A DNA stretch of 64,000 nucleotides from Conexibacter sp. CPCC 206217 (GTDB taxonomy: Bacteria; Actinomycetota; Thermoleophilia; Solirubrobacterales; Solirubrobacteraceae). A model generated the notes under the pieces. The model made no database searches and had not been told where the DNA came from. It saw only the letters and a list, made by a program, of their open reading frames with translations. The stretch spans positions 434,001 through 498,000 of the forward strand of contig NZ_JAUTDO010000003.1 in the NCBI RefSeq assembly GCF_030646165.1. The letters run 5' to 3'. This document shows, piece by piece, positions 1 to 64,000 of this stretch. The position numbers and the translations under genes are program-made. Position 1 is the stretch's first letter, and each line of letters starts with the position of its first letter.

Positions 1-1
1 G

Positions 2-217
2 GTACTGCATCTTGCGCACCTCGGTCCGCACCGAGCGGAACTTCTCGCCCGCGCGGAACGTCTTGTCGATCACGTTGCCGTCGCTGGATCGGCGCAGCTT
101 CGTCCGCACGAACGCGGGGCCCTTGCCCGGCTTGACGTGCTGGAACTCGACGACTTTGAAGATCGTCCCGTCCACTTCGATGTGGTTGCCGTTCTTGAGC
201 TGGTTCGTGCTGATCAC
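2..217 (-). CDS. efp: Translation elongation factor P, N-terminal part (cut by window edge)
   Basis: Only the first 72 codons are in the window; the gene runs off the left edge. EF-P binds between the P and E sites of the ribosome and relieves stalling at polyproline stretches. The translation begins VISTNQLKNG and continues with VEFQHVKPGKGPAFVRTKL, the KOW-like domain I of EF-P, whose loop PGKG carries the conserved tip residue (here Lys). The GTG start is chosen because EF-P homology begins there and because a TACAAT box sits 7 bases upstream, typical of a leaderless start in this window. In many Gram-positive genomes efp directly follows the Xaa-Pro peptidase gene of the aro operon; here about 4 kb of other genes separates them. 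Confidence 0.93.
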   Translation of the reverse strand, partial: MISTNQLKNGNHIEVDGTIFKVVEFQHVKPGKGPAFVRTKLRRSSDGNVIDKTFRAGEKFRSVRTEVRKMQY

Positions 218-224
218 GGTGAGG

Positions 225-230
225 ATTGTA
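225..230 (-). promoter_or_regulatory. -10 box of efp (leaderless type)
   Basis: TACAAT followed by 7 bases and then the GTG start of efp. With normal -10 to +1 spacing, transcription would start at or next to the start codon, so no ribosome binding site is expected, and none is visible. Confidence 0.6.
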
Positions 231-273
231 GGGCGGCGGGAGGCGTGGGGCGAAACCGGGGCGGCGCAGCCGC

Positions 274-1179
274 TCAGCGCACCACGCAGCGGAAGCCGAT
301 GTGGCTTGTGGAGGTGTCGATCGGCTCGCCCTGACGGGCGGCGGGGCGGTAGCGCAGGCAGTAGTTGGGGGCGCACAGGTGGGAGCCGCCCTTGATCACT
401 CTGCGCGGGATGTGGGCGCCGGGCTCTGAGGTCGGCGCCGGCGGCGGGGCGCAGCAAGCGCGCTCGGTCGCGTGCGACTCGGTCCACGCGTCGGCCGTCC
501 ACTCCCAGACGTTGCCGGTCATGTCGTAGAGGCCGTGGCCGTTGGGCGGGAAGGTCGCGACCGGCGAGGTGCCCTCCCAGCCCTTCGCCTTCAGGTTCTG
601 CCACGGGAACTCGCCCTGCCAGTGGTTGGCCATCAGGCGCCCGTCCGGCCGCTCCTCGTCGCCCCAGGCGAACGTCGCGCCGTCGAGGCCGCCGCGGGCG
701 GCCAGTTCCCACTCCGCCTCCGTCGGCAGCGCCTTGCCAGCCCAGGCGGCATAGGCGGCCGCGTCCTGGTGCGCGACGTGGACGACCGGATGGCGGTCGC
801 GGCCGCGGATGCTCGTTCCCGGGCCGCCCGGGTGGCGCCAGTCCGCGCCCGGCACGTACGCCCACCACTGCCGCCAGTCGTTCAGCGAGACGCGCTGCGG
901 CGCCTTGCGGAAGACGAGCGAGCCTGGGACCAGCAGCTCCGGAAGAGCGTCGGGGTACTCGTCCGCCGCGGGCTGCTGCTCGGCGAGCGTGACGTAGCCG
1001 GTCTCCTCCGCGAAGCGCCGGAAGTCGCGCACGGTCACGAGCCGGCTGTCGATCCAGAAGCCGTCGACGTCGACCTCGCGCAGCGGGGCCTCCTCCGGAT
1101 AGAAGCGCTCGGAGCCCATCCGCACGCGCGCGGCGTCGATGCGGACCATGTTGCGGGGAGCGGTGGTCGTCGTGGCCAC
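274..1179 (-). CDS. Formylglycine-generating enzyme (SUMF1 family)
   Basis: 301 residues, FGE-sulfatase fold. It begins with the family signature MGSERFYPEEAP (about residues 21-32) and ends with GGSHLCAPNYCLRYRPAAR, followed by a TSTSHIGFRC tail. The two cysteines of the LCxxxYC motif match the copper-binding active-site pair of true FGEs, which oxidise a Cys in sulfatase or related substrates to Calpha-formylglycine; many SUMF1-like proteins (EgtB type, for example) lack this pair. No sulfatase or other obvious substrate is encoded in the window. The GTG at 1179 is the longest start; an ATG ten codons downstream (1149) is a reasonable alternative because homology starts there. Divergent from the TRIC gene. 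Confidence 0.85.
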   Translation of the reverse strand: MATTTTAPRNMVRIDAARVRMGSERFYPEEAPLREVDVDGFWIDSRLVTVRDFRRFAEETGYVTLAEQQPAADEYPDALPELLVPGSLVFRKAPQRVSLNDWRQWWAYVPGADWRHPGGPGTSIRGRDRHPVVHVAHQDAAAYAAWAGKALPTEAEWELAARGGLDGATFAWGDEERPDGRLMANHWQGEFPWQNLKAKGWEGTSPVATFPPNGHGLYDMTGNVWEWTADAWTESHATERACCAPPPAPTSEPGAHIPRRVIKGGSHLCAPNYCLRYRPAARQGEPIDTSTSHIGFRCVVR

Positions 1180-1213
1180 GCCCTCCAGGATCGCGCTCGT
1201 GTCAACTGGTCAC

Positions 1214-1219
1214 TAGATT
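1214..1219 (+). promoter_or_regulatory. -10 box of the TRIC-type channel gene
   Basis: TAGATT, 10 bases, then ATG at 1230. No Shine-Dalgarno sequence lies in between. This is the same arrangement as at many other gene starts in the window. Confidence 0.5.
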
Positions 1220-1229
1220 CGCCCCCGCA

Positions 1230-1895
1230 ATGACTGCGGACCAGACAGAAGCGCTCCGCCCCACGGCGCCGCCGTGGCGCCGGCCCGACCGGCTCGTGCT
1301 GGCGTTCGACCTCGCCGCGACGGCGCTGTTCGCGCTCGAAGGGGCGCTGAACGCGGCAGAGGCCCGCTTCGACCTCTTCGGCGTGCTCGTGCTGGCGTTC
1401 GTGACCGCGCTCGGCGGCGGGATCGTGCGCGACGTGCTGATCGGCTCGGTCCCGCCCGCGTCGCTGTCGTTCAAGCGCTACCCGCTGACCGCGTTCGCGG
1501 CCGGCGTCGTCGTCTTCCTGTTCGAGGACTACGTCGACGAGCTGCCCTCAGCCGTGCTCGTGACGCTCGACGCCGGCGGACTCGGGCTGTTCGCGGTCGC
1601 CGGCGCGCGCAAGGCGCTCGACTTCGGCACAAACGGCCTGACGGCGGTGCTGCTGGGCGTCGTCACCGGCGTCGGCGGCGGCGTCATGCGCGACCTGCTG
1701 CTCGGCATCCCGCCGCGCGTGCTCAACACCGACGTCTATGCGAGCGCCGCGCTGGTCGGCGCTGCGATCGCGGTGATCGGCATACAGCGCGGCCACCCGG
1801 CTGGGAAGACCATGCTGCTCGGCGGCGCCGTCTGCTTCGCGCTGCGGATGATCGCCTACTGGCAGCACTGGAACCTGCCGAACGTGGGCTTCTGA
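1230..1895 (+). CDS. TRIC-type cation channel / UPF0126 membrane protein
   Basis: 221 residues, almost all hydrophobic. It has the internal duplication of this family: a first half containing ALGGGIVRDVLIG (about residues 60-72) and a second containing GVGGGVMRDLLLG (about 147-159). These GGGxxRD motifs bend the pore helices in TRIC channels, which form trimers passing K+ or other monovalent cations; bacterial members are often annotated as glycine transporters, so the substrate is uncertain. About seven membrane helices are expected. It is followed 23 bases later by the PAP2 gene on the same strand, which has its own -10-like box. Confidence 0.85.
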   Translation: MTADQTEALRPTAPPWRRPDRLVLAFDLAATALFALEGALNAAEARFDLFGVLVLAFVTALGGGIVRDVLIGSVPPASLSFKRYPLTAFAAGVVVFLFEDYVDELPSAVLVTLDAGGLGLFAVAGARKALDFGTNGLTAVLLGVVTGVGGGVMRDLLLGIPPRVLNTDVYASAALVGAAIAVIGIQRGHPAGKTMLLGGAVCFALRMIAYWQHWNLPNVGF

Positions 1896-1904
1896 GCACA
1901 CCAC

Positions 1905-1910
1905 TAGCCT
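1905..1910 (+). promoter_or_regulatory. -10 box of the PAP2 gene
   Basis: TAGCCT, 8 bases, then GTG at 1919. It supports GTG 1919 as the start rather than the in-frame GTG three codons downstream. Confidence 0.5.
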
Positions 1911-1918
1911 GAGACGCA

Positions 1919-2824
1919 GTGCGCAGAGTGAACCCCCTCCCCCTGCTCGCGCTCGCGTTCGGCTGCGCGGGCGCGGTCGTCGCGACCTACGCCGTACTCG
2001 TGCGCACGCACCGCGGGCAGCGGATCGACCAGGGCGCCTTCGACGGCCGCGCGCTCGCGACCGCCTCCGCGCACGACGCCGCGCAGCAGCTGCTGACGAC
2101 GATCAGCGTCGGCACGCTCGCGCTCGCGACCGCGGTGCTGGTCGCGCAGGCGCTGCTGCGGCGCCGGCTCGCGCTCGCGCTCGTCGCCGGGACCGTGATC
2201 GGCGGCGCCGTCCTGACGACGGAGCTGCTGCAGCGCACGCTGACGCGGCCGGACCTGCTGATCGACGGGCGCCTCTACGAGAACAGCTTCCCCAGCGGGC
2301 ACGTGACGGTCGCGTTCGCGATCGGCGTCGCGGCGACGCTCGTCGCCCCGCCGCGCGTGCGCCGGCTCGTGTCGGTGCTGGCGGTCGCGTACGGCTCGGC
2401 GGTCGGGATCGCCGTGATCGCCGCCGGCTGGCACCGGCCCAGCGACGTCGCCGGCGCGCTCTTCGTCGTGACCGCGTGGGCGGCGCTGGCCGGCCTTGCG
2501 GACACGCTGCTGGAGCGGCGCCGCGCCGGCGCCGCGAGCTGGCCGCAGCCGGCGGTCGCGCGCAGCTACCTTGTGCTCGGCGGCGTGCTGCTGGCGGCCG
2601 GGTACGCCGTCACGCTCGCGATCGTCGGCGCCGGCCGCGCCGGAGCGATCGACTGGACCGCGGTCAACGGCGCCTTCGCGGGCGCCTGCGTGACCGTCGC
2701 CGGCGTCGCCGCCGTGCTGATGGCGGCCCTGCTGGCAGCTCTGCGCGCCGCGCTTCCCGCCCGCGCGCCGGCCCGCAGACGCGCGGCGCCCGCGAGAGCG
2801 GCAAGACGGCGCGCGACGCGCTGA
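1919..2824 (+). CDS. PAP2-superfamily membrane phosphatase
   Basis: 301 residues with about six hydrophobic segments. Phosphatase motif 2 is SFPSGHVT (about residues 122-129), with the general-acid His, and motif 3 is GWHRPSDVAGA (about 169-179), with the nucleophilic His and the Asp that supports it. The first motif (KxxxxxxRP) is only half recognisable, as LTRP near residue 106, without the Lys. Family members dephosphorylate lipid phosphates such as undecaprenyl diphosphate or phosphatidic acid on the outer membrane face. The last 20 residues are Arg/Ala-rich, a basic tail seen on several envelope proteins here. Substrate unknown. Confidence 0.82.
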   Translation: MRRVNPLPLLALAFGCAGAVVATYAVLVRTHRGQRIDQGAFDGRALATASAHDAAQQLLTTISVGTLALATAVLVAQALLRRRLALALVAGTVIGGAVLTTELLQRTLTRPDLLIDGRLYENSFPSGHVTVAFAIGVAATLVAPPRVRRLVSVLAVAYGSAVGIAVIAAGWHRPSDVAGALFVVTAWAALAGLADTLLERRRAGAASWPQPAVARSYLVLGGVLLAAGYAVTLAIVGAGRAGAIDWTAVNGAFAGACVTVAGVAAVLMAALLAALRAALPARAPARRRAAPARAARRRATR

Positions 2825-2926
2825 GAACCGCCCAGGCGGCGCCCGGCGCGCGCTGAGACCCGCGAGGCGGCGCAGGCCGCACTCCGAGCAGGAAAAGTTA
2901 CTGTCGCCGCCGTCGGCGGACTGACG

Positions 2927-2932
2927 TACGCT
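2927..2932 (+). promoter_or_regulatory. -10 box of the MFS gene at 2943
   Basis: TACGCT, 10 bases, then ATG at 2943. The upstream 2825-2926 stretch is otherwise featureless, apart from a short CCGCCG/CGGCGG repeat at about 2908-2920. Confidence 0.45.
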
Positions 2933-2942
2933 CCCCAGCCCG

Positions 2943-4184
2943 ATGCGCCGTTTTCACCGTCTGTGGGGGCACAAGGACTTTCGCTGGCTCTTCCTGAGCC
3001 AGACGATCTCCACGACCGGCGACCGGATCGTTCTTGTCGCGCTGGCGCTGCTGGTGACCGAGCGAACCGGCTCGACCGCGGACCTCGGGCTGGTGATGGG
3101 CGTCTACACCGCCGCCCATCTCGTCTTCGTGCTGTTCGGCGGCGTCTGGGCCGATCGGCTGCCGCGCCATCGCATCATGCTGTCGACCGATCTGATGCGC
3201 GGCTCGCTGCACGCGCTGCTGGCGGTGCTGATCCTGACCGACCACATCACGATCTGGGAGCTGGTCGCGATCGAGGCGCTGTTCGGGACCGCCGAGGCGT
3301 TCTTCAGGCCCGCCTTCAGCGGCCTCGTGCCGCAGACGGTGCCCGAGGAGCTGATCCAGGAGGCGAACGCGCTCAACAACCTGACGCAGACGATCGCCGA
3401 GTTCGCCGGCCCGGCGATCGCGACGGCGCTCGTGCTGACGCTGGGGACCGGCACCGCGTTCGCCGTCGACGCCGGGACGTTCTTCGTCAGCGCCTGCCTG
3501 CTCGCGCTCGTGCATCCGCGGCCGCGTGGGGAGCCGGCGCCGCGCCGCTCGGTCCGCACGGAGCTGCGCGAGGGCTTCGAGGAGGTCCGCTCGCGCACCT
3601 GGGTGTGGGTCACGATCGTCGTCTTCTCGTTTCAGCTGTTCGGCACCTACGCGCCCTACGTCGTGCTCGGGCCGACCGTCGCGGAGGACCGCTACGGCGA
3701 TCCGGCGCTGTACGGCTGGCTGGCGGCGGCGGTCGGCTTCGGCACCGCGATCGGCTCGCTGCTGGCGCTGCACTGGCGCCCGCGCCGGCCCCTGGTGGCG
3801 GGGATCCTCCTGGTGCTGCCGTTCTGCCTGCTGCTGAGCGCGTACGCGCTCGGGATCCCGCTCGCGCTGGCGCTCGTGCTCGGGACGACGACCGGGGTCG
3901 GCATCGCGCTGTTCGGGATCTGGTGGCAGACGGCGCTGGCCGAGCGGATCCCGCCGCAGGCGCTCTCGCGCGTGACCTCCTACGACTGGCTCGGATCGCT
4001 CGCGCTGCTGCCGGTCGGCTATGTCGTGATCGGCGTGCTCGCCGACCACATCGGCGCGATAGAGGTGATGGCCGGCGGCGGCGTGCTGGCAGCGTCGGTG
4101 CTGCTGCTTGGGCTGATCCCGCGCGCGACGCGCGAGCTGGGTCAGGCCGGCGCGCGCGTCGGCGCGCCGCCCGTCAGGGGATGA
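2943..4184 (+). CDS. MFS transporter (EntS/MFS_3-like exporter)
   Basis: 413 residues with twelve hydrophobic segments. It opens with FRWLFLSQTISTTGDRI, the typical helix-1 pattern of the MFS_3 group (macrolide and enterobactin exporters), and has the loop 2-3 motif GGVWADRLPRHRIM, a form of the MFS motif A. A drug or siderophore efflux role is possible, but the substrate cannot be read from the sequence. Its last 11 bases overlap the 3' end of the convergent peptidase gene. Confidence 0.85.
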   Translation: MRRFHRLWGHKDFRWLFLSQTISTTGDRIVLVALALLVTERTGSTADLGLVMGVYTAAHLVFVLFGGVWADRLPRHRIMLSTDLMRGSLHALLAVLILTDHITIWELVAIEALFGTAEAFFRPAFSGLVPQTVPEELIQEANALNNLTQTIAEFAGPAIATALVLTLGTGTAFAVDAGTFFVSACLLALVHPRPRGEPAPRRSVRTELREGFEEVRSRTWVWVTIVVFSFQLFGTYAPYVVLGPTVAEDRYGDPALYGWLAAAVGFGTAIGSLLALHWRPRRPLVAGILLVLPFCLLLSAYALGIPLALALVLGTTTGVGIALFGIWWQTALAERIPPQALSRVTSYDWLGSLALLPVGYVVIGVLADHIGAIEVMAGGGVLAASVLLLGLIPRATRELGQAGARVGAPPVRG

Positions 4185-5271
4185 CCGTCAGGCCCTTCGG
4201 CAGCGTCGTGAGGACGTCCTGGCCGTCGGCGGTGACGACGACGAGGTCCTCGATCCGCACGCCGAGCACGCCCGGCAGGTAGATCCCCGGCTCGACCGTG
4301 ACGACGTTGCCGGGCGCGAGCGTCGCCGTCGACGCTCTCGACAGCCGCGGCGCCTCGTGCACCTCGATCCCGACGCCGTGGCCGAGGCTGTGGCCGAAGT
4401 GCTCGCCGTGGCCGGCGGCCGCGATCACGTCGCGCGCGGCGGCGTCAGCGTCCCTGCCGGTCACGCCCGGCCCGACGGCGGCGAGGCCGGCCAGCTGCGC
4501 CGTCAGCACGGTCTCGTAGATCGCGCGCGCGTCGTCGCTGACCGGGCCGGCGGCGTAGGTGCGCGTGCAGTCGGAGCAGTAGCCGTCGAGCTCGGCGCCC
4601 CAGTCGATCACGACGAGGCTGCCGGAGGCGATCGTCACGTCGCGCGGCGTGGCGTGCGGCAGCGCGCCGTGCGCGCCGTGGGCGACGATCGTGTCGAAGC
4701 TGGGGCGCTGCGCGCCGAGCGCCTGCATCTCGTGCTCCAGCGCGAGCGCGACCTCGCGCTCGGTGCGACCGGCGAGGCCGTCCTGCAGCACGTGCTCCAG
4801 CGCGCCGTCGGCGAGCAGCGTCGCCGCGCGGATCCGCTCGATCTCGTGCGCGTCCTTGACGAGCCGCAGCTGCTCGACCGCGCCGCCGGCGGCGACCAGC
4901 TCGACGCGCTCGGGCAGCAGCTCGCGCAGCCGCGCGTGCGTCTTGACGGAGACCGTCTGGTCGTCGAAGCCGAGCCGCACGTCGCCGCTGGGCAGCCCCG
5001 GGAGGATCTGCTCCAGCAGGTCGGTCTCGCCGATCACGCGCTCGTAGCCGTGGACCTGCTCCTGGATCTGCTGCTCGTAGCGGAAGTCGGTGACGAAGCG
5101 GCGCAGGTCGCCGCCGCCGACGACCGCGAGGCCGTTGGAGCCGGTGTAGCCGGTCAGGTAGCGGACGTTGACGAGGTTGGTGACCAGCAGCGCGTCCAGT
5201 TCGCGCGCGGGCAGTGCGGCGGCGAGGCGGTCGGCGCGGGCTGCGCTGTCGGTGCTGCTGGTCCGGCTCAT
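4174..5271 (-). CDS. pepQ: Xaa-Pro aminopeptidase/dipeptidase (M24 family)
   Basis: 365 residues. The N-terminal creatinase-like domain (about 1-130, with NVRYLTGYTGSNG) is followed by a pita-bread metallopeptidase domain. All five metal ligands of M24B are visible: the two Asp in WGAELDGYCSDCTRTY, the His in FGHSLGHGVGIEVHE, and the Glu residues in VVTVEPGIY and GVRIEDL. It would remove N-terminal residues preceding proline in cytoplasmic peptides. The ATG overlaps the aroQ stop codon as ATGA, so it is probably translationally coupled as the last gene of the aroC-aroKB-aroQ operon. An aro-pepQ(-efp) order is common in Gram-positives. Exact specificity (PepP or PepQ) is not resolvable. Confidence 0.9.
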   Translation of the reverse strand: MSRTSSTDSAARADRLAAALPARELDALLVTNLVNVRYLTGYTGSNGLAVVGGGDLRRFVTDFRYEQQIQEQVHGYERVIGETDLLEQILPGLPSGDVRLGFDDQTVSVKTHARLRELLPERVELVAAGGAVEQLRLVKDAHEIERIRAATLLADGALEHVLQDGLAGRTEREVALALEHEMQALGAQRPSFDTIVAHGAHGALPHATPRDVTIASGSLVVIDWGAELDGYCSDCTRTYAAGPVSDDARAIYETVLTAQLAGLAAVGPGVTGRDADAAARDVIAAAGHGEHFGHSLGHGVGIEVHEAPRLSRASTATLAPGNVVTVEPGIYLPGVLGVRIEDLVVVTADGQDVLTTLPKGLTVIP

Positions 5272-5708
5272 CCGTTCAGCTCCTTCTGCAGGCGCGCGAG
5301 CGCGTCGCGGTAGCCGTCGGGCCCTCTGCCGGCGACGGTCTCGATGCAGAGGTCGCGGATCACCGAGACACGGCGCCACTCCTCCCGTTGGTGCACGTCG
5401 GACAGGTGCACCTCGACGCTCGGCAGCCTCGCGATCTCCAGCGCGTCGCGGATCGCCCACGAGTAGTGCGTCCAGGCGCCCGGGTTGAGCACGAGGCCGT
5501 CGGCCATCTCCCCCGCGCGGTGCAGCTGCTCGACGAACGCGCCTTCGAAGTTGCTCTGGAAGAACTGCACGCGCAGGCCGAGCTCGTCGGCGAAGCCGGT
5601 GATCGTGCGCTCCAGCTGGTCGAGCGTGAGGGTCCCGTAGTGGCTCGCGTCGCGGCGCCCGAGCTGGTCGAGGTTGACGCCGTGCAGGACTGCGATGCGG
5701 CTGCTCAT
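5268..5708 (-). CDS. aroQ: 3-dehydroquinate dehydratase, type II
   Basis: 146 residues, the normal length of the dodecameric type II enzyme, which converts 3-dehydroquinate to 3-dehydroshikimate. The flexible lid is LGRRDASHYGTLTLDQ, containing the catalytic Arg and Tyr. NPGAWTHYSWAIRDAL carries the substrate-binding Asn and the His, VEVHLSDVHQREEWR the second His/Arg region, and the C-terminal GRGPDGY is also conserved. The usual LNGPNLNLLG opening reads LHGVNLDQLG. Start and stop codons each overlap their neighbours by 4 bases (ATGA) with aroKB upstream and pepQ downstream. Confidence 0.95.
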   Translation of the reverse strand: MSSRIAVLHGVNLDQLGRRDASHYGTLTLDQLERTITGFADELGLRVQFFQSNFEGAFVEQLHRAGEMADGLVLNPGAWTHYSWAIRDALEIARLPSVEVHLSDVHQREEWRRVSVIRDLCIETVAGRGPDGYRDALARLQKELNG

Positions 5709-7297
5709 GCGGGTGCGGCTCCCTTTGCCTGCGCAAGCTCGACGACGGCTGCGCGCAGATCCTCGTCGCCGACCTGGCAGCCCGGCCGCGCCGCGCCGGG
5801 TCCGTCGAGCAGCACGAACGGGACGGGCGCGCCGCTGCGGCGCTTCTTGTCGCGCGCGGTCGCGGCTATGACCGCGTCGAGGTCGACCGCGCCGGGGGTC
5901 AGCTGCGTCGGCAGGCCCTGGGCCGCCAGCAGCCCGGCGACCTCGTCGCGCAGGTCGTCCTGGCCGGAGAGCCGCAGCGCCGCCAGCAGGCCGAGGCCGA
6001 CCGCCTCGCCGTGGCGGAACATCGCGTAGGAGGTGACCGTCTCGATCGCGTGGCCGACGGTGTGGCCGAGGTTCAGCACCTGCCGCACGCCGCCGTCGCG
6101 CTCGTCCAGCGCGACGACCGCGAGCTTCGTGCGGGCGCACTCGAAGATCGTGTCCTCGTCGGGTGGGTCGCCGGCGCGGACGCGCTCCCACAGGTGTCCG
6201 CCGGCGATCAGCGCGGTCTTGACGACCTCCGCGTAGCCGGCGGCCGCCTCCTCGCGCGGAAGCGTCTCGAGCGTGTCGACGTCGACGACGACCGACGACG
6301 GCTGGTGGTATGCGCCGACGTAGTTCTTCGCGCTCGGGAGGTCGACGCCGGTCTTGCCGCCGTAGGCGGAGTCGACCTGCGAGACGATCGTCGTCGGGAC
6401 CTGCACGATCGGCACGCCGCGCTGGTAGGTCGCCGCGACGAAGCCCGCGAGGTCGCCGACGACGCCGCCGCCGAGCGCGACGAGATGGTCGCTCTGCGTC
6501 ATCCCGTGCTCGCCGAGCGCGACCCAGACGGTCTCGGCCGTCTGCAGCGTCTTGTGCGTCTCGCCCGCGGGGATCGTGATCGTGGCCTTGAGACCGTCGC
6601 CGAGGCTTGACGCGTAGCGCGGCCCGACCTGGTCGTCGGTCACGAGGTAGCCGTCGCCCTGCACCGGCGAGAGCGCCGAGCCGAGCAGGCCGCGGCCGAC
6701 GAAGACGGGGTAGTCGCCGGAGTCGCTCGTCGCCCACAGCAGGCGCGTGCCGGCGGGCGCGTCGCGTAGCGCGAGGATCGACGGCAGCGCGTCGTCGATC
6801 CGGTCCCTGTGGTCGGCCGGCAGCACCGCGTCGGCGGCGGCCATGTACATCGGCCGGCGGCGGATGTAGAGGTCGCGGAAGTCCTGCGGGTCGCGTGCGA
6901 GCGGGCGGCCGCGGCCGGCGGCGCGCTCCCAGGCGGCGTTGACGTCGACGTCGAGCAGGATCGTCGTGTGGCGTCTGAGCGCGGCACGGATCCGCGCCGA
7001 GTGCAGGGCGCCGCCGCCGAGCGAGAAGATCCCTCCGCGCGCCTGCTCCAGCATGTCGCCGACGAGCCGCTCCTCGAGCTCGCGGAAGGCGGCCTCGCCC
7101 TGCTCCGCGAAGCAGCGGTCGATCGGCATGCCGAGGTGCTCGGCGATCGCGGCGTCGGCGTCCTGCACCTCGACGCCGAAGCGTCTGGCGAGGCGGCGGG
7201 CGGCCGTCGTCTTGCCGGCGCCCATGAAGCCGACGAAGACGAGCGCGCCGTCGTCGGGCAGCTTCGGCTGCGGCTGCGTGCGGCTCAGCGGCGCCAT
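5705..7297 (-). CDS. aroKB: Bifunctional shikimate kinase / 3-dehydroquinate synthase (AroK-AroB fusion)
   Basis: A single 530-residue reading frame. Residues ~18-170 are a shikimate kinase: P-loop GFMGAGKTT, the DADAAI substrate loop, FRELE and the GGG motif of the shikimate site, and the lid RGRPLA. Residues ~185-530 are a complete 3-dehydroquinate synthase: ETHKTLQT, ALGGGVVGDLAGFVAATYQR, the VPTT..QVDSAYGGKTGVD segment, and Zn ligands in GYAEVVK, LNLGHTVGHAIE and FRHGEAV. The protein would catalyse steps 2 and 5 of chorismate synthesis. Fusion in this order (K then B) is known from Thermotoga. Its start lies 13 bases inside aroC and its stop overlaps the aroQ start. Confidence 0.95.
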   Translation of the reverse strand: MAPLSRTQPQPKLPDDGALVFVGFMGAGKTTAARRLARRFGVEVQDADAAIAEHLGMPIDRCFAEQGEAAFRELEERLVGDMLEQARGGIFSLGGGALHSARIRAALRRHTTILLDVDVNAAWERAAGRGRPLARDPQDFRDLYIRRRPMYMAAADAVLPADHRDRIDDALPSILALRDAPAGTRLLWATSDSGDYPVFVGRGLLGSALSPVQGDGYLVTDDQVGPRYASSLGDGLKATITIPAGETHKTLQTAETVWVALGEHGMTQSDHLVALGGGVVGDLAGFVAATYQRGVPIVQVPTTIVSQVDSAYGGKTGVDLPSAKNYVGAYHQPSSVVVDVDTLETLPREEAAAGYAEVVKTALIAGGHLWERVRAGDPPDEDTIFECARTKLAVVALDERDGGVRQVLNLGHTVGHAIETVTSYAMFRHGEAVGLGLLAALRLSGQDDLRDEVAGLLAAQGLPTQLTPGAVDLDAVIAATARDKKRRSGAPVPFVLLDGPGAARPGCQVGDEDLRAAVVELAQAKGAAPA

Positions 7298-8451
7298 CCG
7301 ATCCGCTCCTCATAGGCGCTGACGGCCTCGCGCACGTCGTCGATGTGGTCGCCGCCGAACTTTCTGCGGTACGCGTCCGCGACGACATGGGCGAGCATCG
7401 CCTCGCCGACGACGCCGGCCGCCGGCACCGTGCAGGAGTCGGTCCGCTCGCGCAGCGCCTGCGCCGGCTCGTGCGTGTCGATGTCGACCGAGCGCAGCGG
7501 CTTGGTCAGCGTCGGGATCGGCTTCATCGCGACCTTCACGAGGATCGGCTCGCCGGTCGTCATGCCGCCTTCGAGCCCACCGGCGTGGTTGGTCGCGCGA
7601 AAGTATCCGCGCGTCTCGTCGAAGAAGATCTCGTCGTGCGCCTGCGAGCCGGGCACGCCTGCGATGTCGAAGCCCTCGCCGATGCCGACCCCCTTCATCG
7701 CCTGGATCGACATCATCGCCATCGCGATGCGGCCGTCGAGCCGCTCCTCCCACGAGATGTGGCTGCCGAGGCCCGGAACGACGCCGAACGCGATCACCTC
7801 GAACGTGCCGCCGAGCGACTCGTTGTTCTTGCGCAGCGTCGTGATCTCCTGGACCATCGCTCTGCTGGCGTCCGCGTCGAGGCAGCGGACCGGCGACTCG
7901 TCGACGTGCTCGAAGTCCGCGACGGTGAGGGCGCGGTCGAGGACCGGCGCTCTGACGGAGGTGATCTGCGTGACGTGCGAGCGGATCTCGACGCCGACCG
8001 CCTTCAGGAACGCCTTCGCGAGCGCGCCGCCGGCGACGCGGGCCGCGGTCTCACGCGCGCTGGCGCGCTCGAGGATGTTGCGCACGTCGCCGGTGCGGTA
8101 CTTCCAGGTGCCGACGAGGTCGGCGTGGCCGGGGCGCGGAAGATGGACCTCGGGGATCGATCTCTCGACCGGCCACGGGTTCATCCGCTCTTCCCAGTTG
8201 GCGAAGTCTCTGTTGGGGATCTGCAGCGCGACCGGGCCGCCCATCGTGCGGCCGTGACGCACGCCGGCGGTGACATCGGCGCGATCTCTCTCGATCTTCA
8301 TCCGGCCGCCGCGGCCGAAGCCGAGCTGGCGGCGCGCCATGTCGGCGTTGATCGCGTCCTGCTCGAGCTCGAGCCCGGCGGGGAGTCCTTCGACGATGCA
8401 TGTGAGGCCGGGACCGTGCGACTCGCCGGCAGTGATGAGACGGAGCGCCAT
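7285..8451 (-). CDS. aroC: Chorismate synthase
   Basis: 388 residues, the usual length. Signature regions visible are the N-terminal MALRLITAGESHGPGL, the FMN-contact stretch RADVTAGVRHGRTMGGP, ERASARETAARVAGGA, and the C-terminal SVDIDTHEPAQ and TDSCTVPAAGVVGEAM segments. It makes chorismate from EPSP by trans-1,4-elimination of phosphate, using reduced FMN as a catalyst. It is first in the leftward aroC-aroKB-aroQ-pepQ operon and has its own -10-like box 10 bases before the ATG, so it is transcribed separately from the glcD gene upstream. Confidence 0.96.
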   Translation of the reverse strand: MALRLITAGESHGPGLTCIVEGLPAGLELEQDAINADMARRQLGFGRGGRMKIERDRADVTAGVRHGRTMGGPVALQIPNRDFANWEERMNPWPVERSIPEVHLPRPGHADLVGTWKYRTGDVRNILERASARETAARVAGGALAKAFLKAVGVEIRSHVTQITSVRAPVLDRALTVADFEHVDESPVRCLDADASRAMVQEITTLRKNNESLGGTFEVIAFGVVPGLGSHISWEERLDGRIAMAMMSIQAMKGVGIGEGFDIAGVPGSQAHDEIFFDETRGYFRATNHAGGLEGGMTTGEPILVKVAMKPIPTLTKPLRSVDIDTHEPAQALRERTDSCTVPAAGVVGEAMLAHVVADAYRRKFGGDHIDDVREAVSAYEERIGWRR

Positions 8452-8461
8452 GAGGCGTTGA

Positions 8462-8467
8462 AGGTTA
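8462..8467 (-). promoter_or_regulatory. -10 box of the aroC operon
   Basis: TAACCT, 10 bases, then the aroC ATG at 8451. It lies in the 112-base gap between glcD and aroC and would drive the four-gene aro operon as a (nearly) leaderless transcript. Confidence 0.5.
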
Positions 8468-8563
8468 GTTGGCGGGCGGGCGTGGACGCTGCGTCGCCTC
8501 CGCGCGGCTTCGTTGGACGCCGCGCGCGCTCGCGCCGCCCGCCCGTGTTCCGCTGCGGCGCGC

Positions 8564-9937
8564 TCAGATCGCCTTGCCGGGGTTGAACAGCCCGTGCGGG
8601 TCGAACGTGCGCTTGATCGCGCGGTGCAGCTCGTGCGCCGCGCCCAGCTCCTGCGCGAGAAAGTCGCGCTTGAGCAGGCCGACGCCGTGCTCGCCCGTGA
8701 CGGTGCCGCCGAGCTGCAGCGCGAGTCTGACGAGCGCGGCGAACGCCTCCCGCGCGTGCGCGACCGCGTCGGGATCGCGGTGGTCGTAGACGATCGTCGG
8801 ATGCATGTTGCCGTCGCCGGCGTGGCCGAAGGTGCCGATCACGACGCCGTGCGCCGCGGCGATCTGCTCGATCCCCTCCAGCAGCGCGGGGATCTTGCCG
8901 AGCGGGACGCCGACGTCGTCCAGCAGCGTCGCGCCCTGGCGCTCCAGCGCCGGATACGCGAGCCGGCGCGCGGCCATCAGCATCCGCCCCTCGGCCTCCT
9001 CGTCGGTCGTGAGCGCGAGGGTCGCGCCGGCCTGCTCGCACCACGCGGCCATCTCGTCGACGGCTTTCAGCGCCTGCTCGCCGCCGAGGTCGCTGCGCGC
9101 GAAGACGAGCGCTGCGACGCCCTGATCGAGGTCCTGCGGCGCCATCTGCTCGACGGCCTGGATCGTCGTGCGGTCCATCAGCTCCAGCACCGAGGGGGTG
9201 CTGCTGCGGCTGATCTTCGCGATCGCCGCGCCGGCGGCGCCGAGCGTCGCGAAGCTGGCGGCGAGCGTCGCGGAGCTGCGCGGCGGCGGGAGCAGGCGCA
9301 TCGTCGCCTCGGTGACGATCCCGAGCGTGCCCTCCGAGCCGCAGATCAGCGACGCGAGGTCGTAGCCGGCGACCCCCTTGCGCGCGCGCCGCCCGATCCG
9401 CACCGCTCTGCCGTCGGCGAGCACCAGCTCGAGTCCGAGCAGCGCGTCGCGCGTGACGCCGTACTTGACGCAGCAGAGCCCGCCGGCGTTCGTCGCGATG
9501 TTGCCGCCGATCGTGGAGAACTCGAAGCTGGCGGGATCGGGCGCGTAGAAGAGCCCCTCGCGCTCGGCGGCCGCGCGCAGCTGTGCGTTGACGAGGCCGG
9601 GCTGCACGGTCGCCAGCAGCGACGGCCCGTCCAGTTCGACGACGTCGGTCATCCGCTCGGTGCTGATCACGACGCAGCCGTCGATCGCGTTGGCGCCGCC
9701 GGACAGTCCGGAGCCGGCGCCGCGCGGCACGACGGGAACGCCGTGGGTCGCGGCGGCGCGCACGGCGTGCTGCACCTCCTGGGTGGTGCGCGGCCGCACG
9801 ACGGCGGCGGGCGTGCCGGCGGCGACCAGCCCGGGCGCGGCCTGATCGTGCCGGTAGGAGGCGAGCACCTCCGGATCGGTGACGACGTCGCCGGAGCCGG
9901 CGAGGTCGTCGAGCAGGCGGTCGGCGGTGGCGGTCAT
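8564..9937 (-). CDS. glcD: FAD-linked glycolate / D-lactate oxidase (GlcD-like)
   Basis: 457 residues. The N-terminal PCMH-type FAD-binding domain contains PRGAGSGLSGGA (about 70-81), the FSTIGGNIATNAGG loop and CGSEGTLGIVTEATM. The C-terminal FAD-oxidase domain ends with the family marks GTFGHAGDGNMHP, GEHGVGLLK and DPHGLFNPGK. These fit GlcD and D-lactate dehydrogenases, which oxidise 2-hydroxyacids to 2-oxoacids. No GlcE or GlcF subunit gene is next to it, so it may act alone. The ATG start has a GGAGG site at about -13 and overlaps the regulator's stop codon (ATGA), so the two are translationally coupled. Confidence 0.88.
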   Translation of the reverse strand: MTATADRLLDDLAGSGDVVTDPEVLASYRHDQAAPGLVAAGTPAAVVRPRTTQEVQHAVRAAATHGVPVVPRGAGSGLSGGANAIDGCVVISTERMTDVVELDGPSLLATVQPGLVNAQLRAAAEREGLFYAPDPASFEFSTIGGNIATNAGGLCCVKYGVTRDALLGLELVLADGRAVRIGRRARKGVAGYDLASLICGSEGTLGIVTEATMRLLPPPRSSATLAASFATLGAAGAAIAKISRSSTPSVLELMDRTTIQAVEQMAPQDLDQGVAALVFARSDLGGEQALKAVDEMAAWCEQAGATLALTTDEEAEGRMLMAARRLAYPALERQGATLLDDVGVPLGKIPALLEGIEQIAAAHGVVIGTFGHAGDGNMHPTIVYDHRDPDAVAHAREAFAALVRLALQLGGTVTGEHGVGLLKRDFLAQELGAAHELHRAIKRTFDPHGLFNPGKAI

Positions 9938-10791
9938 GCGGAGGTTCCTCCGAGCGGCGAGCTGCCGCTGGTCCGTTGGTCTGATGGTCGGCTGGCGAGC
10001 GGGTCGCCTGCGCGGGCCGCTGCGCGCGGCTCGGCGGCAGCTGTCGCGCGCTCGGCGGAGCGGTAGAAGCCCATCACGTGGTCGCGCAGCAGCAGTTCGG
10101 CGTCGCGACCGTCGCCGGCCTCGACGGCGGCGAGGATCGCCTCGTGCTGGCGCGTCAGTCTGTTCAGCGTCCGCTGCGGCGCCGGCAGCGCGCGCAGCGC
10201 GTCGAGCAGGTGCGCGGAGACGGAGTCGCGCACGGCGAGCATCACGAGTTGAAGCGCCTCGTTGCCGGAGGCGGCGACGAGCGCGACGTGGAAGCGCACG
10301 TCGGCGCGCTCGAATGCGGCCACGTCGTCTCCGACGGCCCGCATCTCCTCCACCTCCCGGTGCGCATCGGCGAGGCAGGCGGCACGGTGGCGGGACGCCT
10401 CGGCGCGAGCGTCGGTGGCGTGCAGCCGCGTCGCCGCACCCGCGACCGCGGCCGCCTCCAACGCGCAGCGCAGCTCCACGAGGTCGGCGAGCGGGACGCG
10501 GCCGAGGCGCATGAGGTGGACGAGGCTCTCGCGCAACGGGCCGGTCGACAGCGACTCGGCCGGCGGGACGCGCAGCGGGGCGGTCGGTCCGCTCGCGACG
10601 GCGAGGCCCTGGGCCTGGAGCGCGCGCAGCGCCTCGCGCACCGTCGTGCGGCTGACGCCGAACTGCGCGCACAGCTCGCGCTCGGCAGGCAGCTCCTCCC
10701 CCGGCGCCAGCGCACCGTCGAGGATCGCCTCGCGCAGCTGATGCGCGACCTGCTCGTAGGCCGGATTGCGGATGACTTCGCTGAACGCCAT
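9934..10791 (-). CDS. FadR-subfamily GntR transcriptional regulator
   Basis: 285 residues. Residues ~10-75 form the GntR winged helix (LREAILDGALAPGEELPAER, then SRTTVREALRALQAQGL). The rest is an all-helical FCD effector domain with conserved FHVALVAASGN and the His of RQHEAIL. FCD regulators such as LldR, GlcC and PdhR respond to small organic acids. The ATG is supported by a TATGGT -10 box 7 bases upstream, and two perfect FadR-type operators lie on its own promoter (10792-10802, 10818-10828), so autorepression is likely. It is coupled to glcD through an ATGA overlap. The last ~25 residues are low-complexity Ser/Arg. The ligand is inferred from glcD to be glycolate or lactate. Confidence 0.88.
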   Translation of the reverse strand: MAFSEVIRNPAYEQVAHQLREAILDGALAPGEELPAERELCAQFGVSRTTVREALRALQAQGLAVASGPTAPLRVPPAESLSTGPLRESLVHLMRLGRVPLADLVELRCALEAAAVAGAATRLHATDARAEASRHRAACLADAHREVEEMRAVGDDVAAFERADVRFHVALVAASGNEALQLVMLAVRDSVSAHLLDALRALPAPQRTLNRLTRQHEAILAAVEAGDGRDAELLLRDHVMGFYRSAERATAAAEPRAAARAGDPLASRPSDQRTSGSSPLGGTSA

Positions 10792-10802
10792 TGGTCGGAC
10801 CA
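10792..10802. promoter_or_regulatory. FadR-type operator O1
   Basis: TGGTCGGACCA fits the FadR-subfamily consensus TNGTNNNACNA with a perfect TGGT/ACCA dyad. It covers the -10 box and immediate start region of the regulator gene, so bound protein would block transcription of the regulator-glcD operon. Confidence 0.75.
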
Positions 10803-10828
10803 TATCTCTTTGACTGCTGGTCTGACAA
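10799..10828 (-). promoter_or_regulatory. Promoter of the fadR-like/glcD operon
   Basis: -35 TTGTCA (10823-10828) and -10 TATGGT (10799-10804) are separated by 18 bases; the -10 is 7 bases from the ATG at 10791. The -35 lies within operator O2 and the -10 within operator O1. Confidence 0.65.
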
Positions 10829-10839
10829 GCGGGTACGAT
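10810..10839 (+). promoter_or_regulatory. Promoter of the pfpI-like gene
   Basis: -35 TTGACT (10810-10815), an 18-base spacer and -10 TACGAT (10834-10839), facing away from the regulator promoter and overlapping it. Operator O2 sits inside the spacer. It predicts a 5' leader of about 85 bases before the ATG at 10931. Confidence 0.6.
10818..10828. promoter_or_regulatory. FadR-type operator O2
   Basis: TGGTCTGACAA matches TNGTNNNACNA; its dyad is less perfect than O1. The centre is 26 bases from O1. It overlaps the -35 of the regulator promoter and lies between the -35 and -10 of the divergent pfpI promoter, so one protein could control both directions. Confidence 0.65.
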
Positions 10840-10930
10840 AAAGGTGTCGGTCCGCTCGCCAGCAGGAGCGCACTGCCGCTTCGCCTGCGAACCGGTCCGG
10901 TCGACGACCGCTCTAGAGAGGGAGTTCCCC

Positions 10931-11497
10931 ATGGCGAAGGTCCTGCTGCTGACGGGTGACGCTGCCGAGTCGCTCGAGGTGATGTACCCGTACCAGCGAC
11001 TGCTGGAGGACGGCCACACGGTCGACATCGCCGCGCCGACGGTGAAGAAGCTCCAGTTCGTCGTGCACGACTTCGTCGACGGCTTCGACACCTACACCGA
11101 GAAGCTCGGCTACACGTGGCCGGCCGACGTCGCGTTCGCCGACGTCGACCCCGCGGACTACGACGCGCTCGTGATCCCCGGTGGCCGCGCGCCCGAGTAC
11201 ATCCGCAACGACGCCGACGTGAAGCGGATCGTGCGCCACTTCGCCGAGGCCGACAAGCCGCTCGCGCATCTCTGCCACGGCCCGCTCTGCCTTGCCAGCG
11301 CGGGCGTGCTGAGCGGCCGCCGCTCAGCGGCTTACCCGGCACTGGCGCCCGACGTCGAAGCGGCCGGCGGCACGTTCGTCGACGACGAGGCGGTCGTCGA
11401 CGGGTCGATGGTCTCCGGCCGCGCCTGGCCCGACCACCCGGCGTGGATGCGCGCGTTCATGGCGATCCTGCACGAGCGCGAGCCGGCGACCGCCTGA
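10931..11497 (+). CDS. DJ-1/PfpI-family protein
   Basis: 188 residues, full-length for a single-domain DJ-1/PfpI protein. The nucleophile elbow is AHLCHGPLCLASAG (about residues 113-126), with the reactive Cys followed by His, and the partner Glu is in IPGGRAPEYIR. The ATG is preceded by a good GGGAG site. Family members have been described as intracellular peptidases, chaperones, glyoxalase III enzymes and deglycases; glyoxalase III activity turns methylglyoxal into lactate and glyoxal into glycolate. Divergent from the FadR-like regulator and glcD and apparently under the same operators, which makes a reactive-aldehyde role attractive but unproven. Confidence 0.85.
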   Translation: MAKVLLLTGDAAESLEVMYPYQRLLEDGHTVDIAAPTVKKLQFVVHDFVDGFDTYTEKLGYTWPADVAFADVDPADYDALVIPGGRAPEYIRNDADVKRIVRHFAEADKPLAHLCHGPLCLASAGVLSGRRSAAYPALAPDVEAAGGTFVDDEAVVDGSMVSGRAWPDHPAWMRAFMAILHEREPATA

Positions 11498-11515
11498 CGC
11501 GCGGCGCGGCGCCCC

Positions 11516-12067
11516 CTACCCCAGCCACCACTCGCTCAGCTCGGCGCCGGCGGCGAACGCGACGCAGGCGCCGAGCGCGAGGAACGGACCGAGCGGGAGC
11601 GTCGCCTCGCGGGCGCTGCGGATGCCGCGGCGGATCGCCAGCGCCGCGCCGGCGAGCGCAGCGGTCACCAACGCGACGAGCAGCGCGACGACGACGGTGC
11701 TCTCCAGCAGCAGGCCGAGGACGGCGGCGAGCTTGACGTCGCCCATCCCCATGCCGTCGGGCCGGATCAGTGCCGCGGCGAGCAGGAAGCCACCCGCCGC
11801 CGTTCCCCACAGCAACTGCGCCGGCAGCCGCGCGGGATCCGCGACCAGCCCGATCGCGAGCGCCGCGAGCGCCCCGGCCGCGGTCAGCCGGTTGGGGATC
11901 AGGCGCCGGTCGAGGTCGATCCAGGTGACCGGCACCAGCAGCGCGACGAGCGTCGCGCCGATCAGCCGCTCACGCGTGCCGTCGGCGACGAGGACGACGA
12001 GCGCGAGCAGCGTCGCGCCGGCACAGGCCAGCGCGATCTGCAGTCGGAGTGAGTGTCGATGCGCCAT
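11516..12067 (-). CDS. Prepilin peptidase (A24, short form)
   Basis: 183 residues with about six membrane helices. It contains both aspartates of the A24 aspartyl proteases: TWIDLDRRLIPN (about residues 48-59) and GMGMGDVKL (about 105-113, the GxGD motif). It lacks the N-terminal methyltransferase domain of PilD, as in TadV/CpaA-type enzymes. It would cleave type IV pilin or Flp-like leader peptides at the membrane. No pilin or assembly genes are in this window, so its substrates are elsewhere. No clear ribosome site or -10 box precedes the ATG. Confidence 0.85.
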   Translation of the reverse strand: MAHRHSLRLQIALACAGATLLALVVLVADGTRERLIGATLVALLVPVTWIDLDRRLIPNRLTAAGALAALAIGLVADPARLPAQLLWGTAAGGFLLAAALIRPDGMGMGDVKLAAVLGLLLESTVVVALLVALVTAALAGAALAIRRGIRSAREATLPLGPFLALGACVAFAAGAELSEWWLG

Positions 12068-12229
12068 CCGCCGCTGGATCGGCGGGCGGCGTCACCGTGT
12101 TGAGCGGCGCCGCGCCAGAGCGGACGGATGCCCGGCCGCGTCCCCGCGAGCGAGGCCCGGATGCCCGCCTGCGTCGCCGGCCCACGGGGCCCGGCGCGTG
12201 AATCGAGCCCCGCGCGGCAGCCCGCTCGC

Positions 12230-12433
12230 TCAGTCCGCCGCCGCTGGCGGCGGGGCGTCGCCGCGCAGGACGACCCCCGCTTCCTGGGCGTTGTGCTCAG
12301 GGATGTAGGTGCCGCTGCCTTCGCACCAGGGGCAGGTGATCTCGTTCGGCGTGCCGCCGAGGCCGGAGATCACTCTGCCACTGCCGCGGCAGGCGCGGCA
12401 CTGGTCGTCGGGGATCGGTTCGTCTGAGGACAT
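12230..12433 (-). CDS. Small protein with two CxxCxGxG motifs
   Basis: 67 residues with CRACRGSG (about 12-19) and CPWCEGSG (about 34-41), the DnaJ-type zinc-finger repeat, so it probably binds one Zn ion with four cysteines. The stretch between is short (ISGLGGTPNEIT) and the C-terminus is Ala/Pro-rich. Such mini-DnaJ zinc proteins occur in many actinobacteria without a known function; protein-protein contact or RNA/peptide binding is conceivable. The TACCCT box 9 bases before the ATG supports a real transcription unit. Confidence 0.75.
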   Translation of the reverse strand: MSSDEPIPDDQCRACRGSGRVISGLGGTPNEITCPWCEGSGTYIPEHNAQEAGVVLRGDAPPPAAAD

Positions 12434-12442
12434 GGGCGCGCC

Positions 12443-12448
12443 AGGGTA
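12443..12448 (-). promoter_or_regulatory. -10 box of the small zinc-motif gene
   Basis: TACCCT, 9 bases, then ATG at 12433; leaderless-type spacing. Confidence 0.45.
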
Positions 12449-12470
12449 GCGGCATCTGGGCGGCGGCGCC

Positions 12471-13109
12471 TCAACGTCGGACCGCGAGCGCCAGTCCGTC
12501 GCCGATCGGCGTGATCAGCCCGTCGAGCTGCGGATGGCCGAGGAAGTGGTCGTTGAACGAGCGCGCGGTCGCGACGCGATCCCCGCTCCAGCCGTCGATC
12601 GGGCGGCCTTCGGCGACCGCACCCGACATCAGCACGTTGTCGACCGCGAGCAGCCCGCCGGGCCGCATCAGCGGCACGATCAGGTCGAGATGGCCTGCGT
12701 ACTCGGCCTTCAGGCCGTCGAGGAAGGCGAAGTCGAACGGTCCTTCGACCTGCGTCAGCCCCTCGGCGGCGTCCTGCAGGCGCAGGTCGACGCGCGCCGG
12801 CAGCCGTGCCCGCGCGAAGTAGCTCAGCGCCTGCGTGTGGCGCTCGCGGTCGATCTCGAACGAGATCAGCTCACCGTCCGCGGGCAGCGCCCGCGCGAGA
12901 TGCAGCGTCGAGACGCCGATCGCGGTCCCGACCTCCACGATCCGCCGCGCGCCCACCGCCCGCGCGAGCACCTGCAGGAGCGTCGCGGCCTGCGCATCGA
13001 GGATCGGGACGCTGTCGCGCGCGCCGCGCTCCTGCATCTCGGCGAGCAGCGCGTCGGGTTCTGGCCGTGTCTGGTCGAGATACGAGCGGACGGCGTCGGT
13101 CACGATCAT
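12471..13109 (-). CDS. Class I SAM-dependent O-methyltransferase (COMT-like)
   Basis: 212 residues, the length of the small O-methyltransferase family 3 (catechol/caffeoyl-CoA type, as in Mycobacterium Rv0187-like proteins). The SAM-binding motif is RIVEVGTAIGVSTLHLA (about 55-71); then come FEIDRERH at the end of strand 2, FDFAFLDGLKAEY with the metal-binding Asp, and GGLLAVDNVLMSG. Methyl acceptor unknown. A GGAGG site lies 9 bases before the ATG and is abutted by a perfect inverted repeat (13126-13140) that could act as an operator or an RNA hairpin. Confidence 0.85.
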   Translation of the reverse strand: MIVTDAVRSYLDQTRPEPDALLAEMQERGARDSVPILDAQAATLLQVLARAVGARRIVEVGTAIGVSTLHLARALPADGELISFEIDRERHTQALSYFARARLPARVDLRLQDAAEGLTQVEGPFDFAFLDGLKAEYAGHLDLIVPLMRPGGLLAVDNVLMSGAVAEGRPIDGWSGDRVATARSFNDHFLGHPQLDGLITPIGDGLALAVRR

Positions 13110-13457
13110 GCGGGCGGGCCTCCAAGTGGCATCGTGCCACCTTCCTTCCCCGAGATCCGGTTCATGTAGCGCGCCGCGACGAGATCTTCACCGATCGAGC
13201 GTCCGCAGCAACCGACTCACCGGTTGGCAGCGAACTGACCGCGCGGCTTGTCTCCCTGCGAATGGATGACTAGTTTTGACCAATGGGAGAGGTTCCACGG
13301 GAGCGGGACCCTGAGAGCAGGTGAAGGCAGGGAGTCACTGTGGTCTGGCGCATGAAATGAGCCGTTCCACGGGTGTTTCGTCGTGCGCGCTGGAGGGCCG
13401 TGCGTGCGGACGCCCGAAGGACCTCGAAGCGCTGGCTGGCGGCGTCGTGCGGCGCCG
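13110..13457. other. 348-base intergenic region, no gene found
   Basis: Lies between the methyltransferase start and the csoR stop, both on the minus strand. It holds the dyad at 13126-13140 and a less G+C-rich patch around 13265-13285. The 10-base direct repeat GTTCCACGGG occurs at 13292-13301 and 13364-13373, with a CCCTG/CAGGG stem (13309-13313 with 13328-13332) in between. No convincing reading frame, riboswitch consensus or terminator was recognised. A promoter for the methyltransferase should lie here, but I could not place it. Confidence 0.5.
13126..13140. promoter_or_regulatory. Inverted repeat next to the methyltransferase ribosome site
   Basis: GTGGCATCGTGCCAC is a perfect 6-base dyad with a 3-base centre. 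On the minus strand it ends just before TTGGAGG, the ribosome binding site of the methyltransferase gene. It could be a repressor site or a hairpin affecting translation. Confidence 0.4.
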
Positions 13458-13766
13458 TCAGCCCCGCCGCATCAACCGCGCGACGGCGCCCATCAACTCG
13501 TCGGTCTTCTCCGCCTTGGCGTCGCCCTCGGCGCCCATCACGCAGTGGTTCGCGTGCTCGTCGAGCAGACCGAGCGCGACCTTGTCGAGCGCCGCTTGGA
13601 CCGCCGAGATCTGCGTCAGCACGTCGATGCAGTAGCGCTCCTCCTCGACCATCGACTGCACGCCGCGGACCTGTCCCTCGATCCGGCGCAGCCGCTTCGT
13701 GAGCTGGTCCTTCGTCGCGCTGTAGCCGCGCGTCGGCGTGGTTCTCGTCGTCTCGATCGACGCCAT
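13458..13766 (-). CDS. csoR: Copper-sensing transcriptional repressor CsoR
   Basis: 102 residues, DUF156/CsoR-RcnR family, all-helical. The copper-binding triad is present: Cys in RYCIDVL (about 46), His and Cys in DEHANHCVMG (about 71 and 75). LRRIEGQVRGVQSMVEE is the DNA-contact helix. Apo-CsoR binds GC-rich dyads and releases on Cu(I). Its own promoter has an ideal dyad, TACCCC-CCT-GGGGTA, lying directly upstream of the TAGACT -10 box, and an AGGAG site precedes the ATG. Divergent from copZ, the standard layout of a copper resistance module. Confidence 0.93.
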   Translation of the reverse strand: MASIETTRTTPTRGYSATKDQLTKRLRRIEGQVRGVQSMVEEERYCIDVLTQISAVQAALDKVALGLLDEHANHCVMGAEGDAKAEKTDELMGAVARLMRRG

Positions 13767-13795
13767 CGGGCTCTCCTGTGGTCGGGTCGCTGACA

Positions 13796-13801
13796 AGTCT
13801 A
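13796..13801 (-). promoter_or_regulatory. -10 box of csoR
   Basis: TAGACT, with the CsoR dyad (13805-13819) filling the spacer upstream where the -35/-10 gap should be. The leader is about 25 bases and contains an AGGAG ribosome site. Confidence 0.55.
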
Positions 13802-13804
13802 GCT

Positions 13805-13819
13805 TACCCCCCTGGGGTA
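13805..13819. promoter_or_regulatory. CsoR operator (csoR side)
   Basis: TACCCCCCTGGGGTA is a perfect 6+3+6 dyad of the poly-C/poly-G type bound by CsoR proteins. It lies between the -35 region and -10 of csoR. Confidence 0.75.
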
Positions 13820-13840
13820 TGTATGGTACGGTCTGTTGCC

Positions 13841-13857
13841 ATACCCCCCTACCGTAT
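13841..13857. promoter_or_regulatory. Possible second CsoR site (copZ side)
   Basis: ATACCCCCCTACCGTAT has ATAC/GTAT ends and the same TACCCCCCT core as the first site but weaker symmetry. It lies 23 bases upstream of copZ, where it would repress the copZ-copA operon. A longer GTATGG/CCATAC dyad (13821-13826 with 13839-13844) links the two sites. Confidence 0.5.
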
Positions 13858-13880
13858 CTTGGAACCCGGGAAGGACCGTC

Positions 13881-14120
13881 ATGAGCACCTCCAGCGACAT
13901 CGCCACCAGCCCGCGAGAGCGCATCTACACCGTCGGCGGCATGACCTGTGAGCACTGCGTCCTGTCGGTGCGCGAAGAGGTCTCGGAGCTGGAGGGCGTC
14001 GAGCTGGTGGAGGTCGACCTGGCGAGCGGTCGGCTGCGCGTCGGCGGTCCGGCGGCCGATTCGCAGGACGCGATCCGCGCTGCGGTCGAGGCGGCCGGCT
14101 ACACGGTGGTGTCGTCATGA
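13881..14120 (+). CDS. copZ: Copper chaperone CopZ (HMA domain)
   Basis: 79 residues, one heavy-metal-associated domain. The metal site is GGMTCEHC (about residues 18-25), followed by LSVREEVSELEGVE and the typical final strand AAGYTVVSS. It would carry Cu(I) in the cytoplasm to CopA or CsoR. Start ATG 13881 has an AAGGA site; a longer in-frame opening from 13836 would run through the operator region and is unlikely. The stop overlaps the next gene's start as ATGA, so translation is coupled. Confidence 0.92.
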   Translation: MSTSSDIATSPRERIYTVGGMTCEHCVLSVREEVSELEGVELVEVDLASGRLRVGGPAADSQDAIRAAVEAAGYTVVSS

Positions 14121-15070
14121 GCGCCGCGCTGAAGCTCGCCGCCTTCGCCGCCGCCCTCGCCGCGATCTTCGGCGTCGCCACGTTCGCCGGCGCGGCGGTG
14201 GATCCCGACCGCGGCGATCCGCCGGTGGCTGCGCACGCGGGTGCGGCGGCGGAGGACGAGGAAGGCGGCGCGATGGGCGATCGAGTCGGCGCCGCTGACA
14301 GCGACGCGCATGGCGACGAGGTCGGCGCGAGCGGCGGCGGGCACGGCGCCGAGAGCGGCGGCGGGCACGGCGCCGCCACCGCCGTCCGCGGCCTGGCGGC
14401 CGCCCAGGACGGGCTGCGCCTGGTCCTCGACACGCCCGCGCTGCGGCGCGGCGCGCGCGAGCGGGTCGCGTTCCGGATCGTCGGGACCGATGGCGCGCCG
14501 CTGCGCGACTACGACGTGACGCACGAGCGCAAGCTGCACCTGATCGTCGTGCGGCGCGACCTGAGCGGCTTCCAGCACCTCCACCCCACGCTCGCCGCGG
14601 ACGGCACGTGGTCCACCGCGCTGACGCTGCCCGAAGCCGGTTCCTACCGCCTCTTCGCCGACTTTTCCCGTGACGGCGAGCCGATCACGCTCGCGAGCGA
14701 TCTGCGCGTCGACGGCGACGCCGACCTGCGCGACCTGCCCGCGCCGGTGACCGAGACGACCAGCGACGGCGGCGACGCGGTCACACTCGCTGCCAACGAC
14801 GAACCCGCCGATGCCGGTGTGGAGCAGATCCTCCGCTTCGCGATCACCCGCGACGGCGCGCCGGCCGAGTTGGAGCCGTACCTCGGCGCCGACGGGCATC
14901 TCGTCGCGCTGCGCGAGGGCGATCTCGCGTTCCTGCACGTCCATCCGAGCGGCGACGGGCCGGCGTTCGAGACGACCTTCCCGACGCCCGGTCGCTACCG
15001 GCTGTTCTTGCAGTACAAGGTTGCCGGTCGCGTCGAGACCGCCGCGTTCACCCAGGAGGTGACGGGATGA
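14117..15070 (+). CDS. Exported His-rich protein of the copper operon, function unknown
   Basis: 317 residues. Residues 1-27 form an N-terminal membrane segment or signal. Then comes an acidic/His/Gly-rich linker with two copies of GGGHGAxS-like sequence (about 70-90). Two related beta-rich halves follow, each with an HxH motif and a YRLF segment: FQHLHP...GSYRLFADF (about residue 150) and FLHVHP...GRYRLFLQY (about residue 272). The paired HxH motifs and the location between copZ and copA, with 4-base overlaps on both sides, suggest extracytoplasmic copper binding. Similar unnamed proteins accompany copA in other actinobacteria. Copper binding is inferred, not shown. Confidence 0.7.
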
Positions 15071-17340
15071 GCACGACGCCGACCACCCCGAGCCACCACG
15101 TCGAGCTGCCGATCAGCGGGATGACGTGCGCCTCGTGCGCCAACCGGATCGAGCGCAAGCTGAACAAGCTCGACGGCGTCGCCGCCACGGTGAATTATGC
15201 GACGGAGAAGGCGACGGTCGACTACGACCCCGCGACCGTCGCGCCGCAGGACCTGCTCGACACGGTGGCGGCGGCCGGCTACAAGGCGAGACTGCCCCCG
15301 GCGCCGCGCGGGCCGGCAGCAGACCTGCGGTCCTCCCCCCGCCACGGCGCCGCCGAGGACGCGGAGCTGGACGAGACCGTCGAGCTGCGCAACCGCCTGC
15401 TGATCTCCGCCGTCCTCGCGCTGCCGGTCCTGCTGCTGTCGATGATCCCGGCGCTGCAGTTCGACGACTGGCAGTGGGCGGCGCTGACGCTCGCCTCGCC
15501 GGTCGTCGTGTGGGGCGCGTGGCCGTTTCACCGCGCGGCGTGGGTGAACCTGAAGCACGGCGCCGCGACGATGGACACGCTCGTCTCGGTCGGCGTGCTC
15601 GCCGCCTGGCTGTGGTCGCTCTACGCGCTGTTCATCGGCGAGGCCGGCATGACCGGGATGAGAATGACCTTCCAGCTGCTGCCGAGCTCCTCCGGCGACA
15701 GCGCTGAGCACATCTACCTCGAGACCGCGGCCGTGGTGACCGTCTTCATCCTCGCCGGCCGCTACTTCGAGGCGCGCGCGAAGCGGCGCGCCGGGGCGGC
15801 GCTGAGAGCGCTGCTGGAGCTGGGCGCGAAGGACGTCGCCCTGCTCGGTGACGACGGCGTCGAGCGCCGCGTGCCGATCGAGCAGCTCGCGCCCGGCGAC
15901 CGCTTCGTCGTGCGACCCGGCGAGAAGGTCGCGACCGACGGCGTCGTCGAGGACGGCAGCTCCGCGGTCGACCAGGCGCTGCTGACCGGCGAATCGGTGC
16001 CGGTCGAGAAGCGCCCCGGCGACGAGGTCGCCGGCGCGACCGTCAACGCCGGCGGTCGGCTGGTCGTGCGCGCGACGCGCGTCGGTGCAGACACCGCGCT
16101 GGCGCAGATCGCGCGCCTGGTCAGCGACGCGCAGTCGGGCAAGGCGCCGGTGCAACGGCTCGCGGACCGGATCTCCGGCGTCTTCGTGCCGATCGTGATC
16201 GCGCTGTCGGTCGCGACGCTCGGCTTCTGGCTCGGCGCGGGCGAGAGCGCGACGTTCGCGTTCACCGCCGCGGTCGCGGTCCTGATCATCGCCTGCCCCT
16301 GCGCGCTCGGTCTCGCGACCCCGACGGCGCTGCTCGTCGGGACCGGCCGGGGCGTCCAGCTCGGCCTGCTGATCAAGGGCCCGCAGGTGCTGGAGTCGAC
16401 CCGCACCGTCGACACGATCGTGCTCGACAAGACCGGGACGGTGACGAGCGGGCGGATGAGCTTGGTGGAGGTGATCGGCGAGCCCGACGCGCTCCTGATC
16501 GCGGGAGCGCTCGAAGATGCGTCCGAGCATCCGATCGCCCAGGCGATCGTGACGGCGGCACGCGAGCAGCTCGACGCCCTCCCACCCGTCGAGTCGTTCG
16601 CCAACCGCGAGGGGCTCGGCGTCGAGGGGGTCGTCGATGGGCATGCGGCGCTGGTCGGGCGCCCGGCGCTGATGCGCGAATGGAGCCTGACGCTGCCGCC
16701 GGAACTGGAGCGCGCGCGCGAGGCGGCCGAAGCGCAGGGCCGCACCGCCGTCGTCGCCGCGTGGGACGGCGAGGTGCGGGCGCTGCTGGTGGTCGCCGAC
16801 ACGGTCAAGCCCACGTCCGCAGCGGCGATCGCGCGACTGAAGGCGCTCGGTCTGCGACCGCTGCTGCTGACCGGCGACAACGCCGCGACCGCCGCCGCCG
16901 TCGCGGCCGAGGTGGGGATCGCGCGCGACGACGTGATCGCGGAGGTGCTGCCGTCGGACAAGGCGAGCGTCGTGCGGCGGTTGCAGGCGCAAGGCCGCGT
17001 CGTGGCGATGGTCGGAGACGGCGTCAACGACGCGCCCGCCCTCGCCCAGGCGGATCTCGGCCTGGCGATCGGAACCGGCACCGACGTGGCGATCGAGGCG
17101 TCGGACCTGACGCTCGTGAGCGGCGACCTGCGCGCCGCCGCCGACGCGATCCGCCTCTCGCGCGCGACGCTGCGCACGATCAAGCAGAACCTCGCGTGGG
17201 CGTTCGGCTACAACGTCGCCGCCCTCCCCCTCGCCGCCGCCGGCCTGCTCAACCCCCTCGTCGCCGGCGCCGCGATGGCGCTGTCGAGCGTCTCGGTCGT
17301 CGCCAACGCCCTGCGGTTGCGGCGCTTCAGAGCGGGCTGA
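15067..17340 (+). CDS. copA: Cu(I)-exporting P1B-type ATPase
   Basis: 757 residues. An N-terminal HMA domain with GMTCASC (about 19-25) is followed by eight predicted membrane helices. The actuator has [10 protein letters not shown], the transmembrane copper site is ACPCALG (about 409), and the phosphorylation motif is DKTGT (about 455). Next come the SEHP motif of the nucleotide domain, the hinge [11 protein letters not shown] (about 650), and NVAALPLAA and [16 protein letters not shown] in the last two helices, the YN...MxxSS-like pattern of P1B-1 pumps. It expels Cu(I) from the cytoplasm. Third gene of the CsoR-controlled operon, coupled by an ATGA overlap. Confidence 0.95.
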
Positions 17341-17346
17341 GCCGCG

Positions 17347-18012
17347 TCACGGCGCCCCGCGCGGCGTGCGCAGCCCTTCGCGGCGCAGCCAGGCGCGGTA
17401 GCCGTCGTGGGGCAGGTCGGCGAAGGTCGTCTCGACGATCAGCTCCTCCGGCGGCGTGCCCTCGGCGACGAAGCTGCAGGGCAGGCGCAGCTCCGGGTTG
17501 GGGTTCTCCCACCGTTCCAGACCGCCGAGCAGGACCTTCTCGTAGCGGGCGCCGAAGAGCGTCAGGTTGGTCGCGCCGTCGAGCGCGGCGCTCGGCGAGA
17601 GGACGCCGCGGTAGCCGGCGGCGCGCAGGTCGTCGCCGATCTTCTGGCAGGCGCCGTGGTCGCCGACCGCCGTGCGCGGGTTCAGGCCGCACGCGGCCCA
17701 GCGGTCGAACGTCGACAGGTCCGCGATCTCCGTCTCGCGCACGAACGCGAGCCACAGCCGCCGCCGGTACTGCGCCGCGCGCGTGCCGCCGCGGATCCGC
17801 TCGAAGCGGACCAGCTCCGCCCACGCGCCCATCGGCTCCAGCGCCAGGTACTGCGCGTAGCCCTCGCCGAGCCGGTGCCAACGTGCCGAACGCTGCGACG
17901 GCGTCGGCTCTCCGGCCGCGTGGTAGAGCGGCGGCCAGTCGGGCGCGACCTGGCGGAAGCAGTGCCAGCCGCCCGAGATCCGCTCCGGCGCGAGCTTCCA
18001 GCTGGGGCTCAC
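17347..18012 (-). CDS. RES-domain toxin
   Basis: 221 residues. The RES fold is indicated by WHCFRQVAPDWPPLYHAAGEP (N-terminal Arg region), SARWHRLGEGYAQYLALEP with a conserved Glu, LSPSAALDG with the Ser, and NLTLFG. RES toxins are ADP-ribosyltransferase-like proteins that deplete NAD+ or modify a target; the R-E-S residues form the active site. The GTG start lies 3 bases after the antitoxin stop, so the two are co-transcribed with the antitoxin first, the normal order of RES-Xre pairs. It ends 7 bases from copA (convergent). Confidence 0.78.
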   Translation of the reverse strand: MSPSWKLAPERISGGWHCFRQVAPDWPPLYHAAGEPTPSQRSARWHRLGEGYAQYLALEPMGAWAELVRFERIRGGTRAAQYRRRLWLAFVRETEIADLSTFDRWAACGLNPRTAVGDHGACQKIGDDLRAAGYRGVLSPSAALDGATNLTLFGARYEKVLLGGLERWENPNPELRLPCSFVAEGTPPEELIVETTFADLPHDGYRAWLRREGLRTPRGAP

Positions 18013-18015
18013 GCC

Positions 18016-18726
18016 TCAGCCCGCGAGCTGCCCGCGCGAGCCGCGCGCCAGCGCGACCAGCGGCGCGTGGGCGCTGGCGACGTCGCGCTCCAGCAGTTGC
18101 AGCGGCGTGCGGCCGTCGAGCTGGTCGCGTTCGGCGTCGAACCACAGCACGATCCCGAGCGGCGTCAGCGACGGCTGCAGGTAGCTGATCAGCTGGGCCA
18201 GCACGACGGCGCGCTCGCCGTTGCGCGTCACGGGGCGGCCGGCGCGCCAGGCGCCGATCGTCTTCGTCGAGACGCCGAAGAGGCGCGCCAGGTCGCCGGC
18301 CGGGATCCGCTCCAGCGTCGCGAGCACGTAGTCGACGGCGGCGCGCGGGTCGTCGAGCTGGTCGTGCAGCAGCCGCCGCTCGATCCGCGCGAGCACGTCG
18401 CGCATCATCATCTCGTGCAGCTCGATCTCGCCGTCGGCGTCGCGCACGTCCGGGTCCGCGTCGATCGCGCGGCGCAGGCCGACGAGGAACTCGAACAGCT
18501 TGCGCGCGTCGTAGTCCTCGGTGCCCTGCGGCAGCGCGACCGAGAGGCCGAGGACGGCATCTTCCAAGCGCTTGTAGCAATCCTGCCGCCAGGCCCGCAG
18601 CGTTTCGCGGTCGTCCTCGACGAAGACCGGCGCGGGCGGCGTGCGAACGGGTCCGATCAGCTCACGCACATGCTCCGCCTTGTGGCGGAGCATTCCCAGC
18701 TGGGGTGTGTCTGCCAGCGCGCTCAT
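18016..18726 (-). CDS. Xre/MbcA-type antitoxin partner of the RES toxin
   Basis: 236 residues, longer than the ~120-150 usual for RES antitoxins. An N-terminal helical extension (about 1-130) of unknown role precedes a helix-turn-helix (IPAGDLARLFGVSTKTIGAWRAG, two parts at about 140-162) and a C-terminal toxin-binding DUF2384-like region with IVLWFDAERDQLDGRTPLQ (about 192-210). It should neutralise the toxin and repress the pair. The GACTTC/GAAGTC dyad upstream is a likely operator. Start ATG 18726 has AGAGG at a fair distance. Confidence 0.75.
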   Translation of the reverse strand: MSALADTPQLGMLRHKAEHVRELIGPVRTPPAPVFVEDDRETLRAWRQDCYKRLEDAVLGLSVALPQGTEDYDARKLFEFLVGLRRAIDADPDVRDADGEIELHEMMMRDVLARIERRLLHDQLDDPRAAVDYVLATLERIPAGDLARLFGVSTKTIGAWRAGRPVTRNGERAVVLAQLISYLQPSLTPLGIVLWFDAERDQLDGRTPLQLLERDVASAHAPLVALARGSRGQLAG

Positions 18727-18745
18727 CCGGACCTCTGGTTCACGG

Positions 18746-18770
18746 GACTTCTAATCGAGTGCGAAGTCTA
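18746..18770 (-). promoter_or_regulatory. Operator and -10 region of the RES/Xre operon
   Basis: GACTTC (18746-18751) and GAAGTC (18763-18768) form a perfect dyad with an 11-base spacer. On the minus strand it overlaps TAGACT (18765-18770), a good -10. Transcription would start inside the dyad, fitting autorepression by the antitoxin. Confidence 0.55.
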
Positions 18771-18818
18771 GCGGACCCGTGGGGTCGACGTCTCACCCGG
18801 ACGGCGGGCTCGCGCCGA

Positions 18819-19013
18819 TCAGGACGCGGGCGCCTCGATATCGCGAGCGAGCGCGACCGCGGGCGTGACCCGGACCTCGCCGTCGCGCCCGAGCAGTCGG
18901 ACCACGAGCCCGGCCTCCACGAGCGCCTCGATGTCGTCTGCGAGTTGGCTCAGGTCGAGCGCTGAATCGTCGTTGCGCTGGCTCGGGAACCGCGGGTTGT
19001 TCTCATACAACAT
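18819..19013 (-). CDS. Small hypothetical protein
   Basis: 64 residues beginning MLYENNPRFPSQRNDDSAL. An AAGGAG ribosome site 11 bases upstream of ATG 19013 supports it; a TTG nine codons further up is the longer alternative. The pattern ALDLSQLADDIEALVEAGL followed by a short strand-turn-strand (VRLLGRDGEVRVTPAVAL) looks like the last helices and wing of a winged-helix fold, but I recognise no family. Divergent from the HARE-like gene. The evidence for expression is modest. Confidence 0.45.
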   Translation of the reverse strand: MLYENNPRFPSQRNDDSALDLSQLADDIEALVEAGLVVRLLGRDGEVRVTPAVALARDIEAPAS

Positions 19014-19287
19014 GGGCTGTAGCGCTCCTTCAGGCGGCAATGTAGGACGTGCAGGATCTCGCGGGCGTCGGACGGAACCGCGGTCCGACGATCGGCGTAT
19101 CGCTTGTCAACAGATCGCGTCGCCGCGTTTTCCCCGCTATTTGGGGAAAGCGCGAAAGTTTTCCACAGCTTGTGCACAGCGCCGGGTGCGGCGACGCACA
19201 CGGTTCGGCATGTAGAAGCGATCGCTGTAGGAGTTGTGAACAGGGCCGCCACGCGCGGGTCGGGCCGGACGCGATAGGAATCTGGCG
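19014..19287. other. Gene-poor region with palindrome and DnaA-box-like sites
   Basis: 274 bases, noticeably richer in A+T than its surroundings at 19095-19185. It holds TTTCCCC/GGGGAAA (19129-19135 with 19143-19149, 7-base loop). Immediately downstream are TTTTCCACA (19159-19167) and TTGTGCACA (19170-19178), both close to DnaA boxes. A 10-base palindrome AGCGATCGCT lies at 19217-19226. No dnaA, dnaN or gyrase genes are nearby, so it is not an obvious oriC. Confidence 0.45.
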
Positions 19288-19944
19288 GTGCCGACCAACG
19301 CCTCTCGCAGCAGCTCCTCCCGACTCGCCCGTGCCGCCGGTGCGGAGCGCATGGCGCTGCTGCGCGAGCGCGACAAGCTGACGCGCAGGCGCGACGCCGC
19401 AGCCGCCCAGTTGGCGGGGATAGAGGACCAGCTGTCCGACGTCGAGGAGCGGCTGGAGCTGATCGACAGGCTCGTGCCGGAGGCCGCCAACGTCCATCCG
19501 CTGCCGGCGCGGGGTGGCGGCGGTGGGGCAGGCGACGGGCTGAAGGGCTCGGCGATCCGGCGTGCCGCGATCGGCGTGCTGCTCGCACGTCCGGCCGGTC
19601 CGGCCGAGCCGATCCACTACAAGGACTGGTTCCGCGAGCTGGAGGCGGCCGGGCACCGCGTCGCCGGCAAGGACCCGCTCGCGGTCTTCCTCACGCAGAT
19701 CTCGCGCTCACCGGTCGTGCGCCGCACGACGGTCTCCGGGGTCTACGAGCTGGACCTCGACGCCCCCGCGCAGCTGCGCGCCCGCCTCGACCGGCTCCAC
19801 GCACGCCTCGCCGAGCAGTCGAGCGACCGCGCCGAGCGCGAGCGCGTGCTGGCCGAGCTGGCGGTCGCGGAGCGCGCACTCGACGAGGCCGAGCGGGCGC
19901 TGCCGCGGGGCGACGACGCGACGGACCGGCGCGCGACCGGCTGA
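19288..19944 (+). CDS. Coiled-coil protein with HARE-HTH-like domain
   Basis: 218 residues. Residues ~20-62 are a heptad-rich coiled coil (RERDKLTRRRDAAAAQLAG onward). The central part (about 88-150), with AIRRAAIGVLLARP, IHYKDWFRELEAAGHRVAGK, AVFLTQISRSPVVRR and GVYEL, matches the pattern of HARE-HTH / restriction-endonuclease-associated winged helices. A second helical, Arg/Glu-rich coil forms the C-terminus. A DNA-binding or nucleoid-associated role is plausible. GTG start; a TAGGAA box 7 bases upstream is a weak -10. No enzyme domain is present, and no restriction or methylase gene is adjacent. Confidence 0.6.
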   Translation: MPTNASRSSSSRLARAAGAERMALLRERDKLTRRRDAAAAQLAGIEDQLSDVEERLELIDRLVPEAANVHPLPARGGGGGAGDGLKGSAIRRAAIGVLLARPAGPAEPIHYKDWFRELEAAGHRVAGKDPLAVFLTQISRSPVVRRTTVSGVYELDLDAPAQLRARLDRLHARLAEQSSDRAERERVLAELAVAERALDEAERALPRGDDATDRRATG

Positions 19945-19970
19945 GCGGCGGCGCGGCGCGGCGACGAGCT

Positions 19971-20828
19971 TCAGCCGCGCGCGGCGGTGCGCATCACGTC
20001 GAGCGGAGCAGGCTTGCCGGTCCAGTGCTCGAAGCCGATCGCGCCCTGGCGGACGAGGATCTCGAGGCCGTCGACGGTCTCCACGCCGGCCGCGCGGGCG
20101 GCGGCGATCAGGTCGGTCGGCTGCGCGCCGTAGACGAAGTCGACGACGCAGCGGAACGCGCTGACGTCGGCGGCGCTGAGCGGGAGGTGGTCGAACTGGG
20201 TCTGCTCCGTGGCGAGGCCGACGGCGGTCGTGTTGAGGAGCAGGTCGATCGGAGCGACACGATCGGCTCCGCCGCCGCGCGGCGCGACATCGTCGATCGG
20301 GCCCAGCAACGCGGTGACGGCCTCGCCGTCCACGACCCGTCCTCCCAGCTCCGCCGTCAGCCGCTCGGCGCGCTCGCGCGTGCGGTTCCAGACGAGCACG
20401 TCCGCGGCGCCCGCGTCGAGCAGCGCCCACACCGCCGATCGGGCCGTGCCGCCCGCGCCGAGCACGAGCGCCGTCGCACCGGCGACGTCGAACGGGAGCG
20501 CCTCGACGACCGCGGGCGCGTCGGTGTTGTCGGCATGGATGCGGCCGCCGTCGAACGTCAGCGTGTTCGCGGCGCCGATCGCACGGGCGCGGTCGGTCGC
20601 CGAGTCGGCCAGTGCGAGCACCGCGTGCTTGTGCGGGATCGTCGCGTTGGCGCCGGTGAAGCCCGCGCCCTCCAGGCCGCGCACCGTCTCCTCCAGCAGC
20701 TCCGGCGGGACCGGCAGCAGCTGATAGGTCCACCCCTCCAGGCCGAGCGCCGCGTAGGCCGCCTCGTGCATCGCCGGCGAGCGGCTGTGACGCACCGGCC
20801 AGCCGAGCACTCCGCAGCGGCCGCCCAT
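19971..20828 (-). CDS. aroE: Shikimate dehydrogenase
   Basis: 285 residues. The N-terminal substrate domain contains GWPVRHSRSPAMHEAAY (Ser residues contacting shikimate), TGANATIPHK with the catalytic Lys, and the ADNTDA Asp. The Rossmann part has VLGAGGTARSAVWAL and VWNRT, the NADP-binding end of strand 2. It reduces 3-dehydroshikimate with NADPH. Last gene of the leftward alaS-ruvX-mltG-aroE run, 67 bases after mltG. In many actinobacteria aroE is followed by aroC; here they are 11.5 kb apart. Confidence 0.94.
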   Translation of the reverse strand: MGGRCGVLGWPVRHSRSPAMHEAAYAALGLEGWTYQLLPVPPELLEETVRGLEGAGFTGANATIPHKHAVLALADSATDRARAIGAANTLTFDGGRIHADNTDAPAVVEALPFDVAGATALVLGAGGTARSAVWALLDAGAADVLVWNRTRERAERLTAELGGRVVDGEAVTALLGPIDDVAPRGGGADRVAPIDLLLNTTAVGLATEQTQFDHLPLSAADVSAFRCVVDFVYGAQPTDLIAAARAAGVETVDGLEILVRQGAIGFEHWTGKPAPLDVMRTAARG

Positions 20829-20895
20829 CAGCGGCCTCCGGCGCGCCCGCGGCTGCCGCGGCCGCAGTGGCCGCCGCGCGCCGCCCCCGCCCTGC

Positions 20896-22665
20896 TCAGC
20901 ATCTCTGCGGCGACTTGCCGCCGGCTGCCGCGCGTGCCTGGTTGTACGTCGCCACGTCGGCCTGGAATCTCTCGAACGTGTCGGAGAAGGCGTGCTCGCC
21001 GCAGACGCCCGGCTTGACGACGTAGTAGAGCGCTCTGCTGTTGGCGGGGTGCGCGGCGGCTCTGATCGACGCGAGACCCGGGCTGCCGATCGGGCCCGGT
21101 GGCAGGCCCTGCTTCGTGCGCGTGTTGTACGGCGTGTCGGCGTCGAGGACCGACTGCTTCAGCGGGTTGACCCAGTCGTTCTGCTCGAACCGCAACGTCG
21201 CGTCGATGCCGAGCGGGATCCCGTCGCGCAGGCGGTTGTAGATGACCGCGGCGACAAGCGGGCGCTCGCGCGGGATGCTGACCTCGCGCTCGACCATCGC
21301 GGCGATCGTCAACACGTCGAACGCCGTCAGTCTCTTGCTCTTGGCGTAGCCGAGGTTGACCGTCGCGAAGTTCTGCTGGAACGCTCTCAGCTGGTCGTCG
21401 ACGAGCGTTCTGACGCTGCCGCCCTTCTTCACGTCATACGTCGCCGGGAACAGGAAGCCCTCCAGCGTCGCGTCTCTGGGCGCGCCGTATCTGGCCGGGT
21501 TCAGGCGCGCAGATCTGCGCGAGGCGGTCAGATAGTCGCCTCTGAGCCCCGCTCTTCTGGCGATCGCGACCGTCTCCTTGCGGCTGCGCCCCTCCGGGAT
21601 CGCGACCTTGACGACCGGCACCTGCGGCGCCTCTCTGATTTCCGTCAGCGCGTCGAGCGCGGCGCCGTAGCCCATGTCTCTTCTGAGTCTGTACGTGCCG
21701 GACTTGAGGTCGGAGCGCTTGCCGGAGACCGACGCGCGCAGCCCGAAGAAGAAGCTCGACGAAATCACGCCTCTGTCGGCCAACAGGTCGCCGATGTCGC
21801 CCGCGCTCGCCCCTCTCGGGATCGTCACGACGATCTGGCCCGATCCGTCGCCGCCGCCGAACGGCTGGAAGGTCGAGTTGACGAACCAGAGGAAGATCAG
21901 CACCAGCAGCACGACGACGAACGCGGCGATCCGCGGGCCGGCGCTGCGGCGCTTGCGCGCGCCGCCCGCGGCGACCTCGCCGGGCCGCTTGACACGCACC
22001 CGGCGGCCTCTGCGCGGGATGTCGCTGCGGCGATTGCCGCTGCCCGTCGGCCGGTGGATGTTCGGCAGGTGCGCGCGGCTGACTCTTCTGGTGCCGAGCG
22101 GCTCCTCGTGCTCCCCGGTCCCGGGATCGGCCGGCGACGGCGACGCGGGCGGAGGCGTCGACGCGGCGGGATCGAGCGGCGGCCCGTCGGCGACGGGATG
22201 CTCGTCGGTCCAGTCGCTCGTCACGTCGTGCAGCTGGGTGGCCTGCGGGTCATGCGCCGCGGGCGTCGGCTCAGCTGCAGGGTGCGCCTGGTGCTGCTCG
22301 TCGACCCATGCCTCGTTGACGTCCCACTGCTGGGTCTCCTGTGAGGAATCGGCAGACTCCTGCGGCGCGGGAGCGGCCGGTCTGGAAGCGGGCGGCTCCG
22401 GCTCGCGCGCGGGCGGCTGCGTGCTCTGCGCGGGCGGCTCCGGCTCGCCGGCCCTCGGTTGCGGCGCCCGCGGCTGCGGCTCGAGCGGCACGAACGGCTC
22501 GGGCTCGGGCGCAGCCGGCTCAGGCGCGGTCGCGGCCCGCTCGTGCGGCTCCAGCAGCTCGTCCGGTATCGGCTCGCCGGAGCGCTCGTAGCGGCGCCGC
22601 TCGCGTGCGCGTCGCGCCGCCTCGCGCTCCTCGGGGGTGCGCTCGCCGCCGCCGCGCGGGCTCAT
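20896..22665 (-). CDS. mltG: Endolytic murein transglycosylase MltG with long N-terminal extension
   Basis: 589 residues, much longer than the ~340 of E. coli MltG. Residues ~1-235 are a Pro/Glu/Ala-rich cytoplasmic extension, followed by one membrane helix (about 240-262). A LysM-like region with VTIPRGASAGDIGDLLADRG comes next, then the YceG catalytic domain with AAMVEREVSIP (catalytic Glu near 456) and NRLRDGIPLGIDATLRFEQND. It cleaves nascent glycan strands near the synthesis complex. The ATG overlaps the ruvX stop. Arginine is strikingly often AGA in this gene, in contrast to its neighbours. Confidence 0.92.
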   Translation of the reverse strand: MSPRGGGERTPEEREAARRARERRRYERSGEPIPDELLEPHERAATAPEPAAPEPEPFVPLEPQPRAPQPRAGEPEPPAQSTQPPAREPEPPASRPAAPAPQESADSSQETQQWDVNEAWVDEQHQAHPAAEPTPAAHDPQATQLHDVTSDWTDEHPVADGPPLDPAASTPPPASPSPADPGTGEHEEPLGTRRVSRAHLPNIHRPTGSGNRRSDIPRRGRRVRVKRPGEVAAGGARKRRSAGPRIAAFVVVLLVLIFLWFVNSTFQPFGGGDGSGQIVVTIPRGASAGDIGDLLADRGVISSSFFFGLRASVSGKRSDLKSGTYRLRRDMGYGAALDALTEIREAPQVPVVKVAIPEGRSRKETVAIARRAGLRGDYLTASRRSARLNPARYGAPRDATLEGFLFPATYDVKKGGSVRTLVDDQLRAFQQNFATVNLGYAKSKRLTAFDVLTIAAMVEREVSIPRERPLVAAVIYNRLRDGIPLGIDATLRFEQNDWVNPLKQSVLDADTPYNTRTKQGLPPGPIGSPGLASIRAAAHPANSRALYYVVKPGVCGEHAFSDTFERFQADVATYNQARAAAGGKSPQRC

Positions 22666-23078
22666 GCCTCGGCTCCGTTCTCGAACAGCGCGCGGTTGCG
22701 CGTCAGCCAGCCTTCGAGCAGCACGGCCGCGGCGCGCGAGTCCTCGCTCTCGCGCCCGCCGACGCTGGCCGCGATGACGGTCGTGAAACGCTCGTCGTAG
22801 AGGTCGATCGGGAGCTTCTCACCCAGCAGCTCGCGGAGTCTGACGACGAACTCGCGGACCTCCCGCGTCTGCGCCGTGTCGCTGCCGGAGAGGCCGAGCG
22901 GCAGCCCGACGACGATCCGATCGACCTCGCGCTGGCGCACGACCGCGGCCAGGCGCGCCATGCCCTTGCGCGTCCCGGGCCGCTCCACGTGGGCGATCGG
23001 GGTCGCGAGCGTGCCCGTCGGATCGCTGAGTGCGCAGCCGCAGCGGGCGCTGCCGTAGTCGAGCGCGAGCACGCGCAT
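22662..23078 (-). CDS. ruvX: Holliday-junction-resolvase-like RNase, RuvX/YqgF
   Basis: 138 residues from MRVLALDYGSARCG, the RNase-H fold with the first catalytic Asp. VVGLPLGLSGSDT (canonical VGLPLNMDGS) and DERFTT are typical, and SEDSRAAAVLLEGWL ends with the last acidic residue region. In bacteria YqgF/RuvX matures 16S rRNA; a junction-resolving role is debated. An in-frame ATG at 23099 overlaps the alaS stop (TGATG) and would add seven residues; ATG 23078 fits family alignments better, but coupling favours the longer form. The stop overlaps the mltG start. Confidence 0.9.
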   Translation of the reverse strand: MRVLALDYGSARCGCALSDPTGTLATPIAHVERPGTRKGMARLAAVVRQREVDRIVVGLPLGLSGSDTAQTREVREFVVRLRELLGEKLPIDLYDERFTTVIAASVGGRESEDSRAAAVLLEGWLTRNRALFENGAEA

Positions 23079-23098
23079 CAGCTTAGAGCCCGCCGCCA

Positions 23099-25762
23099 TC
23101 AACCTGCGAGAGCGGTCTCGATCGCCGCGCGGGCGGCGTCGATCGCCTCGGGCAGCTTCTCTGGGTCGCGGCCTCCCGCGCGCGCCATCGTGTCGCGGCC
23201 GCCCCCGCCGCCGCCGGTCACCTCGGCCGCGACCTTGACGATCGCGCCCGCTCTCACGCCGCGTGCGACGAGCGCCGGCGCGACGCTCGCGACGAGGTGG
23301 ACTCTCCCGTCGGCGACCGCGCCGAGCACGATCGCGGCGTCGCCGAGCCGGCCCTTGAGCCTGTCCGCCACGTCCGGGAGCGCCTTCGGATCGCTCGACT
23401 CGATCACTGCGGTCAGCACGCGCGCGCCGCCGTCGTGCTCGGTCGCGGAGGCGACGAGCGCCTCGACGTCGAGCGCGCCGTCGGGGCGGCCGCCGCTCTT
23501 GGCGGCCTTCTCCAGCTGCTTGATCCGCCCGCGCAGCTTGCCGACCTCGGCCGGGACCTGCTCGGGGGTGGCGCGCAGCTCCACCGCCGCCTCGCGCAGC
23601 GCCGTGTCGTGCTCCCGCAGCAGCGTGACCGCGACCGGCCCGGTGATCGCCTCGATGCGGCGCACGTTGGCGGCGCTGGAGGTCTCCGCGAGCACGCGGA
23701 AGAGGCCGATCTCGGCGGTCGAGCGGACGTGCGTGCCGCCGCACAGCTCGCGCGAGAAGGAGCCGTCGCCGACCTCGACCATCCGCACGACGTCGCCGTA
23801 CTTCTCGCCGAACAGCGCCATCGCCCCGAGCTTCTTCGCCTCGTCCAGGGTCGTCGTCAGCGCGCGCACCGGCAGGTTCGCGAGGATCCGCTCGTTGACC
23901 TCGTCCTCGACGTCGCGCAGTTCGTCGGACGAGAGCGCGGCGCCGTGCGTGAAGTCGAAGCGCAGCTTGTCGGGCTGGACGGCGGAGCCGGCCTGGCGGA
24001 CGTGGTCGCCGAGGCGTCTGCGCAGCGCCGCGTGCAGCAGGTGCGTCGCGGTGTGGTTGGCCTCGGTCGCGTGGCGCGCGCCGCGGTCGACGACCGCGTG
24101 GACGTGCTCGCCGGGCTTCAGCGTGCCCTTCTCGTTCTCGACGACGACGACCTGGTCGGCGCCGCCGGCGACGCGCAGCACGTCGACGACGCGCGCTCTG
24201 CAGTCGCCGTCCTCACACGTCAGCCAGCCGTGGTCGGAGACCTGGCCGCCGCCGGCCGCGTAGAACGGCGACTCGACGAGCTTGACGAGCACGTGACCGT
24301 CGGTCTCCGCCTCCAGCGCGCCGACGGTCGTCGACTGCTCCGTCGTGACGTAGCCGGTGAATTCACTGGTGAAGGCGGCCGTGCCGGCCAGCTCCTGGGC
24401 GCGGGCGCGCAGGTGGTCCTGGGCGCCGGTCGAGCGGCCGCCGCCGGCGCGCGAGTTCGCGCGCTGCTGGTCCATCAGCGCCTCGAAGCCGGACTCGTCG
24501 ACGCCGAGGTCGTGCTCGGCCGCGATCTCGCGCGTGATGTCGATCGGGAAGCCGAACGTGTCGTGCAGCCTGAAGACGTCGTCGGCGCCGAGGCCCTCCT
24601 CGCCGTTGGCCTTCGCCTGCGCGATCAGCTCGTCGAGCATTCTCGTGCCCTGCTCGAGCGTGCGGCCGAAGCCCTCCTCCTCCGCCACGAGCCACTTCTG
24701 GATCGACGCTCTGTGCTCGACGATCTCGGGGTAGGCGGCGCCCATCAGCTGCTCGACGACGGCCGCGAACCTCGGCAGGAAGCCGGGCTCGATGCCGATC
24801 CGGCGGCCGTGCTGGATCGCGCGGCGCATCACGCGGCGCAGGATGTAGCCGCGGTCCTCGTTGGACGGCACGACGCCGTCGGCGACGAGGAACGTCATCG
24901 CGCGCGAGTGGTCGGCGAGGATCCGCAGCGCGCGCGTGGTCTCCTCGTCCTGGCCGTAGCTGCGGCCTGACAGCTGCTGGCCCAGCTCGATCAGCGGCCA
25001 GAACTGGTCCGTCTCGAAGACCGACTCCTTGCCCTGCAGGATCGCCGCGAAACGGTTCAGCCCGAGGCCGGTGTCGATGTTCTTCGCGGGCAGCGGCGTG
25101 AGCGTGTTGACCGGGTTCTGGTCGAACTGCATGAAGACGAGGTTCCAGAACTCGAGGAAGCGCTCGTTCTCGCCGCCGGGCAGGTCGTCGGCCTTGCCGA
25201 AGTCGAGGCCGCGGTCGAGGTAGAGCTCCGAGCACGGGCCGCAGGGACCGGTCGGCCCGGCCTGCCAGAAGTTCTCCGAGCGCGGGCACTCGACGATCCG
25301 CTCACGCGGGACGCCGGCCTTCAACCACAGTTCGATCGCCTCCTCGTCGGCGCCGAGACCCAGCTCCTCGTCGCCGCCGAAGACGGTCACCCAGACGTCG
25401 TCCTCCCTGAAGCCGAACCCGCTCGTGGCGAGCTCCCAGGCGAAGCCGATGACCTCTTCCTTGAAGTAGTCGCCGATCGAGAAGTTACCGAGCATCTCGA
25501 AGAACGTCAGGTGGCGCAGCGTGTTGCCGACGTTCTCGATGTCGGTCGCGCGGAAGCACTTCTGACAGCTCGTCAGCCGCGTGTGCGGCGGCTGCTCGAT
25601 GCCCTGGAAATACGGCTTCAGCGGATGCATCCCCGCCGTCGTCAGCAGCACGGACGGGTCGTGCGTCGTCGGCACCAGCGGCGCCGAGCGCAGGCGCTGG
25701 TGCCCGCGCTGCTCGAAGAACGACAGGTACGTCTCGCGGATCTCGTCGGAGGTCATCGGCAT
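23099..25762 (-). CDS. alaS: Alanyl-tRNA synthetase
   Basis: 887 residues, full length. The class II catalytic core is N-terminal (RSAPLVPTTHDPSVLLTTAG, then SCQKCFRATDIENVG); a tRNA-recognition helical domain follows. The editing domain carries HTATHLLHAAL and the CGGTHV Zn ligands. The C-Ala domain ends with the Gly-rich GGGGGGRDTMARAGG and DHHA1-like helices. It charges tRNA-Ala and hydrolyses mischarged Ser/Gly. A TAGACT box 9 bases before the ATG suggests a leaderless mRNA. A long hairpin (25868-25918) lies further upstream in the divergent spacer. First gene of alaS-ruvX-mltG-aroE. Confidence 0.96.
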   Translation of the reverse strand: MPMTSDEIRETYLSFFEQRGHQRLRSAPLVPTTHDPSVLLTTAGMHPLKPYFQGIEQPPHTRLTSCQKCFRATDIENVGNTLRHLTFFEMLGNFSIGDYFKEEVIGFAWELATSGFGFREDDVWVTVFGGDEELGLGADEEAIELWLKAGVPRERIVECPRSENFWQAGPTGPCGPCSELYLDRGLDFGKADDLPGGENERFLEFWNLVFMQFDQNPVNTLTPLPAKNIDTGLGLNRFAAILQGKESVFETDQFWPLIELGQQLSGRSYGQDEETTRALRILADHSRAMTFLVADGVVPSNEDRGYILRRVMRRAIQHGRRIGIEPGFLPRFAAVVEQLMGAAYPEIVEHRASIQKWLVAEEEGFGRTLEQGTRMLDELIAQAKANGEEGLGADDVFRLHDTFGFPIDITREIAAEHDLGVDESGFEALMDQQRANSRAGGGRSTGAQDHLRARAQELAGTAAFTSEFTGYVTTEQSTTVGALEAETDGHVLVKLVESPFYAAGGGQVSDHGWLTCEDGDCRARVVDVLRVAGGADQVVVVENEKGTLKPGEHVHAVVDRGARHATEANHTATHLLHAALRRRLGDHVRQAGSAVQPDKLRFDFTHGAALSSDELRDVEDEVNERILANLPVRALTTTLDEAKKLGAMALFGEKYGDVVRMVEVGDGSFSRELCGGTHVRSTAEIGLFRVLAETSSAANVRRIEAITGPVAVTLLREHDTALREAAVELRATPEQVPAEVGKLRGRIKQLEKAAKSGGRPDGALDVEALVASATEHDGGARVLTAVIESSDPKALPDVADRLKGRLGDAAIVLGAVADGRVHLVASVAPALVARGVRAGAIVKVAAEVTGGGGGGRDTMARAGGRDPEKLPEAIDAARAAIETALAG

Positions 25763-25771
25763 GGGCCGATG

Positions 25772-25777
25772 AGTCTA
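25772..25777 (-). promoter_or_regulatory. -10 box of the alaS operon
   Basis: TAGACT, 9 bases, then ATG 25762. The spacing predicts transcription starting at or beside the start codon, so the upstream hairpin would not be part of the alaS mRNA. Confidence 0.55.
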
Positions 25778-25866
25778 GAGCGCCACGCCGCCGAGCCGCG
25801 ACTTCCTGGCCGCCGCCCGCACCGCCCTGCCGGCCGGCGTCGACCCCCTCCCGGACCCCTGAATCC

Positions 25867-25918
25867 CCGAGGACCGAAGGATTACTGCTGTTGAGCGGTA
25901 GTAATCCTGCGGTCCTCG
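25867..25918. repeat. Long hairpin, copy 1 of a CCGAGGACCGAAGGATT element
   Basis: Arms 25868-25886 and 25900-25918 pair over 19 positions with a single A/G mismatch, leaving a 13-base loop. The first 17 bases (25867-25883) recur exactly at 62688-62704. It sits between the divergent alaS and dehydrogenase genes, so it is not in a simple terminator position. Confidence 0.7.
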
Positions 25919-25942
25919 CCGTGGGCGGTGCGCGACGGTGGG

Positions 25943-25948
25943 TACCGT
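25943..25948 (+). promoter_or_regulatory. -10 box of the 2-hydroxyacid dehydrogenase gene
   Basis: TACCGT, 7 bases, then ATG at 25956; it supports this ATG over the in-frame GTG at 25938. Confidence 0.45.
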
Positions 25949-25955
25949 TCGGTTG

Positions 25956-26873
25956 ATGTCGAAGCTCAACGTGTTTGTCGGGCCGGATCCGCGTCCGCAG
26001 ATGGAGGCCGCCGTGCGCGACGGCGGCGGGACGGTCGTCGGCGATCCCGCCGTCGCCGACGCGATCGTCTGGCGTGGCGATCCGCAGCAGCTCGCGCCGC
26101 TGCTGAGCGAGCGCGTGCGCTGGGTGCAGCTGCCCAGCGCCGGGGTCGAGCGGTGGCTCGCGAGCGGGCTGATGGATGCCGACCCGCAGCGGGTCTGGAC
26201 CTCCGCGACCGGCGCCTACTCCGGCATCGTCGCCGAGCACGCGCTCGCACTGCTGCTGGCCGGCTTCCGGCGGCTGCCGCAGTCGGCACGGGCGGCCACG
26301 TGGGATCACACGGTCTCCGGCCGCACGCTGCGCGGCGCGACGGTCGCGATCGTCGGCGCGGGCGGGATCGGGCGGGCGCTGATCGCGATGCTGCAGCCGT
26401 TCGGCGCGCACGTGCTGGCGGTCACGCGGCGCGGCGAGCCGGTGCCCGGCGCGGACGAGACGCTGCCGGCGTCACGCGTCGCCGAGGTCTGGCCGCGCGC
26501 CGACGCCGTCGTCCTCGCCGCGCCCGCGACCGGCGCCACCCAACAGCTCGTCGACAGAGCTGTGCTCGCCGCGCTGCCCACCGACGCCTGGATCGTCAAC
26601 GTCGGACGCGGCTCGCTGATCGACACCGACGCGCTCGTGCACGCGCTTGCGGCCGAGCAGATCGGCGGCGCCGCGCTCGACGTGACCGACCCCGAGCCGC
26701 TGCCCGACGACCACCCTCTCTGGCACGAGCCGCGCGCGCTGATCACGCCGCATTCCGCCAACCCGATCGGCCCGCGCAGCGCCGCGCTCGCCGACCGCGT
26801 CCGCGACAACGTCGCCCGCCGGATCGCGGGCGACGAGCTGCTCGGGGTGGTCGAGCGGGAGCGCGGGTACTGA
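25956..26873 (+). CDS. D-isomer-specific 2-hydroxyacid dehydrogenase
   Basis: 305 residues. The NAD-binding domain has AIVGAGGIGRALIAM (about residues 129-143). The catalytic triad is present: Arg in VNVGRGSLID, Glu in DVTDPEPLPDDHPL and His in ITPHSAN. The N-terminal substrate domain is short, and the basic residue after strand 2 (VTRRGEP) suggests NADP(H) preference. Substrate unknown; relatives reduce glyoxylate, hydroxypyruvate or phosphoglycerate. It is monocistronic, ending just before a perfect 22-base-pair hairpin. Confidence 0.85.
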   Translation: MSKLNVFVGPDPRPQMEAAVRDGGGTVVGDPAVADAIVWRGDPQQLAPLLSERVRWVQLPSAGVERWLASGLMDADPQRVWTSATGAYSGIVAEHALALLLAGFRRLPQSARAATWDHTVSGRTLRGATVAIVGAGGIGRALIAMLQPFGAHVLAVTRRGEPVPGADETLPASRVAEVWPRADAVVLAAPATGATQQLVDRAVLAALPTDAWIVNVGRGSLIDTDALVHALAAEQIGGAALDVTDPEPLPDDHPLWHEPRALITPHSANPIGPRSAALADRVRDNVARRIAGDELLGVVERERGY

Positions 26874-26886
26874 GCCTCGTCGGCCA

Positions 26887-26937
26887 GGAGCACCGGCAGT
26901 TTCTGCCCAATAGCGGGGCAGAAACTGCCGGTGCTCC
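26887..26937. terminator. Perfect long hairpin between convergent genes
   Basis: 26887-26907 and 26917-26937 are exact reverse complements over 21 bases (ending GTGCTCC on the right); one more C-G pair can form in the loop. It separates the dehydrogenase gene from the convergent secreted-protein gene and probably works as a bidirectional transcription block, although no T-run follows. Confidence 0.65.
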
Positions 26938-26985
26938 GCACGTCGGCCCGCTCGACAGCAGCGCGGGCGCCTCGACGCCGCCTGC

Positions 26986-29900
26986 TCAGCGCCCCCTTCT
27001 CCCTCTCGTCTTTCTCGCTCTCGCCGCTCTTCTCTGCGCGGCGGCTCTGCTCACCGCTCTGCCCGCTGGGCCGAGTTTGCCCGCGTTCGTGCGGCCGGCG
27101 ACCGTTGCGCTGGCCGCGTATCTCGCCGCCACTCTCGGGATCCGCAGGGAGCGCGCGCCGGCGCCGAGCACGCGCGCGAGTCTGCGGCCGTCGCCGATCG
27201 TCACGCGCACGAGGTAGCCGGTCGCGGCGCTCGCGCGTCTCCAGCGCACGACGACCGCGCCGCCGGCGCGCTTCACCGTGACGCCGCTCACGCGCGCCGG
27301 GCGCGGGGGCGCCGGAGCGACGTAGGAGGCGACGACTCTCTGCAGCCGCGGTGCGTCGTCCTGCTGCACGACGGCGATCACGGTCCGTCTGCCGCCGGGC
27401 AGGTTGCCGGTCGAGAAGGTCACTCTCCCTCTCCCGCCGGCGCGTGAGGCGACCAGCGTGCGCGTCCCGCCGCGGCCGCGCTCGACGAACGTGACCGTCA
27501 GGCCGGCGCGCTGCGTCGCGTTGTACGTGAGCGTCCGCTGCCGGCCTCTGCCGCTCAGTCTCGCCGAGACGGTCGGCGCCGGCAGCCCGGTCGCGATCTG
27601 CAGGCCGCTGATCGCGGCGGCGCGCGCAACCGGCCGCGAGCCGCTGCCTCTGGCGCCGCCGCCCGCGCCGCTCGCCCGCGCCGCCCCCGCCGCCGGCTCG
27701 ATCTTCCACGTGCCGGCCTTCGGCTTGACGATCCCGATCGTGACCCGCGTCGGCGAGACCGGCAGCGCCATCACTCTCAGCAGGCTGATGATCTCCGGGT
27801 CGGTCGGCAGCGAGCCGGCGCCCTGCAGCAGCAGCGGCGAGATCCGCTCGCCGTCGGGGTCGACCAGCACGACCTGCGGCAGCCCGCCGTCGCCGTCGAC
27901 CTGGATGCTGACCGCCGGGGTGCCCGCTCTGACGTCGAACGACGAGCCGGCGGTCAGCGCGGGGCTGCCGGCCGGCGGAGCCCCGGGGACCGGCTTGTAC
28001 GACGACAGGTCGCACGAGGGGAACATCACGCTCGGCAGCGAGTCGCCCCAGCGGTAGCCGAAGCCGAGCGAGGCGATCAGCAGCTCGTAGCAGCCGGCCA
28101 GGCCCTCGCTCGACGCGAGCGCCTCGACGCCGCCGAACGACTGCCCGGCGATCTCGATGTTCCCGTTGATGTCCACCAGGAACTGCCCTCTGGGCCCGTC
28201 GATCGTCGCTTCGCCGTTGCCCTCGCCGCTGACGATCCCGAGGTCGAATCTGGTGCCCGCGGTGAGGCTCGCGTAGCCGTCGGTGTTGACGACGAAGTGC
28301 TCCTGGGCGAGCGCGATGTCGAGGATCGAGCCGGTGCCGTCGAACGTGAACGTGATCGGGTCACCGAAGCTGACGGTCGCTCGGCCGTCGACGGTCGCGG
28401 TGAACGGCCCTCTCGGCGTCAACGGCACGGCGCCGAACTGCCCGATCAGCGACAGCTCGAGCGGGTTCAGTCTCACGGCGCCGCCGATCTTCGACAGGAA
28501 GACGCCAGGCCCGACCGCGATCCCGGGCGGGAACGGCGGCGTCACGACGACCTCCCCGGACTCGAAGTCGCCGCCGACGAAGACGACTTTCGCGTCTATC
28601 TGCGCGCCTGCGCCGGGCGGCGGGAACAGCAGCGAGGCGGCGCCGTCCCAGCGCTCGGCGTCACCTCTGTACTCGATGTGCAGCCCGCGGATCAGCAGCG
28701 GCCCGATCGGCGCCTCCTTGACGTCGATCACGAGTGAATTGAGATGCAGCCCGGTCTTGCTGTCGGCGACCAGCTCGGCGCTGCCGGTGACGCCGCCGAG
28801 GTATGGCGGCAGCTTCAGCGAGACCGGTATCCGCACGCCCTGCGGCGTCAGGAAGACGTCGATCTTGCCGACGATCCCGAAGCCCTTGAGGTCGGCGTGG
28901 AACTGGTTCATCGGGAACGAGAACGGGACGCCGGAGGCGGCCGTCGGCAGCTCGACGTGCAGCGGCCCGTGCCACAGCACTATCTCGCCGACGCTCGCCC
29001 CGCGCACCAGCGCGCGCACCGGCCCGGTCGTGTCGAGCGTGTGTCTGGCGGCGTCTATGAGGATCCGCGTACCCTCGTCGGGAGCGATCTTCAGTCCGTT
29101 GAAGTCGACCTCGCCGTTGCTGACGCTGACGTTCGCGTCTCTGCCGGTGCCCTTGAAGAAGCAGCTGAACTCGTCGGCGGTCTTGATCTTCACGGCGCCG
29201 AACGTGATCTCTCTGCAGCCGCTTCTGGCGTTCGGGTCGCCGCCGCCGGGGATGTTGCCGAGGCCGGGCAGGCCGGTCGGCGTGCGCGGGCCGAGCGGGA
29301 TCGCCGCGATCGGGCCGATCTGGTTGATCCCGCCGCTGCTGTTGAAGGCGAGCACGCCGCCGCCGTCGGTGGTCGCGCCGAGCGCCAGCTGTCCGTTGCC
29401 GGTGCCTCTGGCCAGCAGCGCCGCGGGCGTCCAGCTGCCGCCGCCGACGGAGCTGCGCAGGCGCACGCCGGGCTCGTCGCCGCCGCGCGACTCCCACGCC
29501 GCGAACAAGCGCCCGCCCGGATCCTGGAACAGGTCCGGCAGGACGGCGTCGTCGGTGTCGGAGATCGTCGTCGGGCTGCCGACGGCGCTGCCCGCGAGTC
29601 TGCGGACCGACCACGCGCCCGCGAATCTCGGCTGGTTCAGCATGAACAGGCCGGACGGGCCGCTCGCGAGCTTCGGCTCGTCGCCGGGGATCGTCTGCGG
29701 CGGGCCCCACGTCGCGGCGTCGCCGGGCGAGCCGGTGCCGCTCCAGCGCCGCACGACCGACGTGCGGTTGAGGTCCGCGAAGGCCGCGACGGGCAGACCG
29801 CCGTCGACGGCGAGCGAGCCGTAGTAGGCCTGGTTGGCGCTGGGCGCGCCGAGCGCCGCCTTCGCGCTCGTGAAGGCGCCGGGGCGGATCGCCTGAACGC

Positions 29901-30537
29901 AGGAGCCGCACGCGCTCGTCTGGTCGATCGCGAGGATCGTCGGGTCGTTCTCCGCCCCGAACGCGACGACGCCGCCGTTGATCTCGGCGTCGCCGACGAT
30001 CGCCGGCCCGGTGAAGCTGTTGCCGCCGTCGTCGCTGACCCAGGCGAGCAGCGTTCTGGAGGGATCGGAGCCGTCGGGCTTCTCCCAGCCGGTCGGGTAG
30101 CGGTAGCTGAGCAGAATCAGCTGGTTGCCGATCGCGAGCACTCTCGGACCGCTCTGATCGACGTTGAACGCCGGATCGTCGCCCGGTCCGTACTCCTTCG
30201 CCGGCACGAGCCGCTGCGTTGCCGCGGGGTTGTCGCAGGTGGTGGCACCGCGTCTGAGGCGGCAGTAGCGCAGCACGTCGGCGTTGCCGCCGTCGTCCTC
30301 GTTCCAGACGATGTGCGAGGTGCCGGCCGCGTCGACGTGCACGTCGGGGAAGATCCCGGCCGGCGACAGCGCGACCGGGGCGGCGGCCAGGCCTGGCGTC
30401 GGTCTCGTTCTCGGTACCCGCGTCACGCCTCTGTAGCCGGGCGTGCGATAGGTCGGGAGCTTCGCGTCTGCCGCCGCGGGCAGCAGGAGGAGCGCGCAGG
30501 CGAGCGCGGTGAGGAATGTCGGGGCCCAGGTCCGCAT
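26986..30537 (-). CDS. Very large secreted protein, function unknown
   Basis: 1183 residues from the ATG at 30537; the longer reading frame to 30609 adds residues before a clear signal peptide (MRTWAPTFLTALACALLLLP, cleavage after ADA). Residues ~40-440 contain repeated short FPDVHVDAAGTSHIVWNE / LLAWVSDDGGNSF strands that look like a sialidase-type beta-propeller. A central beta-rich region (about 470-900) resembles nothing I know. A fibronectin-III-like domain lies near 1075-1165 (ARVSGVTVKRAGGAVVVRWR). The C-terminus is strongly basic (ARKTRGRRGR). Arginine in the mature part is often AGA. It is likely an extracellular or wall-associated binding protein. Confidence 0.75.
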   Translation of the reverse strand: MRTWAPTFLTALACALLLLPAAADAKLPTYRTPGYRGVTRVPRTRPTPGLAAAPVALSPAGIFPDVHVDAAGTSHIVWNEDDGGNADVLRYCRLRRGATTCDNPAATQRLVPAKEYGPGDDPAFNVDQSGPRVLAIGNQLILLSYRYPTGWEKPDGSDPSRTLLAWVSDDGGNSFTGPAIVGDAEINGGVVAFGAENDPTILAIDQTSACGSCVQAIRPGAFTSAKAALGAPSANQAYYGSLAVDGGLPVAAFADLNRTSVVRRWSGTGSPGDAATWGPPQTIPGDEPKLASGPSGLFMLNQPRFAGAWSVRRLAGSAVGSPTTISDTDDAVLPDLFQDPGGRLFAAWESRGGDEPGVRLRSSVGGGSWTPAALLARGTGNGQLALGATTDGGGVLAFNSSGGINQIGPIAAIPLGPRTPTGLPGLGNIPGGGDPNARSGCREITFGAVKIKTADEFSCFFKGTGRDANVSVSNGEVDFNGLKIAPDEGTRILIDAARHTLDTTGPVRALVRGASVGEIVLWHGPLHVELPTAASGVPFSFPMNQFHADLKGFGIVGKIDVFLTPQGVRIPVSLKLPPYLGGVTGSAELVADSKTGLHLNSLVIDVKEAPIGPLLIRGLHIEYRGDAERWDGAASLLFPPPGAGAQIDAKVVFVGGDFESGEVVVTPPFPPGIAVGPGVFLSKIGGAVRLNPLELSLIGQFGAVPLTPRGPFTATVDGRATVSFGDPITFTFDGTGSILDIALAQEHFVVNTDGYASLTAGTRFDLGIVSGEGNGEATIDGPRGQFLVDINGNIEIAGQSFGGVEALASSEGLAGCYELLIASLGFGYRWGDSLPSVMFPSCDLSSYKPVPGAPPAGSPALTAGSSFDVRAGTPAVSIQVDGDGGLPQVVLVDPDGERISPLLLQGAGSLPTDPEIISLLRVMALPVSPTRVTIGIVKPKAGTWKIEPAAGAARASGAGGGARGSGSRPVARAAAISGLQIATGLPAPTVSARLSGRGRQRTLTYNATQRAGLTVTFVERGRGGTRTLVASRAGGRGRVTFSTGNLPGGRRTVIAVVQQDDAPRLQRVVASYVAPAPPRPARVSGVTVKRAGGAVVVRWRRASAATGYLVRVTIGDGRRLARVLGAGARSLRIPRVAARYAASATVAGRTNAGKLGPAGRAVSRAAAQRRAARARKTRGRRGR

Positions 30538-30718
30538 GGTCGCGACCCTGCCATAGCGGGGCGCCGATGTCCATCTTCTTGGTGGGCGAAACGCGTAGAT
30601 CTGACGCATGTGGGTGTGCTGACAAAGCGCCGACGCGTCACGTCATCGCGGCGCTCCGATGCGATACACACCGGGCAACGCGCCTTCCTGGCATTCGTCG
30701 TCCCCCGGAGGTCCAGCC

Positions 30719-32560
30719 TTGCGCCCCGTTCCCACGTCCGTCCCGAGCCGCCGCAGCCGCGGTCGGCGGGTGCCGCTGTCCATCGCGCCGGCGGGCGCTC
30801 GCACGCTCGCGCTCGTCGCGCTGCTGCTCGCGGCGTTGGCGTCCTCAGCGGGCGCGACGCAGTTCACGGGCGCCGCCGACGATCCCGCGAATATGGCGCT
30901 TCCCGGCGGGCAGGACGTCGTCCACGTCGAGGCGGGATACGAGGACGCGGTCGGGGCGCTCGTGCTGCAGGTGACCTTCCGCGAGGCGCCGATCGATGCC
31001 GACGTGCTCGTGGCGGCGATCGGCAAGCGCGACAGCGCGGGCCAGTGCAACTTTCCGGCGGGGATCGTCGGCGGCGCGACGGGGGGTTCCGTCACGTGGG
31101 CCGCCTGGACTCGCTTCGACGCCGGCGGCGCCCAGGTCGACGAGGGCAGAGACGGAACGCGGGCGCAGAACGGCGCGGCCGTCACCTACGTCGTCGCCAA
31201 GCCCGGCTTTGCGGCGCAGGGCCTCGACTGCGTCGAGTCGGTGCGGATCGCCACGCCCGGCGGCTCGACGGTCGAGACCGTGCCCGGCTTCGTGCTCAGC
31301 GCGTCGGCTGCGCCCCCGCCGCCCGAGGCGCCGCCGGCGACTCCGGCGCCGCCCGCGCCGTCAGTCCCGGCGCCCGCGCCGCCCGGCAACGCGCCGACGG
31401 CGACGCCGAGATCGAGATCGAGATCGACGAGAGCGCCGGCGAAGAGAGCGGTGCTGAGCGCACGCGTCTCCGGCGCGGCCACGCGCACGGTCGCGCGCGG
31501 GCGCTGGACGACGCTGAAGGTGCGGGTCGCGAACGCCGGGAGCGCGCGGGCGCGCGCAGCGAAGCTGACGGTTCGCCCCGGGCGCGGCCTCAGCGTGAAG
31601 GTCGCCGGGGCGAGGCGCAGACACCCGGGCGAGCGGTCGTTGAAGACGCTGAAGCCCGGCGCGGCGAGCACGGTGACGGTGCGGGTCCGCGCGACGCGCG
31701 CCGGCACGGTCACGTTCGTCGCGAGCGGTGCCGGCAGATTGAGCGCCCGCGCGACCGTCACGCTGAAGCTCGCCGGCGCCGCGAGAAGCGGGAAGCCGAG
31801 AGCCAGAGCAAGACGACCCGCGGGGAGAGCCAGAAGACCCGCCGCCAGAGCGAGAAGACCGACCGCCAGAGCGCCCGACCTCGGCCCGCTCGCCGACCGC
31901 TACTTCTGGGGCTTCAAGAACAGCGCGACGTACGCCTGGGACAACTACGCCGTCTGGTTCGTCGACGGCAGATGGGCGTACTACGGCTTCCCGCCGAGCG
32001 GCAGACCGACCTGCACGGCGCCGACGACGGTGCTCGACGACAAGGGCAGACCGACCGACGACGGCTGCAGACCGTACACCTACGATCCCGCCACCGGGGC
32101 GCTGACGGTCGGGGACCTGAGCGGCACGTACAGAGACGGGTCGCTGACGCTGAATCAGATCTCGATGGAGTCGCTGACGATTCCCAGAGCCGGCTCGCGC
32201 TATGCCGTCGAGCTGCTCAACCGCGGCTTCAGCGGCCTCTGCGGCCTGATCACCGGCTGCACGACCTGGGTCGACTACCTCACGCTGACGGCCGACGGCC
32301 ACTTCGTCGACGGCCACAGCTCGGCTTCCACGCTCGGCGACGGCTCCAGCACCCCGTTCGTCTACGCCGGCAACTACCCGCCCAACCAGACCGGCACGTA
32401 CGAGGTCCTCGCCAACGGCCAGATCCGCTTCAGCTACCTCGACGGGACCGTGAAGGTGAAGTCGATCGGCGTCGTCCACGACAGAAACGGCGTCGACGAC
32501 CCGGTCAACGAGGGCCTCGTGGTCGGCGAGACGAACTTCTACAGGGAGGACGACGACTGA
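30719..32560 (+). CDS. Secreted multidomain protein with CARDB-like domain and novel C-terminal domain
   Basis: 613 residues using TTG 30719, which has GGAGG at 30707-30711; an ATG 20 codons upstream (30659) lacks such a site. A signal segment is LALVALLLAALASSAGA. Residues ~45-200 form an uncharacterised beta domain. A Pro/Ala linker is followed by an Ig-like CARDB domain (about 247-350, TTLKVRVANAGSARARA). Next is a highly repetitive Arg linker of RARRPA units (about 354-386). The C-terminal ~220 residues are aromatic and Cys-containing (YFWGFKNSATYAWDNY, CGLITGCTTWVDYLTL, NYPPNQTGTYEVL) and match no family I can name. Probably surface-exposed. Confidence 0.72.
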   Translation: MRPVPTSVPSRRSRGRRVPLSIAPAGARTLALVALLLAALASSAGATQFTGAADDPANMALPGGQDVVHVEAGYEDAVGALVLQVTFREAPIDADVLVAAIGKRDSAGQCNFPAGIVGGATGGSVTWAAWTRFDAGGAQVDEGRDGTRAQNGAAVTYVVAKPGFAAQGLDCVESVRIATPGGSTVETVPGFVLSASAAPPPPEAPPATPAPPAPSVPAPAPPGNAPTATPRSRSRSTRAPAKRAVLSARVSGAATRTVARGRWTTLKVRVANAGSARARAAKLTVRPGRGLSVKVAGARRRHPGERSLKTLKPGAASTVTVRVRATRAGTVTFVASGAGRLSARATVTLKLAGAARSGKPRARARRPAGRARRPAARARRPTARAPDLGPLADRYFWGFKNSATYAWDNYAVWFVDGRWAYYGFPPSGRPTCTAPTTVLDDKGRPTDDGCRPYTYDPATGALTVGDLSGTYRDGSLTLNQISMESLTIPRAGSRYAVELLNRGFSGLCGLITGCTTWVDYLTLTADGHFVDGHSSASTLGDGSSTPFVYAGNYPPNQTGTYEVLANGQIRFSYLDGTVKVKSIGVVHDRNGVDDPVNEGLVVGETNFYREDDD

Positions 32561-32577
32561 GCGACGGCGCGGCAGGG

Positions 32578-34218
32578 CTAGACCGCGGCGGGCTCGCCGG
32601 CCGCTGCGGTCGCAGACCGCTCGGCGGCGGCCACCGCCGTGTCGCGCTCGGCGCGCGGTCGGTCGATCGTCGCCCAGCCGATCACGACGTCGCCGTCCAT
32701 GAGGCAGGCCAGCTGGCCGGGGGCGGCGCCGTCGACCGGCTGCTGCAGTGCGACCTCCAGGCGGCGGTGAGAACCCGCCGCTGGCTCGCCGACGAGTCTC
32801 GCGGCGAGCGGCTTGGCGCGGTAGCGCAGCTTGACGCGGTCGACGCGCGCGCCGTCGCGGTGCAGGCGCGCACCGCGCAGCGCGACGGAGGTCGTCTGCA
32901 GCTCCTCGCGCGGGCCGGCGACGACGCGGTTGCGGGCGGGCTCGGTTCGCAGCACGTAGAGCGGCTCCTCGGCGGCGACGCCGAGCCCTCTGCGCTGGCC
33001 GACCGTGAAGGCGTGATGTCCGCGATGGCGGCCGAGCACGCGGCCGCCGCTGTCAACGATCTCCCCCGTCTGCTCCTCGATCCCGGCGTGGCGCGCGAGG
33101 AAGGCGGAGCGGCTGGTGCCGGCCATGAAGCAGAGGTCCTGCGACTCCGGCTTGGACGCGACGGGCAGCTCGGCCTCGGCCGCGAGCGCGCGCACCTCGG
33201 GCTTCGTCAGCTCGCCCAGCGGAAAGCACAGCCGCGCGAGCGAGGCGGGAGCGAGCGCCGCGAGCATGTAGGTCTGGTCCTTCCAGGCGTCGCGGGCGAC
33301 GCGCAGGAGCGGATCGCCTCCCTCCCACTCCACCCGCGCATAGTGCCCCGTCGCGAGCGTCTCGGCCCCGAGGCGGTCGGCGAAGTCGAGCATCGCGTCG
33401 AGGCGGACGTCGCCGTTGCAGCGGACGCACGGGTTCGGCGTCAGGCCGGCTCTGTGGTCCTCCAGGAACGGCGTCACGACGCCGGCGCGGAACTCGTCGC
33501 GCAGGTCGAGCGTCAGGTGCGGCATTCCCATCCGGTGCGCCAGCGCGCGCGCGAAACGGACCGCCTGGGCGGAGCAGCAGGAGCGCTCGCCGTCGTTGGC
33601 CTCGTCGGCCCACAGCTCCAGCGTGACCGCGACCGCGTCGCCGCCGTCACGCCCGGCGAGCAGCGCGACGACGGCGCTGTCGACGCCGCCGGACATCGCG
33701 ACGAGGGTGCGGGTTCTGGCGCCGGCCGCACCGTCCTGCGCAGCGTCGTCGTCGCGCCCCCCGGCCGGCGGAGCGGCGCCATCGCTCGCCCCGGCCGCGG
33801 CACGGTCGCCGTCGCGCGCGACCGTCGGGCCCGGCGCCGGCACCGCTCCGCGCTCGCGCACCGCCAGCCCCAGTGCCCGTGCGAGTGCGTCGGCGACCAG
33901 CTCGGCGGCGTGGAACTTGCCGGCGGAGAGGCCGCCGAGCGCGTCGGCGACGTCGTGCGCGCCGATCCGCGCGACGTCCAGCACCGCCATCCCGCTGACC
34001 AGTTCGGCGACGGCGCTCAGCGACGCGATCGTCGCGCCGCACGCGTCCGCGTCCCAGCCGACCTGCCCCACCCGCGCGCCGCTCGCGTCGAGCGCGAGCG
34101 TGATGCGCACGACGTCGCCGCACAGTCTCGTCCCGGCGACGCCGACCGCGCCGCCCACGGGCTCGCGCCCGCGGCCGTGCGCGGAGGAGAGGTGGTGCTC
34201 GAACAGCTCGGGATCCAC
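32578..34218 (-). CDS. mnmA: tRNA-specific 2-thiouridylase MnmA with IscU/NifU-like N-terminal domain
   Basis: 546 residues. Residues ~170-530 are MnmA: ATP-pyrophosphatase loop SGGVDS (176-181), first catalytic Cys in TPNPCVRCN, KDQTYML, and second Cys in SKPESQDLCFM. It thiolates U34 of tRNA-Lys/Glu/Gln. Residues ~1-120 resemble an Fe-S scaffold of the IscU/SufU type: LCGD (Cys33), DACGATIASLSA (Cys60) and GKFHAAELVADALARAL, where the third scaffold Cys is replaced by His103. A flexible Ala/Asp/Gly linker (about 121-168) joins the parts. GTG start with TACACT 8 bases upstream. The scaffold domain may deliver sulfur or a cluster to the enzyme; that is inference. Confidence 0.88.
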   Translation of the reverse strand: MDPELFEHHLSSAHGRGREPVGGAVGVAGTRLCGDVVRITLALDASGARVGQVGWDADACGATIASLSAVAELVSGMAVLDVARIGAHDVADALGGLSAGKFHAAELVADALARALGLAVRERGAVPAPGPTVARDGDRAAAGASDGAAPPAGGRDDDAAQDGAAGARTRTLVAMSGGVDSAVVALLAGRDGGDAVAVTLELWADEANDGERSCCSAQAVRFARALAHRMGMPHLTLDLRDEFRAGVVTPFLEDHRAGLTPNPCVRCNGDVRLDAMLDFADRLGAETLATGHYARVEWEGGDPLLRVARDAWKDQTYMLAALAPASLARLCFPLGELTKPEVRALAAEAELPVASKPESQDLCFMAGTSRSAFLARHAGIEEQTGEIVDSGGRVLGRHRGHHAFTVGQRRGLGVAAEEPLYVLRTEPARNRVVAGPREELQTTSVALRGARLHRDGARVDRVKLRYRAKPLAARLVGEPAAGSHRRLEVALQQPVDGAAPGQLACLMDGDVVIGWATIDRPRAERDTAVAAAERSATAAAGEPAAV

Positions 34219-34226
34219 GGCAGTCG

Positions 34227-34232
34227 AGTGTA
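34227..34232 (-). promoter_or_regulatory. -10 box of mnmA
   Basis: TACACT, 8 bases, then GTG at 34218. It supports the long form including the scaffold-like domain, because there is no comparable signal inside the gene. Confidence 0.5.
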
Positions 34233-34337
34233 GAGCGCGCCATCCGCGTGCCGCCGCTGCGCGCCAGCGGCCGGCCCTTCGTCCGCGTTCACGTCTCCTT
34301 AGCGCCCGCCGCGCCGCGATCGGGAACGATCCGCGGC

Positions 34338-34739
34338 ATGGAACGAGTCCAGCAGGAGCTCGCGTTCGCGCTCGACCGCGCGGGCAGGCTGCCGGCCGTC
34401 TGCCGCGTGCGGCGGCTGCCGGCGCTGCCGCTCTACTGCGCCGGCATCGCCGCCGTCGTGATCGCCGGCGCGATCGGTGGGACGGCGGCGGCGCAGATCG
34501 CCGGCTTCGTCGTGCCGGTGCTGCTCGTGCTCTACGCGCTCGTGCGCACCCACCGCCGCGGCGACGTCGCCGGCGCGGTCGTGATGCCGTCCTGCGTCAG
34601 CTCGATCGCGATCACGATCGTGCCGCTCCCGCAGTGGATCGTCGCCTTGCCATTGATGGCGATCTCGCTCGCGCTGCTGGCGGAGGTCGACCGCGACGAC
34701 CGACGTGCACGGGCGCAGCGGCCCGGCGCGGTCGCCTGA
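34338..34739 (+). CDS. Small hypothetical membrane protein
   Basis: 133 residues from MERVQQELAFALDRAGRLP. Four hydrophobic segments follow (ALPLYCAGIAAVVIAGAIGG; IAGFVVPVLLVLYALV; VVMPSCVSSIAITIVPL; WIVALPLMAISLALLAEV), and the tail is charged. No family recognised. A longer in-frame GTG (34248) would give a Pro/Arg-rich leader and is not favoured. No strong ribosome site or -10 box. It lies alone between the divergent mnmA and the convergent aspS. Confidence 0.5.
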   Translation: MERVQQELAFALDRAGRLPAVCRVRRLPALPLYCAGIAAVVIAGAIGGTAAAQIAGFVVPVLLVLYALVRTHRRGDVAGAVVMPSCVSSIAITIVPLPQWIVALPLMAISLALLAEVDRDDRRARAQRPGAVA

Positions 34740-34808
34740 CCCGTCGGCACTGCCGGTCTGGCGCGAGCGCCCCATGGCGTGTCAGGCAACGTCCACCGGA
34801 CACGCCGT

Positions 34809-36602
34809 CTAGCTCGCCGGCGCCGCCGTCGGCGCTCTGAACGCCGTCACTCTCAGCCCGAGATCTCTCAGCTGGCCGTCGTCGACCGGGGCCGGCGCGC
34901 CGGTCAGCGGGTCGCTGCCGCTGGCGGCCTTCGGGAAGGCGATCACGTCGCGGATCGAGTCGCGGCCGGCGAGCAGGGTGACGATCCGGTCGACGCCCAT
35001 CGCGATGCCGCCGTGCGGCGGGGCGCCGAATCTGAGCGCGTCGAGCAGGAAGCCGAAGCGCACCTGCGCCTGCTCGGCGTCGATCCCGAGCAGGTCGAGC
35101 ACCTTCTGCTGGACCTCGGGCGTGTTGATGCGGATCGAGCCGCCGCCGATCTCGGAGCCGTCGAGCACGAGGTCGTACGCGCGCGACTTCAGCGCGCCGG
35201 GGTCGCCGTCGAGGTCGCCGGTCGGCGCCGTGAAGGGATGGTGCAGCGCGGTCCAGACGCCGGGCTCGACCTCCTCGAACATCGGGAAGTCGACGATCCA
35301 GAGGATGTCGTGGCGGCCCTCGGGGACGAGCGAGAAGCGCGCGGCCAGGTCGAGCCGCAGCGCGCCGAGCGACTGCGCGGCGACCGACGCTCTGTCGGCG
35401 ACGATCAGCAGCAGGTCGCCGGGCTTGCCGTCGAGCGCGCCCGTGACGGCGGCGATCTCGTCCGCGCTCAACGCCTTCGCGACCGGCGAGCGCCACGTGC
35501 CGTCCTCCTGCACGAACGCCCACACGAGGCCCTTGGCGCCGTTCTGTCTCGCCAGCTCGGTGAGGATGTCCAGCTCTCTGCGCGGCAGTTCGCGCGCGCC
35601 CGCGTTCAGTCCGCGGATCACGCCGCCGCCGGCCAGCGCGCCCGCGAAGACCTTGAACTCGGTCCCCTCGAAGAGCGCGCCCAGCTCGCTGATCTCAAGG
35701 CCGAAGCGCGTGTCCGGACGGTCGGAGCCGAACCGCAGCATCGCCTCGGCGTAGGTCATCCGCGGCCAGGCGGGCGGCGCGACCTGGAAGTCGGTCGACG
35801 CGAAGATCGCGCCCATCACGGCCTCCATCGTCTCGATCACGTCGTCCTCTTCGACGAACGACAGCTCGAGGTCGAGCTGCGTGAACTCCGGCTGGCGGTC
35901 CGAGCGCGTGTCCTCGTCGCGGAAGCAGCGCGCGATCTGGTAGTAGCGCTCGTAGCCGCCGATCATCAGCAGCTGCTTGAACAGCTGCGGCGACTGCGGC
36001 AGCGCGTAGAACGCGCCGGGCTCTATCCGCGCGGGCACGAGGTAGTCGCGCGCGCCCTCGGGCGTGGAGCGCGTCAGCACCGGCGTCTCGATCTCGAGGA
36101 AGTCGCGCTCGGTCAGCACGTTGCGCATCGTGTGCACGACCTGGTGGCGCAGCTTCAGCGCCTCCTGCAGCGGCGTGCGGCGCAGGTCCAGCGTGCGGTG
36201 GCGCAGGCGCAGCAGCTCGTCGACGGGGCCGTCCTCGTCGATCGGGAACGGAGGCGTGTCGGCCGATGCGAGCACGGTCAGCTCGTCGACGGTCAGCTCG
36301 ACCTCGCCCGTCGGGATGTTCGGGTTGACGTTCTCGGGGTCGCGGCGCGTGAGCGTGCCGACGGCGCTGAGGACGTGCTCGGAGCGCAGCCCGTGCGCGA
36401 GCTTGTGCGCCTCCGGCGAGCGGTCCGGGTGGAACGTCAGCTGCACGATCCCGGAGCGGTCGCGCAGGTCGATGAAGATCAGCCCGCCGTGGTCGCGGCG
36501 GCGGTGGACCCAGCCGGCGACCCGCGCTGGCTGGTCCGCGCGGGCGGCCGTCAGCTCACCGGCCCAGGCATCGCGATAGCCGTTGGAGCGCGGAGTCTTC
36601 AT
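34809..36602 (-). CDS. aspS: Aspartyl-tRNA synthetase (bacterial type)
   Basis: 597 residues, the bacterial length with the GAD insertion. The OB-fold anticodon-binding domain (AGWVHRRRDHGGLIFIDLRD) is followed by the class II core: motif 2 (RCFRDEDTRSDRQPEFTQLD), the GAD domain, the insertion end ILWIVDFPMFEE, and motif 3 (GGIAMGVDRIVTLLAG). Whether it is discriminating or also charges tRNA-Asn cannot be told here. Its ATG overlaps the hisS stop codon (ATGA), giving a hisS-aspS pair, a frequent arrangement in bacteria. Confidence 0.96.
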   Translation of the reverse strand: MKTPRSNGYRDAWAGELTAARADQPARVAGWVHRRRDHGGLIFIDLRDRSGIVQLTFHPDRSPEAHKLAHGLRSEHVLSAVGTLTRRDPENVNPNIPTGEVELTVDELTVLASADTPPFPIDEDGPVDELLRLRHRTLDLRRTPLQEALKLRHQVVHTMRNVLTERDFLEIETPVLTRSTPEGARDYLVPARIEPGAFYALPQSPQLFKQLLMIGGYERYYQIARCFRDEDTRSDRQPEFTQLDLELSFVEEDDVIETMEAVMGAIFASTDFQVAPPAWPRMTYAEAMLRFGSDRPDTRFGLEISELGALFEGTEFKVFAGALAGGGVIRGLNAGARELPRRELDILTELARQNGAKGLVWAFVQEDGTWRSPVAKALSADEIAAVTGALDGKPGDLLLIVADRASVAAQSLGALRLDLAARFSLVPEGRHDILWIVDFPMFEEVEPGVWTALHHPFTAPTGDLDGDPGALKSRAYDLVLDGSEIGGGSIRINTPEVQQKVLDLLGIDAEQAQVRFGFLLDALRFGAPPHGGIAMGVDRIVTLLAGRDSIRDVIAFPKAASGSDPLTGAPAPVDDGQLRDLGLRVTAFRAPTAAPAS

Positions 36603-37858
36603 GCCAGCGTCTTTCCCCTCTTCAGCACGACCGGGATCACCCGGCCGAGTTCGATCTCTTCTTGGTCACCGGTCTCGAGGTCCTTCACCGTCGCGCCGAC
36701 GCCGTGCTCGCCGACGATCGCCAGCGACCGCGCGCCGATCCGCGACGCCTGCTTGAGCTGGCCCTTGAGCGAGCGCCCCGCCAGCTCCAGCTGGGCCGAG
36801 AGCCCGGCGCGACGCGCCTCCAACGCCAGCTCGAAGGCGGCCTTGCGGCCCGCGGCGTCGGTGTAGGCGACGAACAGGTCGACGAGCGGCGGCGGGGTCG
36901 GGTGCTCGTGGCCTGCCAGCAGGATCCGCTCGATCCCGGCCGCCCAGCCGATCCCGGGCGTCGGCGCGCCGCCGAGCTGCTCGATCAGGCCGTCGTAGCG
37001 GCCGCCGCCGGCGACGCCGGACTGCGCGCCGAGCGCGTCGCTGGTGAACTCGAACAGCGTCCGCGCGTAGTAGTCGAGGCCGCGCACGAGCGTCGGATCG
37101 ACCTCGTACTCGAGGTCGGCGGCGGCGAGCAGCGAGCGGACCTCCGCGAAGTGCTCGGCGTCCTCGCCGGTGAGGCGGTCCAGCAGCAGCGGGGCGCCTC
37201 TCATGACCTCGCGCGTCCCGGGGTGGTCGGCGTCGAACGCGCGCAGCGGGTTGAGCTCGATCCGGCCGCGGACCTCGTCCGACAGCTGGTCCTCGTGCGC
37301 GCGCAGGTAGGCCTGCAGCTCTTCTCTGTAGGCCGCGCGCGTCTGCGGCGTGCCGAGCGAGCCGAGCCGCAGGCGCACGCCCTGCACGCCGAGCGCGTCG
37401 AGCAGTTCGGCCAGCAGCAGGATGCACTCGGCGTCGACGGCCGGGTCGGCCGAGCCGATCGCCTCGGCGCCGACCTGCCAGAACTGGCGGAAGCGGCCGG
37501 CCTGCGCGCGCTCGTAGCGGAAGAAGCTCGACAGGTACCACAGCTTCACGGGCTGCGGGAGCTTCTGCATCCCGTGCTCGAGGTAGGCGCGCGCGACCGG
37601 CGCGGTGCCCTCGGGGCGCAGCGTGACGGAGCGGTCGCCGCCGTCCTTGAAGGTGTACATCTCCTTCTGGACGATGTCGGTGGAGGCGCCGACGCCGCGC
37701 GCGAACAGCTCGGTCGCCTCGAACGTCGGGGTCTCGATGCGACGGTAGCCGGCGGCGCCGAGGACGCGGCGAGCGGTGCGCTCGACCTCGTCGCGGCGGG
37801 CGGCGTCGTCGGGCAGCACGTCGTACGTGCCGCGGGGGGCTTGGAGCTTCTGGGCCAT
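36599..37858 (-). CDS. hisS: Histidyl-tRNA synthetase
   Basis: 419 residues. MAQKLQAPRGTYDVLPDD is the standard opening. Motif 1 and the catalytic core contain TPTFEATELFARGVG, SVTLRPEGTAPVARAY, SFFRYERAQAGRFRQFWQ (motif 2) and the histidine-specific LVRGLDYYARTLFEF; GIGWAAGIERILL is motif 3. The C-terminal anticodon domain is normal. The start lies 12 bases after the preceding hydrolase stop, and the stop overlaps the aspS start, so it is probably in an operon with both. A TAGTCT 8 bases upstream partly consists of the upstream gene's stop codon and is a doubtful promoter. Confidence 0.95.
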   Translation of the reverse strand: MAQKLQAPRGTYDVLPDDAARRDEVERTARRVLGAAGYRRIETPTFEATELFARGVGASTDIVQKEMYTFKDGGDRSVTLRPEGTAPVARAYLEHGMQKLPQPVKLWYLSSFFRYERAQAGRFRQFWQVGAEAIGSADPAVDAECILLLAELLDALGVQGVRLRLGSLGTPQTRAAYREELQAYLRAHEDQLSDEVRGRIELNPLRAFDADHPGTREVMRGAPLLLDRLTGEDAEHFAEVRSLLAAADLEYEVDPTLVRGLDYYARTLFEFTSDALGAQSGVAGGGRYDGLIEQLGGAPTPGIGWAAGIERILLAGHEHPTPPPLVDLFVAYTDAAGRKAAFELALEARRAGLSAQLELAGRSLKGQLKQASRIGARSLAIVGEHGVGATVKDLETGDQEEIELGRVIPVVLKRGKTLA

Positions 37859-37869
37859 CGGCGCGGAGA

Positions 37870-38511
37870 CTACGCGACGAGGTCTTGGAGGAACGGGTTC
37901 GTGGCCCGCTCGGCGCCGAGCGTCGTGATCCCCATGTGCCCGGGATGGACGACCGTCTCGTCGGGGAACGCGTCGAGCAGGCCAGCGATCGAGCGCAGCA
38001 GCGTCTGGTGATCGCCGAACGGCAGGTCGGTGCGGCCGATCGAGCCCTGGAACAGCACGTCGCCGGAGAACAGCGCCTGCTCGGCAGGCAGCGACCACGT
38101 CATGTGGCCGGGGCTGTGGCCGGGCGTGAAGATCACGTCGAAGTCGAGGCCGGCGACGCTGATCTGCTCACCGCCCTCGACGAGGTGCTCGGGCGTGTGG
38201 TTCTCGAACGGTCCGAAGCCGGGCCACGGCACGTATCTGTTGACGTCGAGCAGCACGTCGCGCTCGATCGCCGGGCACCAGACCGGTGCGCCGGTCGCGC
38301 GTGCAAGCGGGGCGACCGCGCCGATGTGGTCGAAGTGCGTGTGCGTCAGCAGGATCGCGTCGAGTCTGACGCCGAGCTGCTCGATCCCCGCCAGCAGCCG
38401 CTCCGGCTCGTCGCCCGGATCGAAGATCACCGCGCTGTCGGCACCCTGCGCCCGCACCAGGTAGCTGTTCTCCTGGACCGGACCGACCGTGAAGGCGGCG
38501 ACTTCGATCAC
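37870..38511 (-). CDS. Metallo-beta-lactamase-fold hydrolase (glyoxalase II-like)
   Basis: 213 residues. The metal site is complete: LLTHTHFDHIGA (HxHxDH), the HSPGHMTW His, the FSGDVLF Asp and the VHPGHMG His. It matches the small YcbL/GloB-like hydrolases that open S-lactoylglutathione or similar thioesters. Since actinobacteria of this type use other thiols, the natural substrate is uncertain. The GTG start overlaps the upstream stop codon (GTGA), so it is coupled to the basic membrane protein, and hisS follows 11 bases later. Confidence 0.85.
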   Translation of the reverse strand: MIEVAAFTVGPVQENSYLVRAQGADSAVIFDPGDEPERLLAGIEQLGVRLDAILLTHTHFDHIGAVAPLARATGAPVWCPAIERDVLLDVNRYVPWPGFGPFENHTPEHLVEGGEQISVAGLDFDVIFTPGHSPGHMTWSLPAEQALFSGDVLFQGSIGRTDLPFGDHQTLLRSIAGLLDAFPDETVVHPGHMGITTLGAERATNPFLQDLVA

Positions 38512-38918
38512 TCCGCCGCTTCTCTCTTCGCCGGCTTCGCGGCGTCGGCGCGCGCCTGCAGCTTCTTCGCCTGACGCCGTCTGTAGATGAAGAGGTCGGT
38601 GTAGTAGCCCATCGGCACGTACACGACCAGCATGAAGACGGCGATGAACAGTTTGCCGGCGATCGGCTGGTCTCTGAAGAAGACGATCAGCAGCAGCAGG
38701 AAGAAGACCGTCGCGATGCCCGCGCGCTGCAGTGCACCTCTCCACGTCGGCGGCGTGTCGAGCCGCTGCAGGCGTCTGGCGCGCGCGTCGAGTCTGCCGC
38801 CGCCCTTGGCGCCGCGCTCGTCCTCGCTCAGTCTGCGACCCGTGCGGCCGCGCGCCTCGACTTGGCCGGCGGCGTTGCCGCGGTGCTTGGTCTGCCGCTT
38901 CTTCTTGGTCTGTGCCAT
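38508..38918 (-). CDS. Basic two-helix membrane protein, unknown function
   Basis: 136 residues from MAQTKKKRQTKHRG. The first ~60 residues are highly basic and polar (cytoplasmic). Two membrane helices follow (AGIATVFFLLLLIVFF and GKLFIAVFMLVVYVPMGYY, about 65-110) and a second basic tail (RRRQAKKLQARADAAK). Basic membrane proteins of this shape lie upstream of hisS in some relatives. A TTG three codons upstream is the alternative start. It is translationally coupled to the hydrolase. Several Arg are AGA. Confidence 0.65.
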   Translation of the reverse strand: MAQTKKKRQTKHRGNAAGQVEARGRTGRRLSEDERGAKGGGRLDARARRLQRLDTPPTWRGALQRAGIATVFFLLLLIVFFRDQPIAGKLFIAVFMLVVYVPMGYYTDLFIYRRRQAKKLQARADAAKPAKREAAE

Positions 38919-38990
38919 CGGTCTCAAGGAGATTAGTGCCTGCAGGCACGTTTGCGCCCGCTCACGCGCGCCGGGGTTCGCGGGCGGCGT

Positions 38991-39479
38991 TCAGAAGCCG
39001 ATCAGGAACGAGTTCTCCAGCCGCTGGCGCGCCGCGACGATCCGCGCGGACTGCCGCAGCAGTCGCGCTGCGGCAGCTCTCGCGGCCGGCGGTCCCTCGC
39101 TGCGCGAGGCGCGCGCGACCTGGCGCAGCGTGGCGGTCTGCGCGGCGACGGCGCTGTGCAGCGTGCCGACCAGCAAGGCGATCGACGTGGGCGGATCGAT
39201 CGCGGCCAGCACCGCCTCCTGCTCCCGACTCGCGTCCGCCAGCCTGCCGAGCTGCTGCGACAACTCGGCGGGCGTGTTGAGCCGCGCGTGCAGCAGCAGA
39301 AACTGGATGTCGATCCGCTGCTCCCCCATGTCCGCCTTGATCGCGTCGTACGCCTCCTGCGTCGCCATCCGTCTCGGCGGCGGTTTGCTGGTGCCGGAGG
39401 ACCCGCACCCGGTCACCGCCAGGACGGCCACGAACGTCGCGACCACCAGCCCGGCGATGTGAACGATCCGCTTCGTCAT
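38991..39479 (-). CDS. Putative lipoprotein
   Basis: 162 residues. MTKRIVHIAGLVVATFVAVL is followed by the lipobox VTGC (Cys at about residue 25) and a Ser/Gly linker, then about 120 residues of charged alpha-helix (EAYDAIKADMGEQRIDIQFL onward) with no Cys. Likely exported, lipid-anchored and helical; no family recognised. A TAGCGT box 8 bases before the ATG supports this start over the in-frame codon at 39506. Separate from the gene downstream (73-base gap). Confidence 0.7.
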   Translation of the reverse strand: MTKRIVHIAGLVVATFVAVLAVTGCGSSGTSKPPPRRMATQEAYDAIKADMGEQRIDIQFLLLHARLNTPAELSQQLGRLADASREQEAVLAAIDPPTSIALLVGTLHSAVAAQTATLRQVARASRSEGPPAARAAAARLLRQSARIVAARQRLENSFLIGF

Positions 39480-39487
39480 CTCACGAG

Positions 39488-39493
39488 ACGCTA
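39488..39493 (-). promoter_or_regulatory. -10 box of the lipoprotein gene
   Basis: TAGCGT, 8 bases, then ATG at 39479. Confidence 0.4.
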
Positions 39494-39549
39494 CGCCCGT
39501 GGGCAAGGCGCTGGATCAGAACGCGGGTTCCGATCCGCCCGATCGGTGC

Positions 39550-40446
39550 TCAGCCCAGCGCCCGCTCGATCAGGTGCCGTTCGGGGTCGAAGCCGGGGAT
39601 CGGGAGGTCTGGCGGGAAGCCCTCGAAGGCGGCCTCCGGCGCGAGCGCGACCAGTTCGGCGGCTTGCAGCGGGGCGTGGGCGGCGATTGCGGCGATCACG
39701 ACGCGCAGCGGGGTCAGGTCGGGGCGCTCGACGTTCATCGAGATCTGGACCTCGTCGGCGCGCTCCAGCGGGAGGCCGATCGCGCGCAGGCCCGGCAGGC
39801 CGTGCGTGCCGCCCTCGCGGATCGCGGCGGCGATCTCGCGTGCCCGCGCGACCGTCGCGGGCGGGCGCAGCGTGACGTTGAAGGCGACCAGCGGCGGGCG
39901 CGCGGCGACGAGCGTCGTGCCGGCGGTCGGGTGCGGGGCCGTCGGGCCGAAGTCAGTTCTCAGGTCGCCCTCGCGCAACCGCCGCGCCAGCTTCACCGGC
40001 CCGCCGCGGCGGATCTGCGCGCGCGTGCGGTGGTCGGCGAGCGCGCCGTACATCAGCACCGGCACGCCGAGGCGGCCGATCAGGTCCGCTGCGACGAGCG
40101 CCTCCGCGCAGGCGGCGCCGCGATCCTCGTCGCGCAGGAAGACGACCGGCGCGACGTCGAGCGCGCCGACGTGCGGGTGGACGCCGTCGTTGGCGCGCAG
40201 GTCGATCCGCTCCAGCGCCTCGCGCGCGCCGGCCGCCAGCGCGGGCGCGAGCGTCCCGGGCGTGCCGGCGAGCGTGACGACGGTGCGGTTGTGGTCGGGG
40301 TCGCGGTGGACGTCGAGCAGCCGCACGCCGCTCCCGCCGCCGCCCGCGAACGCCGCCGCGATCGCGTCGATCGCCGCGTCGTCGCGGCCCTCGGAGACGT
40401 TGGGGACCGCGAGGAGGGTTGGCCCCTCCTCGCTCAGAGCACCCAT
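39550..40446 (-). CDS. Glutamate formiminotransferase-like protein
   Basis: 298 residues, matching the formiminotransferase part of FTCD. The opening LAVPNVSEGRDDAAIDAIA is characteristic; then HRDPDHNRTVVTLAG, RANDGVHPHVGALDVAPVVFL (containing the catalytic His region) and GLRAIGLPLERADEVQISMN. It would move a formimino group from N-formiminoglutamate to tetrahydrofolate in histidine breakdown. No hut genes or cyclodeaminase domain are nearby, and some actinobacterial members have other roles. Its start lies 13 bases inside the upstream peptidase gene, so they form an operon. Confidence 0.85.
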   Translation of the reverse strand: MGALSEEGPTLLAVPNVSEGRDDAAIDAIAAAFAGGGGSGVRLLDVHRDPDHNRTVVTLAGTPGTLAPALAAGAREALERIDLRANDGVHPHVGALDVAPVVFLRDEDRGAACAEALVAADLIGRLGVPVLMYGALADHRTRAQIRRGGPVKLARRLREGDLRTDFGPTAPHPTAGTTLVAARPPLVAFNVTLRPPATVARAREIAAAIREGGTHGLPGLRAIGLPLERADEVQISMNVERPDLTPLRVVIAAIAAHAPLQAAELVALAPEAAFEGFPPDLPIPGFDPERHLIERALG

Positions 40447-41378
40447 CGGCCGGCGTCGAGCACGCGCGTGCCGCCGATCTCCAGCGTCGGCTCCAGCACG
40501 ACCACGTCGAGGTGGATCGGGACGGAGACGGTTCCGCCGATGCCCATGCTCGCGCCGAACGCGACGTGGATCGTGCCGAGGATCTTCTCGTCCTCGAGGA
40601 TGTTGCCGGTCAGCGTCGCCGCGTCGTTGGTGCCGATCCCCAGCTCCGCGACGTTCGTGCCGTTGGGGCCGTGCTTTGCCAGGCGCTCGAAGAACTCTGG
40701 GCCGAACGGACCGTTGGCGGCCGTCAGGTGACCGTTCTCGACGGTCAGGATGACCGGCTCGGGCGAGATCCCCATCGGCGCCAGCGAGGAGGCGACCAGC
40801 TCGCCGCCGCCGCTCAGCGGCGCGATGAAGCCCTCGCCGGCCGGCAGGTTGCCGAACGTGCCGGGCTTCGTCATCTCGCCGATGTCGGCCATGCCGCGGC
40901 GGCCTCTGAGGTCGACCCGCAGGTCCGACCCGCGCGGGCAGGTGACGTGCGCCTCGTCGGCGGCGCTCAGCAGCTCGGTGACCGCGAGCGTGCGCTCCTT
41001 CATCTTCGCGAAGTCGACCGACATCACGCGGGCGATCATGTCGAGCGTCGCGCCCGGCAGCGTCGCGCCGCGCGAGCCGTTGTCGTTGGAGGCCTTGCGC
41101 GCTCTCGTGTGCGACAGCGAGCGCGAGGTCGGCGCGAGGTAGACGTCGCACGCCAGCAGCGCCGCGGCGATCGGCGGCGGCGGCTCGGTGCCGTCGTTCT
41201 CGCGCTCGTCCATCAGCGCCAGTACCGCGTCCGCGCCGTGGCGCGCCGCCATGTCGCGCATCGCCTCGGCCAGCTCACGCGATCTGGGGTCGCCGATCAC
41301 GAGCACGTTCTCACCGTGTCTGATGTCGAGGCAGCGCTCCATGACGGTGATCAGCGCGCGTTCAAGGTCGTCGGACAT
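40434..41378 (-). CDS. Leucyl-aminopeptidase-like / M29-related hydrolase
   Basis: 314 residues. The family (thermophilic aminopeptidase relatives that also include NicX dioxygenases) is indicated by [51 protein letters not shown] with its Glu, [20 protein letters not shown] and [13 protein letters not shown]. It probably has a metal-dependent active site, but whether it cleaves peptides or opens rings is open. The ATG is supported by TAGTTT 6 bases upstream. It is first in the two-gene operon with the formiminotransferase, which suggests a shared degradative role, and is divergent from the aldo-keto reductase. Confidence 0.75.
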
Positions 41379-41384
41379 GGCCGC

Positions 41385-41390
41385 AAACTA
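41385..41390 (-). promoter_or_regulatory. -10 box of the aminopeptidase-like gene
   Basis: TAGTTT, 6 bases, then ATG at 41378. Confidence 0.45.
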
Positions 41391-41409
41391 GCACTCGTCC
41401 GGGGATGGG

Positions 41410-41415
41410 TATGTT
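41410..41415 (+). promoter_or_regulatory. -10 box of the aldo-keto reductase gene
   Basis: TATGTT, 7 bases, then ATG at 41423. It decides between this ATG and two earlier in-frame ATGs (41405, 41411), which would leave no room for a promoter. Confidence 0.5.
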
Positions 41416-41422
41416 CGAGCTC

Positions 41423-42277
41423 ATGACCACGACTGCGGCTGCCTCAGGAACGTTCAAGATCGGCGGAGACCTCGAGGTCACACGCCTCGGCTACGGCGCG
41501 ATGCGGATCCTCGGCGCCGGCGTCTGGGGCGAGCCGAAGGACCGCGACGAGGTGCTGCGCGTGCTGCGCCGCCTGCCCGAGCTGGGCGTCGACCTGATCG
41601 ACACCGCGGACGCCTACGGCCCGTTCATCTCCGAGGACCTGATCCGCGAGGCGCTGCATCCGTACGGCAAGACCGTCGTCGCGACCAAGGGCGGCTTCAC
41701 GCGCCAGGGACCGAACCAGTGGTCGCCGGTCGGGCGGCCGGCGTACCTGCGCCAGAGCGTCGAGATGAGCCGGCGGCGGCTCGGCGTCGAGACGATCGAC
41801 CTCTACCAGCTGCACCGCATCGATCCCAACGAGGACCGCGAGGCGCAGTTCGCCGAGCTGAAGACGTTCCAGGACGAGGGGCTCGTCCGCCACCTCGGCC
41901 TCTCCGAGGTCACCGTCGAGGAGATCGAGGCGGCGCGCAGCGTGTTCGCGGTCACGACCGTGCAGAACAGATTCAACCTCGCCGATCGCACCTCCGAGGA
42001 CGTGCTCGACTACTGCACGCGCGAGGGGATCGGCTTCATCCCGTGGTTCCCGCTCGCCGCCGGCGACCTCGCGAAGCCGGGTGGCGCCGCCGCTGAGATC
42101 GCCGCCGCGCACGGCGCCACGACCGGCCAGGTCGCGCTCGCGTGGCTGCTCGCGCGCAGCCCCGTGATGCTGCCGATCCCGGGCACCAGCACGGTGCAGC
42201 ACCTGGACGAGAACGTCGCCGCGGCCGAGCTGAGACTGAGCGAGGACGAGGTGGCGCGGCTGCAGGCGGCTGCATAG
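41423..42277 (+). CDS. Aldo/keto reductase
   Basis: 284 residues forming a TIM barrel. The catalytic tetrad is visible: Asp and Tyr in [10 protein letters not shown], Lys in VVATKGGF and His in YQLHRID. The cofactor loop is [13 protein letters not shown] near the C-terminus, fitting NADPH. Relatives reduce aldehydes, including methylglyoxal and pyridoxal; the substrate here is not defined. Monocistronic, divergent from the aminopeptidase-like gene by a 44-base spacer. Confidence 0.88.
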
Positions 42278-42357
42278 GGAGCGACGGCGCGGCACGGCGC
42301 GCGGCCTTGCGGCTTCGCGCGCCCGCCGAGCCGGCGCGCGCGGGGATGTCCGCGGCG

Positions 42358-42363
42358 TAGGGT
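42358..42363 (+). promoter_or_regulatory. -10 box of the enoyl-reductase-like gene
   Basis: TAGGGT, 7 bases, then ATG at 42371. Confidence 0.45.
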
Positions 42364-42370
42364 TGGCTGC

Positions 42371-43576
42371 ATGGCCAACACCACATCGGAGCGCCCATAC
42401 GACGTCGTCCTGATCGGTGCGACGGGGTTCACGGGCGCGCTGACGGCCCAGTATCTGGTCGACAACGGCGGCGCGGCCCGGATCGCGCTCGCCGGTCGCA
42501 ATCGCGACAAGCTCGCGGCGGTCACCGAGCGGATCGGGGCGGAGGTGCCGCTGCTGCACGCCGACCTGGACGATCCGTCGTCGCTGCGCGCGCTGGCCGA
42601 GTCGACGCGCGTCGTCGCCTCGACCGTCGGCCCGTTCATCCGCCACGGTGAGCCGCTCGTCGCCGCGTGCGCGGCGGCCGGGACCGACTACGCCGACATC
42701 ACCGGCGAGCCCGAGTTCGTCGACGAGATGTACGTCCGCCACCACGCGACCGCGGTCGAGCACGGCGCGCGGCTGGTGCACTGCTGCGGCTTCGACTCGA
42801 TCCCGCACGACCTCGGCGCGCAGTTCACCGTCGAGCAGCTGCCCGAGGGCGTGCCGCTGACGATCGACGGCTACGTGCGCGCCGGCGCGCAGTTCTCCGG
42901 CGGCACGCTCGACTCCGCGCTGACGGCGTTCTCGCGGATGCGCGGCTCGGCCCAGGTCGCCTCGCAGCGGCGCAAGCTGGAGGGCCGCCCCGACGGCCGC
43001 CGCGTCCACGGCGCCCGCGGCGTCCCCAGGCGCGTCGGCGGCGCGGTCGGCTGGGCGCTGCCGCTGCCGACGATCGACCCGCAGATCGTGCTGCGCTCCG
43101 CCCGCGCGCTGGAGCGCTACGGCCCGGACTTCACCTACGGCCACTGGGCGGCGATCAAGAAGCTGCCGGTCGCGGTCGCCTCGGGCATCGCGCTCCCGTC
43201 GCTCGTGCTCGCCGCGCAGGTGCCGCCGCTGCGCAAGGCGCTCGTCGACCGCGTCGCCAAACCCGGCACCGGCCCGGACGAGCAGCGGCGCCAGAAGAGC
43301 TGGTTCAAGGTGCGCTTCGAGGGCGTCGCGGGCGGCGACGGCGCGGGCGCGCCCGGCGCTGGCGACGGCGGCGGCCCGGTCCGCGTCGTGACCGAGGTCG
43401 CCGGCGGCGATCCCGGCTACACCGAGACGGCCAAGATGCTCGGCGAGTCGGCCCTCTGCCTCGCCCATGACGACCTCCCGCAGCTGAGCGGGCAGTTGAC
43501 GACCGCGGTCGCGATGGGCGGCGCGCTGCGGCAACGGCTGCAGCGCGCCGGGATCACGTTCAGCGTCGTCGGCTAG
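42371..43576 (+). CDS. Saccharopine-dehydrogenase-like / trans-acting enoyl reductase family protein
   Basis: 401 residues. The Rossmann start VVLIGATGFTGALTAQYLV (about residues 12-30), AGRNRDKL, VASTVGPFIRHGEPLVAACAAAGTDYADITGE and HCCGFDSIPHDLG match mycobacterial proteins of the Rv2449c/Rv2953 group. These reduce double bonds of polyketide or glycolipid chains in trans, or act on other lipids. No polyketide synthase is in the window. NAD(P) binding is clear; the reaction is uncertain. Its own TAGGGT -10 box makes it monocistronic. Confidence 0.82.
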   Translation: MANTTSERPYDVVLIGATGFTGALTAQYLVDNGGAARIALAGRNRDKLAAVTERIGAEVPLLHADLDDPSSLRALAESTRVVASTVGPFIRHGEPLVAACAAAGTDYADITGEPEFVDEMYVRHHATAVEHGARLVHCCGFDSIPHDLGAQFTVEQLPEGVPLTIDGYVRAGAQFSGGTLDSALTAFSRMRGSAQVASQRRKLEGRPDGRRVHGARGVPRRVGGAVGWALPLPTIDPQIVLRSARALERYGPDFTYGHWAAIKKLPVAVASGIALPSLVLAAQVPPLRKALVDRVAKPGTGPDEQRRQKSWFKVRFEGVAGGDGAGAPGAGDGGGPVRVVTEVAGGDPGYTETAKMLGESALCLAHDDLPQLSGQLTTAVAMGGALRQRLQRAGITFSVVG

Positions 43577-43633
43577 CGCTTGGCGTCCTGCCGCGCTGCC
43601 CGATCACGCATGCCCCGTCGTTGAAGCGCTGAC

Positions 43634-44227
43634 TCAGCTGGTTGCGCTCATCGACGCGAGCGCGCCAGCGCGCGCTCTTGCCACCAGCGGGCGGGTGTCG
43701 CAGCCATCGACGTGGTCGTTGACGATGCCGCAGGCCTGCATCGCGGCGTAGGCGGTCGTCGGGCCGACGAAGCGGAAGCCGCGTCTCTTCAGGGCCTTCG
43801 CGAGCGCTCTGGACTCCGGCGTCGTCGCGGGGAGGCCGCTCAGCGACTCAGCGGCGGGCGCTGGAGCGGCCGGTGCGAAGGACCACAGCAGTCTGGCGAC
43901 GTCGGTGCCGGCGTCTCGCAGTTCCAATACCGCACGGGCGTTCGCGATCGTCGCCTCGATCTTCGCGCGGTTGCGGACGATCCCGGCGTCCTGCATCAGG
44001 CGCGCGACGTCGTCGTCGCCGAACTGCGCGACCTGCTCGGGATCGAAGCCGGCGAACGCCGCGCGGAAGTTGTCGCGCTTGCGCAGGATCGTGATCCAGG
44101 CAAGGCCGGACTGGAACGCCTCCAGGCAGATCCGCTCGTAGACGGCGCGCTCCTGCACGACGGGGAAGCCCCACTCCTCGTCGTGGTAGTGCTCGTACAG
44201 CTCGTTCCCGTCACCGAAGCAGCGCAT
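43634..44227 (-). CDS. tag: DNA-3-methyladenine glycosylase I
   Basis: 197 residues. The Tag fold is shown by YHDEEWGFPV, ERICLEAFQSGLAWITILRKR, DAGIVRNRAKIEATI and GFRFVGPTTAYAAMQACGIVNDH. The structural Zn ligands are all present: Cys3 (MRCF), His14 (HYHDEEW) and the final HVDGC His and Cys. It removes 3-methyladenine from alkylated DNA. Normal length; monocistronic, convergent with the gene to the left and 74 bases from the kinase gene. Confidence 0.93.
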   Translation of the reverse strand: MRCFGDGNELYEHYHDEEWGFPVVQERAVYERICLEAFQSGLAWITILRKRDNFRAAFAGFDPEQVAQFGDDDVARLMQDAGIVRNRAKIEATIANARAVLELRDAGTDVARLLWSFAPAAPAPAAESLSGLPATTPESRALAKALKRRGFRFVGPTTAYAAMQACGIVNDHVDGCDTRPLVARARAGALASMSATS

Positions 44228-44301
44228 GGCGAAGATCGTGGCAGCTCGGCATGACCGACGCCGCGTCGCGGACGGGGCGCGATCGGGTGAGCGAGCCGTC
44301 C

Positions 44302-47300
44302 TCAGTGCTGCGAACGGAACCGGTCCAGCACGACCTGCGTGTGGCCGAACAGGTCGACGATCTCGTCGACGCGCCCACCCGGATCCTCGACGCCGCCGTC
44401 GCGCGCCTCCTGCTCCAGGTCCGCGCTCGCCTGCGCCAGCCGCATCGCGCCGATGCTCGCGCTGGCGCTCTTGAGCGTGTGCGCGGTGCCGCGCAGTAGC
44501 TCCAGGTCCGCGGTCTCGACGGCCAGTCGCAGCCTCGCGAGCAGCGTCGTCCCCTCCTCCTCGTGCAGGTCGATCAGCAGCTCCGCGAGCTGGTCGTCGC
44601 CATGGGTCGCCTCGACGAGCCGCTGAGCGTCCACGATCGGCGCGTCGGGCTCGTGGCCGCCGCCGCTGCCGTCGGGCCCGCCGTGCTGCCCGACGACGCG
44701 CCGCCCGGCACCCCCCGGGGTGCTGTCGAGCACGCGCACCATGTCCTCGCGCGCGACCGGCTTGGTGAGGAAGTCGTCCATCCCCGCGGCGAGGCAGGCG
44801 TCGCGGTCGTCGGTCGCCGCGTTCGCCGTCATCGCGACGATCCGCGGCTGGTGCTCGGCGTCCAGTTCGCGCCGGATCTGCCGCGTCGCCTCCAGCCCGT
44901 CGAGGTTCGGCATCTGCACGTCCATCAGCACGAGGTCGTAGTCCTGGCGATGGACCGCGTCCACCGCCTCCACCCCGTCCCCCGCGACGTCGACGCGGTG
45001 GCCCAGCCGCTCCAGCGTCGCGACCGCGACCTGCTGGTTCACGAGGTTGTCCTCCGCGACGAGGATGTGCAGCGGAGCGCTGAGCGCAGGCGGATGCGTC
45101 GTGGCGTCGACCGCGGCGGGCGAGACGGCGTCGCCGGCGATCGCGGTCGCGAGCGCGTGGCGCAGGATCGCCGGCTTGACGGGCTTGGACAGCGTCGCGG
45201 CGAGCCGGCCGCGCGCGAGCGCGGGGTCGACGCCTCCGATCGAGCTGAGGAGGACGATCGGGAGCGTGTAGCCGGTCGCCTCGGCGAGCGCGTCGGCGAG
45301 GCGCAGGCCGTCCATCTCCGGCATCGCCATGTCGAGGACCGCGATGTCGAACCAGTCGCCCGCGCGCACGAGCGAGAGCGCGTCGGTCGGCCGCTCGAAG
45401 CTCGTCACCTCGATGCCCCAGCCGGCCAGTTGCGCCTGCAGCAGCTCGCGGTTGACGGCGTTGTCGTCGACCACCAGCGCGCGGCAGCCGTGCAGCAGCT
45501 CGGGCACGTCGGCGTCGACCGGATCGGGGCCGGGCAGGCGCGGCAACATCAGCTCGATCGCGAACGTCGACCCCTTGCCGGGCGTGCTGTGGACGGTGAT
45601 CTCACCGCCCATCGCCTCGGTCAGCCGCTTCGTGATCGCGAGTCCGAGGCCGGTCCCGCCGTACTTGCGCGTGATCGACGCGTCGACCTGGGTGAACGAC
45701 TGGAACAGCGAGCCGAGCCTGTCGGGCGGGATCCCGATGCCGGTGTCGCGCACCTCCAGCCGCAGTCGCGCCCGCTCCTCGCCGTCGATCCCGGCGAAGT
45801 TCAGGCGGCCGTGGATGGTGACCGACCCGCGGCTGGTGAATTTGACCGCGTTGGAGAGGAAGTTGATGAGGATCTGGCGCAGGCGCGTGGAGTCGCCGAC
45901 CAGGCGCGTGGAGCCGTCGGTCTCGAGCAGGTAGCCGAGGTCCAGTTCCTTCGCCGCGGCCTGCGGCGCGAGCAGGTCCAGCGACGACTCGATCACCTCG
46001 CGCAGCGCGAACGGATGCGATTCCAGCTCCAGCATGCCTGCTTCGATCTTGGAGAAGTCGAGGATGTCGTTGATGATCGCCAGCAGCTGGTCGCCGCTCA
46101 TCCGCACCGTCTCGACGAAGCGGCGCTGCTCGGCGTCGAGCGGACTGTCGCGCAGCAGGCTCGTCATGCCGACGATCGCGTTCATCGGGGTGCGGATCTC
46201 GTGGCTCATCGTCGCCAGGAACGCCGACTTGGCGTGCGCCGCGCGCTGCGCCTCGTCGCGCGCGTGCTCGATCTCCGCCTGCGCGCGCTGATGCTCGGTG
46301 ATGTCGCGGATCACGCGGCTGATCATCAGCTCGTCGCCGATCAGCGCCGCCGAGACGGTCACCTCGACCGGTATCCGCCGCCCGTCGGGATGGGTCGCGA
46401 CGTCCTCGATCCGCGCGTGGAAGACGGACGGATCGCCGCTCTCGCGGTAGCGCGCGAACGCCGCCTCCTGCGCCTCCCACACCTTCGGCGGCACGCGATC
46501 CTGCGGCGAGACGGCGCCGACCGTCGCGGCGCTGGAGATTCCCAGCAGCTGCTCCGCGCGTGGGTTCCACTCGCGCACGATCCCGTCGCCGTCCATCACG
46601 ACGAGCGCGTCCAGCGACGACTCGATCACGACGCGGATGCGCGCCTCGCTGGCGGCGAGCTGCGCGGTGCGCTCCTCGACGCGCTCGCGCAGCAGCTCGT
46701 TGGAGCGCCGCAGCGAGCGGCGGTTGTGCGCGACCGACCATGCGAGGCCGCCGAACAGCAGCAGGAATATCGCGGCGATCCCGAGCTTCAGCAGGTCCGC
46801 GCGCTGCCTGTCGTCGGCGGCGCGTCGGCTGACGAGGTCGACGACCTCGGCGTTGCGCGTGCGCAGTCTGTCGGCGGAGGCGGCGACGGCCGCGAGCTGC
46901 GCGGTGGTCGTCGCGGACGAGAGCGCCGGGCCGAGCCGATCGCGGAAGGCGGCGACCTCGTCGGCGACCTGCGCCATCTCCCGCCGCACCGACGCGTCCT
47001 CGATCTGGCCGAAGGTGTTGTCGCCGCCGCGCCGGCCGAGCGCGCCGCGCAGTTGCGCCTGCGCGCTCGCGATGCGCTCGGCGGTCGCGTTCGCGTCGAG
47101 GGCCGCCGGCGAACCGTCGGCCGCGGCGTGCAGCGCCATCGAGGCGCCCGACAGCTCGCGCCCGACGTGCTGGGCGACGAGCACGGAACGGGTGTGGTCG
47201 CGCTCGGCGGCGAGCGTCGAGCCGAACACGAACAGGACGATCGCGAGCGTGACGGCGCCGAGCAGCAGGATTCCGGCAACCGTCGGGTCGAAGCCGAAGC

Positions 47301-47433
47301 GGAATCGACCGCGAGGCGCCCTGCGCGCGACATTGTCGTCCGGCACCTCTGACGTCACCCTGCCTCCCGACGTGGTCGTCGCGGCGTTCTCGCCCGCCCG
47401 CACGGGCAAGTGCACGTTGTCTCCCGCTTCCAT
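44302..47433 (-). CDS. Hybrid sensor histidine kinase (PAS, HisKA, HATPase, two REC, HPt)
   Basis: 1043 residues, a complete phosphorelay in one chain. A membrane helix at about 50-72 is followed by an extracytoplasmic helical sensor (about 75-205) and a second helix (about 210-232). A PAS domain follows (about 262-385, ending [15 protein letters not shown]). HisKA has [16 protein letters not shown] with the phospho-His; HATPase_c has [11 protein letters not shown] and [14 protein letters not shown]1 has LVVDDNAV and [15 protein letters not shown]2 has [11 protein letters not shown], and the HPt domain ends the protein with [13 protein letters not shown]. Both receivers keep the phospho-acceptor Asp. 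No partner response regulator is adjacent, so its output is encoded elsewhere. Confidence 0.92.
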
Positions 47434-47547
47434 TGATCCGTCAAACGGAAGTCGGCAAAGGTTGGATGCTCGCGGGCCGGAGTCGGCACCAAACCTCCAT
47501 TTTCGTGCAGGTTCCGCCGCGCGAGGTGCTGCGCCGCGTGCTGGACG

Positions 47548-47578
47548 AAAAAGCGCCAGCCCGTTCGGAGCTGGCGCT
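47548..47578 (-). terminator. Rho-independent terminator after tRNA-Met
   Basis: On the minus strand the stem AGCGCCAGC / GCTGGCGCT (9 perfect pairs, 9-base loop, 47552-47578) is followed by a run of Ts. It starts 4 bases after the tRNA 3' end and insulates the kinase gene downstream. It is the only classical terminator with a T-run that I found in the window. Confidence 0.88.
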
Positions 47579-47581
47579 AGA

Positions 47582-47655
<74 letters not shown>

Positions 47656-47821
47656 GCGGGCGGCGAAGGATAGCGAACGGCGCAGCGCGAGCCAGGGCGC
47701 CGCTGCAACGGCTATGTGCCAAGCACGTCAGTGCGGCGTCGCCGCCTCGTCAAGTGCGTCATGTGGGTGCCGATCACCGATGCCTAGGAGGCTCTGCACG
47801 AGACGAGTGGACGAGGATGTG

Positions 47822-50029
47822 ATGCTGGGTCGCGCGAGACGCCACGAGCAGGTCGGCGAGACAACGCAGGTGAAGCCCGATGCGGCGAGCGTCGATGCGC
47901 AGATGCGCCTCGAGCTCGTGCTGGCGGCGTCCGGGATGGCGTTGTGGGACATGGAGGTCGTCGCGGGCGATCCGGTCAACCCGGACAACGCGTTCCGTTG
48001 GTCGCCGGAGTTTCGGGCGATGCTCGGCTTCACGGACGAGCGCGACTTTCCTGACGTGCTCGACGCGTGGGCTTCGCGGCTGCACCCGGATCACAAGGAC
48101 GACGTGCTGGCCGCGTTCGCCGCTCATCTGACCGACAGATCGGGCCGCACGCCCTACGACGTCGAGTACCAGCTTGCGCTCAAGGACGGCTCGTACCGCT
48201 GGTTCCGCGCCACGGGCGAGACGCTGCGCTCCGACGACGGCACGCCGCTGCGCGTCGTCGGCGGCCTGCACGACATCCAGGCTGAGAAGGAGGCCGGCGG
48301 CCAGATGGCCGACGCGCAGATGCGCCTGGAGTTGATGCTGGCGGCCTCCGGCATGGCGTTGTGGGACATGGAGGTCGTCGCCGGCGACCCCGTCAATCCC
48401 GCGAACGCGTTCCGCTGGTCGCCGGAGTTTCGGGCGATGCTCGGCTTCACGGACGAGAACGACTTCCCCGACGTGCTGGACGCCTGGGCGTCGCGGCTGC
48501 ATCCCGACCACAAGGACGACGTGCTGGCCGCGTTCGCCGCTCATCTGACCGACAGATCGGGCCGCACGCCCTACGACGTCGAGTACCAGCTCGCGTTGAA
48601 GGACGGCTCGTACCGCTGGTTCCGCGCGACCGGGGAGACGCTGCGCTCCGACGACGGCACGCCCCTGCGCGTGGTCGGCGGGCTCAACGACATCCATGCG
48701 AGAAAGGAGGCCGACGGCAGGATGGCCGACGCGCAGATGCGCCTCGACCTGACGTTGGCCGCCTCCGGCATGGCGCTGTGGGACATGGACGTGGTCGCGG
48801 GCGATCCGGTCAACCCGGACAACGCGTTCCGTTGGTCGCCGGAGTTTCGGGCGATGCTCGGCTTCCGCGACGAAAACGACTTCCCCGACGTGCTGGACGC
48901 CTGGGCGTCGCGGCTGCACCCCGACCACAAGGACGACGTGCTGGCCGCGTTCGCCGCGCACCTCGTCGACAGATCGGGCCGCACGCCCTACGACATCGAG
49001 TACCTGCTCGCGTTGAAGGACGGCACGTACCGCTGGTTCCGCGCCACGGGCGAGACGCTGCGCTCCGACGACGGCACCCCGCTGCGTGTCGTCGGCGGCC
49101 TGCACGCGATCCACGCTGAGAAGGAGGCGCGCGAGCGCACACGCGACGCGCAGATGCGCCTCGACCTCGTGCTGGCGGCGTCCGGGATGGCGCTGTGGGA
49201 CATGGAGGTCGTCGCCGGCGACCCCGTCAATCCCGCGAACGCGTTCCGCTGGTCGCCGGAATTTCGGGCGATGCTCGGCTTCACGGACGAGAACGACTTC
49301 CCGAACGTGCTCGACGCGTGGGCGTCGCGGCTGCACCCGGACCAGAAGGACGCGGTGCTGGAAGCGTTTGCCGCGCACCTCGTCGACAGAAGCGGCCGCA
49401 CGCCGTACGACGTCGACTACCAGGTGATGTTGAAGGACGGCTCCTACCGCTGGTTCCGCGCGACCGGGGAGACCCTGCGCTCCGACGACGGCACCCCGCT
49501 GCGCGTCGTCGGCGGCCTCAACGACATACACGCGGAGAAGGAGGCGCAGCAGCGCATCGACGCGGACGCGATCCGCCTGCGCAGCGCTGCCGACTCGCTC
49601 AGCGAGGTCGGCAACGACATGCAGAAGACGACCCGCGACGCCGTCGGCGCGTCGGCCGAGACGGTCGAGACGATGGAGCGGCTCGAGGCCGGCTACAGAC
49701 AGATCGAGACGGTCGTCGGCCTGATCGCCGACGTCGCCGGGCAGACGAATCTGCTGGCGCTGAACGCGACGATCGAGGCCGCGCGGGCAGGCGACGCCGG
49801 ACGCGGCTTCGACGTGGTCGCGAAGGAGGTCGGCGAGTTGGCGACCCGCACCGCCGCCTCGACCAAGGACGTCTCCGCCCGCGTCGCCGCGAGCCGCCAA
49901 GACGTCCAGCAGGCGATCTCCGCCGCGGCCGAGATCCAGCGCGTGATCAGCGCGATCGACGGCTCCCAGCAGGTGATCGTCGGACTCGTCGGCGATCTCA
50001 GCAGAAGCGAGGCGGCGGTCGCCGGCTGA
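47822..50029 (+). CDS. Soluble chemoreceptor with four tandem PAS domains
   Basis: 735 residues from ATG 47822, which has a GAGG site; the reading frame is open further upstream without support. Residues 25-163, 164-302, 303-441 and 442-580 are four copies of a 139-residue PAS_3 unit, each with [45 protein letters not shown] and [20 protein letters not shown]. The last ~150 residues are a short MCP signalling domain whose tip is [17 protein letters not shown] and [15 protein letters not shown]. There is no membrane helix. No cheA, cheW or motility gene is in the window. The repeats probably bind the same ligand or cofactor in series; ligand unknown. Confidence 0.9.
47894..49561 (+). repeat. 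Four exact-length 417-base tandem repeats (PAS units)
   Basis: Units start at 47894, 48311, 48728 and 49145, each 417 bases long, in frame. Long stretches are identical at DNA level between copies, for example CCGGAGTTTCGGGCGATGCT in three of the four (one base differs in unit 4). This points to recent tandem duplication or continuing gene conversion. Confidence 0.95.
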
Positions 50030-50087
50030 GCGGGGGTGCATCCCGTGTCCTGTGCCGTCGCTTTGCGCGGCACCGGTGACACGCCAC

Positions 50088-50093
50088 TAGCCT
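50088..50093 (+). promoter_or_regulatory. -10 box of the short-chain dehydrogenase gene
   Basis: TAGCCT, 7 bases, then ATG at 50101. Confidence 0.45.
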
Positions 50094-50100
50094 GGATGGC

Positions 50101-51072
50101 ATGACGACTCCACAGCAGCCGCTCGACTCAGGCTTCGGCTACCGCAGCACGGCCGCGGAAGTGGTCGACGGCATCGACCTCGCCGGCAGACTCGCGATCG
50201 TCACCGGCGGCTACTCCGGGCTCGGCATCGAGACGGTGAAGGCGCTGAGCGGCGCCGGCGCGCAGGTGATCGTCCCGGCCCGCCGGCCGGTGCACGCGCG
50301 CGAGGAGCTCGCCGGGATCGCGCGCGTCGACGTCGACGAACTGGACCTCGGCGACCTCGACAGCGTGCAAGCGTTCGCGCAGCGGGTGCTCGACTCCGGT
50401 CGCAGCGTCGACATCCTGATCGACAACGCCGCCGTGATGGCGTCCCCGGAGACGCGCGTCGGCCCGGGCTGGGAGGCGCAGTTCGCGACCAACCACCTCG
50501 GCCACTTCGCGCTCGCGAACCGCATCTGGCCGGCGCTGGCGGACGGCCGCGGCGCGCGCGTCGTGGCGCTCTCCTCGACCGGCCACAAGCTGTCGGGCAT
50601 CCGCTGGGACGACCTCCAGTTCGAGACCGGCTACGACAAGTGGCAGGCCTACGGCCAGTCGAAGACCGCCGACAGCCTCTTCGCCGTTCAGCTCGACCTG
50701 CTCGGCAAGGATGCCGGCGTGCGCGCCTTCGCGGCGCACCCGGGCGGCATCATGACCCCGCTGCAGCGCCACCTCCCGCGCGAGGAGATGATCGCCTCCG
50801 GCTGGGTGGACGAGGAGGGCAACGTCAACGAGCGCTTCAAGACCCCTGAGCAGGGCGCCTCCACGGCGACCTGGGCCGCGACCTCCCCCACGCTCGACGG
50901 CATGGGCGGCGTCTACTGCGAGAACTGCAACATCGCCGCCCCCACCGACCCCGACTCCCCCACAGCCCGCATAGAGGGCGTCGACCCCCACGCGATCGAC
51001 CCCGACGCGGCGGCGAGACTGTGGGCCGTGTCGGCGGAGCTGACGGGCGTCAACGCGTTCGCGGGGGCGTAG
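50101..51072 (+). CDS. Short-chain dehydrogenase/reductase
   Basis: 323 residues, close to the retinol-dehydrogenase/WW-domain-oxidoreductase group. The cofactor loop is VTGGYSGLGIETVKAL (TGxxxGxG), ILIDNAAVM stands for the NNAG motif, the catalytic Ser is in VVALSSTGH, and Tyr and Lys are in YGQSKTAD. ARRP after strand 2 suggests NADP. The N-terminal ~20 residues (LDSGFGYRSTAAEVVDG) are typical of this subgroup. Substrate unknown. Monocistronic, convergent with the PhzF-like gene. Confidence 0.9.
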   Translation: MTTPQQPLDSGFGYRSTAAEVVDGIDLAGRLAIVTGGYSGLGIETVKALSGAGAQVIVPARRPVHAREELAGIARVDVDELDLGDLDSVQAFAQRVLDSGRSVDILIDNAAVMASPETRVGPGWEAQFATNHLGHFALANRIWPALADGRGARVVALSSTGHKLSGIRWDDLQFETGYDKWQAYGQSKTADSLFAVQLDLLGKDAGVRAFAAHPGGIMTPLQRHLPREEMIASGWVDEEGNVNERFKTPEQGASTATWAATSPTLDGMGGVYCENCNIAAPTDPDSPTARIEGVDPHAIDPDAAARLWAVSAELTGVNAFAGA

Positions 51073-51081
51073 GGCGCCGCG

Positions 51082-51924
51082 TCAGAGCCGCACGACCCCC
51101 TCGACCACCGACACCGTCTGCCCCGCGACCCAGACGGTCCCGGCCTCGTCCTGGGTGATGTGGACGCGGCCGGCGCGGCCGAGGGCGGTGCCCTGGCGGG
51201 CGGCGTAGGGGGCCTGGAGGCGATCGGTGCGCAGCAGCCAGTCGGCGAGCGAGGCGTTGAGGCTGCCGGTCACCGGGTCCTCGACGAGGCTGCCGTCCTT
51301 TGGGAAGAAGGCGCGGACCTCGATCGCGGCGGGCGCGCCCGGCGCGTGCGGGCCGACGACGCCGACGTCGAGGTCGATGAAGGACGGCTTCAGATCCAGC
51401 ACCTGCTGCGCCGAGCCGAGCAGGATCGCGATCCAGCCGGGGCCGTTGTCGACCCATTCGGCCGCAAGCACGTCGCCGCGCTCGATCCCAAGCGCCGCGA
51501 CCACGTCGGAGAGCAGCGCCGCGTCGTCGAGCGGACCGGAGCGGAGCAGCGGGGGCCCGGCGAAGGCGAGCCCGTCGGGCGTGCGCCGGATCTCGACGAG
51601 GCCGGCGCCGCACTCCTGGACGATCCGCTCGTCGCGGACGGCGGCAGTCGCCGCCTCCAGCCACGCATGGCACGTCCCCAGCGTCGGATGCCCGGCGAAC
51701 GGCAACTCCGCCACCGGCGTGAAGATCCGTACGCGGTAGTCGGCGGTGGCGTCGGTCGTCGGCGGCAGCACGAACGTCGTCTCCGACAGGTTCGTCCAGT
51801 GCGCGAAGCGCTGCATCTGCGCCGTGTCGAGCCCCTCGGCGTCGAGCACCACGGCAACCGGATTGCCACTCTGCGGCCCCGTCCCGAACACGTCGACCTG
51901 CACGAACCTGCGTGTCTTCGCCAT
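51082..51924 (-). CDS. PhzF-family isomerase-like protein
   Basis: 280 residues with the two-fold alpha/beta-barrel of PhzF/diaminopimelate-epimerase folds. QVDVFGTGPQSGNPVAVVLD, NLSETTFVLPP with the catalytic Glu, RIFTPVAELPFAGHPTLG and FFPKDGSLVEDPVTGSLNASL are signature segments. PhzF itself isomerises a phenazine precursor, but most members act in unknown pathways, and no phenazine genes are here. ATG supported by TACGAT 6 bases upstream. Convergent with the dehydrogenase, divergent from the TSP3 protein. Confidence 0.85.
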   Translation of the reverse strand: MAKTRRFVQVDVFGTGPQSGNPVAVVLDAEGLDTAQMQRFAHWTNLSETTFVLPPTTDATADYRVRIFTPVAELPFAGHPTLGTCHAWLEAATAAVRDERIVQECGAGLVEIRRTPDGLAFAGPPLLRSGPLDDAALLSDVVAALGIERGDVLAAEWVDNGPGWIAILLGSAQQVLDLKPSFIDLDVGVVGPHAPGAPAAIEVRAFFPKDGSLVEDPVTGSLNASLADWLLRTDRLQAPYAARQGTALGRAGRVHITQDEAGTVWVAGQTVSVVEGVVRL

Positions 51925-51930
51925 CGAGGG

Positions 51931-51936
51931 ATCGTA
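51931..51936 (-). promoter_or_regulatory. -10 box of the PhzF-like gene
   Basis: TACGAT, 6 bases, then ATG at 51924. Confidence 0.45.
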
Positions 51937-51996
51937 TGCCCTCGGTTCCGTGCTTTCCCTGATGCGCGTCCAGCGGCGCCGCGCGACGATCGCCCG

Positions 51997-53865
51997 ATGG
52001 ACTTCGTGCGGGGAGATGGTGGCGAGTCGCGGCGTGGGCTGTGGCGGGGTTGCGTGCGGCGGGCGGTCGGTGCGGCGGTGGCGGTCGTCGCGCTGGCCGG
52101 CGCCTGCGGCGCAGTGGTTGCCGCCCCGGCCGGCGCGATCGTGCCGCAGAACGCGGTGGGCGGGGTCGGGTCGAGATGGTTCTCGGGGTCGCTGATCCAG
52201 CAGCCGGGGCAGAACTGCATCGTGCTCGGCAGCCCGGGGACGGAGATCATGGTCAGCGGGATCGGCTCCTACGGCGGGCGCCAGGGCGTGATCAAGGTCG
52301 GCGACCAGTACTGGACCTCGCTGCTCGTCGCGGTGCCCGGCAACCCGTGCGGGGTCGGCTCGTCGGGGATCTCGACCGATCTGATCCTGCCGCGCAACAC
52401 GGAGATCGACGGCTCGCGGCAGATCCGCTGCTTTTACCTGCCACGCAACGCGAACACCGACGCGTTCGTCGAGGTGACCGGGCAGACGTGGAGCGCGTTC
52501 GGCTCCAGCGGGCAGATCTGCCCGGCGCAGGCAAGTCCGTCCGCCTACCACCAGGGCGCGTTCAACGTCGGCTTCCGTCCGCTCGCCAGCGGCGCGATGC
52601 TGGAGATCTTCGTGCCGGTCAGATCGACCTCGACGCTGCTCGGCGCCGGTGGACCGGATCTCTTCAGCTGGCTCACCGACGCGACCGGCGTGTACGCCAA
52701 CCCGGGCCTCAGCCGCGTCTTCGCGAACGTCTTCAACAGCAGCGGCGACCAGCCGTTCGTCTACTTCGCGCGCGAGCAGTCGGCGATCCCGTTCTGGAAG
52801 GACGACGCGCCGTCGGCGCCGCTGGACCTGCGCAATCGCACCGAGTTCTTCGCCAACTTCTACGTCGCGGGCAGACCCGGCACGGTCTCGTTCCAGATCA
52901 ACCGCACCGACACGCCGTCGCCGACGCCGGTGATCGACAGCAGCAGCCCAGCCGCCGGCTTCAACGGCACCGTCGCGGCGGGGCAGGACCTGATCCAGAT
53001 CGTTCCCGCCGCGGACGCGAGAGGACCGAATGGCGGCTACGCCCCGTTCGCGTGGGACAAGCCGGGCCAGAACGGCAACCCGTTCCCCAACGGCGAGTGG
53101 GACACGCCGATGACGATCACGTGGAGATTCGCGCCGACGAGCGGCAGCCCGGTGACCGGCAGCCAGTCGTTCCGCACGCTCGCGGGACCGGACAGCGATG
53201 CCGACGGAGTCGCCGACATCAGGGACGCCTGCCCGGCGGTGAGAGGGACCGGCGCCGACGGCTGCCTGCCCTCCGCGCCGCCCGATCCCGACGGCGACGG
53301 CGTCTTCGGCGATCAGGACAGATGCCCGGCCGCGGCCGCGCCCGGCATGATCGACGGCTGCCCGCTCGGAGGCGGCGGGACGGCCCCGCCGACCGACGGC
53401 GGCACGCCGCCGCCCGGAGACAGCGCAACCCCGTCCCCGCCCGTCGTCCCACCGTCACCCGGCCCGACGCCGATCCCGCCCAGAGGCGGCCCGGCGCCCA
53501 CGCCCAGACCCCAACTCGTCGCGGCGCTGAAGCTCAAGCGCAACACCCGCTTCACGGTGAGAGCGCTCAGAGCCGGCGTGAAGGTGAGACTCGCCTGCTC
53601 CCAGGACGCGACCGCGACGGTGACGTTCACCGTGACGAGAGCGATCGGCAGACAGCTCGGATTGAGCGGCAAAGACCCGGCCGTGACGCGCGCCGGCGGC
53701 CGCTGCACGAAGGCGAAGGGCGTCACGGTGACGCTGAAGCCGGCGAGCAGAACGCTGACGCGGATCGCCAGGCTGAGCAGACCGGTGAGCGCGACGCTGT
53801 CGGCGAGACTGACCGCCGCGGGCGCGGTTGCGGGCGGCGCGAAGGTGGCGGTCAAGCTCGGCTAG
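51997..53865 (+). CDS. Secreted protein with thrombospondin type 3 calcium repeats
   Basis: 622 residues. A signal peptide (AVGAAVAVVALAGACGAVVA, cleaved about residue 47) is followed by a Cys-containing beta domain of about 330 residues that I do not recognise. Two TSP3-like Ca2+ loops, DSDADGVADIRDACP (about 398) and DPDGDGVFGDQDRCP (about 429), come next, then a Pro/Gly/Thr spacer (about 445-505) and a C-terminal basic domain (VAALKLKRNTRFTVRALRAG onward) resembling tails of other secreted proteins of this lineage. Many Arg codons are AGA. Probably cell-surface or wall-bound, calcium-stabilised. Confidence 0.8.
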   Translation: MDFVRGDGGESRRGLWRGCVRRAVGAAVAVVALAGACGAVVAAPAGAIVPQNAVGGVGSRWFSGSLIQQPGQNCIVLGSPGTEIMVSGIGSYGGRQGVIKVGDQYWTSLLVAVPGNPCGVGSSGISTDLILPRNTEIDGSRQIRCFYLPRNANTDAFVEVTGQTWSAFGSSGQICPAQASPSAYHQGAFNVGFRPLASGAMLEIFVPVRSTSTLLGAGGPDLFSWLTDATGVYANPGLSRVFANVFNSSGDQPFVYFAREQSAIPFWKDDAPSAPLDLRNRTEFFANFYVAGRPGTVSFQINRTDTPSPTPVIDSSSPAAGFNGTVAAGQDLIQIVPAADARGPNGGYAPFAWDKPGQNGNPFPNGEWDTPMTITWRFAPTSGSPVTGSQSFRTLAGPDSDADGVADIRDACPAVRGTGADGCLPSAPPDPDGDGVFGDQDRCPAAAAPGMIDGCPLGGGGTAPPTDGGTPPPGDSATPSPPVVPPSPGPTPIPPRGGPAPTPRPQLVAALKLKRNTRFTVRALRAGVKVRLACSQDATATVTFTVTRAIGRQLGLSGKDPAVTRAGGRCTKAKGVTVTLKPASRTLTRIARLSRPVSATLSARLTAAGAVAGGAKVAVKLG

Positions 53866-53897
53866 CCGGATACGTGTCAGCGTCCGGGCGGGCGGGG

Positions 53898-53903
53898 TAC
53901 GAT
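53898..53903 (+). promoter_or_regulatory. -10 box of the sigma factor gene
   Basis: TACGAT, 8 bases, then GTG at 53912; it supports this GTG over any upstream start. GTGTCA about 18 bases further upstream is a possible -35. Confidence 0.45.
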
Positions 53904-53911
53904 CCACTCCT

Positions 53912-54928
53912 GTGCTGAGCAGCCCTGACGCAAGCGCCCCGATCGAGCGCGAGCTCGAGTCTCACCGCCGCGCCCTCACCGGCTATTGCTACCGGATGCT
54001 CGGCTCGGGCTCGGAGGCCGAGGACGCGGTGCAGGAGACGATGGTGCGCGCCTGGAAGGCCGCCGACCGACTCGAGGCGCGCGCGGCGCTGAAGTCGTGG
54101 CTGTACCGGATCGCGAGCAACGTCTGCTTCGACATCCTGCAGAGCGCGCAGCGGCGCGCGCAGCCGATGGACCTCGGCCCCTCGTCGACCGCCGACGGCC
54201 CGCTCGGCGCGCCGCTGCCCGAGACCGCCTGGGTGCAGCCGATCGCGGACGCGCGGATCCTCCCGGTCGAGGCCGACCCCGCCGACGTCGCCGACGCGCG
54301 CGAGACGCTGCGCCTCGCGTTCGTCGCCGCGCTGCAGCACCTGCCGGCCAGACAGCGCGCCGTGCTGATCCTGCGCGAGGTGCTGCGCTGGCAGGCGACC
54401 GAGGTCGCCGAGCTGCTCGACACCTCCGTCGCGTCGGTCAACAGCGCGTTGCAGCGGGCGCGCACGACGCTGCAGTCGCTCGACCTCGACCGCGACGGGA
54501 CCGCGGCCGCCCCGTCCGCGGACATCGACGCCGAGCAGCAGGAGCTGCTGAGCCGCTACGTCGACGCGTTCGAGCGCTACGACATCGGCTCGCTCGTCGC
54601 GCTGCTGCAGGAGGACGCGACCTTCTCGATGCCGCCGCTGCCGCTGTGGCTGCACGACCGCGAGCAGGTCGGCCCCTTCATGCTCGGCCCCGGCGCCCAC
54701 TGCCGCGGCTCCAGACTGCTCGTCACGCAGGCCAACGGCGGACCGGCCGTCGGGATCTACCACCCGACGCCCGAGGGCCACTTCGAGCCGTGGGCGATCG
54801 TCGTGGTCGAGATGTCAGGCGGGCGGATCTCCGCGCTGCACCACTTCCTCTTCACCGAGCTGTTCGCCGAGTTCGGGCTGCCGCCGCAGCTCGAACGCCA
54901 TGGCGTCGGCCAGTCCGACCAGGCGTAA
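53912..54928 (+). CDS. ECF sigma factor with SnoaL-like C-terminal domain
   Basis: 338 residues. Region 2 has YRMLGSGSEAEDAVQETMVRAW (helices 2.2-2.4 around residues 27-48) and SWLYRIASNVCFDIL. Region 4 has LPARQRAVLILREVLRW and a helix-turn-helix, EVAELLDTSVASVNSALQRAR (in two parts, about 165-190). Residues ~205-325 form an extra domain of the SnoaL/NTF2 type (LLSRYVDAFERYDIGSLVALL), as in the SigX5/TIGR02960 and SigJ groups, where it replaces a separate anti-sigma factor. The regulon is unknown. The 3' 114 bases overlap the convergent STAS-like gene. Confidence 0.88.
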   Translation: MLSSPDASAPIERELESHRRALTGYCYRMLGSGSEAEDAVQETMVRAWKAADRLEARAALKSWLYRIASNVCFDILQSAQRRAQPMDLGPSSTADGPLGAPLPETAWVQPIADARILPVEADPADVADARETLRLAFVAALQHLPARQRAVLILREVLRWQATEVAELLDTSVASVNSALQRARTTLQSLDLDRDGTAAAPSADIDAEQQELLSRYVDAFERYDIGSLVALLQEDATFSMPPLPLWLHDREQVGPFMLGPGAHCRGSRLLVTQANGGPAVGIYHPTPEGHFEPWAIVVVEMSGGRISALHHFLFTELFAEFGLPPQLERHGVGQSDQA

Positions 54929-55174
54929 CAGCGCGAACAGCTGCGCCGGCGCGTCGCGCAGCTCCAGCCGCCACCCGCGGCGGCGCGCCTCCAACCGCAG
55001 CCGCATCAGCGTGTCGACGAGCGCGAGGTCGGGGCCGGACGCGTCCACGCGCGCCACGACGACCTCGATCCCTCCCTCGACGACCATCACGATCGTCGTC
55101 CGCTTGTCGTTCGCTCCGGGCACGGGCCTCTCACTTCGAATGCAGCCAAGACGCACCAGCGCGGCGAAACTCAT
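54815..55174 (-). CDS. STAS-domain-like protein overlapping the sigma factor gene
   Basis: 119 residues. After a variable N-terminus, [40 protein letters not shown] and [15 protein letters not shown] have the beta-alpha pattern and spacing of STAS domains (anti-sigma antagonists), without an obvious phospho-Ser. The start is uncertain: ATG 55174 is longest, ATG 55087 begins just before the domain. Its 3' third runs antisense through the last 38 codons of the ECF sigma gene. Co-location suggests a regulatory link, but a STAS partner is not usual for this sigma group. Confidence 0.55.
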
Positions 55175-55219
55175 CGGTCGGCTACGCTGAGCTTCGATCC
55201 CCATCGAACCAAGGCAGCG

Positions 55220-56209
55220 ATGACGCCCCCGCTCTCCGTACTCGACCTCGCCCCCGTCACAGCCGGCTCGACGCCGCGCGAGGCACTGCTCAACAGCCTC
55301 GACCTCGCGCGCCACGCCGAAAAGCTGGGCTACCTGCGCTACTGGGTCGCCGAGCACCACAACATGGCCGGGATCGCGAGCGCCGCGACCGCCGTCGTGA
55401 TCGGGCACATCGCCGGCGGCACGGAGAGGATCCGCGTCGGCTCCGGCGGGATCATGCTGCCCAACCACTCGCCGCTGGTGATCGCCGAGCAGTTCGGCAC
55501 GCTCGCGGAGCTGTACCCGGGCCGCATCGACCTCGGCCTCGGCCGCGCCCCCGGCACCGACCAGCTGACCGTCCGCGCGCTGCGCCGCGATCCCGCGCGC
55601 GCCGCCGAGTTCCCGCAGGACGTCCAGGAGCTGCAGGCGCTGCTCGGTCCGCTGCAGCCCGGCCAGCGCGTCCAGGCGGTGCCCGGGACCGGCACCGAGG
55701 TGCCGCTGTGGATCCTCGGCTCGAGCACGTTCGGCGCGCAGCTGGCGGCGCTGCTGGGCCTCCCGTACGCGTTCGCCTCGCACTTCGCGCCCGACGACCT
55801 GATGCCCGCGCTCGACACCTACCGCAACACGTTCCGACCGTCGGCGCAGCTCGACAGACCGCGCGCGATGATCGGCCTCAACGTCGTCGCGGCCGACACC
55901 GACGCCGAGGCGCGGCGGCTCTTCACCAGCCAGCAGCAGGCATTCGCGAACCTCTTCCGCGGCACGCCCGGTCTGTACCAGCCGCCGATCGACGACATCG
56001 AGGCGTTTTGGACGCCGGCCGAAAAGGCGCAGGCGTCACGGATGCTCGCGTACTCCGTCGTCGGTGGTCCCGAGACCGTCCGCGACGGGATCGCGCAGGT
56101 CGTCGAGCAGACCGATGCCGACGAGCTGATGGTCGTCGCCGCGATCTACGACCACGAAGCGCGCAAGCGCTCCTACGAGATCACCTCGGAGGTCTGGGCC
56201 AGCCAGTAG
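55220..56209 (+). CDS. Luciferase-like flavin-dependent monooxygenase
   Basis: 329 residues, single-component bacterial-luciferase-like family (MsnO8 subgroup). [47 protein letters not shown] and [14 protein letters not shown] are near-diagnostic; later [15 protein letters not shown] and the C-terminal ADELMVV segment close the TIM barrel. It uses FMNH2 or F420H2 and O2; the substrate is unknown. The start has AAGG upstream, and a TACGCT -10 box lies at about 55182-55187, so unlike many neighbours it has a leader. A TetR gene follows 14 bases later. Confidence 0.9.
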
Positions 56210-56223
56210 CGTTCGCGGCTCGG

Positions 56224-56907
56224 ATGAGCGAGCCGGGGAGCGATTCGGGCAGTTCAGGCGCGCGCGCCGGCGTCGGTCGCCGACCACGCCGGGTTGACGG
56301 CGGCGCCGACATGACCGCTGCCCCCAGACTCCCCGACGGGCCCAGCCACCGCGACCGCTTGATCGCGGGTCTCGCCGCGTCGATCCGCGAGCGCGGCTAT
56401 CGCGCGACGACGATCACCGACGTCGTGCGGCACGCCCGCACGTCGCGGCGCTCCTTCTACGAGCAGTTCGAGGACCGCGACGCCTGCTTCCTCGCGCTCT
56501 TCGACGCGCTCCACGAGCTGCTGATCGCGCACGTCGCCGCGACCGTCGACCCGTCCGCGCCGTGGGAGGAGCAGGTCGACCGCGCGCTCGGCGCCTACCT
56601 CGACGCGATCGCCGCCGAGCCGCAGCTGACCGTCAGCTTCGTGCGCGAACTGCCGGCGCTCGGCGAGGTCGGCAGCGCCCGCCAGCGCGCGGTGCTGGAG
56701 AGCTTCGCGGTGCTCGTGATGCGGCTCGTGGACACCGGCGAGATGCGGCGCGGCGGCGTCGAGCCGGTCACGCTGGAGACGGCGCTGATGCTCGTCGGCG
56801 GCCTGCGCGAGCTGCTCGTCTACGTCGTCGAGAGCGGAGGCGACCAGGCCCGGCTGCTGCCCGTCGCCAGCGACGTCTTCAAGAGCGTCCTGCGCCACCA
56901 CCACTAG
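56224..56907 (+). CDS. TetR/AcrR-family regulator
   Basis: 227 residues using ATG 56224. A second ATG at 56311 removes a low-complexity Gly/Ser/Arg leader and is equally possible. The DNA-binding domain is HRDRLIAGLAASIRERGYRA, then TTITDVVRHARTSRRSFYEQFEDRDACF, the classic TetR helix-turn-helix. The ligand domain shows the usual helices (VDRALGAYLDAIAAEP; LMLVGGLRELLVYVVE). It lies right behind the luciferase-like gene on the same strand, so it may regulate that gene. Confidence 0.85.
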   Translation: MSEPGSDSGSSGARAGVGRRPRRVDGGADMTAAPRLPDGPSHRDRLIAGLAASIRERGYRATTITDVVRHARTSRRSFYEQFEDRDACFLALFDALHELLIAHVAATVDPSAPWEEQVDRALGAYLDAIAAEPQLTVSFVRELPALGEVGSARQRAVLESFAVLVMRLVDTGEMRRGGVEPVTLETALMLVGGLRELLVYVVESGGDQARLLPVASDVFKSVLRHHH

Positions 56908-56975
56908 GCCGGCTTCTGCCTTTCGTCGGAGGCCGGCGGGCCGATCGGGAGAGGTGCGCGAGGCCTTGGCCGACC

Positions 56976-56981
56976 TACCTT
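56976..56981 (+). promoter_or_regulatory. -10 box of the secreted-protein gene at 56989
   Basis: TACCTT, 7 bases, then ATG at 56989. Confidence 0.45.
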
Positions 56982-56988
56982 CGCGGGC

Positions 56989-57861
56989 ATGAGAATGCTG
57001 CTCGCCCGTGCCGTGACCATGCCGCAGACGCTCGTCCTGCTCGCCCTCGCCGCAACCTTGCTCACAACCGGCATCGCCTCCGCCGCCAGACGCCCGCCGC
57101 TGCCGGATCCGCCGCTCGCGAGAGGCGTCAAGGGCGCCAGATGGATGGCGGTCTTCGAGGCGAGACAGACGGTCGCCTGGAAGCTGCCGCGCTCCGTCAC
57201 GCTGACCGATTGCTACCACGTTCGCTGGCTGGAGGGCAACGGCCAGGAGGTCTGGCAGATCAGCTCGCGCGCGCCCACGAAGATGTACGTGATCGGCGCG
57301 CCCGACAGCCCGCTGACGTTCCGCTACGGCACCTGGTCGATGCTCGAGCAGACCAGAATGGGGATCGACGCCGGCAGCATGATCCAGCGCTCGTCGTTCA
57401 GCAGCTCCGGTTCGAATCCCGGCAGATGCGGCGGCGAGGCCGTCGTCGACGATCCGCCGGAGCGCGACTGCGGCGCTCGCCTGCCCGCCTACGGCGTCTC
57501 CTTCATCCACGAGGGCAGCAGACTCGAGTTCAGCACCCACAAGGAGAACGGGCAGACGACCTACCAGTCGTGTCTGCTGAACACCCCGCCGCGCTACGTC
57601 CCCGGCAGCTTCAAGCAGCCGCCCGCGACCGCGGCACGCGAGCGGCTGCTGAGCGGACGCGGCACGGTCAGAATCACCGGCACCGACAGCTCCAGCGACT
57701 CGATCCCGCAGGGCAGCAGCCAGCTGACGACCTCCGCGAGAGTCACCTGGACGCTGACGCTGATGGATGCGGCGGACTACGAGAGATACGAGCGACAGCA
57801 GCGCGAGGGCAACACGCCGAGAAGACCGCGCAGCGGCAGAGCGAGAGGGAGACGGCGCTGA
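56989..57861 (+). CDS. Secreted protein, unknown function
   Basis: 290 residues. The signal peptide TLVLLALAATLLTTGIASAA (about 14-33) ends in an AxA site. The mature part has four Cys (TDCYHV, GRCGG, RDCGAR, YQSCLL) that could form two disulfides, beta-strand-like segments, and a basic tail RRPRSGRARGRRR. Arginine is almost always AGA in the mature part (positions 57080 onward), unlike the neighbouring cytoplasmic genes. No family recognised. Probably restricted to related actinobacteria. Confidence 0.7.
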   Translation: MRMLLARAVTMPQTLVLLALAATLLTTGIASAARRPPLPDPPLARGVKGARWMAVFEARQTVAWKLPRSVTLTDCYHVRWLEGNGQEVWQISSRAPTKMYVIGAPDSPLTFRYGTWSMLEQTRMGIDAGSMIQRSSFSSSGSNPGRCGGEAVVDDPPERDCGARLPAYGVSFIHEGSRLEFSTHKENGQTTYQSCLLNTPPRYVPGSFKQPPATAARERLLSGRGTVRITGTDSSSDSIPQGSSQLTTSARVTWTLTLMDAADYERYERQQREGNTPRRPRSGRARGRRR

Positions 57862-57922
57862 GCGCGGGGGCGCGCGCGAGTCGCGGCGCGCCGGACCACG
57901 CGACCGCGACCGCCGCAGCCGC

Positions 57923-59401
57923 CTACAACAGCGGCCGCCGCTGCGCCCACGGCCGCGCCTGCTCCAGCTGGGCGGCGAGCCGCACGAGCGTCGCCTCGCC
58001 GCCGAGCGGGGCGACGAACTGAACGCCGAGCGGGAGGTTCGCCGCCGTCCAGTGCAGCGGGACGCTCATCGCCGGGCGGCCGGTCAGGTTCGCAAGCTGC
58101 GTGAACGGGACCCAGCCGAGGTTCTCGGAGATCATTCTGTCGACCACGCCGACGCGTGACAGCACGCTCGCCGTGCCGGTCTTCAACAGCCCCGCCGCGA
58201 GCGGACGCAGCGCGCGCGGGGGGTCGAACTGGCCGATTCTCGGCGGCGGGGTCGCGAGCGTCGGCGTCAGCAGCAGGTCGAAGCGCTCGTGGAAGCGGGC
58301 CATCGCGGCGATCTGCTCGTGCCGGCGCTCCATCGCCGCGCAGTGCTCGACGCCGCTGATTCTGCGCCCGAGCGCGGCCATGATCAGCGTGTCCTGCTCG
58401 AAGCCGTCGTCGCCGCTGCCGGTCTGCCGCTTGACCTCGCGCACCATGTAGGCGACGTTGACGAACCAGATCGTGAGGAAGTCGCGCGCGAGCGCGGCGT
58501 CGTCGTACGGGGTTGCGACCGGCTCGACCTCGTGCCCGAGCTGCTCCAGCAGCCGCGCCGCGTCGGCGACCGCGGCGATCGCCTCGGGATGCGGGCTCGG
58601 GTTGACGACGGAGCTGCTGACGAAGCCGATCCGCAGTCTGCCGGGCTCCCGCCCGACCTCCTCCAGCAGCGGCCGCTCCAGCGCCGCGGGTGCGTAGGCG
58701 CTCGTCGGGTCGGCGCCGGCGAGCAGGTCGAGCATCGCCGCGCTGTCGCGCACGCTGCGCGAGATCACGCCGTCGGTCGAGGCGCCGCCGAGCCGCTCGC
58801 TCGCCTCAGGGCCGGACGGCACCAGCCCGCGGCCGGCCTTGAGACCGAAGAGGCCGCAGCAGGCGGCCGGGATGCGGATCGAGCCGCCGCCGTCGCTGGC
58901 GCCGGCGACCGGCAGGATCCCCGCTGCGACCGCGGCCGCCGCGCCGCCGGACGAGCCGCCGGGCGTGCGGCCGAGGTCCCACGGGTTGCGCGCGGGCCCG
59001 TACAGCTCCGCCTCCGTCACCCCCTTGGCACCGAACTCCGGCGTGTTGGTCTTGCCGAAGATCACCAGGCCGGCGTCGAGCCAGCGCTGCACGACGGTCG
59101 CGTGCTGGGCGGCGGGCGTCCAGGCGAGCGCGCGGCAGCCGCCGGCCGAGGCGAGGCCGGCGTACTCCTGTCCGAGGTCCTTCAGCAGGAACGGGACGCC
59201 GGCGAAGGGGCCGTCGAGCGGCTGTGCGGCGCGCTCGTCGGCGATCCCGTCGAGCGTGCGGACGATCGCGTTGATTCTTGGGTTGACGGCGCGCGAACGG
59301 GTCTGCGCGGCGGCGAGCAGCTCGGCCGGCGTGACCTCTCTGGATGCGACGAGCGCGGCCAGTTCGAGGCCGTCGCGGGTCGCGTAGTCGGCAGGATCCA
59401 T
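57923..59401 (-). CDS. Amidase-signature hydrolase
   Basis: 492 residues. The Ser-cisSer-Lys triad is recognisable: Lys in FLLKDLG (about 74), and the two Ser in GRTPGGSSGGAAAAVAAG (about 140-158) and GASDGGGSIRIPAACCGLFGLK. It hydrolyses carboxylic acid amides; fine specificity (aryl amides, indole acetamide, 6-aminohexanoate dimers) cannot be read. A GAGG-like site precedes the ATG. Divergent from the S18-like gene by about 55 bases. Confidence 0.88.
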   Translation of the reverse strand: MDPADYATRDGLELAALVASREVTPAELLAAAQTRSRAVNPRINAIVRTLDGIADERAAQPLDGPFAGVPFLLKDLGQEYAGLASAGGCRALAWTPAAQHATVVQRWLDAGLVIFGKTNTPEFGAKGVTEAELYGPARNPWDLGRTPGGSSGGAAAAVAAGILPVAGASDGGGSIRIPAACCGLFGLKAGRGLVPSGPEASERLGGASTDGVISRSVRDSAAMLDLLAGADPTSAYAPAALERPLLEEVGREPGRLRIGFVSSSVVNPSPHPEAIAAVADAARLLEQLGHEVEPVATPYDDAALARDFLTIWFVNVAYMVREVKRQTGSGDDGFEQDTLIMAALGRRISGVEHCAAMERRHEQIAAMARFHERFDLLLTPTLATPPPRIGQFDPPRALRPLAAGLLKTGTASVLSRVGVVDRMISENLGWVPFTQLANLTGRPAMSVPLHWTAANLPLGVQFVAPLGGEATLVRLAAQLEQARPWAQRRPLL

Positions 59402-59455
59402 GCCACCATCCTCGCGCAACGTGCGGGTTTTCACGCCGCATGCGATCATCTGGGG

Positions 59456-59761
59456 ATGCCCGCGCCACAGAAGAGCCGCCGCCGCAAGCCGCCTGCGGAC
59501 GCCTCCCGCAAGCGCCGCTCCGTCCACAAGGACGTCGCTGCGGCGATCGACTACAAGAACCCGGAGAGCCTCAGACAGTTCCTGACGGAGCGCGGCAAGA
59601 TCAAGGGCCGTCGCATGACCGGCCTCTCGCGCCGCGACCAGTCACTGCTCGCCAGACAGGTCAAGCGCGCCCGTGAGCTGGCGCTGCTGCCGTACGTCGC
59701 GCCGGCCGGCGCCGGTGAGCGCAGCGAGCGCCGCGGCCGCGGCGGCCCGCGCGAGCGCTGA
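59456..59761 (+). CDS. rpsR: Ribosomal protein bS18 (stand-alone gene)
   Basis: 101 residues. The S18 core YKNPESLRQFLTERGKIKGR and RMTGLSRRDQSLLARQVKRA, then RELALLPY, is unmistakable; the N-terminus is basic and lacks the CxxC pair of zinc-type S18. The C-terminus is a Gly/Arg tail. bS18 binds 16S rRNA at the platform with bS6. rpsR usually sits in an rpsF-ssb-rpsR-rplI operon; here it stands alone before a TrmH-like methyltransferase. Whether this is the only copy or a second paralogue cannot be seen from the window. Confidence 0.9.
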   Translation: MPAPQKSRRRKPPADASRKRRSVHKDVAAAIDYKNPESLRQFLTERGKIKGRRMTGLSRRDQSLLARQVKRARELALLPYVAPAGAGERSERRGRGGPRER

Positions 59762-59808
59762 GCAGCACCGCAGCTTTCGCATCGGCTCGCGACGACCCGT
59801 CGCGAGCC

Positions 59809-60531
59809 GTGCTCGAAGGCTTCCACGCGCTGAAGCACGCGCTCCGCTTCGGGGCTGAGATCGACCTTGCGCTGACGAGCGATCCCGACGTGCTCGCCTC
59901 GCTTGCGGCTGCGCTGGCCCCGGACCTCGCCGCGTCGCTGAATTCACTCGTCCAGCCGGTTTCGCGCAAGCAACTTCGCGCACTCGGCTTCACGCAGCCG
60001 CCGCACACCGGCGTCGTCGCGATCGCCCGGCGGCCGGAGTTCTCGTTGGAGCAGGTGTTGGATCGTGCCGCGGCGGACCGCGTCGACGCCGCGCGCCGTC
60101 CCGTCGTCCTGCTCGAAGATCCGCGACACCTCGGGAACGTCGGCGCCGTCGTGCGCGTGGCGGCCGGAGCCGATGCGGCAGCGGTCGTGACGACCGGCGA
60201 GCGCGACCCGTGGGATCCCGCCGCGCTGCGCGGCTCAGCCGGGCTGCACTTCGCACTTCCGGTCGGCCATGCCGGCGACGGCGTGTTCGATCCTGGCCCG
60301 CGGCCGTTGATCGCGCTCGACCCTGACGGCGAGCCGCTGCGCGCCGGCGCGCTGCCGCCCGGCGCGGTGCTGGCGTTCGGCAGCGAGCGGCATGGCCTCA
60401 GCGACGCGCTGCGCGCACGCGCCGACCAGCGCCTGCGGATCCCGATGCGCGCGGGTGTGTCGAGCCTGAACCTCGCGACCGCGGTCGCCGCGGTGCTGTT
60501 CGCGGAGCGGCTCAGCGGGTCAGGCGGCTGA
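59809..60531 (+). CDS. TrmH/SpoU-family RNA 2'-O-methyltransferase
   Basis: 240 residues from GTG 59809. The SPOUT knot motifs are all present: DPRHLGNVGAVVRVAAGA (motif 1, Asn and Arg), VLAFGSERHGLS (motif 2, Glu) and IPMRAGVSSLNLATAVAAVL (motif 3, Ser/Asn). An N-terminal substrate-binding part starts LEGFHALKHALRFG. In-frame codons upstream of the GTG (reading ...DDPSRA) look homologous too, back to a CTG that overlaps the rpsR stop (CTGA at 59758-59761); this could be the true, non-AUG start. It modifies rRNA or tRNA; position unknown. Its end overlaps the convergent TetR gene by 20 bases. Confidence 0.87.
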   Translation: MLEGFHALKHALRFGAEIDLALTSDPDVLASLAAALAPDLAASLNSLVQPVSRKQLRALGFTQPPHTGVVAIARRPEFSLEQVLDRAAADRVDAARRPVVLLEDPRHLGNVGAVVRVAAGADAAAVVTTGERDPWDPAALRGSAGLHFALPVGHAGDGVFDPGPRPLIALDPDGEPLRAGALPPGAVLAFGSERHGLSDALRARADQRLRIPMRAGVSSLNLATAVAAVLFAERLSGSGG

Positions 60532-61120
60532 GCAGTTCGTAGAGGTCGGGGCGGCGCGGGGTCGATCCGCCTGCGAGGGCGTTGACCATCACGCCGTCGG
60601 CGACGGTCGTCAGCTCGCGCGCGGTGACCTGGTCGACGTGCTGCGCCAGCACCAGCGTCAGCAGCTCCGACCAGGCGCGGCTGACCGACTGCAGGTCGGG
60701 CCGGCGCAGCGCGACGAGCTGCAGTTCGTACTCCGCCACGACACGCTCGCGATCGCCGTCGAGCCGAGCGACGAGCAGGTCGCAGAGCGCGTCCGCGATG
60801 TCGGCGCCCTGCGGCACGCTCTCCGACCAGACGACGAGCAGCTCCGCGTACGACGCGGCGCACAACTCCATCGCGGCGCCGAGCAGGTCGTCGAGACCTC
60901 TGAAGTGGTACGTCGTCGAGCCGAGCGGAACGCCCGCGGCCGCCGCGACGTTGCGGTGCGAGACCGAGCCGACGCCCTGCTCCAGCGCGACTCTCAGCGC
61001 GGCCGCAGCGATCCGGTCGCGCCGGCCGGGATCGTTGGGACCGCGGGGCGCGCGTCTGGGTCTCGACGGCGCGGTCGCGCCGGCCGCGGCCGCCGTCCCG
61101 GTGCTGGTCTGGACGCTCAT
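60512..61120 (-). CDS. TetR-family regulator
   Basis: 202 residues. A low-complexity N-terminus is followed by DRIAAAALRVALEQGVGSVS and HRNVAAAAGVPLGSTTYHF, a TetR helix-turn-helix with the characteristic Gly-xx-Tyr-xx-Phe recognition region, then an all-helical ligand domain. The target is unknown; neighbours are trmH (convergent) and tmk (upstream, same strand, own promoter). The TACACT box 7 bases before ATG 61120 fixes the start. Confidence 0.85.
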   Translation of the reverse strand: MSVQTSTGTAAAAGATAPSRPRRAPRGPNDPGRRDRIAAAALRVALEQGVGSVSHRNVAAAAGVPLGSTTYHFRGLDDLLGAAMELCAASYAELLVVWSESVPQGADIADALCDLLVARLDGDRERVVAEYELQLVALRRPDLQSVSRAWSELLTLVLAQHVDQVTARELTTVADGVMVNALAGGSTPRRPDLYELLSRLTR

Positions 61121-61127
61121 CCGCGCG

Positions 61128-61133
61128 AGTGTA
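61128..61133 (-). promoter_or_regulatory. -10 box of the TetR gene at 61120
   Basis: TACACT, 7 bases, then ATG at 61120. Confidence 0.5.
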
Positions 61134-61142
61134 CTTGCGCGC

Positions 61143-61802
61143 CTAGCGAGCCGGTGACTGCTCGATCGCGGCCCAGATCGCGTCCGCGACCTGGTCGATC
61201 GCGCCGCTGCCGTCGACCCGCGCGAGCGGTCCTTCGACGAGGCCCGCGGCGATCGTCTCGCGGTAGCCGCGGTCGACCGCGGCGAGCTGCGCACGCGAGT
61301 GGAACAGCTCGTCGGCGGAGCTGCGCGCGCCGATCCGCTGCAGGCAGGTCTCCGGGTCGACGTCGAGGAAGATCGTCAGATCCGGCGCGAGCGCGTGGCG
61401 GTTCAGCTGCGCGACCCACTCGCGCGAGATCTCGCCGTCGCCGCCGTTGTAGGCGAGCGAGGACAGCACGTAGCGATCGCTGACGACCCAGCCACCGGTC
61501 GCCAACGCCGCGGCGACGCCGTTGACCGGGTTGAAGAGATGGTCCGCGCGGTCGGCCGCGAAGGCGAGCGCGAGCGCGACCGGGTCGAGCCGCAGCCGCC
61601 CCTCGATCGCCTGCCGCAGGACCGCTCCCAGCGGCCCGTTGGTCGGCTCCCGCGTCAGCTCCACCGCGACCGCGCGCCGTTCGCGCAGCGCCGCGGCGAG
61701 CAGCTCCGCCTGCGTCGTCGTCCCAGCCCCGTCGAGCCCCTCGATCACGATGAAGCGGCCCGGCGGCGGTGCGGGGGGCGTGCTGGCGTCGGACTCCGAC
61801 AT
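61143..61802 (-). CDS. tmk: Thymidylate kinase
   Basis: 219 residues, normal length. IVIEGLDGAGTTTQAELLAA is the P-loop, with Thr where most kinases have Lys (GKTT); this GTTT variant occurs in some bacterial TMP kinases. TREPTNGPLGAVLRQ, FAADRADH, VVSDRYVLSSLAYNGG with the DRY region, and FLDVDPETCLQRI complete the family marks. It phosphorylates dTMP to dTDP. The TAGGGT box 7 bases before the ATG supports the start. Divergent from the decarboxylase-like gene. Confidence 0.92.
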   Translation of the reverse strand: MSESDASTPPAPPPGRFIVIEGLDGAGTTTQAELLAAALRERRAVAVELTREPTNGPLGAVLRQAIEGRLRLDPVALALAFAADRADHLFNPVNGVAAALATGGWVVSDRYVLSSLAYNGGDGEISREWVAQLNRHALAPDLTIFLDVDPETCLQRIGARSSADELFHSRAQLAAVDRGYRETIAAGLVEGPLARVDGSGAIDQVADAIWAAIEQSPAR

Positions 61803-61809
61803 GCGCGGG

Positions 61810-61815
61810 ACCCTA
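61810..61815 (-). promoter_or_regulatory. -10 box of tmk
   Basis: TAGGGT, 7 bases, then ATG at 61802. Confidence 0.5.
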
Positions 61816-61923
61816 GCGGCGAGGTGGGACGTGCGCGCGTGGCGACGGCGCGAGCGGACCCGGCTCCGTCCGCCGCGCGCCCCAACCGCCCCGCCGCGTC
61901 TCCCGCTCGTGCGACACTGCATC

Positions 61924-62661
61924 ATGGCCGCAGCCCCGAGCAGCCCGCCGACGACCCATCCGCTGCAACGCGTGGACGGCGTGCCGGAGTGCGCGCTGAG
62001 CGATGCGCTCGCCGCGCGGCTGCCGGATCGCTCGGCGGCGGCGCCATGGCAGACGCGGGTGCAGGCCGTGATGTGGTTTCACCCAGCCGGGACGGCCGCG
62101 CTGGACCAGCTGCCGCCGCGTTTGCGCGGGGAGCGGACGGTGCCGCTGACGATCGGCGCGTTCATCCGCTACCTCGACACGCCCGTCGGCGCCTACAGCG
62201 AGGTGCTGGCGTCGCCGCTGCTGCTGGCGCGCGCCCCGCTGCCGGCCGCCGTCGTGCCGTTCATCGCGGTCGACTCGCTCGCCTCGATCCACGGCGGCCG
62301 CGCGAACTGGGCGCTGCCGAAGACGCTCGCGGCGTTCGAATGGACCGCCACGCCCGACCAGCTCGGCCGGACCGCCTTCTCGGTCCACGGCAAGGGCACG
62401 CACGGCTCGCTCGCGTGGTCGGTCGACGCCGCGGTCTCCCCTCGCCGCCGGCGGCTGCCGGTCCGCTTCCCCCTGCGCGACGTGCAGCTGACGCCGGACG
62501 GGCGCGAGCTGGACATCCCGATCGCAGTCGCCGGCCGCGGGCAGCTCGCGACCGTCGCGATCCGCAGCGACGGCCCGTCGCTCCCATCCTGGCTGCTCGC
62601 CGGCCGACACCGGGCGATCGTCCTGCCGCAGGCCCGCATGACCTTCGGCGCGCCGCGCTGA
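61924..62661 (+). CDS. Acetoacetate-decarboxylase-like protein
   Basis: 245 residues of the ADC superfamily. TIGAFIRYLDTPVGAYSEVLAS and VPFIAVDSLASIHGGRANWALPKTLAAFEW match the pattern in which GR..WG.PK holds the Schiff-base Lys region; the end QARMTFGAPR is typical. Many such distant members are not decarboxylases but lyases or hydratases, so the reaction is open. The ATG lies two codons inside an open frame with no clear ribosome site. A stable hairpin follows the gene. Confidence 0.72.
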   Translation: MAAAPSSPPTTHPLQRVDGVPECALSDALAARLPDRSAAAPWQTRVQAVMWFHPAGTAALDQLPPRLRGERTVPLTIGAFIRYLDTPVGAYSEVLASPLLLARAPLPAAVVPFIAVDSLASIHGGRANWALPKTLAAFEWTATPDQLGRTAFSVHGKGTHGSLAWSVDAAVSPRRRRLPVRFPLRDVQLTPDGRELDIPIAVAGRGQLATVAIRSDGPSLPSWLLAGRHRAIVLPQARMTFGAPR

Positions 62662-62687
62662 AGCGGGCGGCCAGCGCCTCGTTCCGA

Positions 62688-62704
62688 CCGAGGACCGAAG
62701 GATT
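62688..62704. repeat. Copy 2 of the CCGAGGACCGAAGGATT element
   Basis: 17 bases identical to 25867-25883. Here the 3' pairing arm is missing and an unrelated hairpin (62716-62739) follows. It lies between two convergent genes. Confidence 0.6.
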
Positions 62705-62715
62705 GCTGTCGTGCA

Positions 62716-62739
62716 GCAGCAGCGAACGTGCGCTGCTGC
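62716..62739. terminator. Hairpin between convergent genes
   Basis: GCAGCAGCG / CGCTGCTGC, 9 perfect pairs with a 6-base loop, between the 3' ends of the decarboxylase-like gene (62661) and the MFS gene (62746). No T-run; a likely bidirectional terminator. Confidence 0.5.
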
Positions 62740-62745
62740 GTCCCC

Positions 62746-63945
62746 TCACCCCTCCGCGGCGACCACCGCGCTGCGCCGGGCGCTCAGGCGCCGCTCCAGC
62801 AGCCACAGGCCGAGCGCGATCACGGTCGTTGCGACGCCGACCGCGCTGACGGCGTCCCAGCCGCCGAAGTCCCACAGCGCGGACGCGAGGCCGGAGCCGA
62901 GCGCGGCGGCGATGAAGTTGCCGGTCATGTACGCCGTCGTCAGGCGGCTGCGCGCCTCCGGGCGCAGCGCATAGATGACCGACTGGTTGGTGATGTGCTG
63001 GCCCTGGACGCCGAGGTCGAGCACGAGCAGGCCGGCGATCAGCGGCACGACCGAGCTGCCGCCGAGGTCCAAGAGGATCCATCCCGCGCAGATCGCGAGC
63101 CAGAAGCAGGCGGTCGCCGCGCGCGCGAGGCCGCGGTCGGCGAGCCGGCCGGCGCCCTGGGCGGTCAGCGCTCCCACCAGGCCCGCGAGCCCGAACAGGC
63201 CGATCGTCCCCTCCGAGTAGTTGTAGGGATCGCCGCTCAGCAGGAACGTCAACGAGGTCCACAGCAGCGTGAACGTCAGCATCCCGAGCGCGCCGTAGCC
63301 CATCCGCAGCCGCAGCGCCGGCTCCTCGCGCACGAGCGTGACGAGCGAGCGCAGCAGCTCCCTGTAGGGCGTGTCGGCGCGTGGGCCGAGCACGGGCAGC
63401 GCCCGCCACAGCGCTCCCGCCAGCACGACCATCAGGACCGCGGCGAGCGCGTAGATCGAGCGCCAGCCAGCCAGTTCGGCGACGAAGCCGCTGACGGTGC
63501 GGGCGAGCAGGATGCCGATCAGCAGGCCGCTCATGACGGTGCCGACGACCTTGCCGCGCTCCTCGTCGGCGGCGAGGTCGCCGGCGAACGGCACGAAGAT
63601 CTGCGTCACGACGGAGGTCACGCCGACGACCGTTATCGCCAGCAGCAGCGGGCCGATCCCCGGTGCCAGCGCTGCCGCGGCGAGCGCGGCGGCGCAGATC
63701 AGCAGCATCCGCACGATCAGCGTGCGCCGCTCGACGAGGTCGCCGAGCGGGACCAGCAGCAGCAGTCCGGCGGCGTAGCCGACCTGCGAGAACGTGACGA
63801 TCAGCCCGGCAAGGCCGACGCTGGTGCCGAGCTTGTCGGCGATCACGTCCAGCAGCGGCTGCGCGTAGTAGAGGTTCGCGACCGTCGTGCCGGTCGCGAA
63901 CGCCAGCAGCAGCACGAGGCGGCGGTCGAGGTGTTGTTTCGGCAC
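62746..63945 (-). CDS. MFS transporter (YbfB/YcaD-like drug or sugar efflux type)
   Basis: 399 residues with twelve hydrophobic segments. The loop motif VPLGDLVERRTLIVRMLLI corresponds to MFS motif A, and TGTTVANLYYAQPLLDVIAD in helix 1 is typical of a bacterial group often annotated as drug-efflux permeases. Substrate unknown. GTG start supported by TAGGTT 6 bases upstream. Monocistronic, convergent with the decarboxylase-like gene. Confidence 0.85.
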   Translation of the reverse strand: MPKQHLDRRLVLLLAFATGTTVANLYYAQPLLDVIADKLGTSVGLAGLIVTFSQVGYAAGLLLLVPLGDLVERRTLIVRMLLICAAALAAAALAPGIGPLLLAITVVGVTSVVTQIFVPFAGDLAADEERGKVVGTVMSGLLIGILLARTVSGFVAELAGWRSIYALAAVLMVVLAGALWRALPVLGPRADTPYRELLRSLVTLVREEPALRLRMGYGALGMLTFTLLWTSLTFLLSGDPYNYSEGTIGLFGLAGLVGALTAQGAGRLADRGLARAATACFWLAICAGWILLDLGGSSVVPLIAGLLVLDLGVQGQHITNQSVIYALRPEARSRLTTAYMTGNFIAAALGSGLASALWDFGGWDAVSAVGVATTVIALGLWLLERRLSARRSAVVAAEG

Positions 63946-63951
63946 CGTTCA

Positions 63952-63957
63952 AACCTA
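63952..63957 (-). promoter_or_regulatory. -10 box of the last MFS gene
   Basis: TAGGTT, 6 bases, then GTG at 63945. Confidence 0.45.
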
Positions 63958-64000
63958 GCGCCGCGCCGTCGCGCGGCCCCGCCCGACCATTCGTCCGTTT

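What the first reader, a model, noticed from the sequence alone, without database searches (positions are those of the whole stretch)
8564..11497. Divergon pairing a DJ-1/PfpI protein with a GlcD oxidase under one FadR-type repressor
Two TNGTNNNACNA operators (10792-10802 and 10818-10828) lie on two overlapping divergent promoters. O1 covers the -10 and O2 the -35 of the regulator-glcD promoter. O2 also lies between the -35 and -10 of the pfpI promoter. Some DJ-1/PfpI proteins are glyoxalase III enzymes producing lactate or glycolate from methylglyoxal or glyoxal; GlcD-type enzymes oxidise exactly those acids; FCD-type GntR regulators often sense them. Together this could be a self-contained reactive-aldehyde detoxification module: aldehyde to hydroxyacid to oxoacid, induced by its intermediate. 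I know of no described system with this composition.
Basis: partly seen in the sequence, partly recalled or inferred. Interest (0 to 1): 0.72.

Follow-up and report, generated by a model that had tools for sequence, protein, structure and literature searches.

The report
Conserved aldehyde-to-oxoacid gene switch
A bacterium controls two small-molecule enzymes, one likely to turn toxic aldehydes into hydroxyacids and one likely to oxidise those hydroxyacids, from a single DNA switch that recurs in distant bacteria, sometimes with an unrelated aldehyde-detoxifying type of enzyme in the same slot.

Summary
In detail: glcD-like (8564-9937, -), an FCD/GntR regulator (9934-10791, -) and pfpI (10931-11497, +) share an intergenic region with two dyads at the stated places. 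One dyad, O2 (10818-10828), is a conserved operator; O1 (10792-10802) was seen only in this genome. In 18 loci with an orthologous regulator (11 of 232 order genomes, 2 more in the phylum sample, 5 of 27 Myxococcus), 18 keep an O2-type site. The gene sharing it is pfpI in 8 (4 lineages, 2 phyla, 3 gene orders), a non-homologous glyoxalase-I-like VOC gene in 3, a GMC oxidoreductase pair in 2, an isochorismatase-like hydrolase in 1, none in 4. Site plus TTGACTG -35 precede pfpI in 8 of 8 regulator-linked loci and 0 of 74 unlinked ones. Two paralogues of the regulator lie in vanRS-like operons beside vanHAX-like genes (VanH makes D-lactate). Best reading: a repressor-controlled module turning methylglyoxal/glyoxal into D-lactate/glycolate, then pyruvate/glyoxylate, D-lactate being the likeliest effector. 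Synteny and operator conservation are shown; chemistry and effector are inferred. Four of five same-genus loci lack pfpI, and GMC and isochorismatase partners do not fit simply. New combination of known families.

The parts
8564..9937 (-). GlcD-like FAD-dependent D-2-hydroxyacid oxidase/dehydrogenase (457 aa)
   Evidence: Pfam FAD_binding_4 and FAD-oxidase_C far above cut-off; best PDB match 9qgz 'Glycolate oxidase', 421 bits, and D-lactate dehydrogenase 8jdc; R324, H372, H379, E416, H417 align with LDHD Arg347, His398, His405, Glu442, His443; below the NCBIfam GlcD equivalog cut-offs
9934..10791 (-). FadR/FCD-type GntR regulator (285 aa); start codon directly beside O1, stop overlapping the glcD start (ATGA)
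   Evidence: Pfam GntR and FCD above cut-off; metal-site residues D164, H168, H216, H238 invariant in the 8 rows of A1 and in a vanHAX-linked paralogue
10792..10802 (.). O1, perfect dyad TGGTCGGACCA, over the -10 and start region of gntR; seen in this genome only
   Evidence: no site at this position in the 17 other orthologous loci
10799..10828 (-). gntR-glcD promoter TTGTCA-18-TATGGT, 7 nt from the -10 to ATG (predicted leaderless)
   Evidence: similar spacing in most relatives by eye
10810..10839 (+). pfpI promoter TTGACT-18-TACGAT with O2 in the spacer
   Evidence: TTGACTG + operator in 8 of 8 gntR-linked pfpI loci and 0 of 74 unlinked; pattern in 3 of 396 phylum genomes, all three at a gntR orthologue
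10818..10828 (.). O2, conserved operator TGGTCTGACAA (same-genus relatives: CTGCTTGTCAGACCAGCAG)
10931..11497 (+). PfpI, DJ-1/PfpI/YhbO-type protein (188 aa), putative glyoxalase III
   Evidence: TIGR01382 174.9 bits, cut-off 139.05; closest PDB chains 'Protein DJ-1 homolog D' and PH1704; E13, E89, C115, H116 invariant in the 8 rows of A2

Best explanation
A repressor-controlled divergon for reactive 2-oxoaldehydes. The FCD-GntR dimer binds O2, a dyad placed so that one bound dimer covers the -35 of gntR-glcD and sits in the -35/-10 spacer of pfpI, shutting both (in this genome O1 adds a second block over the gntR -10). PfpI converts methylglyoxal or glyoxal to D-lactate or glycolate without a thiol cofactor; the hydroxyacid, most likely D-lactate, binds the metal-containing FCD pocket and releases the repressor; the GlcD-like flavoenzyme oxidises the hydroxyacid to pyruvate or glyoxylate. 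In sister lineages a VOC glyoxalase-I-like gene takes PfpI's place. Shown: gene order, promoter matches, conserved operator, conserved catalytic and metal residues, different partners in one slot. Inferred: repression, effector, enzyme activities, purpose.
For: An O2-type operator is kept in 18 of 18 regulator orthologue loci. Operator + TTGACTG promoter lie upstream of pfpI in 8 of 8 linked and 0 of 74 unlinked loci; the composite pattern hits 3 of 396 phylum genomes, all at this regulator (control pattern 1 hit). Linkage occurs in three gene orders: gntR-glcD <-> pfpI (own, 5 Myxococcus), gntR <-> pfpI-glcD (G554), gntR <-> pfpI followed by a more distant GlcD-like gene, 37% identical (G813/L080). 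A VOC glyoxalase-like gene is in the slot in G035, G293, G195 and directly divergent from glcD without gntR in G285 and G053. P. aeruginosa PfpI: methylglyoxal to lactate, glyoxal to glycolate, Cys112/His113 essential (PMC11987610, abstract and passages). LDHD/GlcD chemistry (PMC10589216, passages). vanRS-gntR paralogues next to vanHAX-like genes. FCD metal site (PMC7797058, passages; residues).
Against: No pfpI in the 4 other same-genus regulator loci and no PfpI match at E <= 1e-40 in the 6 other genus genomes. Partner is a GMC pair in 2 of 18 and isochorismatase-like in 1 of 18. 75 of the 80 nearest PfpI loci show no gntR/glcD orthologue in the DNA held (15 of 80 are shorter than 9 kb). PfpI-type glyoxalases are slow: about 2000-fold lower kcat/KM than GloA1, and the P. 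aeruginosa pfpI deletion was not more methylglyoxal-sensitive (PMC11987610). VOC orthologues also lie away from glcD in other genomes, the own one included. No copy of the operator lies in the van divergent regions. The PfpI misses the NCBIfam DJ-1 glyoxalase III cut-off and the oxidase misses the GlcD equivalog cut-offs.
Confidence: 0.52

Rival explanations
1. The core is a regulator-glcD operon for a 2-hydroxyacid (glycolate, D-lactate or a specific D-2-hydroxyacid from catabolism), and the divergent slot holds whichever upstream enzyme produces that acid in a given niche (PfpI, VOC, GMC, isochorismatase-like). Detoxification is not the purpose; PfpI here is a catabolic hydratase.
For: Four different partner types under one operator and four loci without a partner; glcD follows gntR on the same strand in 16 of 18 loci, and follows pfpI in the other two.
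Against: 11 of 18 partners are of glyoxalase-like families (PfpI or VOC), which would be a coincidence if the substrate were not an oxoaldehyde; they are, however, not 11 independent events (5 are Myxococcus).
Confidence: 0.28
2. PfpI acts on another substrate (protein deglycation, peptide, or an acyl anhydride like the cPGA reported for DJ-1), and co-regulation reflects a general stress response rather than a two-step pathway.
For: DJ-1 superfamily functions are disputed; cPGA hydrolysis is reported for human DJ-1 (search listing); PH1704 is reported as proteolytic (passage in PMC11987610).
Against: The partner is a small-molecule oxidase of the acids that PfpI-type enzymes are reported to produce; VOC occupies the same slot elsewhere; esterase activity was not found in four E. 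coli homologues (PMC11301059 passages).
Confidence: 0.13
3. pfpI is an incidental insertion: it landed next to an existing gntR-glcD promoter and its overlap with O2 is chance.
For: In the gntR and glcD trees the window sits among same-genus loci without pfpI; upstream similarity to them seems, by eye, to end at the operator edge.
Against: The same -35/operator geometry precedes pfpI in Myxococcus, L080 and G554 and in none of 74 unlinked pfpI loci.
Confidence: 0.04

Closest known systems
LldR/lldPRD and GlcC/glcDEF (FCD-GntR regulators next to hydroxyacid oxidases)
   Same: FCD-GntR regulator, TNGTNNNACNA-type operator, linked flavin-dependent hydroxyacid oxidase; metal-site residues as in C. 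glutamicum LldR (2DI3, best PDB match by E-value)
   Different: No permease and no glcE/glcF among the neighbours; a glyoxalase-type gene shares the operator; regulator scores far below the LldR (92.9 against 311) and GlcC (73.8 against 301) equivalog cut-offs
P. aeruginosa PfpI / E. coli YhbO / DJ-1D (glutathione-independent glyoxalases)
   Same: Same subfamily (TIGR01382), same Cys-His-Glu plus partner-protomer acid (PMC11987610)
   Different: Here in an FCD-controlled divergon with a hydroxyacid oxidase; activity untested
Glyoxalase I/II pathway feeding D-lactate dehydrogenase (LDHD, Dld)
   Same: Predicted chemistry methylglyoxal -> D-lactate -> pyruvate; VOC partner resembles glyoxalase I
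   Different: I found no description of a single-operator coupling of the two steps (open-access library only)

Membership tests
DJ-1/PfpI/YhbO subfamily (TIGR01382) | Score above curated cut-off | tested here: met
   174.9 against 139.05 bits
DJ-1/PfpI/YhbO subfamily (TIGR01382) | Catalytic Glu, nucleophile-elbow Cys-His, acid from the partner protomer | tested here: met
   E13, C115, H116, E89 invariant in 8 rows; E13/E89 align with PH1704 E12/E74, counted by eye
Glyoxalase III (enzyme) | Thiol-free conversion of methylglyoxal to lactate | not testable with these tools
   needs an assay; shown for the P. aeruginosa relative (PMC11987610)
NCBIfam DJ-1 family glyoxalase III equivalog (TIGR01383) | Score above curated cut-off | tested here: not met
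   45.5 against 131.25 bits: PfpI/YhbO branch instead
NCBIfam deglycase PfpI equivalog (NF040823) | Score above curated cut-off | tested here: not met
   147.9 against 330 bits
GlcD of the GlcDEF glycolate oxidase | Equivalog score (TIGR00387, PRK11230) | tested here: not met
   389.5 against 567.9; 291.1 against 897
GlcD of the GlcDEF glycolate oxidase | Neighbouring glcE and glcF | tested here: not met
   neighbours are aroC and gntR; the rest of the genome was not searched for glcE/glcF
[quoted passage not shown]
   residues as given for LDHD in PMC10589216
FCD (FadR-type) GntR regulators | GntR HTH + FCD domain; palindromic GT-N-AC operator nearby | tested here: met
   FadR-subfamily consensus TKGT/ACMA in PMC4494728 (passages)
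FCD (FadR-type) GntR regulators | Binding to the operator and release by a carboxylic acid | not testable with these tools
   gel shift needed
LldR equivalog (PRK10421) | Score above curated cut-off | tested here: not met
   92.9 against 311 bits
GloA lactoylglutathione lyase (VOC partner in relatives) | Equivalog/exception score (NF050074, TIGR00068) | tested here: not met
   G035 and G053 proteins: 76.6 and 86.9 against 165; 65.6 and 60.9 against 120. Candidate metal ligands of the G035 protein H7, E52, H72, E123 by eye (ligand pattern recalled)

The most novel reading that the evidence does not exclude
A self-contained, horizontally scattered detoxification cassette in which one FCD repressor, one operator and one hydroxyacid oxidase stay constant while the oxoaldehyde-removing enzyme is swapped between non-homologous families (PfpI glyoxalase III, VOC glyoxalase-I-like), with the pathway intermediate D-lactate as the inducer; a sister branch of the same regulator was recruited to a D-lactate-making vanHAX-like cluster.
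Probability: 0.42. Interest if true: 0.62.

Novelty: new variant of a known kind. Interest (0 to 1): 0.5.

Why it matters
It would give some actinobacteria and myxobacteria a genetically defined, thiol-free route for methylglyoxal/glyoxal coupled to disposal of its product, and a physiological context for bacterial PfpI proteins, whose role is uncertain because their in vitro glyoxalase activity is slow. The exchange of PfpI for a VOC glyoxalase-like protein under one operator makes the function directly testable, and the vanHAX-linked paralogues suggest a family of D-lactate sensors.

Tried and rejected
Rejected: (1) chance dyads: the strict pattern is unique in the window and O2 is conserved. 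(2) O1 as a conserved second operator: not seen elsewhere. (3) Further regulon members in genus genomes: with one mismatch allowed, 21 hits in 6 genomes against 26 for the reversed control. Two further perfect 15-mers, own C4:62648 and G005 C61:413, lie in DNA that is 88% identical over 506 bases between the two, among cobalamin-type genes by eye; taken as one shared coding coincidence. (4) Control of the VOC orthologue elsewhere in the own genome (C23:378996): not among the operator hits. (5) A general PfpI-GlcD linkage: not seen. Among 304 genes within two of pfpI, most recurrent clusters are confined to one or a few related genera, but a cluster in 6 of 80 loci of several families holds aldehyde dehydrogenases (two members checked with Pfam). 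(6) Assembly contamination (6.56% for the genome): pfpI lies between genes whose order (aroKB-aroC-glcD-gntR-pilD-OMT) is kept, wholly or largely, in four sister genomes.

Inconclusive: whether pfpI was gained by this species or kept while sisters lost it. gntR and glcD trees nest the window among pfpI-less sisters; the PfpI tree (quick method, 84 rows) needs 4 changes for the linked label, at least 2 forced by starred branches. Long branches meet, so deep order is unsafe.

Dropped before counting: of 7 genomes matched, G429, G451, G514 and G529 have no operator upstream and are not among the 18; G514 does have a GlcD-like gene (38%) behind its regulator. GlcD homologues with other contexts and no operator (G002, G285 contig 3, G381, G025) are not counted as module members. 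L109 matched only the HTH part of the regulator, 3 kb away, and is not counted. L076 had too little upstream sequence. Substrate-pocket residues of the oxidase outside the metal site fall in a gapped stretch of the LDHD alignment, so I did not use them to choose between glycolate and D-lactate. No structure prediction or fold search was run.
Full report
WHAT IS THERE. In the window, glcD-like (8564-9937, -) overlaps an FCD-type gntR gene (9934-10791, -) by ATGA, and pfpI (10931-11497, +) diverges from them. The unit lies between aroC (7285-8451) and a prepilin-peptidase gene (11516-12067). The loose motif is near chance in 64 kb (5 against 3.3 expected), but TKGTCNGACMA, framed after seeing the sites, occurs only at O1 and O2 (0.09 expected; 0 of 100 shuffles reach 2). 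The only two sigma-70-like promoters found in 8000-12500 are the two overlapping ones described (0.1 expected). The gntR -10 ends 7 nt before its ATG, so the gene is predicted to be leaderless.

CONSERVATION OF THE SITE. Genome G003 has 6,359,369 bases, the size I recall for Conexibacter woesei, so the genus is probably Conexibacter (recalled, not from a call). Among the 7 genus genomes searched (own included), gntR-glcD lie between aroC and the prepilin-peptidase gene, without pfpI, in G001, G003, G004 and G005. O2 is kept letter for letter upstream of gntR in all four (TTGTCAGACCA). O1 is in none. Over the loci with an orthologous regulator and neighbourhood, 18 of 18 have an O2-type site: 17 fit T[GT]GTNNGAC[AC]A on the gntR strand, and L080 fits it as TGGTATGACAA on the pfpI strand.

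HOW MANY AND WHERE. Order search: 11 of 232 genomes at E <= 1e-55. Phylum sample: 7 of 396 at E <= 1e-45, of which own, G554 and G593 have the operator and a close glcD; G429, G451, G514 and G529 have no operator upstream, though G514 has a GlcD-like gene (38%) behind its regulator. Genus of Myxococcus: 5 of 27, all five with gntR-glcD divergent from pfpI. Partner under the operator: pfpI 8 (own; G813, which by coordinates is the genome of L080; G554; five Myxococcus), VOC 3 (G035, G293, G195), GMC pair 2 (G210, G144), isochorismatase-like 1 (G593), no divergent gene 4. In G195 a second operator precedes the same GMC pair (92-95% identical) beyond the VOC gene; G210 and G144 have two operators. 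In G285 (contig 2) and G053 the VOC gene is divergent from glcD directly, without gntR or operator. VOC orthologues also exist away from glcD, in the own genome among others, so VOC-glcD adjacency is not universal.

CONTROL ON THE PFPI SIDE. The 80 nearest PfpI loci were fetched with up to 6 kb flanks (15 of 80 are shorter than 9 kb). Five have the gntR orthologue beside pfpI (four Myxococcus, L080); a sixth hit, L109, is an HTH fragment 3 kb away. Four of the five have the close glcD (57-58%) and L080 a more distant GlcD-like gene (37%). Of 82 pfpI loci with enough upstream sequence (the 80 less L076, plus window, L206, L232), the operator and the TTGACTG -35 are present in 8 of 8 gntR-linked and 0 of 74 unlinked ones; the loose motif is in 1 of 74. 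The composite pattern TTGACTGNTKGTNWGACMA occurs in 3 of 396 phylum genomes, own, G554 and G593, each next to this regulator; the reversed control pattern gave 1 hit. This pattern fits the pfpI and isochorismatase promoters, not the VOC or GMC ones. The overlap of O2 with the pfpI promoter is therefore a conserved feature.

GENE ORDERS AND HISTORY. pfpI and a GlcD-like gene are tied to this regulator in three arrangements: gntR-glcD <-> pfpI (own, Myxococcus; in some Myxococcus up to about 470 bases separate the gntR and glcD reading frames); gntR <-> pfpI-glcD, with glcD similarity starting within 15 bases of the pfpI match (G554); gntR <-> pfpI followed by a 37%-identical GlcD-like gene (L080/G813). 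In the gntR and glcD trees the window is nested among pfpI-less same-genus loci. Linked PfpI proteins fall in four places of the PfpI tree, at least two forced by well-supported branches. Gain in this species and loss in sisters cannot be told apart.

THE PROTEINS. PfpI belongs to TIGR01382 above cut-off; best PDB relatives are 'Protein DJ-1 homolog D' (Arabidopsis, recalled) and PH1704; E13, E89, C115 and H116 are invariant in 8 rows. In PMC11987610 (abstract and passages) P. aeruginosa PfpI turns methylglyoxal into lactate (kcat 102-103 per min, KM 369 uM) and glyoxal into glycolate, Cys112 and His113 being essential; the authors also report about 2000-fold lower efficiency than GloA1 and no methylglyoxal phenotype of the deletion. 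The GlcD-like protein is closest in PDB to 9qgz 'Glycolate oxidase' (421 bits; organism not shown by the tool) and has the LDHD subsite-A residues (R324, H372, H379, E416, H417). Glycolate and D-lactate cannot be separated by sequence here. The regulator's D164, H168, H216 and H238 are invariant, the Asp/three-His metal set described for LldR and other FCD proteins in PMC7797058 (passages). The VOC partners match glyoxalase I families but below their equivalog cut-offs (G035 and G053 proteins; PDB for G035) and Pfam Glyoxalase above cut-off (G195 and G285 proteins).

EFFECTOR. The closest paralogues of the regulator in the own genome (C1:872456; 54%, 55% in A3) and in G003 (C1:1479426) are the third gene after a response regulator and a histidine kinase and diverge from vanH-vanA-vanX-like genes. 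Own genome, by NCBIfam: D-Ala-(R)-lactate ligase 613.5 against 550 and VanX 382.7 against 320, above cut-off; VanH 526.6 against 540, VanR-O 436.1 against 505 and VanS-O 506.5 against 720, below. In G003 the ligase (598.3) is above and VanH (526.7) just below; its other genes were matched by eye only. The paralogues group with the G035 regulator at 100/100 and the own one keeps the metal residues. VanH makes D-lactate (established knowledge), so D-lactate is the best guess for the effector. Against: no copy of the operator lies between the divergent van-like genes.

READING AND LIMITS. The best reading is a repressor-controlled oxoaldehyde -> D-hydroxyacid -> oxoacid module. The weak points are the pfpI-less same-genus loci, the GMC and isochorismatase partners, and the lack of any biochemistry. 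A rival I take seriously is that gntR-glcD is a hydroxyacid operon whose divergent slot holds whichever enzyme makes the acid in that niche.

LITERATURE. Searches of the open-access library for this composition gave no description of it. PMC12694930 (passages) cites PfpI as a methylglyoxalase and discusses a PfpI-domain regulator of glyoxylate genes; PMC11389411 (passages) links glyoxal, glycolate and glcD in P. aeruginosa by inference. Neither passage set describes a divergon like this. Most subscription papers were not searchable.

Noticed in passing
L057 1823-7200 (G000 contig 1) and L058 6445-11777 (G003): A paralogue of the FCD regulator is the third gene after a VanR/VanS-like pair, divergent from vanH-vanA-vanX-like genes (NCBIfam; several G003 genes by eye); an unexpected third regulator in a van-type cluster.
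   Followed up: partly
L174 3607-5750 (G195), L172 7870-10099 (G210), L173 2401-4591 (G144): Operators of the same type also precede a pair made of a 156-aa protein without a Pfam match and a GMC oxidoreductase, conserved at 86-95% in the three genomes, so the regulon can include a second oxidoreductase.
   Followed up: partly
L207 7302-7907 (G593): An isochorismatase-like hydrolase occupies the divergent slot of gntR-glcD with the same TTGACTG/operator geometry as pfpI elsewhere.
   Followed up: partly
L054 6137 (G035): A second operator-like site TGGTCTGACCA lies just past the 3' end of the VOC gene, where no promoter is expected.
   Followed up: no
L061 6753-8414, L110 6738-8252 and four more of the 80 PfpI loci: A cluster of aldehyde-dehydrogenase-family neighbours lies within two genes of pfpI in 6 of 80 loci outside the module (two members confirmed by Pfam), another hint of aldehyde chemistry.
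   Followed up: partly
window 5705-7297: A 530-aa reading frame looks like a shikimate kinase-3-dehydroquinate synthase (AroK-AroB) fusion by eye, conserved at 78-90% in four same-genus loci.
   Followed up: no
L109 6599-7984: A pfpI gene outside the module is followed by another FAD-linked oxidase (looks DprE1-like by eye), a possible different PfpI-oxidase pairing.
   Followed up: no
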